64,000 nt of DNA from Bacillota bacterium (GTDB taxonomy: Bacteria > Bacillota > Sulfobacillia > JAJZYS01 > JAILZS01): positions 1-64,000 of the forward strand of contig JAILZS010000006.1 of assembly GCA_023512375.1 (NCBI GenBank), in the 5' to 3' direction. Positions 1-64,000 of the stretch are shown in pieces. The position numbers and the translations under genes were made by a program. Every line of letters begins with the position of its first letter. Position 1 is the stretch's first letter. The notes under the pieces were generated by a model. That model saw nothing but the letters and a program-made list of their open reading frames with translations. It made no database searches and had not been told where the DNA came from.

Positions 1-1134
1 GTCGATGTCGGTGGGCGGGTGCTCGCTGTCCAACATGGTGGGGGTGATCCAGGCGAAGGCGGGCAGGGTGCCGCGGCGGAGGTCGAGGAAGTACTGGGCG
101 AGCGGCACGAGGTCGCGGCGTAGGCGAGGGTCGTCCTGCACCGCCGGGAAGCCGGGCAGGGGGTTCCACAGCCAGAACTGGTCGGGCGGATAGCCGCTGT
201 AGTCCTTCCACGACACGCCTGCCGCCGCCAGCTGTTGGGCGAACGTCGGGAAGGTGAAGCCGCACGGCGTGGGCGGGGCCCACATGTTCCAGATCCACCC
301 CCCGCTCGTACCCGCCACCGTGTACAGGTGGTTGGGCAGCGACGGCCCCTGCAGGGAGGCGAAGAACATGTCGGCCAGGGTGAAGTGGGCGGCGTAGTAC
401 CAGTAGTTGGGGATGTCCGCGCCGGTGTAGTAGCCCATGACCTGGCGGTACGTGTCGGCGTACACGAACCCGTCCATGCGCCCGCGGTCGTAGGCGCGAT
501 GGGCGGGGATCCAGTCGTGCCCGAGGTCGTGGGTGAGGGGCCGGGTGAGGTGGTAGGGGGCGACGACGGGCGGCCCGCCGCGCACCGCCGGGAGGCGGAT
601 GCCGGGGTGAAGGCCGTCGACGCCCGGGTAGGTGCCGAAGTAGTTGTCGAACGAGTGGTTCTCCTGGACGATGAAGAGGACGTGGCGGATGACCCCCTCC
701 GGCTGAGGGGGTGTCGTGGGCGCGGGCCAGGGGCGACCGCCCACCACCCGCACGCTGTGCGCCCAGATGAGCCCTTGCCGCAAGGTGCCCGCCACGTCCA
801 CCACCTGCCCCGGCAGGAGCTCCTTGCCCGGGGCGTAGACGGTGGCGACGGTACCGCCGGGCGCGAGCACGGCGGCCGTGGCGCCGGCCGCCTCGAGGAC
901 GGTGCCGCGCACGCCGTGGGCGAGCCAAGCGTCGGACGTGGGCCGGGGGGTGTGGGCCTGATTCTCGAGGTGGGGCACGCCGCAGCCGGCGGCGGCATGG
1001 GCCCCGCCGCCGGCGGCGGCCGGAGCGCGGGGGGCAGCGGTGGCGCACCCCGACAGGAGGAGGGCGGTGAGCGCGGCCGTCATGGCGGCGGGGATGCGGC
1101 GTTCCCGACGGCCCAGTCGCTCCACCGCGATCAC
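1..1134 (-). CDS. Phosphoesterase-family protein (acid phosphatase / phospholipase C-like), lipoprotein-like N-terminus; truncated by the window edge
   Basis: Reverse-strand translation reads ...PEGVIRHVLFIVQENHSFDNYFGTYPGVDGLHPGIRLP..., typical of the phosphoesterase family; N-terminus has a lipobox-like TALLLSGC. Open to position 1, so absent from the ORF track. GTG start approximate. Confidence 0.8.
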   Translation of the reverse strand, partial: MIAVERLGRRERRIPAAMTAALTALLLSGCATAAPRAPAAAGGGAHAAAGCGVPHLENQAHTPRPTSDAWLAHGVRGTVLEAAGATAAVLAPGGTVATVYAPGKELLPGQVVDVAGTLRQGLIWAHSVRVVGGRPWPAPTTPPQPEGVIRHVLFIVQENHSFDNYFGTYPGVDGLHPGIRLPAVRGGPPVVAPYHLTRPLTHDLGHDWIPAHRAYDRGRMDGFVYADTYRQVMGYYTGADIPNYWYYAAHFTLADMFFASLQGPSLPNHLYTVAGTSGGWIWNMWAPPTPCGFTFPTFAQQLAAAGVSWKDYSGYPPDQFWLWNPLPGFPAVQDDPRLRRDLVPLAQYFLDLRRGTLPAFAWITPTMLDSEHPPTDID

Positions 1135-1178
1135 CCCCTTCGCGCTTTCGCCCTCTCTCGAATGGGGGGCGGCGGCCG

Positions 1179-3791
1179 TCAGACGCCGCCGTCCGCCCGC
1201 GGCGGCATGGCGCCCACCAGGCGCAGGAGGGCGACAGGCGTCTGCTCGTGCCCTTGGCCCAAGGGGTTGTCCAGGAAGAGGCGGCGCACGCGCTCCGGGT
1301 CGACGCCGTCGCTGTGGCCCAGGACGACCGCGTCGATGTCGTTGGCGTCCACGACGGCCACACCCGCGCCCAGGGCGCGGGCCAGAGAGGCCGCCACCCC
1401 GGCGGGATCGGCGGGCGCCATCTTCGCGTGGCCGTTGTAGGGCGGGATGGTGCCGCGGGTGGGGCCGTCGATGGCGGCCACGGCGGGGGGGAGGAGACGG
1501 TAGAAGACCCCGCGCCTGCCCAGGGCGCGGGCGGCGGCGGCGACGGCGGCGGCGGCGACGATGCGTCCCGCCCCCACCTCCCGAAGGGCGAGCTCCATCG
1601 TCTCGGGGATGCCGAGGCCGATGCCCGCCGGCGTGCGGCGCACGAAGCGGCTGAGGAACCGGGCCAGGGGCCGCGGCCGCACCTCGCCCACGGGGAAGGA
1701 GCGCCCTTGGCTGATGGCCACGATCTTCTCGCTCACGGCCACCACATCCCCTGGGCGGAGGTCGTCGCCCACCGCCTGCCCCACCACCTGGGCGAGATCG
1801 TCGCCTGCTTCCACCAGGGGGGTGCGGCGGGGGGCCCTGAGCCAAACCTCTCCGTCCAACGCCTGGAAGAGATGGCGGCCGAAGTTGGGCCGGTAGCGGC
1901 CGAGCGCCTCGGCCGCAGCTCCGCCCAGGCGCTCGGCCACCCAGGCGTCGCCGACGGCCGCCACGTCGGCGGGCGGGGAGGCGCCGCCGGCCAGGGGGCG
2001 GGAGAAGAACACGCGCAGCCACAGCTCGGCGTTGATCACCCGCCACAGGAACAGGGAGGAGGCGATTTCCCCCCGGGCGGCGGCGCGGAAGGCCCGAGCC
2101 ACCGCCTCGCCGTCCCAGAACGGCCGGCTCTGGAAGAGAGGGGATTGGAAGAGGCTCTGGAAGACGGCGCGGCGGGCGAACAGCCAGCGCGTCTCCGGGG
2201 TGGTGAACCCGACCTTCCAGCGCCGGCGGCGGATGCGCTCCGGCAGGACGCCGCGCATGCCCTGCCGCAGCAGGTAGCGCGCCCAGCCGTCGCGGATGAT
2301 CGCCTCCTCGGGGAGGGCGAGGATGCGCTCCACGAGTTCCTGGTCCAGCCACGGCACGCGCGATTCGAGGGAGTGGGCCATGGAGTTGCGGTCCTCGTAC
2401 CGGAGCAGGGCCGGCAGGCTGTACGTGGTGACGTCCTCGAGCAGCCGGCGCTTGAGGTCGTCCGCCGGCCGCGTATCGCGCGCCGGCGCCATGCGCGCGG
2501 TCCACGCCGGGTCGAGCAGGCGCCGGCCCGGGAAGGGACGCCGCCGATCCCGGCGCTCGCGCGCCAACAGGGGCGCGAGGACGTCGCGTGCCGCCCACGC
2601 CTCGCGCACGAGCCTGCCCAGGCGGCGCTGGCGCCACAGCTGCCGGAGGTAGACGAGATGGTAGGGGACGTATCCCGCCATGAGCTCGTCCCCGCCCTGA
2701 CCGTCGAGGACCACCGTGACGTGGCGGCGCGCCTCGCGCATGACGCACCACTGGGCGTAAGGACCGGTGCTGACGAACGGCTCGTCCTGATGCCATACGA
2801 GCTGGGCAAGCTCGGCGACGAACGTGGTCGAGTCGGGGCGGACGTAGTCGGTGTCGGCGCCTGCCGCCGCCACGGCCACCTCGATGTAGGCGCGCTCGTC
2901 GATGGGGTCGCCGTCGTAGACGGCGGAGAAGGTCTTCACGCGCCCGCGCAGGCTGGCAGCGTCGGGCAGCTCCTGCCGCAGGAGGTCGGCCATGAGGCAG
3001 ACGATGGTGGAGGAGTCGAGGCCGCCGCTCAGGCAGGCGCCCACCGGTACGTCGGCCACCAGGCGGCGGGCGACGGAGCGGCGGAAGGCGTCCGCGAAAG
3101 GGGCGGCCTCGGCGTCGCCGTCGCGGCGCAGGGAGGGGCGCCAGTACGCCTCCAGGCGGACGCCGTCGGCGTCCACCACCGCGTAGTGGGCCGCCGGCAG
3201 GCGGCGGACGCCGGCGAAGAAGGTCTCGGGCCGATGGTCGTGCAGGCCGTACGCCAGGTACTCGTACAGCACCTGCTCGTCCACCGCCGGCTTGAGCTGG
3301 GGCGCGCGCAACAGGGCCTTGATCTCCGACGCGAACAGGAGCCGGTCCCCGGCGCGGGCGTAGTAGAGGGGCTTGATGCCGAAGTGGTCCCGGCACAGCA
3401 CCAGGCGCCGGCGCGGGCGGTCGTAGATGGCCAGCGCCCACATGCCGTTGAAGCGGGCGAAGGCGTCGGTGCCCCAGGCCTCGTAGGCCCGCAGCACGAC
3501 CTCCGAGTCGGCGTCGGTGCGGAAGCGGCTCCCCAGCGCCATGAGCTCCGCCCGCAGCTCGCGGTAGTTGTACACCTCGCCGTTGTACACGAGGGTGACG
3601 GCGCCGTCGTCGCCGTGCATGGGCTGGTGGCCGCCCGCGGGGTCGATGATGCTCAGGCGGCGGAAGCCGAGCGACACCCGCTCGTCCACGGCGTACCCCT
3701 CGTCGTCGGGGCCGCGGTGGCGCAGGGTGTCGGTCATGGCCCGCAGGAGGTCGTCCGCGCGGGCGCCCCAGAAGCCCGCGATGCCGCACAC
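1179..3791 (-). CDS. asnB: Asparagine synthetase (glutamine-hydrolysing) fused to a C-terminal CofE-like (coenzyme F420-0:L-glutamate ligase-like) domain
   Basis: MCGIAGFWG start with catalytic Cys2, YNGEVYNYRELR, CLSGGLDSS PP-loop; from about residue 630 a second domain (LRPGDVVAVSEKIVAISQGR, GIGLGIPETMELALREVG, AIDGPTRGTIPPYNGHAK, DNPLGQGHEQTPVALLR). Confidence 0.9.
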   Translation of the reverse strand: MCGIAGFWGARADDLLRAMTDTLRHRGPDDEGYAVDERVSLGFRRLSIIDPAGGHQPMHGDDGAVTLVYNGEVYNYRELRAELMALGSRFRTDADSEVVLRAYEAWGTDAFARFNGMWALAIYDRPRRRLVLCRDHFGIKPLYYARAGDRLLFASEIKALLRAPQLKPAVDEQVLYEYLAYGLHDHRPETFFAGVRRLPAAHYAVVDADGVRLEAYWRPSLRRDGDAEAAPFADAFRRSVARRLVADVPVGACLSGGLDSSTIVCLMADLLRQELPDAASLRGRVKTFSAVYDGDPIDERAYIEVAVAAAGADTDYVRPDSTTFVAELAQLVWHQDEPFVSTGPYAQWCVMREARRHVTVVLDGQGGDELMAGYVPYHLVYLRQLWRQRRLGRLVREAWAARDVLAPLLARERRDRRRPFPGRRLLDPAWTARMAPARDTRPADDLKRRLLEDVTTYSLPALLRYEDRNSMAHSLESRVPWLDQELVERILALPEEAIIRDGWARYLLRQGMRGVLPERIRRRRWKVGFTTPETRWLFARRAVFQSLFQSPLFQSRPFWDGEAVARAFRAAARGEIASSLFLWRVINAELWLRVFFSRPLAGGASPPADVAAVGDAWVAERLGGAAAEALGRYRPNFGRHLFQALDGEVWLRAPRRTPLVEAGDDLAQVVGQAVGDDLRPGDVVAVSEKIVAISQGRSFPVGEVRPRPLARFLSRFVRRTPAGIGLGIPETMELALREVGAGRIVAAAAVAAAARALGRRGVFYRLLPPAVAAIDGPTRGTIPPYNGHAKMAPADPAGVAASLARALGAGVAVVDANDIDAVVLGHSDGVDPERVRRLFLDNPLGQGHEQTPVALLRLVGAMPPRADGGV

Positions 3792-3872
3792 GCCCGCCCC
3801 ACCTCCCGTGTGCCCCGCCCGCGAAAACTCCCGCCCGGTGACACCGGCGCGGGAGGGGGGCGGGGGGATGGG

Positions 3873-4136
3873 TCAGCCGGCCGCTTCGAGCCGGCGCGCC
3901 AGGCGCGCCTTCTTGCGGTTGGCGCGGTTGCGGTGGATGGCGCCCTTCTGGGCGGCCCGGTCGAGGGCGCGGTAGACGTTGCGCAGAGCGGCCGCCGCTC
4001 CCTCCCGGTCGCCCGCCTTGAGGAGGCGCTCGAAGCGCCGGATGGCGGTGCGCACGAACGTGCGCCGCCGCCGGTTCTCCATCGTCCGGCGCAACGTGAC
4101 GCGGATGCGCTTCTGCGCCGACTTCGTGTTGGCCAC
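3873..4136 (-). CDS. rpsT: 30S ribosomal protein S20
   Basis: VANTKSAQKRIRVTLRRTMENRRRRTFVRTAIRRFE..., basic S20 sequence; GTG start inside the longer ORF. Confidence 0.95.
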   Translation of the reverse strand: MANTKSAQKRIRVTLRRTMENRRRRTFVRTAIRRFERLLKAGDREGAAAALRNVYRALDRAAQKGAIHRNRANRKKARLARRLEAAG

Positions 4137-4416
4137 CGAATCCCTCCGTACGCCGAATGTCGCCTTGCGGCCCGGGCCACCGTCGGGCCCGCGCGCCGCG
4201 GTATGCACAGCGCCGCCCGGCTCCCGGCCCGCCGGGCGAAGACGGCCCGAGTCTAGCACGTGCGCCCCCCCAGCGCAACCGAAGGGCTGTGCCGCGGGGG
4301 CGGGGAGGAGTTCGCCGGCAAGGCGAGAAGGTGCACCGGCCGGGTGGGAGACAGATCCAGGCGAGAGCCGGCCTGGGCCGGGGGGCGGCGGTCGGTTGGC
4401 GGTGACAGGCGGAGCC

Positions 4417-5346
4417 GTGGTGACCGTGGGCGAGGCGCTCGGGGTGCTCGACGCCGGCGAGGGGCGCCTCGAGGAGGTCGACCGCTACGAGGCGGGCGTC
4501 GCGGGCGCCGAGCTCAACTACGCCGTGGACCTCGCGCGCCTGGGCGTGGCCGTTCGGTACTTCGGCGCCGTGGGGGACGACCCGTTCGGCCGTCGCGTGG
4601 TGCGGACGCTGCGGGCGGAGGGCCTCGATGCGTCCGACGTCAGCGTCGATCAATCCCGTCCCACCGGGCTGTTGTTCAAGGGCAGGTCGCTTCCCGGTGG
4701 CGAACGCGAGGTGGTCTACCGCCGGCGGCACAGCGCCGCCAGCGCCTACGTTCCGCCGGCGGCGCTCGCCCAGGCGGCGCGGGCGGCGCGAGGCGTGCAC
4801 GCCACCGGCATCTCCCTCATGTTGGGCGAGGGGATGGCCGAGGCCGTCCGCACCTTGTTCGAGGAGGGCGCGGGGGCGCCGTGGCGCAGCTTCGACCTCA
4901 ACGTCCGGCTGCGCCTCGCCCCTGCCGAGGCATGGCGGGCGGCGCTGGAGGCGATGCTCGCCCCGGGGCGCGTTCTCTTCGCCTCCGCCTCCGACCTGGC
5001 GGCCATCGGCCTCGGGCCGGAAGAGTTGGTCGGGCGCTGCCGGCGACGGGGCGTCGCGGCCGTCGTGCGCAGCGCCGACCATGGCGCCCTGGTGGCGACG
5101 GCCGACGGTCGGGAGCGGCGCGTCCCCCCCGTCCCCGAGGCGGTGCCGGTGGACCCCGTGGGGGCCGGCGACGCCTTCGCCGCCGCGGTGACGGCTTGGC
5201 GGCTGGCCGACGCCCCCTGGGAGGAGGCGGTGCGCGCGGGCCAATGGGCCGGGGCCATGGTGGTCAGGTTGCGCGGCGACTTCGCCGGCGCCCCCTATCG
5301 GCACGAGCTGGAGGCGCTGCTGGCGGGTGCGGGACCGTCACGGTAG
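4417..5346 (+). CDS. kdgK: PfkB-family carbohydrate kinase, probable 2-keto-3-deoxygluconate kinase
   Basis: VTVGEALGVLDAGEG... and PfkB C-terminal signature VDPVGAGDAFAAAV; next to KDPG aldolase. Start codon uncertain (GTG 4402, 4417 or 4420). Confidence 0.8.
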   Translation: MVTVGEALGVLDAGEGRLEEVDRYEAGVAGAELNYAVDLARLGVAVRYFGAVGDDPFGRRVVRTLRAEGLDASDVSVDQSRPTGLLFKGRSLPGGEREVVYRRRHSAASAYVPPAALAQAARAARGVHATGISLMLGEGMAEAVRTLFEEGAGAPWRSFDLNVRLRLAPAEAWRAALEAMLAPGRVLFASASDLAAIGLGPEELVGRCRRRGVAAVVRSADHGALVATADGRERRVPPVPEAVPVDPVGAGDAFAAAVTAWRLADAPWEEAVRAGQWAGAMVVRLRGDFAGAPYRHELEALLAGAGPSR

Positions 5347-5415
5347 GCGGCCGCCGGCAGCGCCTGTACCCGAGGTCGAGGCGCACGGGCGGGACAGGCT
5401 GGGGGAGGTGGCGGC

Positions 5416-6048
5416 ATGGTGGCGGACGGCGAAGGGGTGCGGGCCCGCCTGTCGGAGGCGGGCGTGGTGCCCATTTTGCGCGTGGCCGACGCGGAGCGTG
5501 CGCTCGCGCTGGGAGGTGCCCTGGCGGGGGCCGGGGTGGGCGTGCTGGAGGTGTCGTTCAACACCCCCGACGCGCCGGCGGTGATCGAGCGCCTGGCGGA
5601 GGAGCACCCTGGCGTCGTGGTGGGAGCGGGGACGGTCCTGCGCCCGGAGGAGGCGGCGCGCGCGGCGGGGGCGGGTGCGCGCTTCCTCCTGAGCCCGGCG
5701 TTTCACCCCGAGGTGGCGCGTGCCGCCCGCGACCTCGGCTGCCCGTACATCCCGGGGGCGTTCACGGCCACCGAGGTGTGGCGGGTGATCGAAGCCGGCC
5801 TCGACATGTTCAAACTCTTTCCCGCCGGACTGTACGGGGTCGCCGGCATGCGCACCCTGCTCGAGCCGTTCCCAGGCCTGGGGGTGGTGCCGTCGGGCGG
5901 CATCGGCCTCGGTGAGGTGGGCGCCTGGCGGGCCGCGGGGGCGGTGGCGGTAGGTCTTGGCGGGGCCATCACCCGCGCCCCCGACCCGGTGGCCGCAGCG
6001 CGCGCCGCCCTGGCGGCAGCGCGCGTCCCTCGAGCGGAACCGGTCTAG
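5416..6048 (+). CDS. eda: 2-dehydro-3-deoxy-phosphogluconate (KDPG) aldolase
   Basis: VVPILRVADAERALALGGALAGAGVGVLEVSFNTPDA, GAGTVLRPEEA, FKLFPAGLYG; KDPG/KHG aldolase motifs. Confidence 0.9.
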   Translation: MVADGEGVRARLSEAGVVPILRVADAERALALGGALAGAGVGVLEVSFNTPDAPAVIERLAEEHPGVVVGAGTVLRPEEAARAAGAGARFLLSPAFHPEVARAARDLGCPYIPGAFTATEVWRVIEAGLDMFKLFPAGLYGVAGMRTLLEPFPGLGVVPSGGIGLGEVGAWRAAGAVAVGLGGAITRAPDPVAAARAALAAARVPRAEPV

Positions 6049-6554
6049 ATCCGGCGCGTGCGCACCCGCCGCCGGCCGCGCCGCACGTCGGAGGCGGCGG
6101 GCACGACGGAGATGGTGCCGTCGGTCTCCAAGACGGCCAGGGCCACCTCGGATACGTCCTCAAGACCGTGTTCCCTTAGGGCCATGCGGCAATCCTCGGG
6201 GTCGAGGCCCTCGCGCGCCACCACGCCGTCGAGCCACGCCCCGTCGCGGGCGATCACCGTCGCCTCTCCCTCGAGCAGGTGGCGCAGGCGAGGCAGGCGG
6301 AGGTTGAGGCGGGCCACGGCGGCGTTCAGGAGGAAGAGGGCGGCGAGGATCACCAGGCCGCCGGCGAGCGAGGAGTCGGGCCCGGTGATGGCGGGCTGGA
6401 CGGCGTTGGCCGCCAGGAGCACGAGGGCCAGGTCGAACAGCGTGAACTGACCCACCTCGCGTTTGCCGAACAGCCTTAGGCCGAGGAGAAGGGCGACGTA
6501 GACGACGGCCGATCGGACGGCGAGGGCCCACCAGGGGATGGCGAGGCGAAACAG
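6045..6554 (-). CDS. DUF421/YetF-family membrane protein, probable CTG start
   Basis: LFRLAIPWWALAVRSAVVYVALLLGLRLFGKREVGQFTLFDLALVLLAANAVQPAI... followed by a cytoplasmic domain GEATVIARDGAWLDGVVAREGL. The ORF track only starts at GTG 6455, inside the TM region. Confidence 0.75.
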   Translation of the reverse strand: MFRLAIPWWALAVRSAVVYVALLLGLRLFGKREVGQFTLFDLALVLLAANAVQPAITGPDSSLAGGLVILAALFLLNAAVARLNLRLPRLRHLLEGEATVIARDGAWLDGVVAREGLDPEDCRMALREHGLEDVSEVALAVLETDGTISVVPAASDVRRGRRRVRTRRI

Positions 6555-6579
6555 GACGGGTCACCTCCCACGCCGGCGC

Positions 6580-8154
6580 TCAGCCCGCACGGCCGGCGGC
6601 ATGGGCCCACGGCCCCAGGCGGCGGCGCAGGTAGACGAGGGTCTGGGCCATCTCGGGGATGCGCAGGAGGACGGCGAACAGGGAGAAGCCCGCCACGCCG
6701 GCGGCGAGGGCGGCGAGGAGGCTTACCACCGTCGGCGCGCCGGCCAGGGCGAGGCGCACGACCGCCACGACCGCCGCCATGCCGGCGCTGGCGACCAGGG
6801 TGCGCAGGAAGGACGAGGCGGTGGCCATGAGGCCCAGCCGCCGCCGTAGGCGCCGGCGCAGGAGGATGGTGAGGAGCCCTACGTTGAGAAAGCCGCTTGC
6901 GCTGTACGCGAGGGCGAGTCCGAGCAAGTGGAGGTAACGCGCCCCCAGGTAGTTGAGCCCCACCGACACGAGGAGGTTGACGGCGCTGGCCGCGAGGGGC
7001 GTCCGGGTGTCCTCCACGGCGTAGAAGCCGCGGCTGACGATCTCGTACGTGGCGTAGGCCACCACGCCCACGCTGTAACCGACGACGGCGCGGGCGGTGA
7101 CGGCGGTGTCGGCGGCGGTGAAGGCGCCGTGCTGGAAGAGGACGGCCACCACCGGTCCGGCCAAGAGCATGAGGCCCACCGAGGCCGGCAGGCTGAGGAA
7201 GACCACGCTCCCCAGGGCGCCGGAGAAGAGGCGGCGGTAGGAGGCCCAGTCGCGCACCGCCGCCACCCGGCTCAAGGCGGGGAGGGCGGCGATGCCGATG
7301 GAGATGGCGAGCATGATGGGCACGAGCACGACGCGGCTGGCCAGGGTGAGGGCGTTGATCGAGCCGGCAGGCAGGAACGAGGCCAGGAAGGTCTGGTTGA
7401 CGAGGAAGTTCAGCTGCACGAAGGAAAGGCCGATCATGACCGGCAGGGAGAGGCGGGCCAGGCGCGCCACCCCCTCGTGCCGCCAGTCGAGGGAGGGGGC
7501 GTAGCGCGGGCGCAGTCGGGCCACGCCCCAGAGCTGGATGAGGAAGTTGAGCAGCGACGCCACGGCGGTGGCCAGGGCGAAGGCCTCGACCCGCATGTCG
7601 ATGGGCCCCGGCCCGTGGGGAAGGACCCGCATCCAGAGGAGGCCGAGTACGATGATGGCCGCGTTGTACACGAGCGGTCCCAAGGCCGTGCCCCAGAACG
7701 ACTGGTAGGCGTACTCCACCCCCATGAGCACGGCGTTGAGGGCGTGGAAGAGGATGGCCAGGAACATGATGCGGGTGAGGGCGGCCGCGTCCGCCAGGGC
7801 GGCGGGGCCGAAGCCGGGGGCCACGACGCGGACCAGGAGGGGGGCGAAGGCGACGGCTGCCGCGAGGACGACGAAGAGCAGGAGGAGGACGAGGTTGTAG
7901 GCCACGGAGGTCACGTACCACACCTGGTCCTCGCGCCTCTCGGCCAGGTAGCGGCTGAGGATGGGGATGAAGGCGGTGGACATGCCGCCCCCGACGAGGA
8001 TCAGGTAGATCGTGTCGGGCGCGAAGTACGAGGCGTTGAGGATGTCGACGGAGCGGTTCTGCCCGAACGCGGCCGAGATCACGGAGTTGCGCACGAAGCC
8101 CAGGACGCGCGACAGGGCCATGGCCACCCCGATGAGCGTGGCCGCGCGCGCCAC
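6580..8154 (-). CDS. murJ: Lipid II flippase MurJ / MviN family
   Basis: VARAATLIGVAMALSRVLGFVRNSVISAAFGQNRSVDILNASYFAPDTIYLILVGGGMSTAFIPILSRY; multi-TM MviN signature. GTG start. Confidence 0.93.
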   Translation of the reverse strand: MARAATLIGVAMALSRVLGFVRNSVISAAFGQNRSVDILNASYFAPDTIYLILVGGGMSTAFIPILSRYLAERREDQVWYVTSVAYNLVLLLLFVVLAAAVAFAPLLVRVVAPGFGPAALADAAALTRIMFLAILFHALNAVLMGVEYAYQSFWGTALGPLVYNAAIIVLGLLWMRVLPHGPGPIDMRVEAFALATAVASLLNFLIQLWGVARLRPRYAPSLDWRHEGVARLARLSLPVMIGLSFVQLNFLVNQTFLASFLPAGSINALTLASRVVLVPIMLAISIGIAALPALSRVAAVRDWASYRRLFSGALGSVVFLSLPASVGLMLLAGPVVAVLFQHGAFTAADTAVTARAVVGYSVGVVAYATYEIVSRGFYAVEDTRTPLAASAVNLLVSVGLNYLGARYLHLLGLALAYSASGFLNVGLLTILLRRRLRRRLGLMATASSFLRTLVASAGMAAVVAVVRLALAGAPTVVSLLAALAAGVAGFSLFAVLLRIPEMAQTLVYLRRRLGPWAHAAGRAG

Positions 8155-8335
8155 CGTGCCCGTCCGGCCGAACGCCTCCGGCCTCTCCTCGCGTTCCAGT
8201 CGCGTTCGCTCCCCGCACCCCGCGTACCCGCCGCGCCGGCGTCGTCCCCAGGGTACCACAGGGCACGGCCGGGCATGGACGGCGGCATGGGGGCGACGGC
8301 GGGGACATACCGTGCCGGCGGGGGGAGGCAGTCGG

Positions 8336-9397
8336 TTGCGAGCGTGGTGGGTGCGGGTGGGCCGGCGCGGACCCCGGGCGGCCTGGGGCGCGCCGCGCCG
8401 TGCGCGCCCTGCCCACGCCCTCCTCCCCGCCGGCGTCGCCCTGGCCGCCGTCGCGGCGGTCCTCTCCCTTCCGTCCGCCCCGCGTGTGGCGCCGGCTTCC
8501 GCCCTCGGCCCGGCGCCCGCTCCGGACGGGCGCGCCCTCGCCCTCCTGGCGGCGGCGCTTCCCGCGTGGGCGGGCGCGGCAGGGGAGGGGTCACCATGGC
8601 AGCGCCTGGCCGAATGGTTGGCGGGCGGCGGCGCCGTCGCGCCGCCGGCCCCGCCGCCGGCGCCGCCGTACGCGCCCTCCGCCGCCCATCCGCCCAACGC
8701 CCGGCCGCCCGATCCGGCCCCTCCGCCGCCCGACGTGTACGGCACGCGGCCGCTGGTGGCCATCTACCACACCGACTCGACGGAGGCCTACCTGCCGGCC
8801 ATGCGGGAGGCGGGCCTGCCGGCGACGGCGCCCTTCTCGCGCGACCAGGCGGTGGGGGTGGTGCAGGTGGGTGCCGTCCTCGCCCAGGCGCTGTGGCGGC
8901 TGGGGGTGGCGGCGGTGCACAGCCGGGCGGTGAACGATCCGGACGGGGTCATCGGGGCGTACGAGAACAGCCAGCGCACGGCCCAGGCGCTCCTCGCCGC
9001 CTACCCCAGCGTGCGCATCCTGCTGGACCTGCACCGCGGCGGCGCGGGCGAGGCCCAGGCCCCCGCCCCGCCCGCCGGGGCGGGGAGCGACGGCGCAGCG
9101 GGCGTGGTGCTCGTGGTCGGCACGGATGACCGCCTGCCCCAGCCGCACTGGCGGCAGAACCTGGCCTTCGCCCGCGTGCTGGCGGCCGCCGCCGGCCGCC
9201 TCTACCCGGGCTGGCCGGTTGCCGTGGTGGTGAGTCCCAACCAGTACAACCAGGAGCTCAGCCCCGGTGCCCTCCTCGTCGAGGTGGGCGGGCCGAACAC
9301 CACCCTGGCGAGCGCCGACGCCGCTGCCCGCCGCCTCGCCCGCGTCCTGGCCGCCGTGGTCGAGGGGGGGCTCTATCCCGGCGCAGGCGGCGGCTGA
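8336..9397 (+). CDS. spoIIP: Stage II sporulation protein P (SpoIIP)
   Basis: RPLVAIYHTDSTEAYLP, HSRAVNDPDGVIGAYENSQRTAQALL, VSPNQYNQELSPGALLVEVGGPNTTLASADAAARRLA; directly upstream of lepA as in Bacillus. TTG start preceded by GGGGGAGG. Confidence 0.88.
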   Translation: MRAWWVRVGRRGPRAAWGAPRRARPAHALLPAGVALAAVAAVLSLPSAPRVAPASALGPAPAPDGRALALLAAALPAWAGAAGEGSPWQRLAEWLAGGGAVAPPAPPPAPPYAPSAAHPPNARPPDPAPPPPDVYGTRPLVAIYHTDSTEAYLPAMREAGLPATAPFSRDQAVGVVQVGAVLAQALWRLGVAAVHSRAVNDPDGVIGAYENSQRTAQALLAAYPSVRILLDLHRGGAGEAQAPAPPAGAGSDGAAGVVLVVGTDDRLPQPHWRQNLAFARVLAAAAGRLYPGWPVAVVVSPNQYNQELSPGALLVEVGGPNTTLASADAAARRLARVLAAVVEGGLYPGAGGG

Positions 9398-9486
9398 GGC
9401 CGCGTTGACGCCTCCCGGCCCCCCCGCTACCATGGGGCCAGCATGCCCGGGCTCGGCCCGGGCGGCCTCTACCCGGGGGTGAGGGC

Positions 9487-11358
9487 GTGGCGGACGGGGC
9501 CCGGCCGGCGGCCGCGACCGGGGAGCGGGCGAGGCAGGGGGCGGACGTCGGCGCCGTACCGCCCGCCCGCATCCGCAACTTCGCCATCATCGCCCACATC
9601 GACCACGGCAAGTCTACCCTCGCCGACCGCCTGCTCGAATACGCTGGGGCGGTGCCGGCGCGCGAGATGACCGAGCAGTTCCTCGACCGCATGGACCTGG
9701 AGCGGGAGCGCGGCATCACGATCAAGGCCCAGGCGGTGCGCCTCGGCGTGCGCGGCCCGGATGGCGAGGCGTACGCCCTCAACCTCATCGACACGCCGGG
9801 CCACGTGGACTTCAGCTACGAGGTGTCGCGCGCCCTGGCGGCGTGCGAGGGCGTCATCCTGGTGGTGGACGCCGCCCAGGGCGTCCAGGCCCAGACGGTG
9901 GCCAACCTCTACCTGGCGGCCGAACACGGCTTGGCCATCGTGCCGGTGCTCAACAAGATCGACCTGCCGGGGGCGGACCCGGAGCGGGTGCGGGCGGAAC
10001 TCGAGGACCTGGGTGTCGACGGCCGGGAGGCCATCCCTGTGAGCGCGAAGACCGGCGAGGGGGTGCCGGAGGTGGTGGCGGCCGTGCTGGAGCGGGTGCC
10101 GCCGCCCGGCGGCGACCCCGACGCCTCCCTGCGAGCCCTGGTGTTCGACTCCCGCTACGACCCGTACATGGGGGTCGTCTGCTACGTGCGCATCGTGGAC
10201 GGTTCGGTGGCGGCGGGCGAGCGCGTGCGCTTCATGGCGACGGGGCGGTCCTTCGAGGTGACGGAGGTGGGCGTCTTCCGCCCCGAGGGGGAGGCGGTGG
10301 AGCGGTTGGCGGCGGGCGAGGTGGGGTACCTGACCGCCGGCATCAAGAGCGTGCGGGAGGCGCGGGTGGGCGACACCCTGACGCATGACGACCGCCCGGC
10401 GGACGCGCCCCTGCCGGGCTTCCGCCCCGCTCTACCGGTGGTGTACGCGGGCCTCTACCCCTCCGACCCGGGCGCCTACGACGACCTGCGGGAGGCGCTC
10501 GAGCGCCTCCAGCTCAACGACGCCGCCATCGTGTACGAGCCCGAGCGGTCGGAGGCCCTGGGGATGGGCTTCCGGGTGGGGTTTCTCGGCCTTCTCCATT
10601 TGGACGTGGTGGAGGAGCGGCTGGAACGGGAGTACGGCCTCGACCTGGTGGTGACCGCGCCTTCGGTGGTGTACCGGGTGACGCGGCCCGGCCGGCCGCC
10701 GTACGAGATCCAGAGCCCCGCGGACATGCCCGACGACGCGCAGACGGTGGAGGAGCCGTTCGTGGAGGCGGAGATCCTCGTCCCTGCCGACTACGTGGGC
10801 GCCGTCATGGAGCTCTGCCAGGAGCGGCGCGGCAGCATGGTGGCCCTGGACTACCGGTCGGCGGAGCGGGCGGCCATCACCTACCGCATGCCCCTGGCCG
10901 AGATCGTGTTCGACTTCTACGACCGCCTCAAGTCCCGCACGCGCGGCTACGCCTCCCTCGACTACCGGCCGGCGGGGTACGAGGCGTCGGATCTGGTGAA
11001 GGTGCAGGTCCTGCTGGCGGGCGAGGCGGTAGACGCCCTCTCGTTCGTCGCTCATCGCAGCCGCGCCGAGGCGCGCGCCCGCGCCGTGCTCGCCCGGCTG
11101 CGCGAGGTCATCCCCCGCCAGCTGTTCGACGTCGCCCTGCAGGCCGCCATCGGCCGCCGCGTCATCGCGCGCGAGACGGTGCGGGCGCTGCGCAAGGACG
11201 TGCTCGCCAAGTGTTACGGGGGCGACGTGACGCGCAAGCGAAAGCTCTTGGAGAAGCAGAAGGCGGGGAAGCGGCGGATGCGGGAGATCGGACGGGTGGA
11301 GGTGCCGCAGGCGGCGTTCATGGCCGTCCTGGACGCGGAGCGGGAGGGGTCGAGGTGA
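9487..11358 (+). CDS. lepA: Elongation factor 4 (LepA)
   Basis: [49 protein letters not shown]; GTPase motifs and LepA C-terminus. Confidence 0.97.
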
Positions 11359-12605
11359 TGCCGCAGGGTGCGCACCGGCGCCCGCCGGGGGAGCGAGTGT
11401 ACGGGACGGGACCGGCGGCGCCACGGCCGTGGGGGGAGGTGGAGGGGGGCGAGGCGCCGGACGCCCTGTCGCTGTACGTGCACATCCCGTACTGCGCGCG
11501 CCGCTGCGCCTTCTGCGACCTTTCGGCGGGTCGGCCGCGCGGGCCGGAGGAGCCGCTCGCCTACCTCACGGCCCTCAGGCGGGAGATCGTGCGCGCGGCG
11601 GAGGAGGAACCCGACCTGCGCGGCCGGCCGGCGGTGACCGCCTACTTCGGCGGAGGCACGCCCACCTCCGTGCAGCCGGAGGGGCTGGCGGGTGTGCTTT
11701 GGCTCTTGCGCAACCAGTTCGCCCTGCCCGACGAGGCGGAGGCAAGCGTGGAGGCCGATCCCGGGACGGTGGGGCAGGAGACGCTGTGGGCCCTGCGCCG
11801 GGCGGGGTTCAACCGCCTGTCGTTCGGGGTACAGACCCTGGACGACCGGGTTTTGCGCCGGCTGGGCCGGCTGCACGACGCTGCCCGGGCGCGGGCGGCC
11901 GTGGGTTGGGCGCGGGAGGAGGGGTTCGCGCACGTGAGCGTCGACCTCATCCTGGGGCTGCCGCAGGTGTCGCGCGCCGCCTGGCGGGAGACGGTGGCGG
12001 AGGTCGCGTCCTGGCCGGTCGACCACGTGAGCGTCTACGCCCTGCAGGTGGAGGAGGGGACCGCCTTCGGCCGCCGCCAGCGCGCCGGTCTGCTCTCCTT
12101 GCCGCCGGACGAACTCGTGGTCGAGATGGGCGACGAGGCGGAGGCGGTGCTCGCCGCCGCAGGATTCGAGCGCTACGAGCTCGCGTCCTACGCCCGCCCG
12201 GGCGGACGGTGCCTGCACAACGAGGGGTACTGGACGGGACGGGCCTACCGCGGCTTCGGCGCCGGGGCGCACTCGTACGTGGGAGGGGAGCGGCGTTGGA
12301 ACACCCGTTCCCCCCGCCGCTACATCGCGGCCGTGGTGGGAGGCGCGAGCCCCGTGGCCGGACGCGAGCGCCTGGCGGGCGAGGCGGCACGGGCGGAGGC
12401 GGCGATGCTCGCCCTGCGCCGCGACCGGGGCATCGAACGCGCCGCCTTCGCCCGCGCCTTCGGGGTCGACCCGGCCGCCGCCTTCGCCCCGGCCTGGGAG
12501 CGGCTGCAGGAGGCGGGGTTGGTCACGGTGGACGGGGAACGGATCGCCCTGAGCGGGCGGGGGCGCTGGCTGTACAATCGAGTGGCGTCGGCGCTGTTGC
12601 CCTGA
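11358..12605 (+). CDS. hemW: Radical SAM heme chaperone HemW (coproporphyrinogen III oxidase-like)
   Basis: LSLYVHIPYCARRCAFCDL (CxxxCxxC variant), FGGGTPTSVQPEGL; ATGA overlap with lepA. Confidence 0.93.
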   Translation: MPQGAHRRPPGERVYGTGPAAPRPWGEVEGGEAPDALSLYVHIPYCARRCAFCDLSAGRPRGPEEPLAYLTALRREIVRAAEEEPDLRGRPAVTAYFGGGTPTSVQPEGLAGVLWLLRNQFALPDEAEASVEADPGTVGQETLWALRRAGFNRLSFGVQTLDDRVLRRLGRLHDAARARAAVGWAREEGFAHVSVDLILGLPQVSRAAWRETVAEVASWPVDHVSVYALQVEEGTAFGRRQRAGLLSLPPDELVVEMGDEAEAVLAAAGFERYELASYARPGGRCLHNEGYWTGRAYRGFGAGAHSYVGGERRWNTRSPRRYIAAVVGGASPVAGRERLAGEAARAEAAMLALRRDRGIERAAFARAFGVDPAAAFAPAWERLQEAGLVTVDGERIALSGRGRWLYNRVASALLP

Positions 12606-12623
12606 GGGCGGCGCGCGCCCGCC

Positions 12624-12652
12624 TTGACATGATCGGCTCTCCTCCGTAGCCT
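12624..12652 (+). promoter_or_regulatory. Sigma-A-type promoter of hrcA
   Basis: TTGACA (12624-12629), 17-bp spacer, TAGCCT (12647-12652). Confidence 0.65.
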
Positions 12653-12657
12653 ACATT

Positions 12658-12671
12658 CGCATAGGTATGCG
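12658..12671. promoter_or_regulatory. Perfect inverted repeat CGCATA-GG-TATGCG near the hrcA transcription start
   Basis: CGCATAGGTATGCG read directly; 6-2-6 palindrome just downstream of the -10. Confidence 0.5.
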
Positions 12672-12698
12672 GAAAACGGGGATCAAGGGGGCGAGCGC

Positions 12699-13712
12699 GT
12701 GAACGGGCGCAAGCGCGAGGTGCTGCGCGCCGTGGTGGACGACTACGTCGCCACGGCCGAGCCGGTGGCCTCGAAGACGCTGGCGCAGCGCTATCCGTTC
12801 GGCGTGTCGTCGGCCACGATCCGGGGCGAGATGGCCGATCTGGAGGCGGACGGATACCTGCTCCAGCGTCACACGAGCGCCGGCCGCATCCCCTCCGACA
12901 AGGGATACCGCTATTACGTGGACGAGCTCATCGCCTTCCAACCCCCGACCCCGGGAGAGCGGGCGCAGATGGCCGCGATCCTCGGGCGCCGGGGGGCGGA
13001 GGCGCAGTGGCTGTTGCGCGAGCTCGGCCACCTTCTGGCCGACGCCACGCGCTGCGCCGCCGTGGCCGTGGGGGCGCACACCGGGCCGGTGCATGTGCGC
13101 CACATCACCACCGTGGCCACCGAGCCGCAGCGCGCGCTGCTCGTACTCGTGACCGACCAGGACACGGTGGTCCACCGCTCCGTGGACCTTCCCGAGGGCC
13201 TTGGCCAAGCGGAGCTGGAGGCGCTGGTGGCGGCCGCCAGCCAACGCCTCACCGGGCAGGGGCTGGGGCGCGCCGGGCGCACGGTGTGGCAGGAGGTGTA
13301 CGACCTCACGGCACCCTTCCGCGCCCTGGCGGACGCGATCCTGTCGCTTCTGGACACCGACCCCTTGGCCGGGGAGGAGCGGGTCTTCCTCGGGGGCGCC
13401 TCCCACCTCGTGGGGCAACCCGAGTTCCAAGACGCCGAGCGCATCCGTACCCTTCTCGACTTCCTCGACCGTCCGGAGGCGGTGGAATCGCTCCTGAACG
13501 AGGCGGCGACACCGCAGGGGCTCAGGGTGCGCATCGGGCAGGAGAACCAGACCGCCGCCATGCAGGAGATGTCCCTGGTCACCGCACCGGTGCGGCAGGG
13601 CGAGCGGGTGGTCGGCTACCTCGCCGTTCTGGGCCCGACCCGCATGCCGTACGGGCGCGTTCTGGGCATCATGGAGGCGCTGAACCGGATCGGCGTCGGC
13701 TTCGCGGGCTAG
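12699..13712 (+). CDS. hrcA: Heat-inducible transcription repressor HrcA
   Basis: NGRKREVLRAVVDDYVATAEPVASKTLAQRYPFGVSSATIRGEMADLEADGYLLQRHTSAGRIPSDKGYRYYVD. Confidence 0.95.
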   Translation: MNGRKREVLRAVVDDYVATAEPVASKTLAQRYPFGVSSATIRGEMADLEADGYLLQRHTSAGRIPSDKGYRYYVDELIAFQPPTPGERAQMAAILGRRGAEAQWLLRELGHLLADATRCAAVAVGAHTGPVHVRHITTVATEPQRALLVLVTDQDTVVHRSVDLPEGLGQAELEALVAAASQRLTGQGLGRAGRTVWQEVYDLTAPFRALADAILSLLDTDPLAGEERVFLGGASHLVGQPEFQDAERIRTLLDFLDRPEAVESLLNEAATPQGLRVRIGQENQTAAMQEMSLVTAPVRQGERVVGYLAVLGPTRMPYGRVLGIMEALNRIGVGFAG

Positions 13713-13785
13713 GCGGCCGGAGGGGCGGGCCGACGGCGGCGGCCGCGGCCCGTTCGCCGTGCCGTTGGGGGAAGGAGGAGCGGCC

Positions 13786-14379
13786 ATGGCGCTGGAGCAG
13801 GACGAGACCGTACCCGCGCAGTCCGCGGCCGAGGCACCGCCTGCGGGGGAAGCGGAGGAAGGGACGGCCGAGGCCGATCTCGCCCGCGCCCAGGCCGACC
13901 TCGCCGCCCTGGAGGAGGCGCACCGTCGGCTGGCGGCCGACTTCGCCAACTACCGCCGCCGCGTGGAGCGCGACCGCGCAGGGTGGGAGGAGGCGGCGCA
14001 GGGGGAGTTGCTCCTGCGCCTCCTCCCCGTGTTCGACAACCTACGCCGGGCGCGGGAGGCGGCGGGGGCGGCGGCGGGCGAGGCGGGGACGGCTCTGGCG
14101 GCGGGCCTCGACATGGTGGTGCGCTCGTTGGACGAGGCGCTCGCCTCCGTCGGGGTGACGGAGAGCGTACGGGTGGGCGACCCCTTCGACCCCGCGACGT
14201 GCGAGGCCCTGGGGGAGGAGGTGCGCGACGACTTCGTCCCCGGCAGCGTGAGCGCCGTGCTTCTCCCCGGCTATCGTCTGGGCGGGCGCGTGCTTCGCCC
14301 CGCTCTGGTGCGCGTGGCCGCAGCGCCAGCGCCGCAGGCGGCCGCAGAGGAGGGGGCGGCGCGGGAGGGGGAGGGCTAG
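13786..14379 (+). CDS. grpE: Nucleotide exchange factor GrpE
   Basis: RRLAADFANYRRRVERDR...LLLRLLPVFDNLRRA..., VLLPGYRLGGRVLRPALVRVA; ATG preceded by AAGGAGGAG. Confidence 0.92.
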   Translation: MALEQDETVPAQSAAEAPPAGEAEEGTAEADLARAQADLAALEEAHRRLAADFANYRRRVERDRAGWEEAAQGELLLRLLPVFDNLRRAREAAGAAAGEAGTALAAGLDMVVRSLDEALASVGVTESVRVGDPFDPATCEALGEEVRDDFVPGSVSAVLLPGYRLGGRVLRPALVRVAAAPAPQAAAEEGAAREGEG

Positions 14380-15516
14380 GTGGCGCGCGACTACTACGAG
14401 GTGCTCGGCGTCCCGCGGGACGCCTCCCAGGAGGAGATCAAGCGCGCCTTCCGCACCCTGGCGCGCAAGCATCACCCCGACGCGAACCCGGGCGACCCCG
14501 GGGCGGAGGAGCGCTTCAAGGAGATCAACGAGGCGTACTCCGTCCTGAGCGATCCGGACAAGCGCGCGGCATACGACCGGTTCGGCACCGCCGACCCCGC
14601 GGCGGGCTTCGGGGCGGGCGGCGGCTTCGGCGGCGGCTTTGACGCCGGCAGCGATCCGTTCGGTCTGGGCGACCTGTTCGACATGTTCATGGGCGGGGCG
14701 ATGGGCGCTCGGGCGCGGGGACCGCAGCGCGGCAGCGATGTGGAGGTGGAGATCGCCGTCGACCTGCGGGAGGTGCTCGCCGGGGCCGAACGCACCCTGC
14801 GCTACCCCCGCGTGGAGCGTTGCGACACGTGCGGCGGTACGGGGGCGCGGCCGGGCAGCGGACCCGCGGTGTGCCGCACCTGCGGCGGCCGCGGCCAGGT
14901 CCAGACGGTGCGGCGCACGGCGTTCGGGCAGTTTGTCACCAGCCGGGTGTGCGAGACCTGCATGGGGCGCGGCCGCGAGGTGCGCGACCCCTGCCCGCGC
15001 TGTCGGGGTGCGGGTGTGGTGCGCCGCCAGGTGGAGCGCGTGGTGCGCGTCCCGCCCGGGGTGGAGGAGGGGCAGCGCCTGCGGGTGGCCGGCGAGGGGG
15101 ACGTCGGGCAGGAGGGCGGTCCCCCCGGCGACCTCTACGTGCGCATACGCGAGGCGCCGCACCCCGATTTCGTGCGCCGAGGGCGCGACCTCGAGTCGCG
15201 CCTGCGCGTCGGGCTGGCGGAGGCGGCGCTCGGCACGCGCAAGCGGGTGCGCACGCTGGAGGGCGAGGAGGAGGTGCACGTGCCGGCGGGAAGCCAGCCC
15301 GGGCAGGTGATCGCCCTCAAGGGGCACGGCCTGCCTGGCCTGCGAGGCCACGGGCGCGGCGACCTCAGGCTCGTGGTCGAGCTCGAGGTGCCGCAGCGCC
15401 TGAGTCCGCAGGCGCGCCAGGCGCTCCTGGACTACGCCCGTGCCATGGGGGAGCGCGTGGACGACGAGGGCGGGCATAGCCTGTTGGGGCGGGTGCGAGG
15501 CGCGTTCAAGGGGTAG
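14380..15516 (+). CDS. dnaJ: Chaperone protein DnaJ
   Basis: [37 protein letters not shown]-domain, Gly-rich region, CxxCxGxG zinc repeats. Confidence 0.96.
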
Positions 15517-15532
15517 ACGGCGAGGGGGCGGG

Positions 15533-16567
15533 TTGGCGCTGCGCGTCTTGGTGGTGTTCGGCGGCCCCTCGAGCGAGCATGAGGTCTCCCGCATGTCGGC
15601 CCAGGGCGTGGGTGCCAGCCTGGCACAGGCCGGCTGCGACGTGGTGTACGCCGAGGTGGACCGCGACGGCCGCTGGCGCAGCGGGGGCGAGTACCTCGAC
15701 CCGTTCGGCGCCGGCCGGCCCGGGGTGGACGTGGTCTTCCCCCTCATCCACGGCCCGTTCGGCGAGGACGGCAGCCTTCAAGGGCTGCTCGAGTGGTGCG
15801 GCGTGCCCTACGTGGGGAGCGACGTGGTGGGCAGCGCCGTAGCCATCGACAAGGCGGTGATGAAGACCGTGCTGAGCGCCGCCGGCCTGCCGGCGGTGCG
15901 GTGGTGCCTGGTCCACCGCCATGAGCTGGCCGATGGGCGCGAGGTGCTGGAGCGGTGTGAGGCCTTGGGCGACTACCCGCGCTTCGTCAAGCCGGCGCGC
16001 CTGGGCTCCTCCGTGGCGGTGAGCAAGGTGCGTTCGGACGCCGAGCTTTTGGCCGCGTTGGCGTCCGCGGCCCGCTACGACGAGCGGGTGTTGGTGGAGG
16101 AGGGCGTGCGGGCGCGCGAACTGGAGTGCGCCATCCTGGGGGGCCGGCCACCCAGGGCGTCGGCCGTGGGCGAGATCCGCCACCGGCGCGAGTTCTACGA
16201 CTACACGGCCAAGTACGACGCGGGCGCCGGCACCCGCCTGGACATCCCCGCCCGCGTGGAGGAGGGTGTGGCGGCGCAGGTGCGCGCGCTGGCGGTCGCG
16301 GCGTTCGAGGCGTGCGCCGCGCGCGACCTGGCGCGAGTCGACTTCTTCCTCACCGACGACGGCCGCCTGCTGGTGAACGAGATCAACACCCTGCCCGGGT
16401 TTACGCCCTACAGCATGTACCCCTTGCTGTGGCAGGCATCGGGGATGTCGCCCGCAGAACTCGCCCTCGCCCTCGTGCAGGCGGCGGCGGCGCGCGGCCC
16501 CAGGCCCCGGCGGGAGGCGGACGCGGGCGAGGGAGGTACGTCGGCGCGGCCGGAGGCGGCGCGCTAG
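15533..16567 (+). CDS. ddl: D-alanine--D-alanine ligase
   Basis: VLVVFGGPSSEHEVSRMSA, PLIHGPFGEDGSLQGLLEW, NEINTLPGFTPYSMYPLLW. TTG start. Confidence 0.93.
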   Translation: MALRVLVVFGGPSSEHEVSRMSAQGVGASLAQAGCDVVYAEVDRDGRWRSGGEYLDPFGAGRPGVDVVFPLIHGPFGEDGSLQGLLEWCGVPYVGSDVVGSAVAIDKAVMKTVLSAAGLPAVRWCLVHRHELADGREVLERCEALGDYPRFVKPARLGSSVAVSKVRSDAELLAALASAARYDERVLVEEGVRARELECAILGGRPPRASAVGEIRHRREFYDYTAKYDAGAGTRLDIPARVEEGVAAQVRALAVAAFEACAARDLARVDFFLTDDGRLLVNEINTLPGFTPYSMYPLLWQASGMSPAELALALVQAAAARGPRPRREADAGEGGTSARPEAAR

Positions 16568-16622
16568 CCCACCTGCGCGGGCAGCCGCGCGTGGAGAGGG
16601 CGCCGGGCCGGGCCGGAGCGCG

Positions 16623-16657
16623 CGCGGGCCGTCCGCCGATGCGGCGGACGGCCCGCG
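16623..16657. terminator. Perfect 15-bp hairpin between convergent ddl and htrA (probable bidirectional terminator)
   Basis: CGCGGGCCGTCCGCC-GATGC-GGCGGACGGCCCGCG; no T-run. Confidence 0.55.
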
Positions 16658-16672
16658 GCCGCGGTGCGGCGT

Positions 16673-17815
16673 TCAGGCCGCCGGCGTGGGCCGGGTCTCC
16701 AGTACGGCCGTGAGCGAGAGGTGGCGCGTGCCGCGCACGACCTCGAACGTCATGGGGTCGCCCGGGTGCCCCGCCTCGATGATGGGCGTGAGCGCGCTCG
16801 CCGACGCCACGGGCTTCCCGGCCGCGGCCACGATCACGTCCCCGGGTTGGAAGCCCGCCGAGGAGGCGGGGGACTGGGGCTCGACGGCCACCACGAGGGC
16901 GCCGCTGCTGACCGACAGGCCGTCCTGCTGCGCCAGCGATGGCGTGACCGAGCTCACGATCACGCCCAGCCAGCCCTTGCCCACGAGGTGCTGCTTGGTC
17001 ATGGAGGCCATGGCCTTCTCCGCCACGCCGATCGGGATGGCGAAGCCCAGACCCTGGCCGGAGGCGTTTACCGCGGTGTTGATGCCCACGACCTGACCGT
17101 TCAGGTTGAGGAGGGGACCGCCGGAGTTACCGGGGTTGATCGGGGTGTCCGTCTGCAGGAGGTTGTCGTAGTGCCGGTTGGCGATGGTGAACGAGCGCCC
17201 CTTGGCCGAGATGACGCCCACGGTGACGGTGTTGTAGAGCCCCTCGGGGGCGCCGATGGCGATCGACCAGGAGCCGACCGGGGCCGCGGCGTTGCTGCTG
17301 GCCAGGCTCAGCGTCGGCAGGGCGCGCGGCGCCTGGATCTTGAGCAGGGCGAGGTCGAGGCCGTAGTCGGTGCCCACGACCGTGGCCTTGAAGCGGTTGG
17401 AGAAGCCGTTGACGCGTACCTGGACGGACGAGGCCCCGGCCACGACGTGGTCGTTCGTGAGGATGAGGCCGTCCGAGCTGACGATGAAGCCCGAGCCGAT
17501 GCCCGACGAGGGCGGGGTCAGCTGCTGGCCGAAGGGCGTCTGCACCACCTGGCCGGGGATGGTGGCGTAGATCGTGACCACGGCCGGTTCCGCCCGTGCC
17601 ACGAGGTTGGGGATGGTGTTGGCGGTGAGCACTTGGCCTTGACCGGTGGCGGGCGCCGCGGAACCGCGCGCGGCCGCCAGGCGCACGGCCGGGGCGACCT
17701 GAGGCGGCGGCGCCGCGGTGTGGGCGGCGGGGACGCGGCTTCCGAGGGCGTACCCGAACCCCATGGCCGCGGCCGCGACGGGAGCCACGATGGCGATGTG
17801 CCAGCGCGATTGCAT
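16673..17815 (-). CDS. htrA: HtrA/DegP-like trypsin-family serine protease with PDZ domain
   Basis: SGIGSGFIVSSDGLILTNDHVV, DLALLKIQA, NPGNSGGPLLNLNGQVVGINTA, C-terminal PDZ; N-terminal TM. AAGGAGG seven nt before ATG 17815. Confidence 0.92.
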   Translation of the reverse strand: MQSRWHIAIVAPVAAAAMGFGYALGSRVPAAHTAAPPPQVAPAVRLAAARGSAAPATGQGQVLTANTIPNLVARAEPAVVTIYATIPGQVVQTPFGQQLTPPSSGIGSGFIVSSDGLILTNDHVVAGASSVQVRVNGFSNRFKATVVGTDYGLDLALLKIQAPRALPTLSLASSNAAAPVGSWSIAIGAPEGLYNTVTVGVISAKGRSFTIANRHYDNLLQTDTPINPGNSGGPLLNLNGQVVGINTAVNASGQGLGFAIPIGVAEKAMASMTKQHLVGKGWLGVIVSSVTPSLAQQDGLSVSSGALVVAVEPQSPASSAGFQPGDVIVAAAGKPVASASALTPIIEAGHPGDPMTFEVVRGTRHLSLTAVLETRPTPAA

Positions 17816-17898
17816 CGTCATGCCTCCTTGCCGCACGGCGTCGGGAATGCCTTGGGACCTTCCGCGGAAGATGTTGTCACTCCGCGCCGCCCGCGTGG

Positions 17899-17936
17899 TT
17901 AGGAAGCCCTTGCAAGGCGATTAGGATTGGCTTAGA
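17899..17936 (-). promoter_or_regulatory. Four 11-bp-phased direct repeats upstream of htrA
   Basis: On + strand TTAGG (17899), TTGCA (17910), TTAGG (17921), TTAGA (17932), exactly 11 bp apart; on the htrA strand TCTAA-CCTAA-TGCAA-CCTAA. Confidence 0.5.
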
Positions 17937-17950
17937 AGGCCGACACCGCC

Positions 17951-18454
17951 TCACGGGACGGCGACGGGAGCGTGCTCCGTACGCACCGCCTCGACGCCCG
18001 AGGGGGGCGCCGCCTCGCCCCCCAAGGCGAACTCGGGCGTGGGCCCGAGCACCATCTGCCGCCGCCACAGGGTAACCGTCGCGGGGAGGGAGGCGTAGAA
18101 GGTGTCGTAAGCGATGCCCCGCGCCTTGGCGAGCCACCACCAGGCGGTGCGGCCGGCGCCGTCCCCCCGGACGAGGGCGAAGACGCTCCCCGCGCCCGGG
18201 CCGCTCAGGGCGGCGACGGCGGCGTGTGCCTCGCCCGCCTCCCCTGCGACGGCCAGCCGGTTGAGATCGCCGAGGGCGGCCATGTCGCGCACCAGGTACC
18301 AATCGGCGTATCCGGCGTCGCCCAGCCACGGGGCGCCGCGCACCCGCTCCGCCCGCGAGGCGATGAGACCCGGCACCCCCGCTCGGGCCAGGGCCAGGTG
18401 GAACGCCGCCAGCCGGGACTCGTAGCGGGCGGGGTCGACCCCCCGTGCCGGCAC
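17951..18454 (-). CDS. Hypothetical protein (start uncertain, probably upstream)
   Basis: 167-aa ORF; frame stays open upstream reading [25 protein letters not shown] with an AAGGAGG nearby. No family recognised. Confidence 0.5.
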
Positions 18455-18592
18455 ATGCCAGAAGACGTAGGCGATCGTCGGCCGTCCCTCCTTCCGCGCC
18501 GCGCCTGGGCGGGCGCCGACGCGACCGTTGGCGACCGCGCCCTGCGCCTCCTCCTTCCGTGTGGCGCCGATCGGTTCGGGCGCGGCGCGCCC

Positions 18593-18621
18593 TTGACAGG
18601 GATTGGGCGCAGGGATAGCCT
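18593..18621 (+). promoter_or_regulatory. Sigma-A-type promoter of rpsU
   Basis: TTGACA (18593-18598), 17-bp spacer, TAGCCT (18616-18621), same hexamers as the hrcA promoter. Confidence 0.65.
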
Positions 18622-18661
18622 AGATAGGCTTCGTAAGATCCCCCGGAGGGAGGTTGACCTG

Positions 18662-18838
18662 GTGTCCGAGGTCCACATCGGCAAGAGCGAGTCCTTGGAT
18701 AGCGCCCTCCGGCGGTTCAAGCGGCAGGTGCAGAAGAACGGCGTCCTGCGCGACGCCCGCCGGCACGAGCACTACGAGAAGCCCTCCGTGCGGCGGAAGA
18801 AGAAGTCTGAGGCGGCGCGCAAGCGGAGGCGCGGATGA
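18662..18838 (+). CDS. rpsU: 30S ribosomal protein S21
   Basis: [57 protein letters not shown]. Confidence 0.95.
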
Positions 18839-19293
18839 CGCTGAGGGAACGGCTGGAAGCCGACATGAAGGAAGCGCTCAAGGCGCGGGAGGCCGGCCGC
18901 CTGCGCCTTTCCGTTGTCCGCCTGGTGCGCGCCGGCGTGCGCAACGCCGAGATCGAGCGGGGGAAGGTGGAGCTGGACGACGCCGGCGTGGCGGCGGTGG
19001 TGCGGCGGGAGATCAAGCAGCGGGAGGAGGTTCTCCCCGACTACGAGCGGGCGGGGCGGATGGACGACGTCGAGCGCATCCGCGCCGAGCTGGCCATCCT
19101 GCGCGAGTACCTGCCGGCGGCCGCGTCGGAGGAGGAGATCCGCCGCGTCGTGGATGAGGTGGCGGTCGAGGTCGGGGCCACCGGACCGCGAGACATGGGC
19201 GCGGTCATGAAAGGCGCCCTCGCCCGCCTGGCGGGGCGGGCGGAAGGGGCCGAGGTGCGCCGGGCCGTGGAGGCGCGCCTGCGCAGCGGGTAG
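18835..19293 (+). CDS. yqeY: GatB/YqeY domain protein
   Basis: [39 protein letters not shown]..., downstream of rpsU. Confidence 0.92.
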
Positions 19294-19341
19294 GACGCCC
19301 GGTCTCACGCCGCCGTCGGGGCCATAGCATGCCCCGGAGGG

Positions 19342-19608
19342 GTGGCCGTGTGGCAGCGCATCGCCGTCGGCTGGTTGGGCCTGCCGGCCGACGTGGTGCT
19401 CGACGTGCCGCACATCGTGTGGGTCGGACACCTGCAGGTGGCGGTGGCCAACCACCGGGGTCTGGTCCTCTACAGCCCGTCGCGGGTGGTGATCGCCTCC
19501 TCGCTGGGGCCGGTGCGGGTGGAGGGGCGGGATCTCGCCGTCCGGCGGGTGGGGGCCGACAGCGTCGAGGTCGTCGGGCACGTGCGCACCGTGCGGGTGG
19601 GGGCGTGA
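19342..19608 (+). CDS. yqfC: Sporulation protein YqfC (YabP/YqfC family)
   Basis: Small protein GLPADVVLDVPHIVWVGHLQVAVANHRGLVLYSPSRVVI; conserved position before yqfD. Confidence 0.85.
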   Translation: MAVWQRIAVGWLGLPADVVLDVPHIVWVGHLQVAVANHRGLVLYSPSRVVIASSLGPVRVEGRDLAVRRVGADSVEVVGHVRTVRVGA

Positions 19609-20810
19609 GGGCGCCTCCCCCCTGGCCGCGCTCCCTGGAGCCCCGGGTCGTGGCCTGGCTCGAGGGGCGCCACCCAGAGCGCGCCCTCTACCGCGCCTTG
19701 TCCCACGGCGTGGTCGTGCGGGCGGTGCGGTCCCTCGCGCGCGGTCGCCTCGAGGTGGTGGTGGCGCCGGAGATGCTGGCGCCGCTTCGCCGCGCGGTGG
19801 CTCCCCTGGCGCGCGTGCGCGTCCGGCGCCGCCTGGGCGCGCCGTACGCCCTCTACGCCCTGGTGCGGCGGCCCGGCCTGTGGGTGGGGGCAGCGGCCTT
19901 CGCCCTCGCCTTGGGCGCCCTCGCCTCCATGGTGTGGGCGGTGCGGGTGGAGGGTGCGCCGCGCGCCCTAGGGGAGCGGGTGCTAAGGGTAGCCCTGCGC
20001 TATGGGGTGGCGCCGGGCGCGTGGCGGGCCGGGGTGCGGCCGCAGCGGTTGGCGGCGGCGCTCGTGGCGGGCGTTCCCGGCGTGACCTGGGCGGCCGTGC
20101 ACAGCGACGGCGGTTTGGTCGTGGTACGGGTCGTGCCCGCGCTCCGCCCCGTGGCGCGCGAGGAGGCGCCGCGCCGCCTCGTGGCGTGGCACGCCGGGCG
20201 CGTCGTGGCCCTCCACGTGCGCCAGGGCCGGCCCGAGGTGGCCGTGGGCCAGGAGGTGCGCGCCGGTCAGGCGCTGGTGACCGGCTACCTGGCGGAGGGG
20301 GCGCCTTTGGCGGACGGCTCGCCGGGCCCGGCGCGCTGGGTGGCGCCGCGGGCGGTGGTGGTGGCGCGCTGGAGCGAGCGCGCCCGCGCCGAGGTGCCGC
20401 TCGTGCGCCGGGGTCACGGCCCCGTGCGCTGGCAGCTCGCCTGGATGGTGTCCGTCCTGGGGCGCACCCTAAGCGCGCGCCCGGCCCCGGCCGGGGAGGT
20501 GGCGGCTCGGCGGCTGCTGCAGAGGTGGAGGATTCGCGTCGGGGGGATCGAATGCATCGCTCTCCGGGTGGAACGCGTCGCCGTGCGGCGCTCGTGGGTG
20601 CACCGGTTGTCGCCGGGCGCCGCGAGGGCGGCAGCGGTGGCGGCGGCGGAGCGGAGGCTGGCGCGAGCGGTGGGAAGCGGCGCGCGCATCCTCCGGCGGC
20701 AGGTGTCGGTGCAGGTGCGGGACGATCGGGCCCAGGCCGAGCTTCGGGTCGAGGTGGAGGCGGACGTGGCGCGGGCGGCGGGCGAGGCGCCTCCGGCCGG
20801 GCAGCGCTAG
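19605..20810 (+). CDS. yqfD: Sporulation protein YqfD
   Basis: Single TM then repeated soluble domains; GTGA overlap with yqfC; conserved position before phoH. Confidence 0.85.
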   Translation: MRAPPPWPRSLEPRVVAWLEGRHPERALYRALSHGVVVRAVRSLARGRLEVVVAPEMLAPLRRAVAPLARVRVRRRLGAPYALYALVRRPGLWVGAAAFALALGALASMVWAVRVEGAPRALGERVLRVALRYGVAPGAWRAGVRPQRLAAALVAGVPGVTWAAVHSDGGLVVVRVVPALRPVAREEAPRRLVAWHAGRVVALHVRQGRPEVAVGQEVRAGQALVTGYLAEGAPLADGSPGPARWVAPRAVVVARWSERARAEVPLVRRGHGPVRWQLAWMVSVLGRTLSARPAPAGEVAARRLLQRWRIRVGGIECIALRVERVAVRRSWVHRLSPGAARAAAVAAAERRLARAVGSGARILRRQVSVQVRDDRAQAELRVEVEADVARAAGEAPPAGQR

Positions 20811-20829
20811 GAGGGAGGGATGGCGGGCG

Positions 20830-21846
20830 TTGACCACGCGTTCGGGCGTACGGTCGCGGGGGCGGGAGCGGCCCAGCGCCGGCGCCCGACCGGCCGCCGA
20901 TGCGGGCTCCGACGACGCCTACGGCGTGGAGCGGCGCCTGTTCGGCGCCCTGGACGAGAACCTGCGCCGCATCGAGGCGGCGTTCTCCGTACGCATCGCC
21001 GCGCGCGACGGCCGCCTGCAGGTGAGCGGCCCGCCGCAGGAGCGGGAGGCGGCGATGGCCGTCCTGGAACGCCTGCGGGCATTGGCGGAACGGGGTGAGC
21101 GCGTGGACGAGCGCGAGGTGAGCATGGCCATCCGGGAGGTGCGCCGGGGCGAGGGCCCGGGCGAACCAGGGGGCGACAGCATCCTCGTGACCGCCCGCGG
21201 CAAGGCGATCTACCCCAAGACGCCGGGGCAACGGGCGTACGTGGAGGCGATGGCGGCGCACGCCATCGTGTTCGGCATCGGGCCGGCGGGTACGGGCAAG
21301 ACCTACCTCGCCATGGCCATGGCCGTGGCGGCGCTCAGGCGCCGGGAGGTGGCCCGCATCGTGTTGTGTCGCCCGGCGGTGGAGGCGGGGGAGAAGCTGG
21401 GCTTCCTCCCCGGCGACTTGCAGGAGAAGGTGGACCCCTATCTTCGGCCGCTGTACGACGCCCTGTTCGACATGCTCGGGGTGGAGCAGTTCGAGCGGTA
21501 CCGCGAGCGGGGCATCGTGGAGGTGGCTCCGCTCGCCTACATGCGCGGGCGCACGCTGGACGACGCCTTCATCATCCTTGACGAGGCCCAGAACACCACG
21601 CCCGAACAGATGAAGATGCTCCTCACCCGCCTCGGATTCGGGTCCCGGGCTGTAGTCACGGGAGACGTGACCCAGATCGACCTGCCGCGGGGCCAGTTCT
21701 CCGGCCTTCGGGAGGTCATGGAGATCCTGCGCTCGGTCGAGGGCATCGCCTTCTGCCACCTGACGGACGCCGACGTGGTGCGGCACGAGCTCGTAGCCCG
21801 CATCATCCAGGCGTATGAGGCGTACGAGCGGGCGCGACAGGGGTGA
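20830..21846 (+). CDS. phoH: PhoH-like ATPase
   Basis: YPKTPGQRAYVEAMAAHAIVFGIGPAGTGKTYLAMAMAV, DDAFIILDEAQNTTPEQMKMLLTRLGFGSRAVVTGDVTQIDLP. Start approximate. Confidence 0.94.
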   Translation: MTTRSGVRSRGRERPSAGARPAADAGSDDAYGVERRLFGALDENLRRIEAAFSVRIAARDGRLQVSGPPQEREAAMAVLERLRALAERGERVDEREVSMAIREVRRGEGPGEPGGDSILVTARGKAIYPKTPGQRAYVEAMAAHAIVFGIGPAGTGKTYLAMAMAVAALRRREVARIVLCRPAVEAGEKLGFLPGDLQEKVDPYLRPLYDALFDMLGVEQFERYRERGIVEVAPLAYMRGRTLDDAFIILDEAQNTTPEQMKMLLTRLGFGSRAVVTGDVTQIDLPRGQFSGLREVMEILRSVEGIAFCHLTDADVVRHELVARIIQAYEAYERARQG

Positions 21847-21850
21847 GGCC

Positions 21851-24013
21851 ATGGCAGGGGGAGCGGGCGGGGGCGGCGGGCGTTGGCCCTCCTCCCCCGC
21901 CCTGGGGGGAGCCGGTCGCGCCGCTCTGACGCTGGTGGTGGCGGCCGTGGCCACGGTGCTCGTCGCCTCCCACTTCCTGGTCGTACGCGTCAACCTGCGG
22001 GTCGGCGAGGTGGCGCCCCAGAACGTGTACGCCACGCGCGAGGTGCTCAACCGGCCCCTCACCGACCTGTTGCGGCGGCAGGCGGCGGCGCGGGTGGCGC
22101 CGGTGTACGTGGCCGACAGGTCGGCGCCGGGGGCCGCGCAGGTGGCTGTCGGCCGAATCTTCCGCGCCGTCGTCCGTGAGCGCGCGGCGCATGCGTCGGC
22201 GCGCGCCTTTCGCGTCGCCACCGGCCTCAGGCTGACGGCGGCGGCGGTGGCGGCGATCGAGGCCATGACGCCGCGCCGCCTGGCGGCCCTCGAGGCCGAC
22301 GCCCGCCTCGTGGTCGGGTCGGTGATGGCCACCGGCTACCGTTCCACCCCCGCCTCCGTGGCCGCCGCCCACAGCGCCTTGGCGGTGATGGTGGGCAACC
22401 TGGGCCTGGGCGCCGGTGCCGCCTCCCAGCTCGTGCTGGCGGCGGCGGAGCGCGCCTTTCGGCCCTCCCTCGTGTACTCTGCCGCCGACACCATGAAGGC
22501 GCGCCGGGCGGCGATGGCCGCCGTGGCCCCCGCGTACGTCGTGCCGGGGGACGTGGTGGTCGTGGCCGGCACGCGCGTGACGGCCGCGCAGATGACCGTC
22601 CTGCGGGAGCTCGGGCTCGTGCAGGGGCGGGGCAACGGCGCCGCCTACCTGGGGGCGGCGGTGGTGACGCTCCTCCTCCTGGGGCTGGTGGTGGCCTACC
22701 TGTGGCGGTTCGAACCCGACCGGCTGCGTCAGGGGAGCACCGTCTGGAGCCTGGGCATGCCTGCCCTCGGCGTCCTGCTCATCGGCCGCCTGGTGGCGCC
22801 GGTGTCCGGCTACCTGGTGCCCGTCTCGGCCGCTTCGATCCTCGCCGCCATCCTCGTGGACGCCCGCGTCGCCACCCTGTTCACGGTGGTCCTGGGCCTC
22901 ATGACGACGGTGGCGCTCGGCCTGGACGTGTCGGCGACGGCGGTGGACACCGTGGCCGGCTTGGCGGCGGTGGTGGCGGTCGCGGACATCCGCGACCGCC
23001 TGGCGGCTCCGCGCGCCCTCCTCTACGCCGCCGTCGGCGGCCTGGGGGCGGGGCTGGGGTTCGTCCTCCTGGGCGACGTGGAAAGCGGCGTGGGGCTGGC
23101 GCCGTGGGTGGCCCTGGGATGGTCGGCGGCGGGCAGCCTCCTGGGGGTGATCCTCTCCTTCGGGTCGCTGCCGCTGTTCGAGCAGTTCTTGGGCGTGCTC
23201 ACCCCGGTGCGGCTCATCGAGCTGGCGAATCCCAACCAGCCCCTCCTGCGCCGCCTCCTCATGGAGGCGCCGGGCACCTACCACCACTCGGTGGTGGTAG
23301 CCAACCTGGCCGAGGCGGCGGCCGAGGCGGTGGGGGCCAACGGTCTGTTGGCCAGGGTGGGCGCCTTCTACCACGACGTGGGCAAGCTGCGGCGGCCGTT
23401 CTTCTTCGTGGACAACCAGTTCGGGGCCCCCAACCCGCACGACCGCCTCGCTCCTTCCGTGTCGGCGGCGATCATCATGGCGCACGTGAAGGACGGGGTG
23501 GCCATCGCGGCCGAGGCCGGGCTGCCGCCGCCGGTGCTGGACCTCATCTCCCAGCACCACGGCACCACCCGTGTGGAGTTCTTCTGGCGCAAGGCGCGGG
23601 ACGAGGCGGAGGCCGGAGGGGGCGAGGGCCCGCAGCCGCAGGAGGAGGCCTTTCGCTACCCGGGCCCCAAGCCCGCGTCGCGCGAGGCGGCCATCCTCAT
23701 GCTGGCCGACACGTCGGAGGCCGCGGCGCGCGCCCTGCCGCGCCCCACCCCGGCACGTATCGAGGCCCGGGTGCGGGCCCTCATCCGGGACCGCCTGGCC
23801 GACGGCCAGCTGGACGAGGCCGATCTCACCCTGCGCGACCTCGACCGCATCGCCGCCACCTTCACCCAGGTCCTGGCAGGCGTCTTCCACTCCCGCGTCC
23901 CCTACCCGGACAACGAGCGCGGCGTACCGGACAGCGGGGAGGAAGAGGCGGCCGCCTCAGGTACGCCGCCGCCGAAGGCCGGAGGCGGGCCGGCGGCACG
24001 AGGGGAGGGCTGA
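21851..24013 (+). CDS. yqfF: 7TM receptor with intracellular HD hydrolase (YqfF/PgpH-like c-di-AMP phosphodiesterase)
   Basis: N-terminal TM + extracytoplasmic region, multiple TMs, HD domain APGTYHHSVVVANLAEAAAEAVGANGLLARVGAFYHDVGKLRRP. Confidence 0.92.
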   Translation: MAGGAGGGGGRWPSSPALGGAGRAALTLVVAAVATVLVASHFLVVRVNLRVGEVAPQNVYATREVLNRPLTDLLRRQAAARVAPVYVADRSAPGAAQVAVGRIFRAVVRERAAHASARAFRVATGLRLTAAAVAAIEAMTPRRLAALEADARLVVGSVMATGYRSTPASVAAAHSALAVMVGNLGLGAGAASQLVLAAAERAFRPSLVYSAADTMKARRAAMAAVAPAYVVPGDVVVVAGTRVTAAQMTVLRELGLVQGRGNGAAYLGAAVVTLLLLGLVVAYLWRFEPDRLRQGSTVWSLGMPALGVLLIGRLVAPVSGYLVPVSAASILAAILVDARVATLFTVVLGLMTTVALGLDVSATAVDTVAGLAAVVAVADIRDRLAAPRALLYAAVGGLGAGLGFVLLGDVESGVGLAPWVALGWSAAGSLLGVILSFGSLPLFEQFLGVLTPVRLIELANPNQPLLRRLLMEAPGTYHHSVVVANLAEAAAEAVGANGLLARVGAFYHDVGKLRRPFFFVDNQFGAPNPHDRLAPSVSAAIIMAHVKDGVAIAAEAGLPPPVLDLISQHHGTTRVEFFWRKARDEAEAGGGEGPQPQEEAFRYPGPKPASREAAILMLADTSEAAARALPRPTPARIEARVRALIRDRLADGQLDEADLTLRDLDRIAATFTQVLAGVFHSRVPYPDNERGVPDSGEEEAAASGTPPPKAGGGPAARGEG

Positions 24014-24015
24014 AC

Positions 24016-24501
24016 ATGGTCGAGTGGTCGGTGGAGCTTTCGCCCGCTGCCGTGCGCCGGTTGGGTGGCGAGGGCGTCGTGTCCCGGGTGACGGAGCGCG
24101 CCGCCGAGGCGTGCCAGGCGGTGCTGGAGTCGGAGGGCATGGCGGGGTGGGAGATGACCCTGACCTTTGTCTCCGGCCAGCGCATCCGCGCCTTAAACCG
24201 CGCGTACCGCGGCCTGGACCGGGCCACGGACGTGTTGTCCTTCTCCCAGCGCGAGGGCGGTGGACCCGAGGCTCCGCCCGGGATGCCTGCGCTCCTGGGC
24301 GACGTGGTGGTGGCACTTCCGGTGGCCGCCCGCCAGGCGCGCGCCTTCGGCCACGGCCTGGAACGGGAGGCGGCCTTCCTCGCCGTGCACGGCACGCTCC
24401 ATCTCCTGGGATACGACCATGAGACGGCCCAGGACGAGGCGACGATGATGGGCAAGGCGGAGGCCGTCCTGGGGCGGCTGGGGCTGGTGCGGGAGGCGTG
24501 A
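24016..24501 (+). CDS. ybeY: rRNA maturation RNase YbeY
   Basis: IRALNRAYRGLDRATDVLSFSQ, AVHGTLHLLGYDHE (HGxLHLxGYDH motif). Confidence 0.95.
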   Translation: MVEWSVELSPAAVRRLGGEGVVSRVTERAAEACQAVLESEGMAGWEMTLTFVSGQRIRALNRAYRGLDRATDVLSFSQREGGGPEAPPGMPALLGDVVVALPVAARQARAFGHGLEREAAFLAVHGTLHLLGYDHETAQDEATMMGKAEAVLGRLGLVREA

Positions 24502-24502
24502 G

Positions 24503-25003
24503 GTGACCCCGGCCTGGAGGCGCTCCCCGGCTTGGCGCCTGGGGCGGCGCATGCGGGACGCGGCCCGGGGCGTGATCGACTTGGCGCGCGCCAGCGCCAA
24601 CGCCCGCATCGAGGCCCTGCTGGGCTACCTGGCCTTGAGCGCCGCCCTGGCGGAGGGGGGCGCAGGGCGGGTGGGCCTGGTGCTGGTGGCGTCCGCCACC
24701 GTATTGGCCGCCGAAGGCATGAACACCGCCCTGGAGCGGGCGGTGGACCGCAGCGGCCTTGGCCGCGACCCCTTGGCTCGGGCGGCGAAGGACGGCGCGG
24801 CCGGCGCCGTCCTGCTCACGGCCGCCGGGGCGGCGGCGGCGGCCGTGTGGGTTCTCGTGCCCCATCTGGCCGCCTGCCTCGCCGCTTGGCGCCGCGCCTC
24901 CGATCTCGCCCGGGGGGCGTGGCTGGCAGGCCTGGTCGTACTCGCCGTCGCGGCGCTCTGGCCGGAGGCCCCCGAGGCGCCGCCGGCACAGGGGCCGCGG
25001 TGA
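24503..25003 (+). CDS. dgkA: Diacylglycerol/undecaprenol kinase family protein
   Basis: NARIEALLGYLALSAAL...ATVLAAEGMNTALERAVDR; DgkA motif EGMNTAxExxVD and TM helices. Confidence 0.88.
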   Translation: MTPAWRRSPAWRLGRRMRDAARGVIDLARASANARIEALLGYLALSAALAEGGAGRVGLVLVASATVLAAEGMNTALERAVDRSGLGRDPLARAAKDGAAGAVLLTAAGAAAAAVWVLVPHLAACLAAWRRASDLARGAWLAGLVVLAVAALWPEAPEAPPAQGPR

Positions 25004-25028
25004 GGGTGTCGAACCAGAGGGCGGGGGG

Positions 25029-25448
25029 ATGGCGACGCGGGGCGAAGAGTCGCAGATGGCAGACGGACGCGTCGCGCGCCGCCGGCGAGCGTTGTTGGCG
25101 GCGGGGGAACGCCGCCGCCGCCTTCTGGCCGCTGCCGCTGCCGCGGCCGGTACGGTGGCGGCAGTGGGCGTGGGAGGCGAGATCCTGTACGCCGTCGTCC
25201 GCCTGGGAGGTGCGGCCTGGGCGGCGGCCGTAGGGGTTGCCGCCCTCGCCGCGGCGGCGGCGTTCGCGCTCGGGCGGCGACGGGCGGGGCCGCGCGACGC
25301 CTCTGCGGGGCGGCGACGGCGCGGGCGGTCGCCCGAGGCGGCGCGTCCGGGGCCCGGCGTCACCGCCTCGCTGGCCTTGCCGCCCGCGGCCTCGTCGCCG
25401 TCGCCTGCGGCTTCCTCCCGGAGCCGGCGGGGACGGCGGCGCGGTTGA
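25029..25448 (+). CDS. Hypothetical small membrane protein
   Basis: 140-codon ORF with hydrophobic segments after a G-rich RBS; 3' end overlaps the convergent cytochrome gene. Confidence 0.3.
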   Translation: MATRGEESQMADGRVARRRRALLAAGERRRRLLAAAAAAAGTVAAVGVGGEILYAVVRLGGAAWAAAVGVAALAAAAAFALGRRRAGPRDASAGRRRRGRSPEAARPGPGVTASLALPPAASSPSPAASSRSRRGRRRG

Positions 25449-25899
25449 GGGTGTAATAGATGTAGGCCGCCAGGGCGTCGGCTTCGCTCGCGGTGAGCGA
25501 GCCGGGGCGCGTGAGGGGCATGTTGTGGTGGATGAACGTTGCCAGGGCCTGGGGCGTCGGGTAGGTGGTGAGCACCGGCACCTGCCCGGTGCCGTTGAGG
25601 GCGGGCGCGGCGCTGGTGCCCGCACCCTGGGGGCCATGGCAGCTCCCGCAGGCGTGGGCGGTGTACAGCCTTGCCCCCTGGGCGGCGAGGGCGGGTGGGA
25701 TGGCCGGGGCGCTGGTGGTGCCTGCGGGGCGGGCGGCCGGCGTCCCGCGGGCGCTCGGCGCCCTTGCGCCCGTCCCGGAGGTGGCGGACGCGTTCGGCCG
25801 CCCCCCGGCCGCCCCGGGTGCGGGGCCGCACCCCGCCCCGAGGGCGGGCGTCAGGGCGGCGGCGAGGATTGCGGCGAGGAGAACCTTGCGCTCTTGCAC
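25360..25899 (-). CDS. Secreted/lipoprotein c-type cytochrome
   Basis: MQERKVLLAAILAAALTPALGAGC signal; LYTAHACGSCHGPQGAGT heme-binding CxxCH; distal Met NMPLTRPGSLTASEADALAAYIYYTL. Confidence 0.85.
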   Translation of the reverse strand: MQERKVLLAAILAAALTPALGAGCGPAPGAAGGRPNASATSGTGARAPSARGTPAARPAGTTSAPAIPPALAAQGARLYTAHACGSCHGPQGAGTSAAPALNGTGQVPVLTTYPTPQALATFIHHNMPLTRPGSLTASEADALAAYIYYTLNRAAVPAGSGRKPQATATRPRAARPARR

Positions 25900-25958
25900 A
25901 CCTTCACCCCCGGCCTAGCCTGTCCGCGCGGGCCGGGTGTTAGCAGGAGGCGCGGGGG

Positions 25959-26759
25959 ATGCGCGGCGGGGGAGGCGGCGGCGTGGCACGGCTGGAGCGG
26001 AGCGAGGCGGTGGTGCTGGCCAGCCGCGATGCGGGCGAGGCCGACCGCGAGGTCGTCCTCCTCACCCGCGCCCACGGCAAGGTGGTGGCCCAGGTGCGCG
26101 GTGCGCGGCGCGTCACCAGCCGCCTGGCGGGGTCGCTGGAGCCCCTCGCCACGGTCGACGTCATGCTCTTCCGCGGCGGCCGGCGCACGACCGTGACCGG
26201 CGCCGCCCACGCCCAGCCTTTTCGCGCCCTCCGCTCCGACCTGGGGCGGTTCCTGGCCGCCAACGTGTTCGCCGAGGCGCTCGACGCCCTGGTGCCCGTG
26301 GGGGACGTGACCGACGGGCTGTACGCTCTGGCGGTGGGGGGGCTCGAGTTCCTCGCCTCCGAGGCGGACGCCGACCTGGCCCTGGCCTTCGTCCTCACGA
26401 AGCTGCTCGCCCTTCTGGGCTATGCGCCCACCTGGCGCACCTGCGCCGCGTGCGGCCGGCCGGTGGAGGGGGGCCCCTACGGCCTGAGCGCCGCCCTGGG
26501 GGGGGTCGTGGCGGGGCCTTGCGCCCAGGGCGGGGCGCCGCTGTCGCCGCCGGCCCTGGGTGCCCTCGCCCTGTTGGCGGAGGGGAGGCCGGCGGCCGTG
26601 CGCCGCCTCCACCTGGCGCCGGGCGTGCGCGACGAGGTGCGGCGCGCCGTATGGGCGCTGGTGGGGCAGGCGGCGGGGCGACCCCTGCGCAGCGCGCCGG
26701 TGTACGAGGCGGTGGCGGGCGCGACGCGGCCGGCGTCCACGGTGCGCATTGACCCGTAG
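25959..26759 (+). CDS. recO: DNA repair protein RecO
   Basis: ARLERSEAVVLASRDAGEADREVVLLTRAHGKVVAQVRGARR...; RecO OB fold and conserved position. Start 25959 or GTG 25983. Confidence 0.9.
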   Translation: MRGGGGGGVARLERSEAVVLASRDAGEADREVVLLTRAHGKVVAQVRGARRVTSRLAGSLEPLATVDVMLFRGGRRTTVTGAAHAQPFRALRSDLGRFLAANVFAEALDALVPVGDVTDGLYALAVGGLEFLASEADADLALAFVLTKLLALLGYAPTWRTCAACGRPVEGGPYGLSAALGGVVAGPCAQGGAPLSPPALGALALLAEGRPAAVRRLHLAPGVRDEVRRAVWALVGQAAGRPLRSAPVYEAVAGATRPASTVRIDP

Positions 26760-26941
26760 GTCCGATGGTTGAGACACCGTACGCCGGCTCAGGCATACGG
26801 TTTCGCCTCCACCAGGACCCGTCCCTGCCGCGCGCAGGGCGCCCGGCGCGGAGGAAATCGGATGGACGGAAGAGAACGGCACGCGCGCAGGCAAACATTC
26901 CCTTGCGTGCGGGGGTGGATGCGGTGCGTGTGCGATTCGTC

Positions 26942-28354
26942 ATGGATCGACAATTTCCGTCGATCCGGCCCGACGAGCCGGTGGGGGTGGCGCGCTGGCT
27001 TCTGCGCACGGGTTCGCGCGCGGAGGTGTACGTCGTCGACTCCGGGGGGCGGTTCCTCGGGGTGGTGCGGCGGGAGGACGCCGAGGGATGGAAGGATGGG
27101 CAGACGCTGGCCGACGTCCTGACGGCGCCGCAAGCGGCGATGACGACCTACCCGGATGCCGACGTGGCGGAGGTGCAGGCGGTCTTCACCGCCCACCCGT
27201 CGTGGCAGTCCGTCGCCGTCGTCGAGGACGGTGTCATGTGCGCCGTGGTGCACCGCGGCGCGTTGGCGGAACGGGCTACTCCATGGCCCGGCACGGGGTG
27301 GGAGGCGATCCCCGCCGACCTCTACCCACAGCTCCTCGACGCCATGCAGTCGGGGATCCTCGTCGTCGACGACCGTGGGGTGGTGCGCCTCCTCAACCGG
27401 TGCGGCGCCCAGCTGTTGGGTGTCGACTCTGAGCGAACCGTGGGCAGGCCGTATGAGGAGCTGGCCGAGCACATCTTCCCCCATATGGTGGACTACCTGA
27501 GGATGAGCGCCGTACCTGCGGCCATGGGGGTGGGCGCGAGGGAGGGGGAGCGGCAGGTCCGGGTCGCGAATGGGCGGGAGCTCCTCTTCCGGTTTGGCGC
27601 GCTGGACCGCGCTGGCGGCGGCCGCGGGGGAGTGGTGGTCACCTTTCTCGACGTGAGCGAACTCAAGGCGGCCCAGGCGCACAGCGCGGAGGAGGCGAGC
27701 GAGGCAGAGCGCGCGTTTGGCCTCACCCTGCCCAACAGCAAGGTGGAGTCGAAGCTTCGGACGTCGCCCGAGTACCAGGATGTCTACGATCCGAGGACCG
27801 GGCGGGCCATCGTCACGGCCGTCATCCCCGACGGGACCTACCGGCACGTGATCAACGGCCTTCGCATCATGGCCGACCTGAAGGCGCTGGATGTCTTCCA
27901 ACTCGTCGGGATCGACAAGGATACCCTTGTGCAGGCGTTCATCTTTCACGACGTGGGCAAGGAACAACCGCGCCTCGAAGTCGGGCAGGAGTTCGTGCCG
28001 GCGGACACGTTCGAACCCGGCCGCCTGCACGCCGCCCGCAGCGCGGACTGGGCAGCAAGCGAGTACCGCGTGCGCCCCGAGGCGGAACTGTTGATCCGTT
28101 ACCACCACACGGCGGAGGAGGATCTGCCCGACTCGTTCCCGCCCGCCCTGATGCCGATGTACCGACTCCTCCGCCTCGTCGACGGCCTCTCGGCCTGCCT
28201 CACCCGACGTGGCGGCAGGGTCGAGCTGGTGGGACGGCGGGGCAGCATCATCGAGGTGCACGAGGACAACCCCGATCCCCGCTACGACCGGCGGTACGAG
28301 CTTTCTCTCTACACGGGTGCGGCGGTGGACTGCGGGCACGCCCGCGGACGGTGA
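26942..28354 (+). CDS. CBS-domain pair + PAS domain + HD-domain protein
   Basis: CBS-like N-terminus (FPSIRPDEPVGVARWLLRTGSRAEVYVVDSGGRFLGVVRRED), PAS (LLDAMQSGILVVDDRGVVRLLNRCGAQLLGVDSERTVGRPYEEL), HD (RHVINGLRIM...AFIFHDVGKEQPRLE...LLIRYHH). Start uncertain (ORF open from 26765). Confidence 0.75.
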   Translation: MDRQFPSIRPDEPVGVARWLLRTGSRAEVYVVDSGGRFLGVVRREDAEGWKDGQTLADVLTAPQAAMTTYPDADVAEVQAVFTAHPSWQSVAVVEDGVMCAVVHRGALAERATPWPGTGWEAIPADLYPQLLDAMQSGILVVDDRGVVRLLNRCGAQLLGVDSERTVGRPYEELAEHIFPHMVDYLRMSAVPAAMGVGAREGERQVRVANGRELLFRFGALDRAGGGRGGVVVTFLDVSELKAAQAHSAEEASEAERAFGLTLPNSKVESKLRTSPEYQDVYDPRTGRAIVTAVIPDGTYRHVINGLRIMADLKALDVFQLVGIDKDTLVQAFIFHDVGKEQPRLEVGQEFVPADTFEPGRLHAARSADWAASEYRVRPEAELLIRYHHTAEEDLPDSFPPALMPMYRLLRLVDGLSACLTRRGGRVELVGRRGSIIEVHEDNPDPRYDRRYELSLYTGAAVDCGHARGR

Positions 28355-28491
28355 GGACGGCGGCGCCTTGGCGCATCGGATGGCGACGGCGCGGTTGATC
28401 CCCCGGCAGCGCCGATGGTAACGTAGGCGGCGACTGGCCCCGGCGCCCGCCGGGGCGACCGCGGCCGCCGCATGCCGAGGGGGGCCTTGCG

Positions 28492-29388
28492 TTGACGTTC
28501 CAGGATCTCGTCCAGACCCTCGACCGCTTCTGGACGCGGCAGGGTTGCCTGCTCGTGGAGGCCTACGACACGGAGAAGGGCGCGGGGACCCTGAGCCCGT
28601 TCACCTTCTTCCGCACGCAGGGCCCGGAGCCGTGGCGGGTGGCGTCCGTGGAACCCTCACGCCGTCCCGCCGACGCCCGCTACGGCGACAACCCCAACCG
28701 CCTCTACCGCTTCCATCAGTACCAGGTGATCCTCAAACCGTCGCCGCCGCAGTCCCCGGAGCTCTACCTGGACAGCCTTCGGGCCGTCGGCATCGAGGCG
28801 CGCGACCACGATATCCGTTTCGTCGAGGACAACTGGGAGGCGCCGACGCAGGGGGCGTGGGGCCTGGGGTGGGAGGTGTGGCTCGACGGCCTCGAGATCA
28901 GCCAGTTCACCTATTTTCAGGGCATGGCCGGGCGTGAATGCCGGCCGGTGAGCGTGGAGATGACCTACGGCCTGGAGCGCATCGCCGCCTACCTGCAGGG
29001 CAAGGACAGCGTGTTCGACGTCGAATACGGCGCGGGGCTGACGTACCGCGAGATGTTCGGCGACCAAGAGGCCCAGCAGTCGGCGTACGTGTTCGAGCAC
29101 GCCGACCCGGAACGGCTCGGGCGCGCCTATTCGGACGCCGTGGCCGAGGCCCGCGCCCTACTCCACCGCGACCTGTACGTGCCCGCCTATGACCAGGTGC
29201 TCCATGCCTCCCACTTGTTCAATGTCATGGACGCCCGCGGTATCCTCTCGGTCGCCCAGCGCACGGCCCGCGTGGCGGAGATCCGCACCCTGGCACGCCA
29301 TTGCGGCGAGGCGTACGAGCGGGCGCGGGAGGCCATGGGCTATCCCCTCCTCGGGCGGGCATGGGGCCGAGGAGGGACGGAGGCGTGA
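28492..29388 (+). CDS. glyQ: Glycyl-tRNA synthetase alpha subunit
   Basis: TFQDLVQTLDRFWTRQGCLLVEAYDTEKGAGTLSPFTFFRTQGPEPWRVASVEPSRRPADARYGDNPNRLYRFHQYQVILKP. TTG start. Confidence 0.97.
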   Translation: MTFQDLVQTLDRFWTRQGCLLVEAYDTEKGAGTLSPFTFFRTQGPEPWRVASVEPSRRPADARYGDNPNRLYRFHQYQVILKPSPPQSPELYLDSLRAVGIEARDHDIRFVEDNWEAPTQGAWGLGWEVWLDGLEISQFTYFQGMAGRECRPVSVEMTYGLERIAAYLQGKDSVFDVEYGAGLTYREMFGDQEAQQSAYVFEHADPERLGRAYSDAVAEARALLHRDLYVPAYDQVLHASHLFNVMDARGILSVAQRTARVAEIRTLARHCGEAYERAREAMGYPLLGRAWGRGGTEA

Positions 29389-31487
29389 GCGGCCTTCTCG
29401 TCGAGGTGGGCGTGGAGGAGCTGCCCAGCCGGGATGTGGCTCGAGCCAGCGCCGCCCTGGCCGAGGCCTTGGCGGCGGCCGTGCGGGAGCTCGGGCTGGG
29501 CGGAGGGGAGGCGCGCGCCTACGGCACCCCCCGCCGTCTCGCCGCCTACGTGGCCGATGTGGCGGAGCGCCAGGCGGTGGAGGAGCGGGAGGTGCGCGGG
29601 CCGAGCGCGGCCCACGCCTACGACGGGGAGGGACGGCCCACCCCCGCCCTGTTGGGCTTCTGCCGCAGCCAGGGGGTGGAGCCCGAGCGAGTACGCGTGG
29701 TCGAGACCCCGGGCGGGGCCTACGTCATGGCGCGAGTGCGCCAGGGTGGGAGGCCGGCGCGCGACCTCCTGCCCGAACGGGTGGCGGCTGTCCTGGCCGA
29801 TCTGCCCTTCGCCCGCACCATGCGGTGGGGGGAGGGGACGGTTCGCTTCGGCCGCCCCGTGGTGTGGCTGGTCTGCCTGTTGGGGCGCGAGGTGGTGCCG
29901 GTGACCTTCGCCGGCGTGGCAGCCGGGCGGGAGTCGCGCGGCCACCGTTTCCTGGCACCTGGGCCCGTGCCGCTGGGTGCGGCGGAAGACTACGAGGACC
30001 GCCTGCGCGACGCGTTCGTGCTCGCCGACCGGGCGGGACGGCGAGCCGCCGTCCGCCGGGCGGTGGAGGCGGCGGCGGCGGCGGAGGGGCTTGAGGCGGA
30101 GGTGGACGAGGGTCTGCTCGACGAGGTAACCGACCTGGTCGAACTGCCTACCGCCTTCGTGGGCCGGTTCTCGGAGCGGTATCTGGCCTTGCCGGACGCC
30201 GCCCTCACCACCCCCATGATCCACCACCAGCGCCAGTTCCCCACCCGACGGCGGGAGGACGGCGCCCGCGCCAACGCCTTCGTGGGCGTGCGCAACGGCG
30301 ACACCCGGCGCCTCGACCTCGTGCGGGCGGGAAACGAGCGCGTGCTGGCGGCGCGCTTGGCCGACGCCTGGTTCTTCTTCGAACGCGACCGCGCCACGCC
30401 CCTGGAGGAGATGCGCCGGCGGCTCGCGACCATGGAGCTCGGGGGCGGGCTGGGGAGCATGCTGGACCGGGCGGACCGGGTGGAGGCGATCGCCGCGGCG
30501 CTCGGCCGATGGGCCGACGAGGGGGAGCGACAGGGGCTCGAGCGGGCGGCGCACCTCGTGTTTGCGGATCGGGCGAGCCTGTTCGTGGGCGAGTTCCCCG
30601 AGCTGGGAGGCGTCATGGGGGAGGCGTACGCGGCCGCCGCGGGGGAGGATCCCGGGGTGGCGCGGGCCCTGTCGGAGGCGGTCCGACCCCGCGACGCCGA
30701 CGACCGCCTGCCCGCGCGCGGTCCGGGCCGCCTGCTGGCGCTGGCGGCGCGGGCGGAGGAGCTGGTGGCCGGCTGGCTGGCTGGGCGCGCCCCCACCGGG
30801 TCGGAGGATCCCTTCGGCCTTCGGCGCGCCGCCTTGGCCCTGTCCCGCATCGGTATGGCAGGCGGCGTGCCGGGGGGGTTGGAGCGGCTCGTGGCGACGG
30901 CGGCCGAGGCGTTCGCCTCCCGGTTCGGGGCGGATGAGCGGGCGGCCGCGCGGAACGGGGTCCTCGCCTTCGTGCGCGACCGGGTGGCGGGTCTCGTCGT
31001 GGAGGCGGGCGTGCCACCGGCGGTGGCCCAGGCGGTGTGCGCCGCCGGGGTGGACGGGCCCGACGGCGTGCTGGCGCGGGCGCGCGCCCTGGAGGCGGCG
31101 CTGGAGGAGGAGGGAGGTGACGCCCTGCTGACGGCCTACCGGCGCGCGGCACGCCTCGTGCGCCAGGCCGGTGCGGAGGCTGCCGCCGGGGAGGAGGTAG
31201 CGCAGGCCGCACCGGGGGCGGAGGCGGCGCTGGCCGCGGCCGTCTCTGCGGCGGAGGAGGCGGCGGGAGACGACCTGGCCGACCGCGACCCGGCGCGCTA
31301 CTTCCGCCTCGTGGCCTCCCTGGCGCCGAGCCTGGACGCCTTCTTCCGCGACGTCATGGTGCTCGACCCCGACCCCCAGGTGCGCCGGCGGCGCCTGGCG
31401 CTCCTGGTTCGGGTCGTGCGCCTGGCGTCGCGCGGCGCCGACCTGTCGCTGGTGGGACGGCGGCGGGAGGAACCGGTGGGCGCGTAA
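29385..31487 (+). CDS. glyS: Glycyl-tRNA synthetase beta subunit
   Basis: LLVEVGVEELPSRDV...; GTGA overlap with glyQ; full-length GlyS. Confidence 0.95.
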   Translation: MSGLLVEVGVEELPSRDVARASAALAEALAAAVRELGLGGGEARAYGTPRRLAAYVADVAERQAVEEREVRGPSAAHAYDGEGRPTPALLGFCRSQGVEPERVRVVETPGGAYVMARVRQGGRPARDLLPERVAAVLADLPFARTMRWGEGTVRFGRPVVWLVCLLGREVVPVTFAGVAAGRESRGHRFLAPGPVPLGAAEDYEDRLRDAFVLADRAGRRAAVRRAVEAAAAAEGLEAEVDEGLLDEVTDLVELPTAFVGRFSERYLALPDAALTTPMIHHQRQFPTRRREDGARANAFVGVRNGDTRRLDLVRAGNERVLAARLADAWFFFERDRATPLEEMRRRLATMELGGGLGSMLDRADRVEAIAAALGRWADEGERQGLERAAHLVFADRASLFVGEFPELGGVMGEAYAAAAGEDPGVARALSEAVRPRDADDRLPARGPGRLLALAARAEELVAGWLAGRAPTGSEDPFGLRRAALALSRIGMAGGVPGGLERLVATAAEAFASRFGADERAAARNGVLAFVRDRVAGLVVEAGVPPAVAQAVCAAGVDGPDGVLARARALEAALEEEGGDALLTAYRRAARLVRQAGAEAAAGEEVAQAAPGAEAALAAAVSAAEEAAGDDLADRDPARYFRLVASLAPSLDAFFRDVMVLDPDPQVRRRRLALLVRVVRLASRGADLSLVGRRREEPVGA

Positions 31488-31531
31488 CGAAGGCAGGGCA
31501 GGCGACGGACGGGCGCGACGGGGGGGCAGGC

Positions 31532-32350
31532 GTGGAGGAGCTGACGCTGTTCGTCGTCTCGGACTCCCTGGGGGAGACGGCCGAAGGGGTGGCGCGCGCC
31601 GCGGCCAGCCAGTTCGACGTGCCGGTGCGCATGCGCCGCTTCCCCCACGTGGACGGCCCCGAGGCGGTGGAGCGCCTCATGCGCTCGGTCGCCGAGGCGG
31701 GCCCTGCCTTGGTGGTGTACACGGTGGTCATCCCCGACCTGAGGGAGCGGCTTCGGCTCGAGATGGCGCGCCTGGGGGTGGCGAGCGTCGACGTCATGGG
31801 ACCGGCGCTCGACGCCATGGAGGCCATCTTGGGCCGGCCGGCCACGCACAGCCCGGGGCTCGTGCACCGCCTGGACGAGGGCTACTTCCGACGCGTGGAG
31901 GCGGTGGAGTTCGCCGTCAAATACGACGACGGGAAAGATCCGCGCGGTCTATTGTTGGCGGACGTGGTCCTCCTCGGGGTGTCGCGCACCTCGAAGACGC
32001 CGCTGTCGATGTACCTCGCCCACCGGCGCCTCAAGGTGGCGAACGTGCCGCTCATGCCCGAGGTGGAGCTGCCCCGCGAGCTGTTCCAGGTGCCGCGCGA
32101 GCGGCTGGTGGGCCTGACCATCGACCCCCGGTCCCTGCGCCTCATCCGGCAGGCGCGGCTCAGGGCCATCGGCCTGCCGGAAGGGGCCTCGTATGCCGAG
32201 CTGGGCCGCATCGAGGAGGAGCTGGCGTATGCCGACGGGGTGTTTCGCCGCCTGGGGTGCCGGGTGGTGGACGTGACGCACCGGGCGGTGGAGGAGACCG
32301 CGGCCCGGGTCCTACAGGAGTTGCCCGGGGGGCTTGAGCTGCAGCGGTAG
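31532..32350 (+). CDS. ppsR: Pyruvate, phosphate dikinase regulatory protein (DUF299 kinase/pyrophosphorylase)
   Basis: LFVVSDSLGETAEGVARAAASQF, DVVLLGVSRTSKTPLSMYLAHRRLKVANVPL; upstream of ppdK. Confidence 0.94.
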   Translation: MEELTLFVVSDSLGETAEGVARAAASQFDVPVRMRRFPHVDGPEAVERLMRSVAEAGPALVVYTVVIPDLRERLRLEMARLGVASVDVMGPALDAMEAILGRPATHSPGLVHRLDEGYFRRVEAVEFAVKYDDGKDPRGLLLADVVLLGVSRTSKTPLSMYLAHRRLKVANVPLMPEVELPRELFQVPRERLVGLTIDPRSLRLIRQARLRAIGLPEGASYAELGRIEEELAYADGVFRRLGCRVVDVTHRAVEETAARVLQELPGGLELQR

Positions 32351-32387
32351 CGCGGGGCAGCCGCGCTGCGAAGGAGGGCGGAAGGGG

Positions 32388-35048
32388 ATGGCGATGCGAT
32401 CCACGACCCTGGTGTACGACTTTGCCGACGCCGCGCACCTGGGCCGCGACCTGCTCGGCGGCAAGGGGGCCGGACTAGCGGAGATGACGCGCATCGGCCT
32501 GCCGGTGCCGCCCGGGTTCACCGTCACCACCGAGGCGTGCCGGGCGTACATGGCCACGGGACAGGTTCCGGAGGGGCTGTGGCAGGAGGTGCGCGCTGCC
32601 TTGGCCCGGCTCGAGGAGCGCATGCACAGGCGCCTCGGCGACGCCGACGACCCCCTACTGGTGTCGGTGCGGTCGGGCGCCCCCGTCTCCATGCCGGGCA
32701 TGATGGACACCATCCTCAACCTCGGGCTGAGCGCCCGCTCCGTCGAGGGGCTGGCCCGGCGCACGGGGGACGCACGCTTCGCGTATGACTCGTACCGGCG
32801 CCTCATCCAGATGTTCGGGAACGTCGTCCTGGGCATCCCTCTCGAGCGGTTCGAGTCCGAGTTGGCGGCGGTGCGGCAAGAAGCCGGGGCCGCAGCCGAC
32901 GACGCCATCGACGCCGATCGCCTGCGCGCCCTGTGCGAGCGCTACCGGGTGGTGGTGCAGCGGGAGAGCGGCCGCCCCTTCCCGGAGACGCCGTGGGAAC
33001 AGCTGGAGCTGGCGGTGCGGGCGGTGTTCGATTCGTGGAACAACCCCCGCGCCCAGGTGTACCGCCGGTTGAACGGCATCCCGGACGACATGGGCACGGC
33101 CGTCAACGTGCAGGCGATGGTGTTCGGCAACCGCGGCGCCGACTCGGGTACCGGCGTTTTGTTTACGCGCGACCCGAACACGGGTGAGGCGGTGCTCACG
33201 GGCGAATACCTGGCGAACGCCCAGGGCGAGGACGTGGTGGCGGGTATCCGCACGCCCTCGCCGGTGGCCTCCCTGCGCCGGGAGGCACCCGAGCTGTACG
33301 CGCGCATCGAGGAGGTGGCGCGCCGCCTCGAGTCCCACTTCCGGGACGTGCAGGACATCGAGTTCACGGTCGAGGGGGGGACGCTCTACCTCCTCCAGAC
33401 GCGCGCCGCCAAGCGCAGCGCCCGCGCCGCCGTGCGCATCGCGGTGGAGATGGCGCGGGAGGGGCTTATCGACAAGGAGGAGGCCTTGAAGCGGGTGGAT
33501 CCCGCCGACCTTGAGCGCCTTCTGCACCGGGGGGTGGACCCGACGGCCCGGGTGCCGGAGCTGGCGCGCGGCCTGCCCGCGTCGCCGGGCGCGGCCACGG
33601 GGCGCGCCGTGTTCGACGCCGACCGTGCGGCGGAATGGGCGCGCCGAGGCGAGCGCGTTCTCCTTCTGCGCCCGGAGACCACGCCCGAGGACATCCACGG
33701 CATCGTGGCGGCGCAGGGCGTCCTGACGGCGCGCGGCGGCATGACGTGCCATGCCGCCATCGTCGCGCGCGGCATGGGCAAGCCCTGCGTGGTGGGTTGC
33801 GACGCCCTGCGCATCGACCTCGAGGGTCGGCGGGCGGAGGTGGGCGGGAGCGTGGTGGCCGAGGGGGATGTGGTGTCCATCGACGGCGCCACGGGCCGCG
33901 TCTTCCTGGGCGAGGTGCCGCTGGTAGAGCCCGAGCTGGGCGGGGACGTGGACACCCTCCTGGCCTGGGCGGACGAGGTGCGGCGTCTGGGGGTGCGGGC
34001 CAACGCCGACACGCCCGAGGACGCGCGGCGCGCCCGCGCCTTCGGGGCCCAGGGAGTGGGGCTGTGCCGGACCGAGCACATGTTCATGGCCCAGGATCGC
34101 CTGCCGGTCGTCCAGGCCATGATCCTGGCCGAATCGGAGGAAGAGCGGCGGCGCGCCCTCGACCGGCTGTTGCCCATGCAGCAGTCCGACTTCGAGGGCA
34201 TCTTCCGCGCCATGGACGGCCTGCCGGTGACCATCCGCCTGCTCGACCCTCCCCTGCACGAGTTCCTGCCCGACGTGGAGAGCCTGGCCGTGGCGGTGGC
34301 GGTAGCGGAGCAGCGCGGCGATGAAGGCGAGGAGGCGCAGCGGCGGCGCGAGCTCCTGCGCAAGGCGCGGGCCCTGGCGGAGAAGAACCCCATGCTGGGC
34401 TTCCGCGGCTGCCGCCTGGGGATGCTCTACCCCGAGATCTACGAGATGCAGGCCCGCGCCATCTTCCGTGCCGCGTTCGCCGCCGCCCGGGACGGGGTGG
34501 ACTGCCGGCCGGAGGTCATGATCCCCCTCGTGGGCGATGTGGAGGAGCTCAGGCGGATGCGCGACCTGGTGGAGCGCGTCTACCGCGAGGAGAGCGAGCG
34601 CGCGGGTCGCTCCCTCGCCTTCCCCCTGGGGACGATGATCGAGGTTCCGCGCGCCTGTCTGGTGGCGGACGAGATCGCCGAGGCGGCCGACTTCTTCTCG
34701 TTCGGGACCAACGACCTCACCCAGACGACGTTCGGCCTCTCCCGCGACGACGCGGAGGGGAAGTTCCTGGGCTTCTACGTGGAGCGCGGCGTGTACGCCC
34801 ACAACCCGTTCGAGGTCCTCGACGCCAAGGGCGTGGGGGGGCTCATGCGCATCGCCCTGGAGCGGGGCCGCGGTCGCCGTCCCGGCCTCAAGGCCGGCAT
34901 CTGCGGCGAGCACGGGGGCAATCCGGCTTCCATCGCCTTCTGCCATGCGGCGGGGCTGGACTACGTGAGCGCGAGCCCCTACCGCGTGCCGGTGGCCCGC
35001 CTGGCGGCGGCCCAGGCCGCGCTCGCCGAACGCGGGGGGCGTAAGTAG
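32388..35048 (+). CDS. ppdK: Pyruvate, phosphate dikinase
   Basis: GGKGAGLAEMTRIGLPVPPGFTVTTEACR, GGMTCHAAIVARGMGKPCVVGC, GICGEHGGNPASIAFCH. Confidence 0.97.
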   Translation: MAMRSTTLVYDFADAAHLGRDLLGGKGAGLAEMTRIGLPVPPGFTVTTEACRAYMATGQVPEGLWQEVRAALARLEERMHRRLGDADDPLLVSVRSGAPVSMPGMMDTILNLGLSARSVEGLARRTGDARFAYDSYRRLIQMFGNVVLGIPLERFESELAAVRQEAGAAADDAIDADRLRALCERYRVVVQRESGRPFPETPWEQLELAVRAVFDSWNNPRAQVYRRLNGIPDDMGTAVNVQAMVFGNRGADSGTGVLFTRDPNTGEAVLTGEYLANAQGEDVVAGIRTPSPVASLRREAPELYARIEEVARRLESHFRDVQDIEFTVEGGTLYLLQTRAAKRSARAAVRIAVEMAREGLIDKEEALKRVDPADLERLLHRGVDPTARVPELARGLPASPGAATGRAVFDADRAAEWARRGERVLLLRPETTPEDIHGIVAAQGVLTARGGMTCHAAIVARGMGKPCVVGCDALRIDLEGRRAEVGGSVVAEGDVVSIDGATGRVFLGEVPLVEPELGGDVDTLLAWADEVRRLGVRANADTPEDARRARAFGAQGVGLCRTEHMFMAQDRLPVVQAMILAESEEERRRALDRLLPMQQSDFEGIFRAMDGLPVTIRLLDPPLHEFLPDVESLAVAVAVAEQRGDEGEEAQRRRELLRKARALAEKNPMLGFRGCRLGMLYPEIYEMQARAIFRAAFAAARDGVDCRPEVMIPLVGDVEELRRMRDLVERVYREESERAGRSLAFPLGTMIEVPRACLVADEIAEAADFFSFGTNDLTQTTFGLSRDDAEGKFLGFYVERGVYAHNPFEVLDAKGVGGLMRIALERGRGRRPGLKAGICGEHGGNPASIAFCHAAGLDYVSASPYRVPVARLAAAQAALAERGGRK

Positions 35049-35115
35049 GCGAGGCAGGAGTTCCCTGGCGGGCGTTGAACCCTCCGTCGGGACCATGTGA
35101 CGGGGTGAACGAACC

Positions 35116-36862
35116 ATGGCCCGCTGGGACGATGAGACGGTCCGTCGGGTGCGCGAGCGTACGGATCTCGTCGCCCTCGTGGGCGAGACGGTGCGCCTGC
35201 GCCGGGTGGGCCGCCGGTACGTGGGCTTGTGCCCGTTCCACGCGGAGCGCACGCCGTCCTTCGGGGTCTCCCCCGAAAGGGGCCTGTTCCACTGCTTCGG
35301 GTGCGGCGCCGGCGGCGACGCCTTCGACTTCGTCATGCGGCGCGATGGCCTGACCTTTCCGCAGGCGCTGGAGATGCTGGCCACGCGGGCCGGGGTGGAG
35401 TTGCCGGGAGGGGCGGAGGATCCGGCCGCCGAAGGGCGCCGACGCGAGCGCGAGCAGCTGTACGCTGCACTGGCCGAGGCGGAACGCTGGTACCGGCAAC
35501 AGCTGGCCGGCCCGGAGGGGACGGCGGCCCGGCGCTACCTGGCTTCGCGCCGTGTCGGCCGCGAGGTGGCGGCGGCGTTCGGACTCGGTTACGCGCCGCC
35601 GGGAAAGAGGCTGTTGGCCCACCTCTCGTCCCTGGGCTTCGCGGAAGGGGCGTTGGCTGAAGCCGGTCTTCTCCCCCGGGGAGAGGGAGGCGACCGCCTG
35701 GGCGGGCGACTCATCCTGCCGATCCGCGACGAGCACGGGCGCACGGTGGGGTTCGGCGCACGGGTACTCGGCGAGGGCGAACCCCGGTACCTGAACTCCC
35801 CCGAAGGGCCGCTGTTCGTCAAGCGGCGCCTGCTGTACGGGTTGGACCGGGCGCGGGCGGCGATCCGGCGGCGCGGGGAGGCGCTGGTGGTGGAGGGGTA
35901 CTTCGACGTGCTCGCGTGCCACGCCGCCGGCTTCGACCACGCGGTGGCGACGCTGGGGACGGCGTTCGGGCCAGATGCCGTTGCGATCCTGCGGCGCCAG
36001 GGAGCGCGGGTGGTCTTCGCCTACGACGCCGACGCCGCCGGGGTGCAGGCGGCGAAGGCGGCGCTGGCGGCCTGCGACCGAGCCGAGGTGCCCGCGCGCG
36101 CGGCTCGGCTGGAGGGGGGCAAGGACCCGGCCGAGGTCCTGGCGGCGGAAGGACGCACCGCCCTGGAGCGTGCCCTGGAGGGCGCCCTCGCCCGCGTCCC
36201 CTTCGTGCTCGAGACGGCGGTGCGGGAGGGTCGGACGGAGAGCGCGGAGGGGAAGGCGGAGGTGGCGCGCGAGGTGCTGGCGGCGGTGGCGGAGCACCCG
36301 TCGGAGGTGGCGCGGGCGGCCTATCTGCGGGAGGTCGCGGCTCGCCTCGAGGTGCCCGAGGAGAGCCTGGCGCGCGAACTCATGCGCCTGAGCCGCGGCG
36401 GCACGCGTGCGGTCGCGAGCGCGCGCACGCCGGTGCATAGGCGAGAAAAAAATGGTAACGATATCCCTTCGAGGCGGAGGCTGGCCCACGGTGGGCGCGA
36501 GGAGGAACTTGCCGCGCTCGTCCTGAATGCCCCGGAGATGGGGCGGGCGATCGGGGTGGACCCCGGCCGTTTCCGGGATGAGGCGGTGGCGCGCCTGGTG
36601 GCGGCCGCCCTGGGCGGAGGCCTCGACGCCATCCCGGAGGACCTTAGGCCGCGGGCGGCGGCCCTTGCCCTACGGGGCGAGGAGCGGATGGAGACCTACG
36701 CCGATCCCGAGGCGGTGGCGCGGGACCTGTGGCGGAGGCTGGAGGAGGACTTCGAGCGCGCCCAGCGGGCGTTGTGGCGGGAACGGATCGCGGACATGGA
36801 GCGCAGGGGCGAGAACCCGCCCGCCCCCTACCTGGAAGCGGTGCGAAGGGAGGTGCGACGCG

Positions 36863-36870
<8 letters not shown>
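35116..36870 (+). CDS. dnaG: DNA primase
   Basis: [37 protein letters not shown]2 zinc finger; [22 protein letters not shown]. Confidence 0.96.
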
Positions 36871-37990
<1,120 letters not shown>

Positions 37991-38003
37991 GCCGGCGGCG
38001 TTG

Positions 38004-38033
38004 ACAGGGCGTGACTGGCCATAGTACCATACC
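38004..38033 (+). promoter_or_regulatory. Probable promoter of the tRNA cluster
   Basis: TTGACA followed after about 18 bp by TACCAT, upstream of tRNA-Asn. Confidence 0.5.
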
Positions 38034-38060
38034 GCTTGCCGACGCGGTCGGCGCCTTTGT

Positions 38061-38135
38061 TCCTCGATAGCTCAATGGTAGAGCACTCGGCTGTTAACCG
38101 AGCGGTTGCAGGTTCGAGTCCTGCTCGAGGAGCCA
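38061..38135 (+). tRNA. tRNA-Asn (GTT)
   Basis: TCCTCGA/TCGAGGA acceptor stem, anticodon loop CTGTTAA, TTCGAGTC T-loop, encoded CCA. Confidence 0.95.
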
Positions 38136-38140
38136 GTTGC

Positions 38141-38212
38141 GGGCCCATAGCTCAGCGGTAGAGCAGCCGGCTCATAACCGGTAGGGCGCACGTTCGAATC
38201 GTGCTGGGCCCA
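38141..38212 (+). tRNA. tRNA-Met (CAT)
   Basis: GGGCCCA/TGGGCCC acceptor stem, anticodon loop CTCATAA, GTTCGAATC T-arm. Ile2 (lysidine) not excluded. Confidence 0.88.
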
Positions 38213-38226
38213 CAGGTGGAGCCTTC

Positions 38227-38301
38227 GGGCGGCTAGCTCAGTGGGAGAGCGCTTGATTCACATTCAAGAGGTCGCAGGTTCGAAACCTGCGCCGCCCACC
38301 A
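38227..38301 (+). tRNA. tRNA-Val (CAC)
   Basis: GGGCGGC/GCCGCCC acceptor stem, anticodon loop TTCACAT, GGTTCGAAACC T-arm, encoded CCA. Confidence 0.92.
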
Positions 38302-38328
38302 GGATTTCGGCATCCGAACGCGGTTTCT

Positions 38329-38357
38329 GGCCCCGGTGCTCAGGCACCGGGGCCTTT
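38329..38357 (+). terminator. Intrinsic-terminator-like hairpin after the tRNA cluster
   Basis: GGCCCCGGTGC-TCAG-GCACCGGGGCC-TTT; 11-bp stem. Confidence 0.7.
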
Positions 38358-38500
38358 GCGTTCCACACGCGTTCCACTCGATGGCGCCCATTCGGTCAGC
38401 CGTGGCGGGACCACGTGGGCGTAGATGCTGGCCGTGTCGGCCGGGTGGGCGTGGCCGAGGCGTTGAAGGGAAGCGGCGGCGAAGGGGCGGACGAAAGGGC
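38340..38500 (-). pseudogene. C-terminal remnant of a tyrosine-family site-specific integrase
   Basis: Minus-strand reading: FAAASLQRLGHAHPADTASIYAHVVPPRLTEWAPSSGTRVERKGPGA*, matching the catalytic LGH...Y region of tyrosine recombinases. No N-terminal or central domain upstream. Confidence 0.7.
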
Positions 38501-38728
38501 GGTGGCAAGGCGCAGCGGCCTAAGGCACCTCCCTCCGAGTCCCCGGTCCCCCTTCGCGGCCGCGGCCGTACCGTGTATCGGCCGCCACCAGCGCGATCCG
38601 CCGGGAATCCGAACCCAAGCGCGGCGGCCTGGGAGAGGGCGGTGGGTGCGGCGCGGGGGGCGGTGGCTGCCAGAGCGCGGCACCGCGAGGACCCGAGGGC
38701 GCCGCGCGCAGCGAAGGGGGAGCGAACG

Positions 38729-39106
38729 ATGGGGACCATCGGGGCCGACGTTGCCAAGCTCTTGCTCGATTTGGTGTATGTGGTCTCGCTCGCGGCGATC
38801 GGCGCCGCCGCTTCATGGTTCCGCGCAAACACCACCGCTGCCCAGCGCGCGTTGCTGGGGGCGTTGGCGGCCATCGCCGTGCCATTCGTCGAGCGCGAGT
38901 TCCCAACCCTGAGCGGTGCCATGAAAGCCGCCAAGGCCGTGTCCCTCGTGCTGGAATGGCTCCGCCGGCGCGGCATCGCGATGACCCTGCAGGAGATCGA
39001 GGCCGCGGTCGAGGCCGCCTACGCCGAGGCCGAGAAGAGCGGCATCCTGGCCGTCTACGCCCCACCTCCCGCCCCCGCCCCGACGGCGAAGACCGCCGCC
39101 TCCTAG
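38729..39106 (+). CDS. Phage holin-like protein (LLH family-like)
   Basis: N-terminal TM, then VPFVEREFPTLSGAMKAAKAVSLVLEWLRRRGIAMTLQEIEAAVEAAYAEAE, resembling LLH holins. Confidence 0.6.
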   Translation: MGTIGADVAKLLLDLVYVVSLAAIGAAASWFRANTTAAQRALLGALAAIAVPFVEREFPTLSGAMKAAKAVSLVLEWLRRRGIAMTLQEIEAAVEAAYAEAEKSGILAVYAPPPAPAPTAKTAAS

Positions 39107-39497
39107 GAGGGGTCGGCGGGTGCCTGCCGTTCCGCGCCCCTGTGCCCTGCCTGGCCCGTCCAACCTCATGGCAGGTCCTGGCACCCCTGGGACGCGGCGG
39201 ACGGGAGCGGTGCGCCGGTTCGGAACCGAGGCGCCTCGGGGTCGGCGGCGATGTGGGGGCGCCGGGCCCCCCTTCCGAGGGGTTGGCGCCGCGCCGGCCG
39301 GACGTGAGGGCGTCGGCATGCGGCGCCCTGCCCTTCTTTCTGCACGGAGGTCTTCACCGGATGACGCCGCCGGCGCCGGGGCGGCGGGTCGAGGACGTTG
39401 CTCCACCGCGTGATCCAAGCGGGCCTGGGATGACGTACCACCACATGGGTCGGCGCCCATGCGCCGCCCGTCCATCCGGTCGAAGGGGGAGTCGTCC

Positions 39498-40094
39498 ATG
39501 CGCACATGGAGGGCCCGGCTGTCGCTCGCCATCCTCGCCGCAGGCGCCGTGGGCGTCGCCGTGGCGGGATCCGTAGGGGCGGCCAACGCCAAGGTTCTGT
39601 ACACGAGCCGGCTATACGGCAACATTCCCAACGTGACCGTCCGGGGGGTGAAGGCCGGAGCGGCACCCTGGATCGTCCAAGGCAGCGCCCAGGTGACGAG
39701 CGATGCGCTCATCGTGCAAGGCACCGACCTCGTGGTGCCGCCCGGCGACATGGCCGACGGCAAGCCGGTGCCCAAGGCGCTCGTCGGCACCACGGTGGGC
39801 ATACCCAAGGTGGCGGCCGAGCTCACCTGCGGGCAAGGGACGTCGGTCCTCACTCCCGCGGTGACGCTGACCAAGCAGGGCGCGTTCAAGATCGACGCCC
39901 AGGTGAAGGTGCCCGCCGCGTGCACCGATCCCATCGTCCTCGTCGGTCCGGTGGCGAACGGGGCGATGAAGGCCTGGTTCGCCAGCACGAACTTCCTGGT
40001 CTACGGGCTTCCGGGAAGGAGCGCGCTGGGCTGGGGCGGCACGGCCGCGGGGTCGAGCTCCGGATCCGGTTCGAAGTCGACGTGGGGTGGCTAG
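39498..40094 (+). CDS. Hypothetical secreted protein
   Basis: MRTWRARLSLAILAAGAVGVAVAGSVGAANA signal peptide; Ser/Gly-rich C-terminus. Confidence 0.7.
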   Translation: MRTWRARLSLAILAAGAVGVAVAGSVGAANAKVLYTSRLYGNIPNVTVRGVKAGAAPWIVQGSAQVTSDALIVQGTDLVVPPGDMADGKPVPKALVGTTVGIPKVAAELTCGQGTSVLTPAVTLTKQGAFKIDAQVKVPAACTDPIVLVGPVANGAMKAWFASTNFLVYGLPGRSALGWGGTAAGSSSGSGSKSTWGG

Positions 40095-40184
40095 CGTGCA
40101 GGCACGGCGACCCGCACTGACACGGCCCGGCCGGGGCATCCCCCGGGGCGGGCGGGCCGTGGCCGGCGCGTAGGGGCGGAGGGC

Positions 40185-41369
40185 GTGCAGGCCCCGGATG
40201 CGCGGCGCCTCGGGGCGACGGTGCTGACGGGTTTCGCCGTCGCCGGCGGCGCCCCCCTGGCCGTCGTCGCCGTCTCGCTCGTGGGGGTGGCCGCCGTTCC
40301 GCCGCGCCTGCTGGTGGCGACCACCGCCCTGGGCCTGCTCATGTTCTGCGTCCCCCTCGCGGTCTGGCTCGGGTACGCGCGGACCGTCGCCTCCGGCGGC
40401 GGCCTGTACGCGTACGTGAGGGAGGCGGCGGGCGAGAGGGCGGCGCGGTGGCAGGGTTGGATCTGGAGCGTGGCCTACGTCCTCTACCTCCCGTACACCG
40501 TCGTCTACATCGTCGACGACCTCCTTCCGTCGGTCCTCCCCGTGCGCGGCGCCCTCGCCGCCGGCCTGGAGGTGGCGCTCGCCGCCGGCCTGTGCGCGGC
40601 GGCGGCGTTCGCCGGCGGCGGGCTGCCGCGCGTGTTGACGCTGCTCGCCGGGGCGGAGGTCGTGACCGTCGCCGCCTGGGCGGCGCTCGTCTTGGGGGGT
40701 TCGCACGGCGGGCCGGTGGTGGCTGTGCCGCTGACGGCCGCCGACTGGTCGCGGGTCGCCGCCGGCGGGGCACAGGTGAGCCAGCTTCTCGTCTGCTCCA
40801 GCCTGGTGACGTTCCTGGGAGGGGAGGCGCGGGACGCCGGTGCGGTGCGGCGGTCTCTCCTCCTCGCCTTCGCCGTCTTGGCCGGCTCGGTGTTCGTGGG
40901 GGCGCTCGTGCTGGCGGCCGGCGCCGCGCCGGGCGGGGACAGCGCGCTTCCCGGCGCCTCCCTGGCGGGGCGGTACGGGGGTGCGGCGGCGGCGCTCGCG
41001 CTGGCCTTCGCGGCCCTGGCCGCCGTCGCCGGCCTCATCGTGGCCGAGTTCGCCGCCCTCGTGCGCCTGTGGCGGGCGATGTTCGCCCTACCGGAGGGGA
41101 AGGGGACGGCCGTCGTCTCGGCCCTCTTCTTGGCCGGTACCGTCGCCAGCCTGGCCGGACCCCAACGCTTCTACTCCCTCACCTTGCCTCCGTCGCTGAT
41201 GGCGCTGTTCGCCTCCCAAGCCATCGTCTTCGCCACCTATCCCCTCCTGCCGCATACGACGCGGGGATCGGCGATTCGGGCCTGGGCGCTGGCCCTCCTG
41301 GCCTGCGCCTGGGCCGTCTACGGCCTTGTGGGCGCCGTGCGGGGATCCGGACTCCTGGGTTACGGCTGA
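40185..41369 (+). CDS. APC-superfamily amino acid permease-like membrane protein
   Basis: About 10-11 hydrophobic segments; TVLTGFAVAGGAPLAVV... and GGLYAYVREAAGERAARWQGWIWSVAYVLY. Confidence 0.7.
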   Translation: MQAPDARRLGATVLTGFAVAGGAPLAVVAVSLVGVAAVPPRLLVATTALGLLMFCVPLAVWLGYARTVASGGGLYAYVREAAGERAARWQGWIWSVAYVLYLPYTVVYIVDDLLPSVLPVRGALAAGLEVALAAGLCAAAAFAGGGLPRVLTLLAGAEVVTVAAWAALVLGGSHGGPVVAVPLTAADWSRVAAGGAQVSQLLVCSSLVTFLGGEARDAGAVRRSLLLAFAVLAGSVFVGALVLAAGAAPGGDSALPGASLAGRYGGAAAALALAFAALAAVAGLIVAEFAALVRLWRAMFALPEGKGTAVVSALFLAGTVASLAGPQRFYSLTLPPSLMALFASQAIVFATYPLLPHTTRGSAIRAWALALLACAWAVYGLVGAVRGSGLLGYG

Positions 41370-41821
41370 CCGAAACAGGACGGCGTACGGCCGGCTGCCG
41401 GAGACGGGGCGGCCGCGCGTGCGCGGGCTTCGTTCGCCATCCGACGGGGAGGGCCTCGGCCGGAGGGCTGGCCGCACCGCTTGGGCGAGCACCCCTCGGC
41501 GTGCGGCCGGCTCCCCGTCGTGCCCCCGGACCCTCGCACCGCCGCCGGCACGCCGTACGGCAGGGCGCCGCTCCAAAACCCTGCATGGGAGGCGAGTCGC
41601 TTCGCCTGGGGCGCGTCGTGGACCCACACGGCGAAGGCCCACCGGTAGCCGATGCAAGCGCATGGCTGCCGTGACTGCGCCGGGAGGAACCGCACGCGGC
41701 GGCACCGAAGGCTGCCCGTGACGCGCCTGCGCCGCCCGGGCGAGCGGCCTGCACCCGACCCCGCGTCCCCGTGCGAGCGCGGCGTCGGAGCGGTGGCGCC
41801 GAGAGGGGGGACGGACGGGCC

Positions 41822-42454
41822 GTGGCCTTGGTACACGGCTTCCTCTTGGCGCTCGCCCTCATCCTGCCGATCGGGCCGCAAAACGCGTGGGTGTTGCAAC
41901 AGGGGATAGCGTCCTCGCGCTGGCGGGACGCCCTGCCGGTGGCGGCGGCCGCCGCTCTGTGCGATACACTCCTCATCGCCGCCGCTGTCGGCGGCGTCTC
42001 CCTGGTGCTCGTGGCCCTCCCCGTGCTGCGCGATGTCCTGCGCGCCGCCGGGGTCGCCTTCCTGGCGTTCATGGGCTACCGCATGTGGACGGCGGGGGAT
42101 GGGGTCGGAGCGGGGGCCGAGTCCGAAGGTTGGACCCTGGCACGCCGGATCCGCTACACTCTCTCCGTCTCGCTTCTCAACCCGCACGCCGTCAGCGACA
42201 CGGTGATGGTGATCGGGGCAGGCTCTGCCGCCTACGCGGCGGCCGATGGGCGGTGGGCCTACGCCCTGGGCGCGGCCGCGGTCTCGTGGCTGTGGTTCTT
42301 CGCCCTCGCCCTGACGGGACGGGCGGTCGCCCCATGGGTGGCTGGGCGGCCTGCCCAGCGGGCGGTACGCCGCGGTTCGGCCCTCGTCATGTGGTGGGTG
42401 GCGGCGCGTTCCGCCCTGGCCTGGGCATCGGGTGGGGTGTTCGGCCAGGCCTGA
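41822..42454 (+). CDS. LysE/ArgO-family amino acid exporter
   Basis: VHGFLLALALILPIGPQNAWVLQQGI, LLNPHAVSDTVMVIGAG. Confidence 0.92.
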   Translation: MALVHGFLLALALILPIGPQNAWVLQQGIASSRWRDALPVAAAAALCDTLLIAAAVGGVSLVLVALPVLRDVLRAAGVAFLAFMGYRMWTAGDGVGAGAESEGWTLARRIRYTLSVSLLNPHAVSDTVMVIGAGSAAYAAADGRWAYALGAAAVSWLWFFALALTGRAVAPWVAGRPAQRAVRRGSALVMWWVAARSALAWASGGVFGQA

Positions 42455-42573
42455 GGTGCAGGCTGGGTGCCCGTCTGCACGGGCGGGAGGAGGCGCGGGC
42501 AGGACGGGGAAGATGGGGGAGAGGCCGCGGGCGGCGCGGCGCCGGCCGAGCGGCGGCGGGAAGGGGACGGGAC

Positions 42574-43488
42574 GTGGCGGAGGGGGACGGCGGCAGGAAG
42601 GTGGTCGTGGTCGGCGTCCCCATGGATTTGGGCGCCGACCGCCGGGGAGTCGACATGGGGCCGAGCGCCATCCGCTATGCTGGGCTCTACGCCGAGCTCG
42701 AGCGCGCCGGGCGGGTGGTGGAGGACCGGGGCAACCTGGCGGTGCCCATCCCGGAGAGCCGGCCTCGCCCCACCGAACACCTCAAGTACGTGGAGGAGAT
42801 CGCCGCCGCCTGCCGGGAGCTCGCCCAGGTGGTGGCCGGGGCGCGGGCGGAGGGCGCCTTCCCCCTCGTGCTCGGGGGAGACCACTCCATCGCCATCGGC
42901 ACGATCGCAGGCGCCAGCGCCGGCGGGCCCGGTGTGGGGGTGATCTGGGTCGATGCGCACGGAGACTTCAACACCGCCGACACCTCGCCGAGCGGCAACA
43001 TCCACGGCATGCCGTTCGCCGTCTCCTGCGGTATCGGCGATCCGCGCCTCCTCGCGGCGCGCATCGGCGCCCCCGCCGTCGACCCGCGCCGGGCCGTCCT
43101 GGTGGGGGCGCGCACCCTCGACCCGGGCGAGAAGGCCCTGCTGCGGGAGGCGGGGGTGACGGTTCTCACCATGACGGAGATCGACAAGTACGGCATGCGC
43201 GAGGTGATGGAGCGGGCGCTCGAGGTGGCGGGCGGGGGCGGCGCGCGCGTGCACATCTCCTTCGACCTCGACGCCATCGACCCCACGTGGGCGCCGGGGG
43301 TGGGGACGCCCTACCCGGGGGGCATCACGTACCGCGAGGCCCACCTCGCCATGGAGATGGCGTGGGAGAGCGGCCTGGTGGACTCTGCCGAGTTCGTGGA
43401 GGTCAACCCCATCCTGGACCGCGAGAACCGCACGGCGGCGATGGCCGTCGGCCTCATCGGGTCGCTGCTGGGGCGGCGCATCCTCTAG
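42574..43488 (+). CDS. rocF: Arginase
   Basis: GVPMDLGADRRGVDMGPSAIRYAGL, LGGDHSIAIGTI, VDAHGDFNTADTSPSGNIHGMPFA, SFDLDAIDPTWAPGVGTPYPGGITYRE. Confidence 0.94.
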   Translation: MAEGDGGRKVVVVGVPMDLGADRRGVDMGPSAIRYAGLYAELERAGRVVEDRGNLAVPIPESRPRPTEHLKYVEEIAAACRELAQVVAGARAEGAFPLVLGGDHSIAIGTIAGASAGGPGVGVIWVDAHGDFNTADTSPSGNIHGMPFAVSCGIGDPRLLAARIGAPAVDPRRAVLVGARTLDPGEKALLREAGVTVLTMTEIDKYGMREVMERALEVAGGGGARVHISFDLDAIDPTWAPGVGTPYPGGITYREAHLAMEMAWESGLVDSAEFVEVNPILDRENRTAAMAVGLIGSLLGRRIL

Positions 43489-43491
43489 GCC

Positions 43492-44157
43492 ATGGGGCGG
43501 CGGAACCGGCGGCGCCTGGAGGCGCTCGCCGCCCTCACGCCCCGGGTGGGACGGGTGGCGGACATCGGCGCCGGCGACCTGGAGCTGGCGAGGCTTCTTC
43601 TCGCCCGCGGCCGGGCCGAGTCGGTCGTGGCCGTGGAGCGCGCGGAGGGCGCCTGGCGGCGCGCGGTCGAGAGGGCTCGGGGGGACGGACGCCTCGAGGT
43701 GCGCCGGGGCGACGGCCTCGACCCGGTGCGGGCGGGAGAGGCGGAGGCAGCGGTCTTGGCGGGCCTGGGAGGGACGGCCATCGCCCGCATCGTCCAGCGC
43801 GCGGCCGTCCGGCGACCCCCCGTCCTTCCCCCGTTCCTCGTGATCAATCCGACGTGCCAGCCGGAGGCGGCCGTCGCCGCCGCCTGCGTCGCGGGTTACG
43901 CGCCCGAGCGGGGGGCCGTGGTACCGGAGGGACGCCACCTGCGGTTGCTCGTCCGCCTCATGCGGGAGGGAGGCGGGCAGGCCGTCGGCGTCGAACGCGA
44001 CGCCGACGGCCTCTTCCGCCTCGAGGACGACAGGGCGGTGCGCGTGGCGTACGCGCAGGAGCGCCTCGCCCTTCTGCGGCGGGAGCTGGGGCGGACTGGC
44101 GCTCAGCGGGCGGATGTCCTCGAGACGTGGATCGATCACCTGGAGGGATGGCTGTGA
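43492..44157 (+). CDS. trmK: tRNA (adenine22-N1)-methyltransferase TrmK
   Basis: RVADIGAGDLELARLLL SAM motif; next to the Nif3-like gene. Confidence 0.85.
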   Translation: MGRRNRRRLEALAALTPRVGRVADIGAGDLELARLLLARGRAESVVAVERAEGAWRRAVERARGDGRLEVRRGDGLDPVRAGEAEAAVLAGLGGTAIARIVQRAAVRRPPVLPPFLVINPTCQPEAAVAAACVAGYAPERGAVVPEGRHLRLLVRLMREGGGQAVGVERDADGLFRLEDDRAVRVAYAQERLALLRRELGRTGAQRADVLETWIDHLEGWL

Positions 44158-45284
44158 GCCCGAACGCGGACGTGGCGGGGGTGCTTCGCCTGCTCGACGA
44201 GCTGGCGCCGCCGGAGCTCGCCGAGGGCTGGGACCACGTGGGCCTGCAGGTGGGTCGACCGGACCAGGAGGTGGCACGGGTGCGCGTCGCCCTGGAGGTG
44301 ACGCCGGCCCTTCTCACCCTGCTGGCCGGGGAGCGCGGCACGCTGGTGGTTACCCACCATCCCCTGCTGTTTCGGCCACTCGAAGGGGTTCGCACGGACG
44401 GCGCGGTGGGGAGGGCCTTGGCGGTGCTCCTGTCCGGTGGGCATGCGCTCGTGGCCTGCCACACGAACTGGGACAAGGCGCCGGGCGGAAACGACGACGT
44501 CCTGGCCGCCCTGGTGGGCATGGCCGACGCCGCACCCATCCGCCCCGAGGAGCGCGCCCTGTACCGGCTGTCGGTGCTGGTGCCGGAGGAGCACCTCGAC
44601 GCGGTGCGCGAAGCCATGGCGGCGGCCGGGGCGGGGGAGAGCGAGCGATACCGGCGCGCCTCCTTCAGCGTGGAGGGGGAGAGCACGTTCGAAGCCAAGG
44701 AGGGGGCCCGTCCCGCCTACGGCGAGGTGGGCGAGTTCCGCCTTCGGGCCGAACGGCGCCTGGAGATGGTGGTGGAGGGGCCGCGGCTGGCTGCCGTCGA
44801 GCGCGCCCTCCTGTCCGCCCATCCGTACGAGGAGCCGGCGTACGGTGTGGACCGGCTGGTGCGAGGACGTGCCCTCGGGGGCCTGGGGCGCATCGGCGTC
44901 TGGCCGCGGTCGGGGACGCTGGGCGAACTGGCGGCGGCGGTGCGCGCCGCCTTGGGTGCGCCCGCCCTGCGGGTCGTGGGCGACCCCGGGCGGCGGGTGC
45001 GGCGCCTGGCCACCGTCTCGGGCGCCGGACGCAGCCTCTTGGCGGATGCCGCGCGCCTGGGGGCGGACGCCATCGTCACGGCCGACATCGGCCACCACGA
45101 CGCGAGGACGGCGGAGGAGCTGGGGCTGGGCGTGGTGGACGCGGGTCACCGCGAGACCGAGGAGCCGGGGGTGCGGGCCCTGACCGAGGCGCTCGCCCGC
45201 CGTCTGGAGGCGGAAGGAGTCGGCCTCCCTGTGGCCTTCTCCCCCGTCGCCCCCGCCCTGGTCATACCGGGGCAGGGGGGTTGA
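44148..45284 (+). CDS. Nif3-like dinuclear metal centre hexameric protein
   Basis: EGWDHVGLQVGRPDQEVARVRVALEVTP, VVTHHPLLFRPLEGV, HTNWDKAPGGNDDVLA, IVTADIGHHDARTAEELGLGVVDAGHRETE. Confidence 0.93.
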   Translation: MAVSPNADVAGVLRLLDELAPPELAEGWDHVGLQVGRPDQEVARVRVALEVTPALLTLLAGERGTLVVTHHPLLFRPLEGVRTDGAVGRALAVLLSGGHALVACHTNWDKAPGGNDDVLAALVGMADAAPIRPEERALYRLSVLVPEEHLDAVREAMAAAGAGESERYRRASFSVEGESTFEAKEGARPAYGEVGEFRLRAERRLEMVVEGPRLAAVERALLSAHPYEEPAYGVDRLVRGRALGGLGRIGVWPRSGTLGELAAAVRAALGAPALRVVGDPGRRVRRLATVSGAGRSLLADAARLGADAIVTADIGHHDARTAEELGLGVVDAGHRETEEPGVRALTEALARRLEAEGVGLPVAFSPVAPALVIPGQGG

Positions 45285-45286
45285 GC

Positions 45287-45718
45287 GTGCGCGTGCGCAT
45301 CGAGACCGACGGGGCGGCACGGGGCAACCCCGGCCAAGCGGCGGGGGCGGCGGTCCTCTACGACGACGCCGGCCGGCCGCTCGTACGCGTGGGCCGCTAC
45401 CTCGGGCGTGCGACGAACAACGTGGCCGAATACGAGGGTCTGCTGGCCGGCCTGGAGGCGGCGGCCGAACTCGGCGCCACCGACGTGGAGGTGCGCGCCG
45501 ACAGCGAGCTCATGGTGCGGCAGCTGACCGGCGTGTACCGCGTGCGCAACCCGGCCCTGCAGGCGCTCTACCTCCAGGCCCTAGAACGGCTCCGGCGGTT
45601 TCGCAGCCACCGGTTGGTTCACGTGCCGAGGGAGCAGAACCGCGCTGCCGACCGGACGGCGAACGAGGCCATCGATCGCGCCGCGTCCTTCCGCGAGATC
45701 GTGGGAGGCATGGGATAG
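45287..45718 (+). CDS. Ribonuclease HI-family protein
   Basis: IETDGAARGNPGQAAGAAVL, NNVAEYEGLLAGLEAA, ADSELMVRQLTGVYRVR. Confidence 0.93.
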   Translation: MRVRIETDGAARGNPGQAAGAAVLYDDAGRPLVRVGRYLGRATNNVAEYEGLLAGLEAAAELGATDVEVRADSELMVRQLTGVYRVRNPALQALYLQALERLRRFRSHRLVHVPREQNRAADRTANEAIDRAASFREIVGGMG

Positions 45719-45724
45719 GGCGCG

Positions 45725-45753
45725 TTGCCGCGCACGGCCGCGGCTGATAGACT
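45725..45753 (+). promoter_or_regulatory. Promoter of RNase P RNA
   Basis: TTGCCG (45725-45730), 17-bp spacer, TAGACT (45748-45753), 7 nt before the RNA 5' end. Confidence 0.6.
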
Positions 45754-45759
45754 CAAGCG

Positions 45760-46094
45760 GCGAGTCGAACAGGCGGTTGCGGGCGCTCACGCGTCCGAGG
45801 AAAGTCCGGGCTGCACAGGGCAGGGTGCTGGGTAACGCCCAGTGGGGGCGACCCCAAGGAAAGTGCCACAGAAACAAACCGCCGCATGGTCGGTAAGGGT
45901 GCAACGGTGGTGTAAGAGACCACCGGGGGCCGGGCGACCGGCCCGCCAGGCAAACCCCACCCGCAGCAAGACCCAATAGGGGAGGCATGACGCGGCCCGC
46001 CGACCTCCCGGGTGTGGTCGCTGGAGGCGCGCGGCAACGCGCGTCCTAGATAGATGACCGCCCACGACAGGACCCGGCTTACCGTTCGGCTCGC
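45760..46094 (+). ncRNA. rnpB: RNase P RNA (bacterial class A-like)
   Basis: P1 stem GCGAGTCGAAC / GTTCGGCTCGC; conserved GAGGAAAGTCCGGGCT, ACAGAAACAAACCGCC, GGTAAGGGTGCAACGGTG, ATAGATGACCGCC, ACAGGACCCGGCTTA; followed by T-run. Confidence 0.95.
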
Positions 46095-46326
46095 TTTTTC
46101 GTTTTCCCGTTTTTGCACCCGACGCGGGGGGATGGCTCGCCGCCGCCGAGGGTGGGGCGGGCGGCCCGGCAGGCGGCGTGGTTCGCGGGTCCACCCTCGC
46201 GCCTGTCGCAGGGTGGGCGTCTTCACCCGTCCGTTCGTCTGGGACGCTCCGCAGCCGCACGCGGATTGCCTGCGGGAGGGGTGGCGGCGGACGGCCGCGA
46301 ATCCGTGGTCGCGGGGAGTGGGGCGT

Positions 46327-47025
46327 ATGGCGGACGACACGGCACTCCTTGCGATCGGCATGGAGCGCGGTGGCGACGGCGGCTGGATGGCGCATTGCTT
46401 CGACTATCCCGGCGCGACGGTGAAGGCGCCCGACGAGCGCCTGGCGCAGGCGCTGGTCGCACACTTCGTGATAGAAGAGGCGGCTGCGTTGGGCGAGAGG
46501 GCGCCGGTCGGCACGACGGTGGTGGAGCGCGTCGAGACGCCCCACGCGGCGTGCCGGGCTGGGGATACCGAAGCCATGTTCGACGTGTGGCGTACTCCCC
46601 TTGCCGACGCTGTTTGGGCGAGGGGTCGCAACTACCTGGCTTGGTCCCGGAGCCAGCTCCTAGCCCTGTGGAACGCCGTGCCGGACGAGATGCGAGATTG
46701 GAGGCCTCTGCCGGACAAGCGCAGCATCGCCGAGATCGTCTCCCACGTGGCGGATGCGGAGGATTTCTATCTCGTGCGTCTGTCGCCTACGGGTGCACCG
46801 GTGCGGGAGCTGTGGCAACGTCACGCCCGGCGAGACGCTCCGGTTGAGGCCCGCCTGACTACGATACGGGCCGATCTCCTGGACGCTTTGGAGAACGTAC
46901 CTAGATCGCGTGTGGCCGTGCACGATCCCGATGGGGAGACGTGGACGCCTGCCAAGGTTCTGTACCGGGCGATCTGGCATGAACGCCACCACACGCGCCA
47001 GATTCGTCGGTTCTTGGTATCCTGA
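46327..47025 (+). CDS. DinB-family protein with an N-terminal HicB-like domain
   Basis: N-terminus LLAIGMERGGDGGWMAHCFDYPGATVKAPDERLAQAL; C-terminus WSRSQLLALWNAVPDEM..., IVSHVADAEDFYLVRL, LYRAIWHERHHTRQIRRFL. Confidence 0.8.
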   Translation: MADDTALLAIGMERGGDGGWMAHCFDYPGATVKAPDERLAQALVAHFVIEEAAALGERAPVGTTVVERVETPHAACRAGDTEAMFDVWRTPLADAVWARGRNYLAWSRSQLLALWNAVPDEMRDWRPLPDKRSIAEIVSHVADAEDFYLVRLSPTGAPVRELWQRHARRDAPVEARLTTIRADLLDALENVPRSRVAVHDPDGETWTPAKVLYRAIWHERHHTRQIRRFLVS

Positions 47026-47273
47026 GCCGCTTGCTGGCAGCTCCCCAAGCCCCGCCAAGGAGGTGGGTTCGAGGGCGTGGCCGCCGGCGGGGCGGCACGG
47101 GGTGGTGCCGTGGCCGCCCAAGACAGCGGCTCCATGCAGACGCCCCTGACGGACTCCCGCACGTTTCGGAGAGGATTCCGGTTCGGCACAGCGCGGCTGC
47201 CGATCGTCGACCCGTGCGCGCCCGCACCCCTCCCCAGGGACTTCCCGCATAGCCTGACGCCGGGGGCGGGAGG

Positions 47274-48140
47274 ATGCGGTGGGGATTGGCGTTGAGCGGG
47301 GGCGGGCTCCTCGGGGCCGCGCACCTCGGGGTGCTCAAGGCGCTGGAGAGCCGGGGCCTGCGTCCCGACGTGGTGGCGGGCACCTCGGCGGGAGGCCTGG
47401 TGGCGGTGGCGCTGGCTGCGGGGGCAGGGGCCGAGACCCTCGTCGCCTTCGGCCGGGATGTGGCCGCGCACCCGGCCCGCTACTTCTCCCTCCAGGTGGT
47501 GCGGCTCGTGCTTACGGCCCTGCCGGAGGACCCTCTGCCGCCCGCCACGGGGCTGGTCGCGGCGGACGAGTTCGTCGCCGCGCTGGCGCACGCGGGCGCG
47601 GTGCCGGAGAAGATGGACGGGTTGGGGATGCCGGTCGCCGTGACGGCGGTCGACGTCGTGGGCTTGGGGGCCGTGGCGTTCGTCGGGGGGCCGGTGGGCG
47701 ACGCCCTCCTCCCTGGTTGGCGCGTCTTGCGCCGACAGGCGGCGGTCGTCGCCATGTCCGCCACCATGGCCCAGCCCGGCCTGTTCACCGCCGTCCCCTT
47801 GGGCCCCATGCTCCTGGTCGACGGCGGCGTGGCGGATACGCTGCCGGTCGACTGGGCGTTCGCCCTGGGGGCCGACCGCGTGGTGGCCGTCGACGTCGCG
47901 GCGCCCGGACCGGCGCCCACCCGCATGGACGTGTGCGCGGTGGTCGGCCGGGCCGAGGCCTACACTACGCACGCGCTCTCCCGCCTGCGCACGCCCGCCG
48001 CTCGGCCTGTGTACATCCTGCGCCCGCCCACGCAGGGCGTGCCGTTCGCGCGCCTGTCCGCCTACCCGCGCCTGGTGGCTGTGGGGCGGCGGGCGGCCGA
48101 GGCGGCCATGGAGGAGATCGAGGGCTTTTTGGCGCAGTAG
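47274..48140 (+). CDS. Patatin-like phospholipase family protein
   Basis: ALSGGGLLGAAHLGVLKALESRG, VVAGTSAGGLVAVALAAGA (GxSxG), LVDGGVADTLPVD (DGG). Confidence 0.93.
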   Translation: MRWGLALSGGGLLGAAHLGVLKALESRGLRPDVVAGTSAGGLVAVALAAGAGAETLVAFGRDVAAHPARYFSLQVVRLVLTALPEDPLPPATGLVAADEFVAALAHAGAVPEKMDGLGMPVAVTAVDVVGLGAVAFVGGPVGDALLPGWRVLRRQAAVVAMSATMAQPGLFTAVPLGPMLLVDGGVADTLPVDWAFALGADRVVAVDVAAPGPAPTRMDVCAVVGRAEAYTTHALSRLRTPAARPVYILRPPTQGVPFARLSAYPRLVAVGRRAAEAAMEEIEGFLAQ

Positions 48141-48295
48141 GGCGCGGGACGGCCGTGGCCGGTCGTCGGCGGTCGCGGCCGATGGTCGCCGCGAGGCGGG
48201 GACGATCGCCGGGTGTCGGGGTGGGGAACGGATTCCACCATGGGGGTGGGACGCGGCGCTCGCGCCCCGAGGCGGTGGTGCAAGGAGGAGTGGCC

Positions 48296-48790
48296 GTGAT
48301 CGAGAGGATCCTCGTGCCGCTGGACGGATCCGAGTTCAGCGAACATGTGCTGGACTGGCTTGCGCCGCGCGTGGACGCCGACACCCATCTCATCCTTCTG
48401 CGCGTCGTGCCGACCCTCGGCGCCACCGACTGGGCCGGGTTCGGCGCCTGGTCGACCACGCCCGGCGGCGAGCCTGCCGACGACCCGAGGAGCCAGGCCC
48501 GCGCCTACCTCGAGGGGCTGAGAGAGCGGCTGTCGCACGCCGGGGCGGTGAAGGTGGTGGTGGAGGCGGGCGACCCCGGACCGGAGATCCTCGAGGCGGC
48601 GCGCCGGTTCCGGGTGGACGCCGTCGCCATGGCCAGCCACGGCCGCGCGGGCCTGGGGCGCAAGCTCATCGGCAGCGTTGCCGAGTACGTGCTGCAGCGC
48701 GCCGCCGTGCCCCTCTTCCTGGTGGGGCCGCGCAGCTACGGGCTTCGCCCCGTGGGGCGCGCGCCCTCGGTTCCGCGCACGGAGGGCTAG
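48296..48790 (+). CDS. Universal stress protein UspA family
   Basis: IERILVPLDGSEFSEHVLDW..., VDAVAMASHGRAGLGRKLIGSVAEYVLQRAAVPLFLV. Confidence 0.93.
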   Translation: MIERILVPLDGSEFSEHVLDWLAPRVDADTHLILLRVVPTLGATDWAGFGAWSTTPGGEPADDPRSQARAYLEGLRERLSHAGAVKVVVEAGDPGPEILEAARRFRVDAVAMASHGRAGLGRKLIGSVAEYVLQRAAVPLFLVGPRSYGLRPVGRAPSVPRTEG

Positions 48791-48969
48791 GGGCCGGCCG
48801 CGGTGGCCACCTGGGGACGCGGTCGCGGCGTAAGCAGGCCGCGGTCCGGGACCCGCGGCGCGGCGAGAGGCCGCGGCTGGCGCCGCTCGGCAGGAGGCGG
48901 CACGCCTACGGCCGAAGTGCGGACGGGACCGGCGGCGAGATCGGCCGGCCGAAGGGAGAGGATGGGGCG

Positions 48970-50040
48970 CTGAAGCGCTATCGCGTTGCCCTCGTGGGCA
49001 TGGGGTTCGGACAGAAGGTGCACGCGCCGGGGTTCTTCGCCCACGAGCGCTTCGAGCTCGTGGCCGTGGCGGGGGCCCGCCCGGGGACGGCGCGCGACCT
49101 GGCGCGGGCGGCCGGGGCGCAGGCCTACGACGACTGGCGGGAGATGGTGGCGGAGGCGGACGTGGACCTCGTCTCCATCGCCACCGCCCCGCACCTGCAC
49201 GCGCCGGTCGCCCTGGCGGCGCTGGCCCGGGGGCGGCACATCCTGCTGGAAAAGCCAACGGCGATGGACGCACGCGAGGCGGGACAGGTGGTGGAGGCGG
49301 CGCGGACGGCGGGGCGCGTGGGGGCGATCGTGCACGAGTTCCGCTACCGGCCGGAGCGCCTGGCCGCCTGGCGGGCCGTCCGCGCAGGCGAGCTCGGGCG
49401 GGTGGTGGCCGTGCATGTGACGACGCACAACGCCTCCCTCGGCCAACTGTCACAGGCGCCGGTGGGGTGGCTCTTCCGGGCCGAGACGGGAGGCGGCTAT
49501 CTGGGGGCCATCGCCTCCCACGCCGTGGACACGGTGCAATGGTGGCTGGACGAAGAGGTGGTGCGGGTGTGGGCGGACCTGCGCGCCACGCTCCCGTTCC
49601 GTCCCGCCCAGGGCGGCGGCACGGAGCGCGTCACGGCGGAGGACGCGTTCGTCTTGTTCCTCCAGTTCGCCTCGGGCGCCGTGGGTACGATCGTGTTCTC
49701 CACCGCCGGCGCGGGTTTCGGCGAGCGGTGGGAGGTGCTGGGGGAGCGCGGCGCGTTGCGCGTGGAGGGCGGCCGGACCCTGTTCGTGCCGGCGGGGGGC
49801 GAGGTGCGCGAGCTCGACCTCGAGCCCCTGCCGCCCGCGCCCGCTCTTCCGGGCGGCGCCCCGGACCCGCGCACGCCGCCCTTCCTGCGGCTTCTCGACC
49901 GCCTGGCCCGCGCCCTGGACGGGGACGACGGGGTGTGGGCCGAGCTGGCCGGCCTGACGCAGGGGCTGCGCGTCCAGCGCGTCCTTGACGGCGCCCGTCT
50001 TGCCAGCGCCACGGGCGGGGCCGTCCGCATCCTGCCCTAG
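48970..50040 (+). CDS. Gfo/Idh/MocA-family oxidoreductase, probable CTG start
   Basis: LKRYRVALVGMGFGQKVHAPGFFAHERFELVAVAGARP Rossmann start, DLVSIATAPHLHAPVALAALARGRHILLEKPTAMD. ORF track starts inside the Rossmann motif at GTG 48994. Confidence 0.88.
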   Translation: MKRYRVALVGMGFGQKVHAPGFFAHERFELVAVAGARPGTARDLARAAGAQAYDDWREMVAEADVDLVSIATAPHLHAPVALAALARGRHILLEKPTAMDAREAGQVVEAARTAGRVGAIVHEFRYRPERLAAWRAVRAGELGRVVAVHVTTHNASLGQLSQAPVGWLFRAETGGGYLGAIASHAVDTVQWWLDEEVVRVWADLRATLPFRPAQGGGTERVTAEDAFVLFLQFASGAVGTIVFSTAGAGFGERWEVLGERGALRVEGGRTLFVPAGGEVRELDLEPLPPAPALPGGAPDPRTPPFLRLLDRLARALDGDDGVWAELAGLTQGLRVQRVLDGARLASATGGAVRILP

Positions 50041-50058
50041 GGACTTTCGCCCCCTGTG

Positions 50059-50092
50059 CCCCTGCCGCTCGCTCCCAGGCGAGCGGCAGGGG
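50059..50092 (+). terminator. Hairpin terminator after the oxidoreductase gene
   Basis: CCCCTGCCGCTCGC-TCCCAG-GCGAGCGGCAGGGG; perfect 14-bp stem. Confidence 0.65.
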
Positions 50093-50244
50093 ATCTGTTC
50101 CATTCCGAGACGAAGTCGCTTCCCATGGCGGTTCGGGGCATTCGCCGGCGGCGCCCGCATGGCCCGACCGAGCCGACGGGCCGCGCTCTGCCGTCCGACC
50201 GGTGGGCGGCATGGGGGCGCGCGCCGGAGGGAGGCGCGAGCCCA

Positions 50245-51123
50245 ATGGCGATCCGGTTCCATCTCAACGGGAGGACGGTGGCGACGGCGGCGTCGCCGAC
50301 GACGCCCCTTCTCTATGTGCTGCGAGACGAGTTCGAGGCGAACGGGCCGCGGTTCGGGTGCGGGCTCGGCGAGTGCGGCGCCTGCACCGTGCTCGTCGGG
50401 GACGCCGCCGAGAGGTCCTGCAGCGTGCCCGTGGTGGCGGTCGCGGGCCAGGCGGTGACCACCCCGGAGGGATTGGGGACGCCGGAACACCCCAGCCCGG
50501 TGCAGGCGGCGTTCATCGAGGAGCAGACGGCGCGGTGCGGCGACTGTGCCAACGGCATGATCATGCAGTCGACGTCCTTCCTGCGTCAGAACCCGCACCC
50601 CACGGAGGCGGAGATGCGCACCGCCCTTCAGGACAACCTGTGCCGCTGCGGCACGCACCTGCGCATCCTCCGTGCGGTGCAGCGGGCCGCCGCCAAGGGA
50701 GGCGTCTCGCATGGCCACGGCCGCGCCGACCCCCGACCCGCGCGGGGAGTTGCCGTTGCTCCCGATTCCGGTTCGCCGGCTCGATTTCCTCAAGGGGGGC
50801 GGCGCCCTCGTCGTGGGCTTCAGCATGGCTGGCGGCCTGGTGGGCGCCCTGGCCGAAGGGGCGCAGGCGGCGGCGCCGGGCGCGGCCGCCCTTGCCCGCG
50901 GACAGCCCGCGCAGGCCCAGCGTGGACGCATGGCTGGCGGTGCGGCCCGACAACACGGTGGAGATCTACCCGTCGAAGGTGGAGATCGGCGGCGGCGAGA
51001 CGAAGGCCATCGCCCAGATCGCCGGCGAAGAGCTCGACCTGCCGCTGTCGCGCGTGGTCATGCACCGCGTGCAGACCTCCGTCACGCCGTGGGACGCCGG
51101 CACCTTCGGCAGCCAGTCGGTGA
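50245..51123 (+). CDS. (2Fe-2S)-binding small subunit of a molybdenum hydroxylase; functional part ends near 50720
   Basis: MAIRFHLNGRTVATAASPTTPLLYVLRDEFEANGPRFGCGLGECGACTVL, ARCGDCANGMIMQSTSFL, LCRCGTHLRILRAV. No in-frame stop until 51123. Confidence 0.75.
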   Translation: MAIRFHLNGRTVATAASPTTPLLYVLRDEFEANGPRFGCGLGECGACTVLVGDAAERSCSVPVVAVAGQAVTTPEGLGTPEHPSPVQAAFIEEQTARCGDCANGMIMQSTSFLRQNPHPTEAEMRTALQDNLCRCGTHLRILRAVQRAAAKGGVSHGHGRADPRPARGVAVAPDSGSPARFPQGGRRPRRGLQHGWRPGGRPGRRGAGGGAGRGRPCPRTARAGPAWTHGWRCGPTTRWRSTRRRWRSAAARRRPSPRSPAKSSTCRCRAWSCTACRPPSRRGTPAPSAASR

Positions 51124-52986
51124 GCAGTGGGGGGGCGGCGGTGCGCGTCATCGCCGCCACCGCCCGGCAGGCCTTGCCCATCGTGGCGGCGGCGCGTCTC
51201 CACGCGTCGGGCCTCGGGGAGCTCGCGGTACACGACGGCGTCATGCGCGGGCCCGGGGGCGCGGTGACGTACGGCCAGCTCATCGGCGGGCAGCGCTTCG
51301 GCGTCAACGTCAACCCCGCCGCCCCCCGGAAGCGCCCGGCCGCCTACACGGTCGTCGGCCAACCGGTGCCGCGCTTCGACCTGCCGCGGAAGCTCACGGG
51401 GGCCGACGGCCCCCACCCGTACCTGGTGAAGGTGCGTCTACCCGGCATGCTGCACGCCCGCATCCTGCGCCCGCCCGCCTTTGGGGCCACCGTCGTTTGC
51501 GCCGACACGGCGGCGGTAGAGCGCATGCCCGGCGTGGTGGCGGTCGTCCCCCTCGCGTTCGGCCCCGGCATGAAGGGCTGGAACGCGGTGTGGAACATGG
51601 CCGAGGGCGAGTTCTTGGCCGTCGTTGCCGAGAGCGAGGGGCAAGCGATCGAGGCCCTGAACGCGCTGGCCGCGCGCGTCACCTGGAGCCGCTCCGCCAC
51701 GCTCCCCACGCGGCGAACCACCGAGGAGACCGCCGATGACATGCTCACCCTCCCCACGGTGCGATCGGTGGTGCACGGACCGGTGGGCGACCCGGCCGCC
51801 GCCATCGCCGGTGCGCCGCTCAAGGCCACCCACCACTACGCCACCCCCTACCAGACGAACGCGCCGATCGTTCCCGACGTGGCCCTGGCCGACGTGCGGG
51901 GGAGCGAGCGCGCCACCGTGTACAGCGGCGCCCAGGTGCCGTTCTCGGTGCAGGCGGCGGTGGCGGCCGTGACCGGGATCCCCGCCGACAAGGTGGACGT
52001 GGTCGTCTACGCCGCGAGCGGCAGCGACGGCCGCGGCAACCTCGACGATCCGGCCGTGGAGGCGGCGATCCTGTCGCAGACGCTCGGGCGGCCCGTGCGG
52101 GTGCAGTGGACGCGGCAGGAGGAGTTCGTCTGGTCCACGTGCCGCACGCCCCTCGCGTTCCGCTTCCAGGGCGGCGTCGACCGCAGTGGCCGCCTGTTGG
52201 GCTGGCAGTCCGTGGTGTGGTCGGACACCCACATCGTCGATCCGGGCGCTTTGTCCGGCGCCACCTACGGCGGCGTGCTGCCCATCTACGAGGCGCTGCG
52301 CCAGACGACCGAGCACTACGTGCAGTCGGCTTTGCGCAAGGGCGCCATGCGCGGCCTGGGCGCCTGGGCCACCGTGTTCGCGCACGAGGGGTTCATCGAC
52401 GAGTTCGCCTACTTGTCCGGTGGCCTTCCGCCTGCGCAACCTCGCCGACCCGCGCGGCCTGGCGGTGATCCAGACGGCCGCCCGCATGGCCGGCTGGCGG
52501 CCGCACGCGGCGCCGAACGGGAGCGGGGTCGGGCAGGGGATCGCCTTGTTGGCCGACGCGCGCGCCGGCACGTACGTGGCCGAGGTGGCCCAGGTGGCGG
52601 TGGATCGGGCCAACGGGCAGGTCCGGGTGGAGAAGGTGTTCGTCGCCCACGACTGCGGCCTGGTCATCCACCCCGACGCCCTTCGCAACCAGATCGAGGG
52701 CGGCATCGTCCAGGTCACCGGCTGGACGTCGCACGAACAGCTCACGTTCGACAACCACACCGTCACGAGCGTCGACGGGTACACCTACCCGATCCTGCGT
52801 TTCCCCGAGGTGCCCCAGGTGGAGGTGGCGCTCATCGACCGCCCGGACCGGCCTGCAAGCGGTGCGGGCGAGCCCGCTTCCATGGCGGCCGGAGCGGCCC
52901 GCGCCAACGCCTTTTACGACGCCACCGGGGTACGCAAGCGCGCCACGCCGCTCACGCCGGCGCGCGTGCGGGCGGCGCTCGCCTGA
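50711..52986 (+). pseudogene. Molybdopterin-binding large subunit (isoquinoline 1-oxidoreductase-like) split over three reading frames
   Basis: Tat-like VRRLDFLKGGGALVVGFSMAGGLVG (frame from 50711), PSVDAWLAVRPDNTVEIYPSKVEIGGGETKAIAQIAGEEL...HEGFIDEFAYLSG (frame +1), VAFRLRNLADPRGLAV...RVRAALA* (frame +2). Confidence 0.8.
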
Positions 52987-52997
52987 CGCCGGCGCTG

Positions 52998-53031
52998 GGC
53001 GGGGCGCGGGGAAGATCCCCCGCGCCCCGCC
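52998..53031 (+). terminator. Hairpin terminator after the molybdenum hydroxylase
   Basis: GGCGGGGCGCGGGG-AAGATC-CCCCGCGCCCCGCC; perfect 14-bp stem. Confidence 0.6.
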
Positions 53032-53057
53032 GCGCTTTGCCATGGGCACGGTCGCGC

Positions 53058-53084
53058 TCTCACCGAAGTCTCAGCGAGGTCTAA
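53058..53084 (+). promoter_or_regulatory. Three 11-bp-phased direct repeats upstream of the small protein/apbE operon
   Basis: TCTCA (53058), TCTCA (53069), TCTAA (53080). Confidence 0.55.
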
Positions 53085-53154
53085 GTGGCTTCCAAGCACC
53101 GCGCCGCGTGCCTGTGGCACAGTGGGCGCAACGAACCGCAGCGGGGGGAGAGGC

Positions 53155-53496
53155 ATGGAGGCACGACGCGCGACGCCGGCTGGGCCGGCCGGCGCGCCCG
53201 CGCAGGGGGAAACGGCGCGGGCCCGTCTGGCCCGCCTCAAGACGTGGGCGGTGGTGGCCAGCGTCGGTTCCTTCGGCACCTTCGCGGGCCTTGCCGCCCT
53301 GCACGCCACGGGGGTCACGGCGCATGCGCCCGCGGCGTCCAGCGGCGCGCAGGTGCCCCGCTTCGGGGCGCCGGACGACGCCTTCTTCAACGGGGGGGAC
53401 CAGGTTGGCGGCGACGAGGGATTTTCGTTCGGCGGCGGCGCGGGAGGCTCTGCGCCCGTCGGACCGCCGCCCGCAGCCAGCACCACCGTCAGCTGA
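53155..53496 (+). CDS. Hypothetical single-TM extracytoplasmic small protein, first gene of the ApbE operon
   Basis: MEARRATPAGPAG...LKTWAVVASVGSFGTFAGLAALHATGVTAHA..., Gly/Asp-rich tail DDAFFNGGDQVGGDEGFSFGGGAGGSAPVGPPPAASTTVS. Confidence 0.7.
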   Translation: MEARRATPAGPAGAPAQGETARARLARLKTWAVVASVGSFGTFAGLAALHATGVTAHAPAASSGAQVPRFGAPDDAFFNGGDQVGGDEGFSFGGGAGGSAPVGPPPAASTTVS

Positions 53497-53515
53497 CCTC
53501 GCGCCCCCGCCGGGC

Positions 53516-54421
53516 ATGGAGGTCGAGCGGCGCGAGGCCATGGGCACGTGGGTGCGGGTGGTCGTGCCGCAGGGGGCGGACGCCGCACCGGCGTGGGAGG
53601 TGTTCGCCGAGTGGGAGGCGGTTCTCAGCCGCTTTCGTGCCGACAGCGAGCTCTCCTACCTGAACGCCCGTGCCGGGCGACCGGTGCGCGTGTCGCGCCT
53701 CCTGTACACGGTGGCGGAGCGCGCCCTGGCGGCGGCGGCGGCGACGGGGGGCCTTTACGACCCGACGGTCCTGCGCGCCTTGGAGGCCGCGGGTTACGAC
53801 CGCACCTTCGCCGCCCTCGAGGCGCGCGCCAGCGCCGCCCCTGCCCCCGCCCCCCGCCCCTTCCTGGGCACCTGGCGGCGGGTCCGCCTGGATCCGGCGG
53901 CGTCCACCGTCCACCTGCCGCCGGGCGTGGGGCTCGACTTCGGCGGCATCGCCAAGGGGATGGCGGTGGACAGCGCCCTTGGGGCCCTCGAGGAGCGCGG
54001 CGTGCGGTGCGCCCTGGTGGAGGCGGGGGGCGATCTGGGCGTACGCGGCCGGCCGCCCGGCCTGGCCGCCTGGCGCGTGGCGGTGCCGACGCCGCTGCGA
54101 ACCTACGTCGTGCAGCTGGAACGCGGCGCCCTGGCCACCTCGGGGATCGGGCGCCGACGTTGGCGGCGGGGGAGGACCTGGGCGCACCACCTCCTCGACC
54201 CGCGCACCGGCGCCCCCGCGGTCACTGGCCTGTGGTCGGTGACCGCGGCCGCCCCAGACGCCACCCGCGCCGAGGTGGCCGCCAAGGCGGCCTTCCTCCT
54301 GGGGGCCGCCGCAGGCGGGAGGTGGCTGGAGGAACGCCGCCTCGCCGGGCTGTTCGTCGGCGTCGACGGCGGTGTGACGACTGCCGGCCGTTGGCCGAGG
54401 GAGATGGAGGTGTGGGCGTGA
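53516..54421 (+). CDS. apbE: FAD:protein FMN transferase (ApbE family)
   Basis: EVERREAMGTWVRVVVP, FRADSELSYLNARAGRPV, GVGLDFGGIAKGMAVDSA, LVEAGGDLGVRG, HHLLDPRTGAPA. Confidence 0.93.
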   Translation: MEVERREAMGTWVRVVVPQGADAAPAWEVFAEWEAVLSRFRADSELSYLNARAGRPVRVSRLLYTVAERALAAAAATGGLYDPTVLRALEAAGYDRTFAALEARASAAPAPAPRPFLGTWRRVRLDPAASTVHLPPGVGLDFGGIAKGMAVDSALGALEERGVRCALVEAGGDLGVRGRPPGLAAWRVAVPTPLRTYVVQLERGALATSGIGRRRWRRGRTWAHHLLDPRTGAPAVTGLWSVTAAAPDATRAEVAAKAAFLLGAAAGGRWLEERRLAGLFVGVDGGVTTAGRWPREMEVWA

Positions 54422-55497
54422 ACCAGGCCCTCCTGCAGGCGAGCTGGGACGCGGTGCGCGCCAGCGGCTTCACCGCCTACGTCCTCCTGTCGGGCGCCGT
54501 CGTGCTCGGGCTGCTCCTGAGCATCCGCTGGCAGTCGCGGACCTGGCCGCGTCTCATCACGAACGACATGCACAACTTCCTCACGCTGCTCGCCCTCGCC
54601 TTCGGTGTCGTGCATGGCGTGGCGGCCTACCTCGACCCGTTCATGCGCTTCGCCCCGGCCGAGGTCCTGGTCCCCATGGCCAGCCACTACCGGCCGCTGT
54701 GGATGGCCTTCGGCATCGTCTCCCTCTACCTGGCCGTGGCGGTGGTGTTGAGCACGTGGCTTCGCCCCCGCATCGGCTACCGCCTGTGGCGGGCCCTGCA
54801 CGTCCTGACGTTCCTCGTGTTCGCCTTCGCCACCCTGCACGGGCTGGGCACGGGCAGCGACACCCGCACGTGGTGGGGGGCGGGCATCTACGCCCTGGCG
54901 GCGGCGATCGTCCTCGCTCTCACCGTGCGTCGCCTCATGGCGCCCGCGGGCCGGGTCGCGCGACCGCGTCCGGCGGTGGCGGGGGCGGTGGTGGCGGCGG
55001 CGGCGACCCTGACGCTGTGGGCGGCACAGGGACCGTTGCGCCCGGGCTGGAACCGTGTGGCCAACGACGGGCGCGGCAGCGGCGCGCGCATCACCCTGGC
55101 GAGCCAGGTGTCCGCCGCCCTCCCGCCCCTTCCCAGCCGCTTCGCGGCCGCCTTCACGGGCACGATGCAGGTCGTCGGGTCGCGGGGGGACCTCGTGTTC
55201 CTACGGGTCGCCGGCACCTTTCGCGGGGGGGCGCGGGGCGATCTGGAGGTGCTCGTGGCGGGTGCTCCCGTGGGCGGAGGCGGCCTGGCGGTGGTGCGCA
55301 GCCAGGTCACCCTGTACCGGGCCGACGGCACGGCCGCCTACCGAGGGGCGATCGCCCGCGTCGCGGGGCCGCTCCTGGTGGCCGATCTCAAGCCTCTCGC
55401 GGGCGGCGGCCCGGACCTCAGCCTGTCGATGCGTTGGTCCGGGGTGGGGCGGACCGTGCAGGGGAGCGTCCAGGCGTCGCCCATGGGTTCGGGCTGA
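54418..55497 (+). CDS. Ferric-reductase-like (heme-type) transmembrane protein with a C-terminal extracytoplasmic extension
   Basis: TAYVLLSGAVVLGLLLS, NDMHNFLTLLALAFGVVHGVAAYLD, WRALHVLTFLVFAFATLHGLGTGSD; His-containing TM helices; GTGA overlap with apbE. Confidence 0.8.
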   Translation: MNQALLQASWDAVRASGFTAYVLLSGAVVLGLLLSIRWQSRTWPRLITNDMHNFLTLLALAFGVVHGVAAYLDPFMRFAPAEVLVPMASHYRPLWMAFGIVSLYLAVAVVLSTWLRPRIGYRLWRALHVLTFLVFAFATLHGLGTGSDTRTWWGAGIYALAAAIVLALTVRRLMAPAGRVARPRPAVAGAVVAAAATLTLWAAQGPLRPGWNRVANDGRGSGARITLASQVSAALPPLPSRFAAAFTGTMQVVGSRGDLVFLRVAGTFRGGARGDLEVLVAGAPVGGGGLAVVRSQVTLYRADGTAAYRGAIARVAGPLLVADLKPLAGGGPDLSLSMRWSGVGRTVQGSVQASPMGSG

Positions 55498-55542
55498 CGC
55501 GGGCGTCGCCTCGGGTCGCAGGACGTCGGGTACTGGCGCCGT

Positions 55543-55569
55543 TCTCACGGGAATCTCATGCTCTTCTTG
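55543..55569 (+). promoter_or_regulatory. 11-bp-phased direct repeats upstream of the second asparagine synthetase
   Basis: TCTCA (55543), TCTCA (55554), TCTTG (55565); same motif and phase as 53058. Confidence 0.5.
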
Positions 55570-55648
55570 CGTCTCTCCGATAGCGCCGTGTTGTGCTGGT
55601 ACGGACGGCCGCCGCGGGCGGCGGAGCGACGCAGGGGGGAGTCGCCGC

Positions 55649-57523
55649 GTGTGCGGGATCTGCGGCTTTTCGTCCTTGCCCGGGGCGGACGCGGCGATGC
55701 TGGCGCGCATGACCTCGGCCATGGCGCACCGGGGGCCCGACGACGAGGGCGCGTGGCTGGGTGAGGACGGGGTGGGGCTGGGGGTGCGCCGCTTGGCGGT
55801 CATCGACCCGGGCGGCAGCCCCCAGCCCCTGGCCAACGAGGACGGCTCGGTGCAGGTGGTGGTCAACGGCGAGATCTACAACTACCGCGAGCTGAGGCGG
55901 GAGCTGGAGGGGAGGGGCCACCGCCTGGCCACGGGCGGGGACGGCGAGGTCATCGCCCATCTGTACGAGGACCTGGGCCCGGACGTTGTGGCCCGCCTGC
56001 GCGGCATGTTCGCCTTCGCCCTGTACGACCGCCGTCGCGCCACGCTCCTGTTGGCGCGCGATCCCTTCGGCATCAAGCCGCTGTTCTGGGCCGAGGGCCG
56101 GTCGGGCGGGGTGCTCTTCGCCTCCGACGTGGGGTCGATCCTAGCCTCGGGGGCGGTGTCGCCGAGGGTGCGCGGGGCCGCCCTGTGGGACTACCTCACG
56201 TTCCAGTACGTCCCGGGTCCCGACACCCTGTTGGCGCGCGTCCACCGCCTGCCGCCCGGGCACCGAGCGACGGTGCGGGAGGGAGAGGTGCGGATCGAGG
56301 CATACGAGCACCTGCGCTTCGCCCCCGACGACACCCTCCCTTTCGCCGAGGCGAAAGTTCAGGTACGGCGGGCGCTGGAGGAGGCCGTGACCTCGCACCT
56401 GGCGAGCGACGTGCCGGTGGGGGCCTTCCTGTCGAGCGGCGTGGACTCCAGCGCTTTGGTCTCCCTGGCGCGGCGGCGGGGGGAGCTGGACACCTTCTCC
56501 ATCGCCTTCGAGGGCGCCCGCCCCCATGCCGACGAGGCGCCAGCGGCGCGCGCCCTTGCCGCCGCCTTGGGGACACGCCACCACGAGGTGCGGGTGGACG
56601 CGCGCGCATACGCCGACGCGTGGCCCGCCATCGTCCGCGCCATGGAGGACCCGGTGGCCGACCCCAGCGCCCCTGGTATCTACTTCCTCAGCCGGGAGGC
56701 GCGGCGGGCGGGCGTCAAGGTGGTTCTCTCGGGGGAAGGGGCGGACGAGCTGTTCGGCGGCTACCCGGTCTACCGCCAGCCCCACGACCTGCGGTGGGTG
56801 TCGCGGCTGCCCCCCGCCTGGCGGCGCTCCCTCGTCGCTGCGGCCCGGTGCCTGCCTGCCGGACGGCGCGGGCGCAACTACGTGGAGCGCGCCGCCACGC
56901 CGCTCGAGCGCCGCTACGTGGGAGGGGCGCGCATCCTGGAGGAGGGGGAGAAGGCCGCCCTCGCCGGCCCCCTGCTCTGGGCCGACGAGGGGCGGCAGGC
57001 GTCGTGCGAGCGCGCCGCCCCGTGGTATGCGGCGGTGCATGCCGACCGCCTGGACGAGCCCACGCGCATGCAGGCGGTCGACCTGGCAGGGTGGCTACCG
57101 GGAGACATCCTCGCCAAGGCGGACAAGATGAGCATGGCCCACGGCGTGGAGGTGCGCGTGCCCTACCTCGACCGGGGGATGTGGGAGGTGGCGCGCCAGC
57201 TGCCGACGCGCCACAAGCTGGGGGGCGGGACGACCAAGCGCGTCCTGCGGGCGGCCGTCGCCGACCTTCTGCCGGAAGAGGTGCGCCGCCGTCCCAAGCT
57301 CGGGTTCCCCGTGCCCCTGCGCGACTGGCTGCGGGGGCCGCTCGACGCCTACGTACGCGAGGTGGTGGCCGACCACTGGCCCGAGGGCTGGTTGGACCGC
57401 GCCGCCTTCGAGCGCATGATGGAAGAGAACCGCCTGGGCCGGGCGGACCGCGCCCGGGCCATCTACACGGTGGTGAACTTCGTCCTCTGGCACCGCATCT
57501 TCGTGACCGGCAAGGAGGGGTAG
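55649..57523 (+). CDS. asnB: Asparagine synthetase (glutamine-hydrolysing), second copy
   Basis: VCGICGF (Cys2), [69 protein letters not shown] start. Confidence 0.94.
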
Positions 57524-57528
57524 GGGCG

Positions 57529-58422
57529 ATTCGCGCCAGGGCGCGCCGGCGCCGCCGGCACCGGCCCACGTTCCGGACGGCCGCGGCCGTCCTGGTCGCC
57601 GCCACCCTGGCGGCGCTTTTGGCGGCAGGGCAGGGGGCACGGGCGCCGGGGCGCCCGGCACAGGCGGCGAGCCCCGCCCGTGCCGCCGCCGGCGGCGGGC
57701 CGCGGCCCCCGGCCACGGCCCGCCCTCCCCTGGCGGTCCTCCTTCGGGTCGAGCCGCAAAACCAGTTCCCCCAGCTCCCCAACGGGTGCGAGGTGACCAG
57801 CCTGTCCATGCTCCTGGGTGCGGTCGGCCACCCGGTGTCGAAGATGCGCCTTGCGCGCCTCATGCCGGTGGACCCGACGCCGCGGCGCCTGGGGGCCGGA
57901 GGGCAGATCCTCGCCTGGGGCGATCCCAACGTGGGGTTCGTGGGCAGCGTGTATGTCCACGCGGACGGGTTCGGCATGTACCACGGTCCGGTCGTGCGCC
58001 TCATCGACCGGCTGCTCCCGGGCCGCGGCCTCGACCTCACCGGGCGGCCGTTCGACTCCCTCCTCGCGCGGGTGGCCGCAGGCCAACCGGTGGAGGTGTG
58101 GACGACCGTGCCCCTCAGCCCGGACGTGCCGTGGGTGACCTGGCAGAGCCCAGAGGGGCCCGTCCACACGACGCTCGAGGAGCACGCCGTTCTCCTGGTG
58201 GGTTACACGCCCTCGAAGGTGCTCATCGCCAACCCGTTCAACGGCGAGGCGGCCCAGTCCGTGCCCCGGGCCCGGTTCATCGCCTCCTGGCAGGTGATGG
58301 GGCGGCAGGCGGTGACCGTGGCGGGCGCCCGGGTGCCGGCCCAGGACCGTTGCGTCGGCCGGCTGTCCGCCTGCCGCCTGCCGCCTGCGTCGGGGGGGCA
58401 GGCGGGGCGCCGTCAGGCGTAG
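57529..58422 (+). CDS. Secreted C39-like (papain-fold) peptidase family protein; probable ATT start
   Basis: N-terminal hydrophobic segment [77 protein letters not shown]. Confidence 0.78.
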
Positions 58423-60176
58423 GCAGCCAGCACGCGGGACGCCACGCGGCGCCGCAGGGAGATGGCGTCCAGGGGCGGGAAGGCGGTGAGGCGCTCCAGC
58501 GTGGCCAGGGCGAGGGCGCGGCGGTCGCCCTCGGCGCTGTGGGCGAGAACGCGGACGGCGGCGGCCCGCAGGCGGGAGACGGCGCCGTCCACCGCGAGCG
58601 CGGCCAGGTCGGCGTACTCCTCCTCCCGCGCCGTGCCGCGTGCCCGCTCCGCCCGCACGAGCGCGCTCTCCGCGGCGAAGAGCTCGATCGCCATGTCGGC
58701 GACCGCGCCCAGAACCTCCTCCTCTTCGGCCAGGTCGGCGCCGAACCGCTCCAAGGCGAGGGCCGCGGCGGCTGCCGCCGCCCGCCGCGCCCCGTCCACG
58801 CGCCAGCGTTCCGCCGCCAGGGGGGCGTCGAAGAAGGCGGGCCGACGGAGGGCGGCGATCTCCCCCTCGAGGGCGCGGGCCAGGTCGGCGAACGGGATGC
58901 GGCCGCGGCGGATGCGACGCATCAGGGTGTCCGGGATGGTGAGGCGGTTGATCTCGTTCGTGCCCTCGAAGATGCGCTGGATGCGGGCGTCGCGGTAGGC
59001 GCGCTCCACCTCGTACTCGCGCATGTAGCCGTAACCGCCGTGGATCTGCAGCGCTTCGTCCGCGACGAACCCGAGCACCTCGGACCCGAGGACCTTGGCG
59101 ATGGCGCACTCCACCGCGTACTCGGCCGCGGCGGACGCCTCGTCCGCCGCGATCCCCCGCTCCCCGGCACGTTCGATCAGGCCGGCGGTGCGGTAGACGG
59201 CGGCCTCCAGGGCCCAGGTGCGCACCTGCATCTCGGCCAGCTTCTCCTGCACGAGGCCGAAGCGGGCGATGGGGCGGCCGAACTGGATGCGCCCGAGGGC
59301 GTAGCGCGCCGCCACCTCGAGCAGGCGCTTCGCGGAACCGACCGCCCCCGCCCCGAGGTTGAGGCGGCTCACGTCCAGGATGCCCAGGGCCACCTCGTGC
59401 CCCCGCCCAGGCCGGCCCAGGAGGTTGGCCGTCGGCACGACCGCCCCGTTCAAAACAAGCGGCCGCGTCGAGGACGACCACAGGCCCATCTTCTCGTATT
59501 CGCCGCCCGTGTCGACGCCGGGGAAGGCACGCTCCACGAGGAAGGCCGTAAAGCCCTCCCCCTCCAGCTGGGCGAAGACGACGAACAGGTCGGCGATGCC
59601 GGCGTTGGTGATCCACTGCTTCTCGCCCGTCAGGACGTAGCCCTCGCCGTCCGGGCGGAGGGCGGCGCGGGTGCGCGCGTGGAGCGCGTCCGAGCCGAAT
59701 CCGGGCTCGGTGAGGGCGTACGCGCCCACCCACTCGCCCGTCACCAGGCGGGGAAGGTAACGGCGCTTCTGGTCCTCGGTGCCGAAGTACACGAGGGGCA
59801 GCGTGGCAAGGCCGGCATGCGCCCCCTGGGCCACCGCGAGCCCCCCGGCCGGCGCCAGCCGCTCGGTCACGAGGGTGGCCACGGTGCGCCCGAGCTCCAG
59901 GCCGCCGTACGCCCGGGGCACCTCCACTCCGAGAAGGCCGAGCTCGCCCATGCGCGCCATGAGGCGGCGGAGCTCGCCCAGGTCGTGCCCCTCAAGGGCG
60001 GGCAGGGCGGGGCGCACCTCCCGTTCGAGGAAGGCCTGCGGCACCTCGCCCACCGCCAGCGCCTCCTCGCTCAGGTCCTCCGGCGTGGCCACCTCCGCCG
60101 CCGGTACGGGGACGAACAGGAAGGCGCCCCCGCCGTGGGGGTCCAAACGGGGCGGCGCCCCGCCTTGCGAGTTCAC
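58413..60176 (-). CDS. fadE: Acyl-CoA dehydrogenase
   Basis: [98 protein letters not shown] start. Confidence 0.94.
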
Positions 60177-60199
60177 GATCGTTGCCTCCCCTTTGCCCG

Positions 60200-61339
60200 T
60201 CACGGGCGTTCGAATAGGGCGGCGGCGCCCATGCCGCCACCGATGCACAGCGTCACCATGCCGCGACGCGCCCGGCGCCGGGCCATCTCGTGTACGAGCG
60301 TGGCCGTGAGGCGGGCGCCGGTCGCCCCCAGGGGGTGGCCGATGGCGATGGCGCCGCCGTTCACGTTCACCCGCTCGCGATCGAGGCCGAGGCGGTCGAT
60401 GACCGCCAGCGTCTGGGAGGCGAAGGCCTCGTTGAGCTCGATCAGGTCGACGTCGTCCAGGCGCCAGCCCGCGCGGCGCAGGGCGCGCGGCACGGCTTCG
60501 ACCGGGCCGATGCCCATGATCTCCGGGTCCACCCCCGCCACCGCGTAGGCGCGCACGAGGGCGAGGGGCGACAGGCCCAGGGAGGCGGCCAGGTCGTCGC
60601 GCATGAGGACCACCGCCGCAGCGCCGTCGCTCGTCTGGGAGGCGTTGCCCGCCGTGACGGTGCCGTCCTGCGAGAAGGCCGGGCGAAGGGCGGCCAGACG
60701 CGCCGCCGACGTGTCGCGCCGCACTCCCTCGTCTGCGTCCAGCCGTCCGTCGGGGAGGTCGACGGCCACCGTCTCGGCGGCGAACCTGCCCGAATCCCAA
60801 GCGGCGGCGGCGCGTCGATGGCTCTCCAAGGCGTAGGCGTCTTGCGCCTCCCGCGATACGGCGAAGCGGCGCGCCACCTCTTCCGCCGTGTGGCCCATGC
60901 CGATGTAGTACTCGGGGTGGGAACGCGCCCACTCGGGGTTGGGGCTGGGGCGGTAGCCGACGGGCGGCACACGGCTCATGCTCTCCACCCCCCCGGCCAG
61001 GACGACGTCGGCCTCTCCCGTCCGGATGCGCTGGGCGGCGATGGCGACCGCCTCCAGGCCGGAGGCGCAGAAACGGTTCACCGTGGCGCCCGGCACGGAC
61101 GCGGGGAGACCCGCCCCCAGGGCGGCCAGGCGCCCCAGGTTGAGCCCCTGCTCCGCCTCGGGGAAGGCGCAGCCGATCACGACGTCGTCCACCATGGACG
61201 CCTCCAAGCCGGGCGTGCGCCGCAGCGCCGCACCCAGGACGAGGGCGGCCAGGTCATCGGGACGCACCCGCCTCAGGCTGCCGCGCGGCGCCCGCCCCAC
61301 CGGCGTGCGCACGGCGGTGACGATGGCGGCTTCGGGCAT
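60200..61339 (-). CDS. fadA: Acetyl-CoA C-acyltransferase (thiolase)
   Basis: [80 protein letters not shown]. Confidence 0.95.
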
Positions 61340-61368
61340 GCGACCACCTCCAGTCCGCCTCAGGGCGG

Positions 61369-63744
61369 CTAGTTGCGCAGTGGGCGGCCGGTGCGCAACA
61401 GGTGTTCCATCCGCGCCTGGGTGCGCGGATCTCCGCACAAGCGCAAGAACGCCTCCCGCTCCAGCTCCAGCCACCGCTCCTCCTCCAAGGGCGTGCCCAT
61501 CGCCGCGCCCCCGCCGCACAGGACATGGGCGAAGGCGCGGGCGACGCGGGCGTCGTGCTCGCTGGCGCGGCCCGAGCGCACGAGGGCGTCGACCGCCACG
61601 GACAAGAGCCCCTCCACCTCCCGCCCCGGCGCGGGCAGGACGAGGGGGTCGGGGGGGTGGTAGCCCGCCTCGTCCAGGGCGATCACGGCGCGCCGGGCGG
61701 CGGCGACGCGGTCGTCGGGGTTGAGGACCACTTCGTCCCGCGCCGTGAGAAGTCCCATGGCCTGCGCCTCGGCCGCGCTGCGGGAGACCCGGGCCAAAGC
61801 CACCGTCTGCATGACCCTTAGGGCGAAGGGGGCGGGGTCGACGAAGGCGGCCGAGCCCACGCCGGCGGTCGGGGCGGAGGCGGCCAAGGCCGGCGCCCAG
61901 GGCAGGTCCTCGGGTAGGGCGGCGAGGGCGCGCGCCCACAGCTCCTTCGTGCCCCCGCCCGCCGGCACGAGGCCCGCCCCCGCCTCCACCTGACCCATGT
62001 ACAGCTCGGCCGCCGCCACCACCCGGTCGGCGTGCAGGCACAGCTCGGCCCCGCCGCCCAAGGTGAGGCCGGCGGGCGCCGCCACCACCGGCCGCGGCAG
62101 GTACTTGAGCTCGCGGTATGCCGTCTGCAGTGCGGTCACGTTCTGCTCGATGGCGGCGAAGTCGCCCGCCTGGGCGGCGGCGAGCAGCAGCATGAGGTTG
62201 GCCCCCACGAGCATGCGCTCGGCCTCGGGGGCGGCGAGGACGAGGCCCCGCCAACCGCGCTCCACCTCCCGCGCCGTGCGGTGGATGAGCTCGATGAGCT
62301 CCGGCCCGATGGCCGCCTTCGCGGGGGTGACCCAGAGGCAGGCCACGCCTTCCCCCAGGTCGGTGAGGGTGGCGGCGGGCGCGCGCCAGACGACGTCGCG
62401 GCCGAACAGGTGGACCGCCGCCGCCGGCTCCGCGTCTCCCTCGTACAGGCGCTGGCGCCCGGCCGCGGCGGCCGCGCGCACGAAGGCCGGCACCTCCTCG
62501 CCTTCGGCCTCGACGCGCGCCACCGTCTCGGCCAGTCCCAACGCCGCCCAGGTCTCGAACGGGCCCAGGCGCCAGCCGTAGCCCCAGCGCATGGCGCGGT
62601 CGACGGCCGCGAGGTCGCCTCCCGCCACCTCCTCCGCCCGCTCGGCGCTGTACAGCAGGATGCGCTTCAGGATCGTCCACACGAAGCGCCCGGCGACGTC
62701 GTCGGCGCGCGTGAGCAGGCGCAGGCGCTCGCCCAGATCGGCGACGGCACGCGCCCGCTCGAGGGAGGGGTAGCGTGCCGGCGCGGGCGGACGGTAGGTG
62801 AGGGTGGCGGGGTCGACCACCCACCGCTCCCCGCTCCCCTCCACGCGCCGGTAGAAGCCGCCGCCGGCCTTGTCGCCCACCATGCCCCGCTCCACCATGC
62901 GGCGGACGAAGTCCGGCAGGGCGAAGGCCGCCCGCTCCCGCGGGTCCTCGAGGCGGGCCGCGAGGTGATCGGCCACCCGTACCGCCGTGTCCAGGCCCAC
63001 CACGTCCAGGGTGCGGAAGGTGGCGGAGCGGGGATGGCCGATGAGCGTGCCCGTAAGGGCGTCCACCTCCTCCGGACGTAGGCCGAACTCCTCCATGGCC
63101 GCCAACGTGGCGTGCAGGGCGAAGCCGCCCAGCCGGTTGGCGATGAAGTTGGGCGTGTCGCGCGCCACCACCACGCCCTTGCCGAGGTCGCGCTCCAGCC
63201 ACCGGCGCGCCTGCTCGAGGTAGGCCGGGTCCGTGTCGGGGGCGGGAACGACCTCCACCAGGCGCAGGTAGCGCGGGGGGTTGAAGAAGTGCGTCCCGAG
63301 GAAGCGCGGGCGGGCCGAAGCCGGCAGCGCGGCGGCGATGTCGGCCACCGACAGGCCCGAGGTGTTCGTGCTCAGCAAGGCCGACCCGCCCGCCGCGGCG
63401 GCGGCCCGGCGCCACAGGTCGCGCTTGGTCGCCGCGTCCTCGACGATGGCCTCGATCACCCAATCGGCGTCCGCCAGGCGGCCCATGTCGTCGTCGAAGT
63501 TGCCGGGGCGGATGCGCTCCGCACAGCGGGGGAGGAAGAGGGGCGGCGGGTTCATGGCGGCCAGGCGCTCTACCGCCAAGCGGGCGGGGCGGCTGCGCTC
63601 CCGCCCGCTCCCAGCGGGGTCGACCACGTCCAAGAGGTCGACGGCGACGCCGACGTTGGCCAGATGGGCGGCGATCTGCGCCCCCATCACGCCCGCCCCC
63701 AGCACGGCGGCGCGCCTGAGGGGGGTGGCGGCGGCTCGGCTCAT
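61369..63744 (-). CDS. fadN: 3-hydroxyacyl-CoA dehydrogenase / enoyl-CoA hydratase-like fusion (FadN-type)
   Basis: RRAAVLGAGVMGAQIAAHLANVGVAVDLLDV, FLGTHFFNPPRYLRLVEVVPAPDTD; C-terminal crotonase region GLTLGGGAELCLHADRVVAAAELYMGQVEAGAGLVPAGGGTKE. Confidence 0.93.
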   Translation of the reverse strand: MSRAAATPLRRAAVLGAGVMGAQIAAHLANVGVAVDLLDVVDPAGSGRERSRPARLAVERLAAMNPPPLFLPRCAERIRPGNFDDDMGRLADADWVIEAIVEDAATKRDLWRRAAAAAGGSALLSTNTSGLSVADIAAALPASARPRFLGTHFFNPPRYLRLVEVVPAPDTDPAYLEQARRWLERDLGKGVVVARDTPNFIANRLGGFALHATLAAMEEFGLRPEEVDALTGTLIGHPRSATFRTLDVVGLDTAVRVADHLAARLEDPRERAAFALPDFVRRMVERGMVGDKAGGGFYRRVEGSGERWVVDPATLTYRPPAPARYPSLERARAVADLGERLRLLTRADDVAGRFVWTILKRILLYSAERAEEVAGGDLAAVDRAMRWGYGWRLGPFETWAALGLAETVARVEAEGEEVPAFVRAAAAAGRQRLYEGDAEPAAAVHLFGRDVVWRAPAATLTDLGEGVACLWVTPAKAAIGPELIELIHRTAREVERGWRGLVLAAPEAERMLVGANLMLLLAAAQAGDFAAIEQNVTALQTAYRELKYLPRPVVAAPAGLTLGGGAELCLHADRVVAAAELYMGQVEAGAGLVPAGGGTKELWARALAALPEDLPWAPALAASAPTAGVGSAAFVDPAPFALRVMQTVALARVSRSAAEAQAMGLLTARDEVVLNPDDRVAAARRAVIALDEAGYHPPDPLVLPAPGREVEGLLSVAVDALVRSGRASEHDARVARAFAHVLCGGGAAMGTPLEEERWLELEREAFLRLCGDPRTQARMEHLLRTGRPLRN

Positions 63745-64000
63745 GCCCGAATCCCTCCCAACAGGAGTCGTTCGACGTCCGGGGCGAGCGCCGCCAGCGG
63801 GTAGGGATGGCGGGCCTGCACCCAGGCGGAGACGCATTCGTCCAGGGTGCCGAACACCATGCGGCGGGCCACGCGCGCGTCCACGTCGGCGCGGAATCGC
63901 CCCTCCCGGCGGCCGCGCGCCAGGACGGCGTCGATGCGCTGAACGAAAGGACCGATCGCCTCACGCACAGCGGCGCGGATGGCGGGGTCGGGCTGGCGCA
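63741..64000 (-). CDS. C-terminal part of a TetR-family regulator (FadR-like), truncated by the window edge
   Basis: ...RQPDPAIRAAVREAIGPFVQRIDAVLARGRREGRFRADVDARVARRMVFGTLDECVSAWV; TetR C-terminal pattern; ATGA overlap with fadN. Confidence 0.65.
   Translation of the reverse strand, partial: RQPDPAIRAAVREAIGPFVQRIDAVLARGRREGRFRADVDARVARRMVFGTLDECVSAWVQARHPYPLAALAPDVERLLLGGIRA

Follow-up and report, generated by a model that had tools for sequence, protein, structure and literature searches.

The ligase CofE acts through an acyl phosphate, which is formed in an NTP-driven step involving metal ions and is then attacked by an amino acid, a mechanism that has been likened to that of MurD; in the Archaeoglobus enzyme (Af-CofE), the segment G153-C155 (GRC) contacts F420 (PMC10861534). 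Homologues of CofE are also found beyond F420 synthesis: CT611 (FolC2) of Chlamydia replaces FolC (PMC1971073), and QimC of S. pyogenes stands outside F420 synthesis or is without an assigned role (PMC13059722). Among the AsnB-type enzymes, LtsA amidates mDAP in peptidoglycan (PMC7920481), and the mDAP-amidating AsnB is without the D and R with which the E. coli enzyme binds Asp (PMC8554201).

The locus described here combines these two kinds of enzyme in one reading frame, located in a stretch of 64,000 nucleotides from a Bacillota bacterium, which is referred to below as the window. No paper on an AsnB–CofE fusion was found in a literature search, and the AsnB–CofE-like protein is apparently an undescribed domain architecture built from known enzyme superfamilies.

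Layout of the fusion gene

The fusion gene (1179..3791, minus strand) begins with a GTG start at 3791 (GTG-TGC) and runs through 870 open codons to a stop ending at 1179, as the earlier note on this DNA had stated in describing one uninterrupted frame of 870 aa, and it is matched by both TIGR01536 and PF01996. The N-terminus of the protein reads MCGIAGFWG, with Cys2 directly after the start Met, so that removal of the Met would leave the catalytic Cys exposed. The AsnB half consists of a glutaminase part of the Ntn type (Cys2; residues ~1-205, 3177..3791, minus strand), recognized by GATase_7/GATase_6 and by its invariant residues, with the GATase_7 match spanning residues 44-161, and of a synthetase domain with a PP-loop for ATP (residues 233-593, 2013..3095, minus strand), which PF00733 matches over that entire range at 260 bits and which carries invariant motifs of its own. 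TIGR01536 covers residues 2-529 at 450.6 bits, vs. a cut-off of 267.1. The synthetase domain is followed by a variable linker (residues ~594-633, 1893..2012, minus strand), the length of which differs in the alignment of the fusions, with a conserved RPN.GRHLF motif coming next, and by the CofE-like domain (residues ~634-862, 1206..1892, minus strand), for which PF01996 (F420_ligase) gives 41.2 bits against a cut-off of 25, the match proper being residues 656-738.

Twenty-one fusions, with 55-66% identity to the window protein, were aligned. The glutaminase residues C2, R44/R45, N70, G71, E72 and D95, the synthetase motifs SGGxDS, GQxGDE and RRWKVGFTTPE, and the CofE-like motifs QGR, IDGP/DGPT, DxxD (D815/D818) and NPxGQG are invariant among them, which suggests that purifying selection acts on both active sites. 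The earlier claim of a complete AsnB with a Cys2 glutaminase and a PP-loop is thereby confirmed. In one pairwise alignment, the fusion showed no counterpart of the D and R at the Asp site of the E. coli enzyme (YDVTTIR vs. PFVST), a lack that it would share with the mDAP-amidating AsnB, the choice of the D and R meant in PMC8554201 being our own reading; some AsnB proteins without these residues may still make Asn.

A PDB search with a 29-row profile of the CofE-like domain retrieved Af-CofE at E=5.7e-7, and an AlphaFold model of the domain (pLDDT 86.4, pTM 0.82) returned in Foldseek five CofE chains (2phn/7uld) as significant and nothing else, with 2phn at E=5.9e-8 and a probability of 1.0. 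The C-terminal arginine (R234 of Af-CofE) is apparently kept as well. The C-terminal domain, which had been placed at residues ~630-870, is thus indeed CofE-like, and from the mechanism of CofE one would expect it, by default, to ligate amides; its fold and motifs suggest that the CofE-like half may perform such a reaction. The full-length model of the fusion (pTM 0.86) is, as judged from the pTM, consistent with the two domains being packed together.

The nearest same-strand gene upstream of the fusion is rpsT, encoding ribosomal protein S20 (3873..4136, minus strand; PF01649, 89 bits), which is uninformative as context. Genes for a MurJ flippase and SpoIIP are found a few kb from the fusion (6580-8763 and 8294-9397), and a second AsnB-type gene of the window (55055-57523, plus strand) matches PF00733 at 338 bits and is without a CofE-like match.

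Recurrence of the fusion and the AsnB partnership

Fused AsnB–CofE-like frames of ~870-1000 aa occur 19 times in 17 of 81 related genomes, under six family codes, and of the 80 best loci returned by a scan of GTDB genomes, 29 are fused, about a dozen of them on the same contigs as in the 81-genome search. The fused GTDB loci come from Actinomycetota (including Thermoleophilia and Acidimicrobiales), from Bacillota MAGs and from one Chloroflexi (Chloroflexota) MAG, so that the search for the same fusion elsewhere, which the earlier note had proposed, has a positive outcome. A chance open frame in DNA of 74% G+C and an assembly error were both considered and dismissed, since the junction recurs and residues on both of its sides are conserved. 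The two parts are also encoded by separate genes, touching or overlapping, in three further GTDB loci (L196, L200 and L225), and a class-wide search around L225 showed that this split form recurs and that in several pairs, going by the called starts, the two genes share 4-8 bp.

In the AsnB tree, 28 fusion rows form one group (marked 100, with an asterisk), and the fusions and the AsnB proteins of the unfused asnB/cofE-like pairs come together as 34 rows (marked likewise), outside of which fall the remaining AsnB paralogues that these genomes encode, two of them in the source genome. In the CofE-like tree the fusions again stand together, followed by the split pairs and then by the stand-alone copies. 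The simplest reading of these two trees, which come from quick searches with no bootstrapping and in which the branch to the CofE outgroup is very long, is that the partnership of asnB and the cofE-like gene arose once; it may then have changed by either fusion or fission. The two halves, both intact, are conserved as one unit, in fused or touching genes, in at least three phyla, Bacillota, Actinomycetota and Chloroflexota. This partnership with a specific AsnB orthologue in three phyla offers a handle on the role of one CofE-like branch, and it makes the earlier proposal of two coupled amide-forming steps a reasonable model.

An ordinary asparagine synthetase, in which the CofE-like domain would be unrelated or regulatory (e.g., sensing nucleotides or amino acids) and the fusion would merely provide shared regulation, would agree with the score of the "asparagine synthase" equivalog TIGR01536, well over its cut-off, and with the absence of conserved operon partners, one family having the gene divergent from an adjacent amino-acid permease. 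It is nonetheless somewhat unlikely, as the source genome encodes four PF00733 proteins over the cut-off, i.e., three AsnB-type proteins besides the fusion, as the CofE-like motifs are invariant, and as the AsnB half is a specific orthologue tied to the CofE-like domain and distinct from the other AsnBs of the same genomes.

CofE-like genes that stand alone are distinct from the fusions and frequent: the domain was found in 160 of 399 genomes of the phylum (~40%), which bears out the kinship to stand-alone proteins that had been claimed for it, and members of this "F420 ligase" family, mostly without an established role, are also present in CPR, WOR-3 and Armatimonadota. Some of the stand-alone genes are in CPR and Fimbriimonadales genomes without an AsnB match (G477, G478, G480), which indicates that the function of the CofE-like protein does not need AsnB. 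An N-terminal PNxGK...RYPVKTH-like motif of stand-alone CofE-like proteins in CPR, WOR-3, Caldipriscus and Thermotogota (L182, L195, L199, L203, L207, L210, L213, L218, L223, L224 and L226) is similar to the last part of the linker in the fusions. Tandem or partial CofE-like copies, some with stops, are present on one contig in L146 (G009:C162:11856-15470) and also in G008:C30 and G005:C137, and are likely to reflect duplication and decay.

Improbable F420 and folate roles

Given the CofE fold of its C-terminal half, the fusion could be an F420-0:L-glutamate ligase, or another F420-modifying enzyme, joined to AsnB. The earlier note had raised F420 genes of the same genome as a point that could make it an ordinary F420 enzyme, and such genes are present in part: contig C36 of the assembly encodes a separate, true CofE (220 bits), a CofD-type protein beside it (139 bits) and a CofC match (50 bits), while cofH was not found in the source genome assembly. 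The same finding weighs against this role, since with a dedicated CofE in the genome the place of the F420 ligase would already be filled. C36 (L053, L001, L244) moreover has a G+C content of 66%, vs. 72-76% in the other pieces measured and ~74.5% for the assembly, and may, together with its cofC, cofD and cofE, be of foreign origin or have been binned wrongly.

The fusion itself scores only 29.3 bits with TIGR01916, the CofE equivalog, and does not reach the cut-off of 180.65. Compared with the genome's own CofE, all CofE-like rows show a gap, following TDT, at the equivalent of the F420-contacting G153-C155 of Af-CofE and at the long insert behind it, the position being derived from the Af-CofE match and PMC10861534. 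A CofD-type match (139-167-bit class) is present in only 1 of the 17 fusion genomes, the source genome (G000), and absent from the other 16; PF01933 (CofD) matches near 375 bits, which occur in most relatives and, judged from their score and spread, would belong to the YvcK group, were left out of this count. On account of the score, the missing segment and the co-occurrence, the F420 role was rejected as highly improbable, and the presence of cofC and cofD does not turn the fusion into an ordinary F420 enzyme.

An equally remote alternative is a folate-glutamylating enzyme of the FolC2 type, for which Chlamydia CT611 provides the precedent of a CofE homologue standing in for FolC (PMC1971073). 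FolC is, however, found over its cut-off in the source genome (190.8 bits, on C97), and nearly all of the relatives have it too, which makes such a substitution very unlikely and led to its rejection. The fusion would thus not be an F420 ligase, and it would also be more than the housekeeping asparagine synthetase of the cell.

Gene neighbourhoods, candidate acceptor and known enzymes

That the AsnB and CofE-like halves form a functional unit is well supported, and their chemistry is what we infer. We tentatively prefer, as a possibility and with clear reserve, an enzyme with two activities, amidotransferase and NTP-dependent amide ligase, both directed at a single acceptor, most likely a cell-wall precursor or muropeptide. 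The CofE-like half would activate a carboxylate with an NTP and a divalent metal and join it through an amide bond to an amino acid or other amine, and the AsnB half would adenylate a carboxylate, either that of the same acceptor or that of the product, and amidate it with ammonia from glutamine. The least certain step is the nature of the acceptor, for which a cytoplasmic cell-wall precursor or muropeptide would be the most likely guess, by analogy with the mDAP-amidating enzymes of the AsnB/LtsA type and with lactococci, in which a ligase and an AsnH-like protein form a pair that builds D-Asn cross-bridges. A more specific form of this proposal, in which the fusion is a two-step modifier of peptidoglycan or envelope precursors, with the CofE-like half coupling a stem-peptide carboxylate to an amine or amino acid and AsnB amidating the product, is rather unlikely. 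It would assign a cell-wall role to a branch of the widespread CofE-like family, which spans CPR bacteria to Clostridia.

The cell wall is the first guess because of three kinds of gene context taken together. In six related genomes, the pair is part of a division cluster, yggS-sepF-proC-yggT-asnB-cofE-like-divIVA-yggU-lspA, whose gene families were confirmed by Pfam in one of the six (L230) and whose placement represents one lineage and counts about once. Amidase_3 is either fused to the CofE-like domain or, in 6 of 38 loci, encoded immediately next to it, and SpoVB/MurJ-type flippases are near five stand-alone CofE-like copies. These contexts converge only weakly on cell-wall precursors; the Amidase_3, decarboxylase and most of the flippase links belong, in the CofE-like tree, to clades distant from the fused one, and the neighbours of the fusion are not conserved between lineages.

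A second, independent fusion was also observed, in which an N-terminally extended Amidase_3 (N-acetylmuramoyl-L-alanine amidase) is followed by a C-terminal CofE-like domain in frames of 545-627 aa from several families (L089:2861-4525, L090-L096, L099 and L100), with no obvious signal peptide. Other operon clues, namely an amino-acid permease, Usp, VanW-like protein and UPRTase, an ECF sigma factor with RseB, and a GltX-like synthetase with AFOR, were discarded as lineage synteny only, and among the neighbours of stand-alone CofE-like genes in CPR, WOR-3 and Clostridia no partner conserved across lineages was found. In L121 (5662-10323), a stand-alone CofE-like gene has gpr, for the germination protease, on one side and spoIIP on the other, with a lepA-like gene coming next. 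A sporulation gene as a general explanation was ruled out, as the family is also present in CPR and WOR-3, neither of which is known to sporulate.

CofE-like genes are found near two non-homologous types of arginine decarboxylase, OKR_DC_1 (L123, L126) and the pyruvoyl-dependent PvlArgDC (L132, L133, L135), a proximity which, seen in five loci that all belong to a distant clade, represents a possible polyamine link. These neighbours, or GlnA in some cases, and the 340 bits with which TIGR03104 (N-acetylglutaminylglutamine amidotransferase) matches the AsnB half, though under its cut-off of 570, would fit an enzyme whose two activities serve not the cell wall but the metabolism of small molecules or of polyamines and amino acids, with, e.g., a glutamyl- or aspartyl-amide as product, or an osmolyte such as N-acetylglutaminylglutamine amide. 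Such a role is quite unlikely, given that the clade with the decarboxylase neighbours is far from the fusion and that no osmolyte genes were seen beside the fusions. If the preferred reading of a cell-wall acceptor is true, the fusion would be a new kind of precursor-modifying enzyme, and a widespread misannotation could be tested with one purified protein.

Compared with the AsnB/TIGR01536 family, including the mDAP-amidating AsnB/LtsA, the fusion likewise has glutaminase and PP-loop domains that are complete and whose catalytic residues are invariant, differs in its additional C-terminal CofE-like domain and, in the one pairwise alignment with E. coli AsnB, is without the Asp-binding D and R. 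With CofE itself (TIGR01916; PDB 2phn, 7uld) it has in common the fold, the GR motif, the aspartates at the VDRSN/TDTFGR positions and the C-terminal arginine, whereas the GRC segment and the long insert are missing and the CofE-like half carries its own motif, NPLGQGxQQTP, and is joined to AsnB. FolC2 (CT611) and S. pyogenes QimC are likewise CofE homologues beyond F420 synthesis, and neither is fused to AsnB. The stand-alone CofE-like proteins of Bacillota, CPR, WOR-3 and Armatimonadota have the same domain and motifs, the closer ones being ~46-59% identical to the domain of the window; they have no AsnB half, and their neighbours vary, with Amidase_3 fused or adjacent in one clade.
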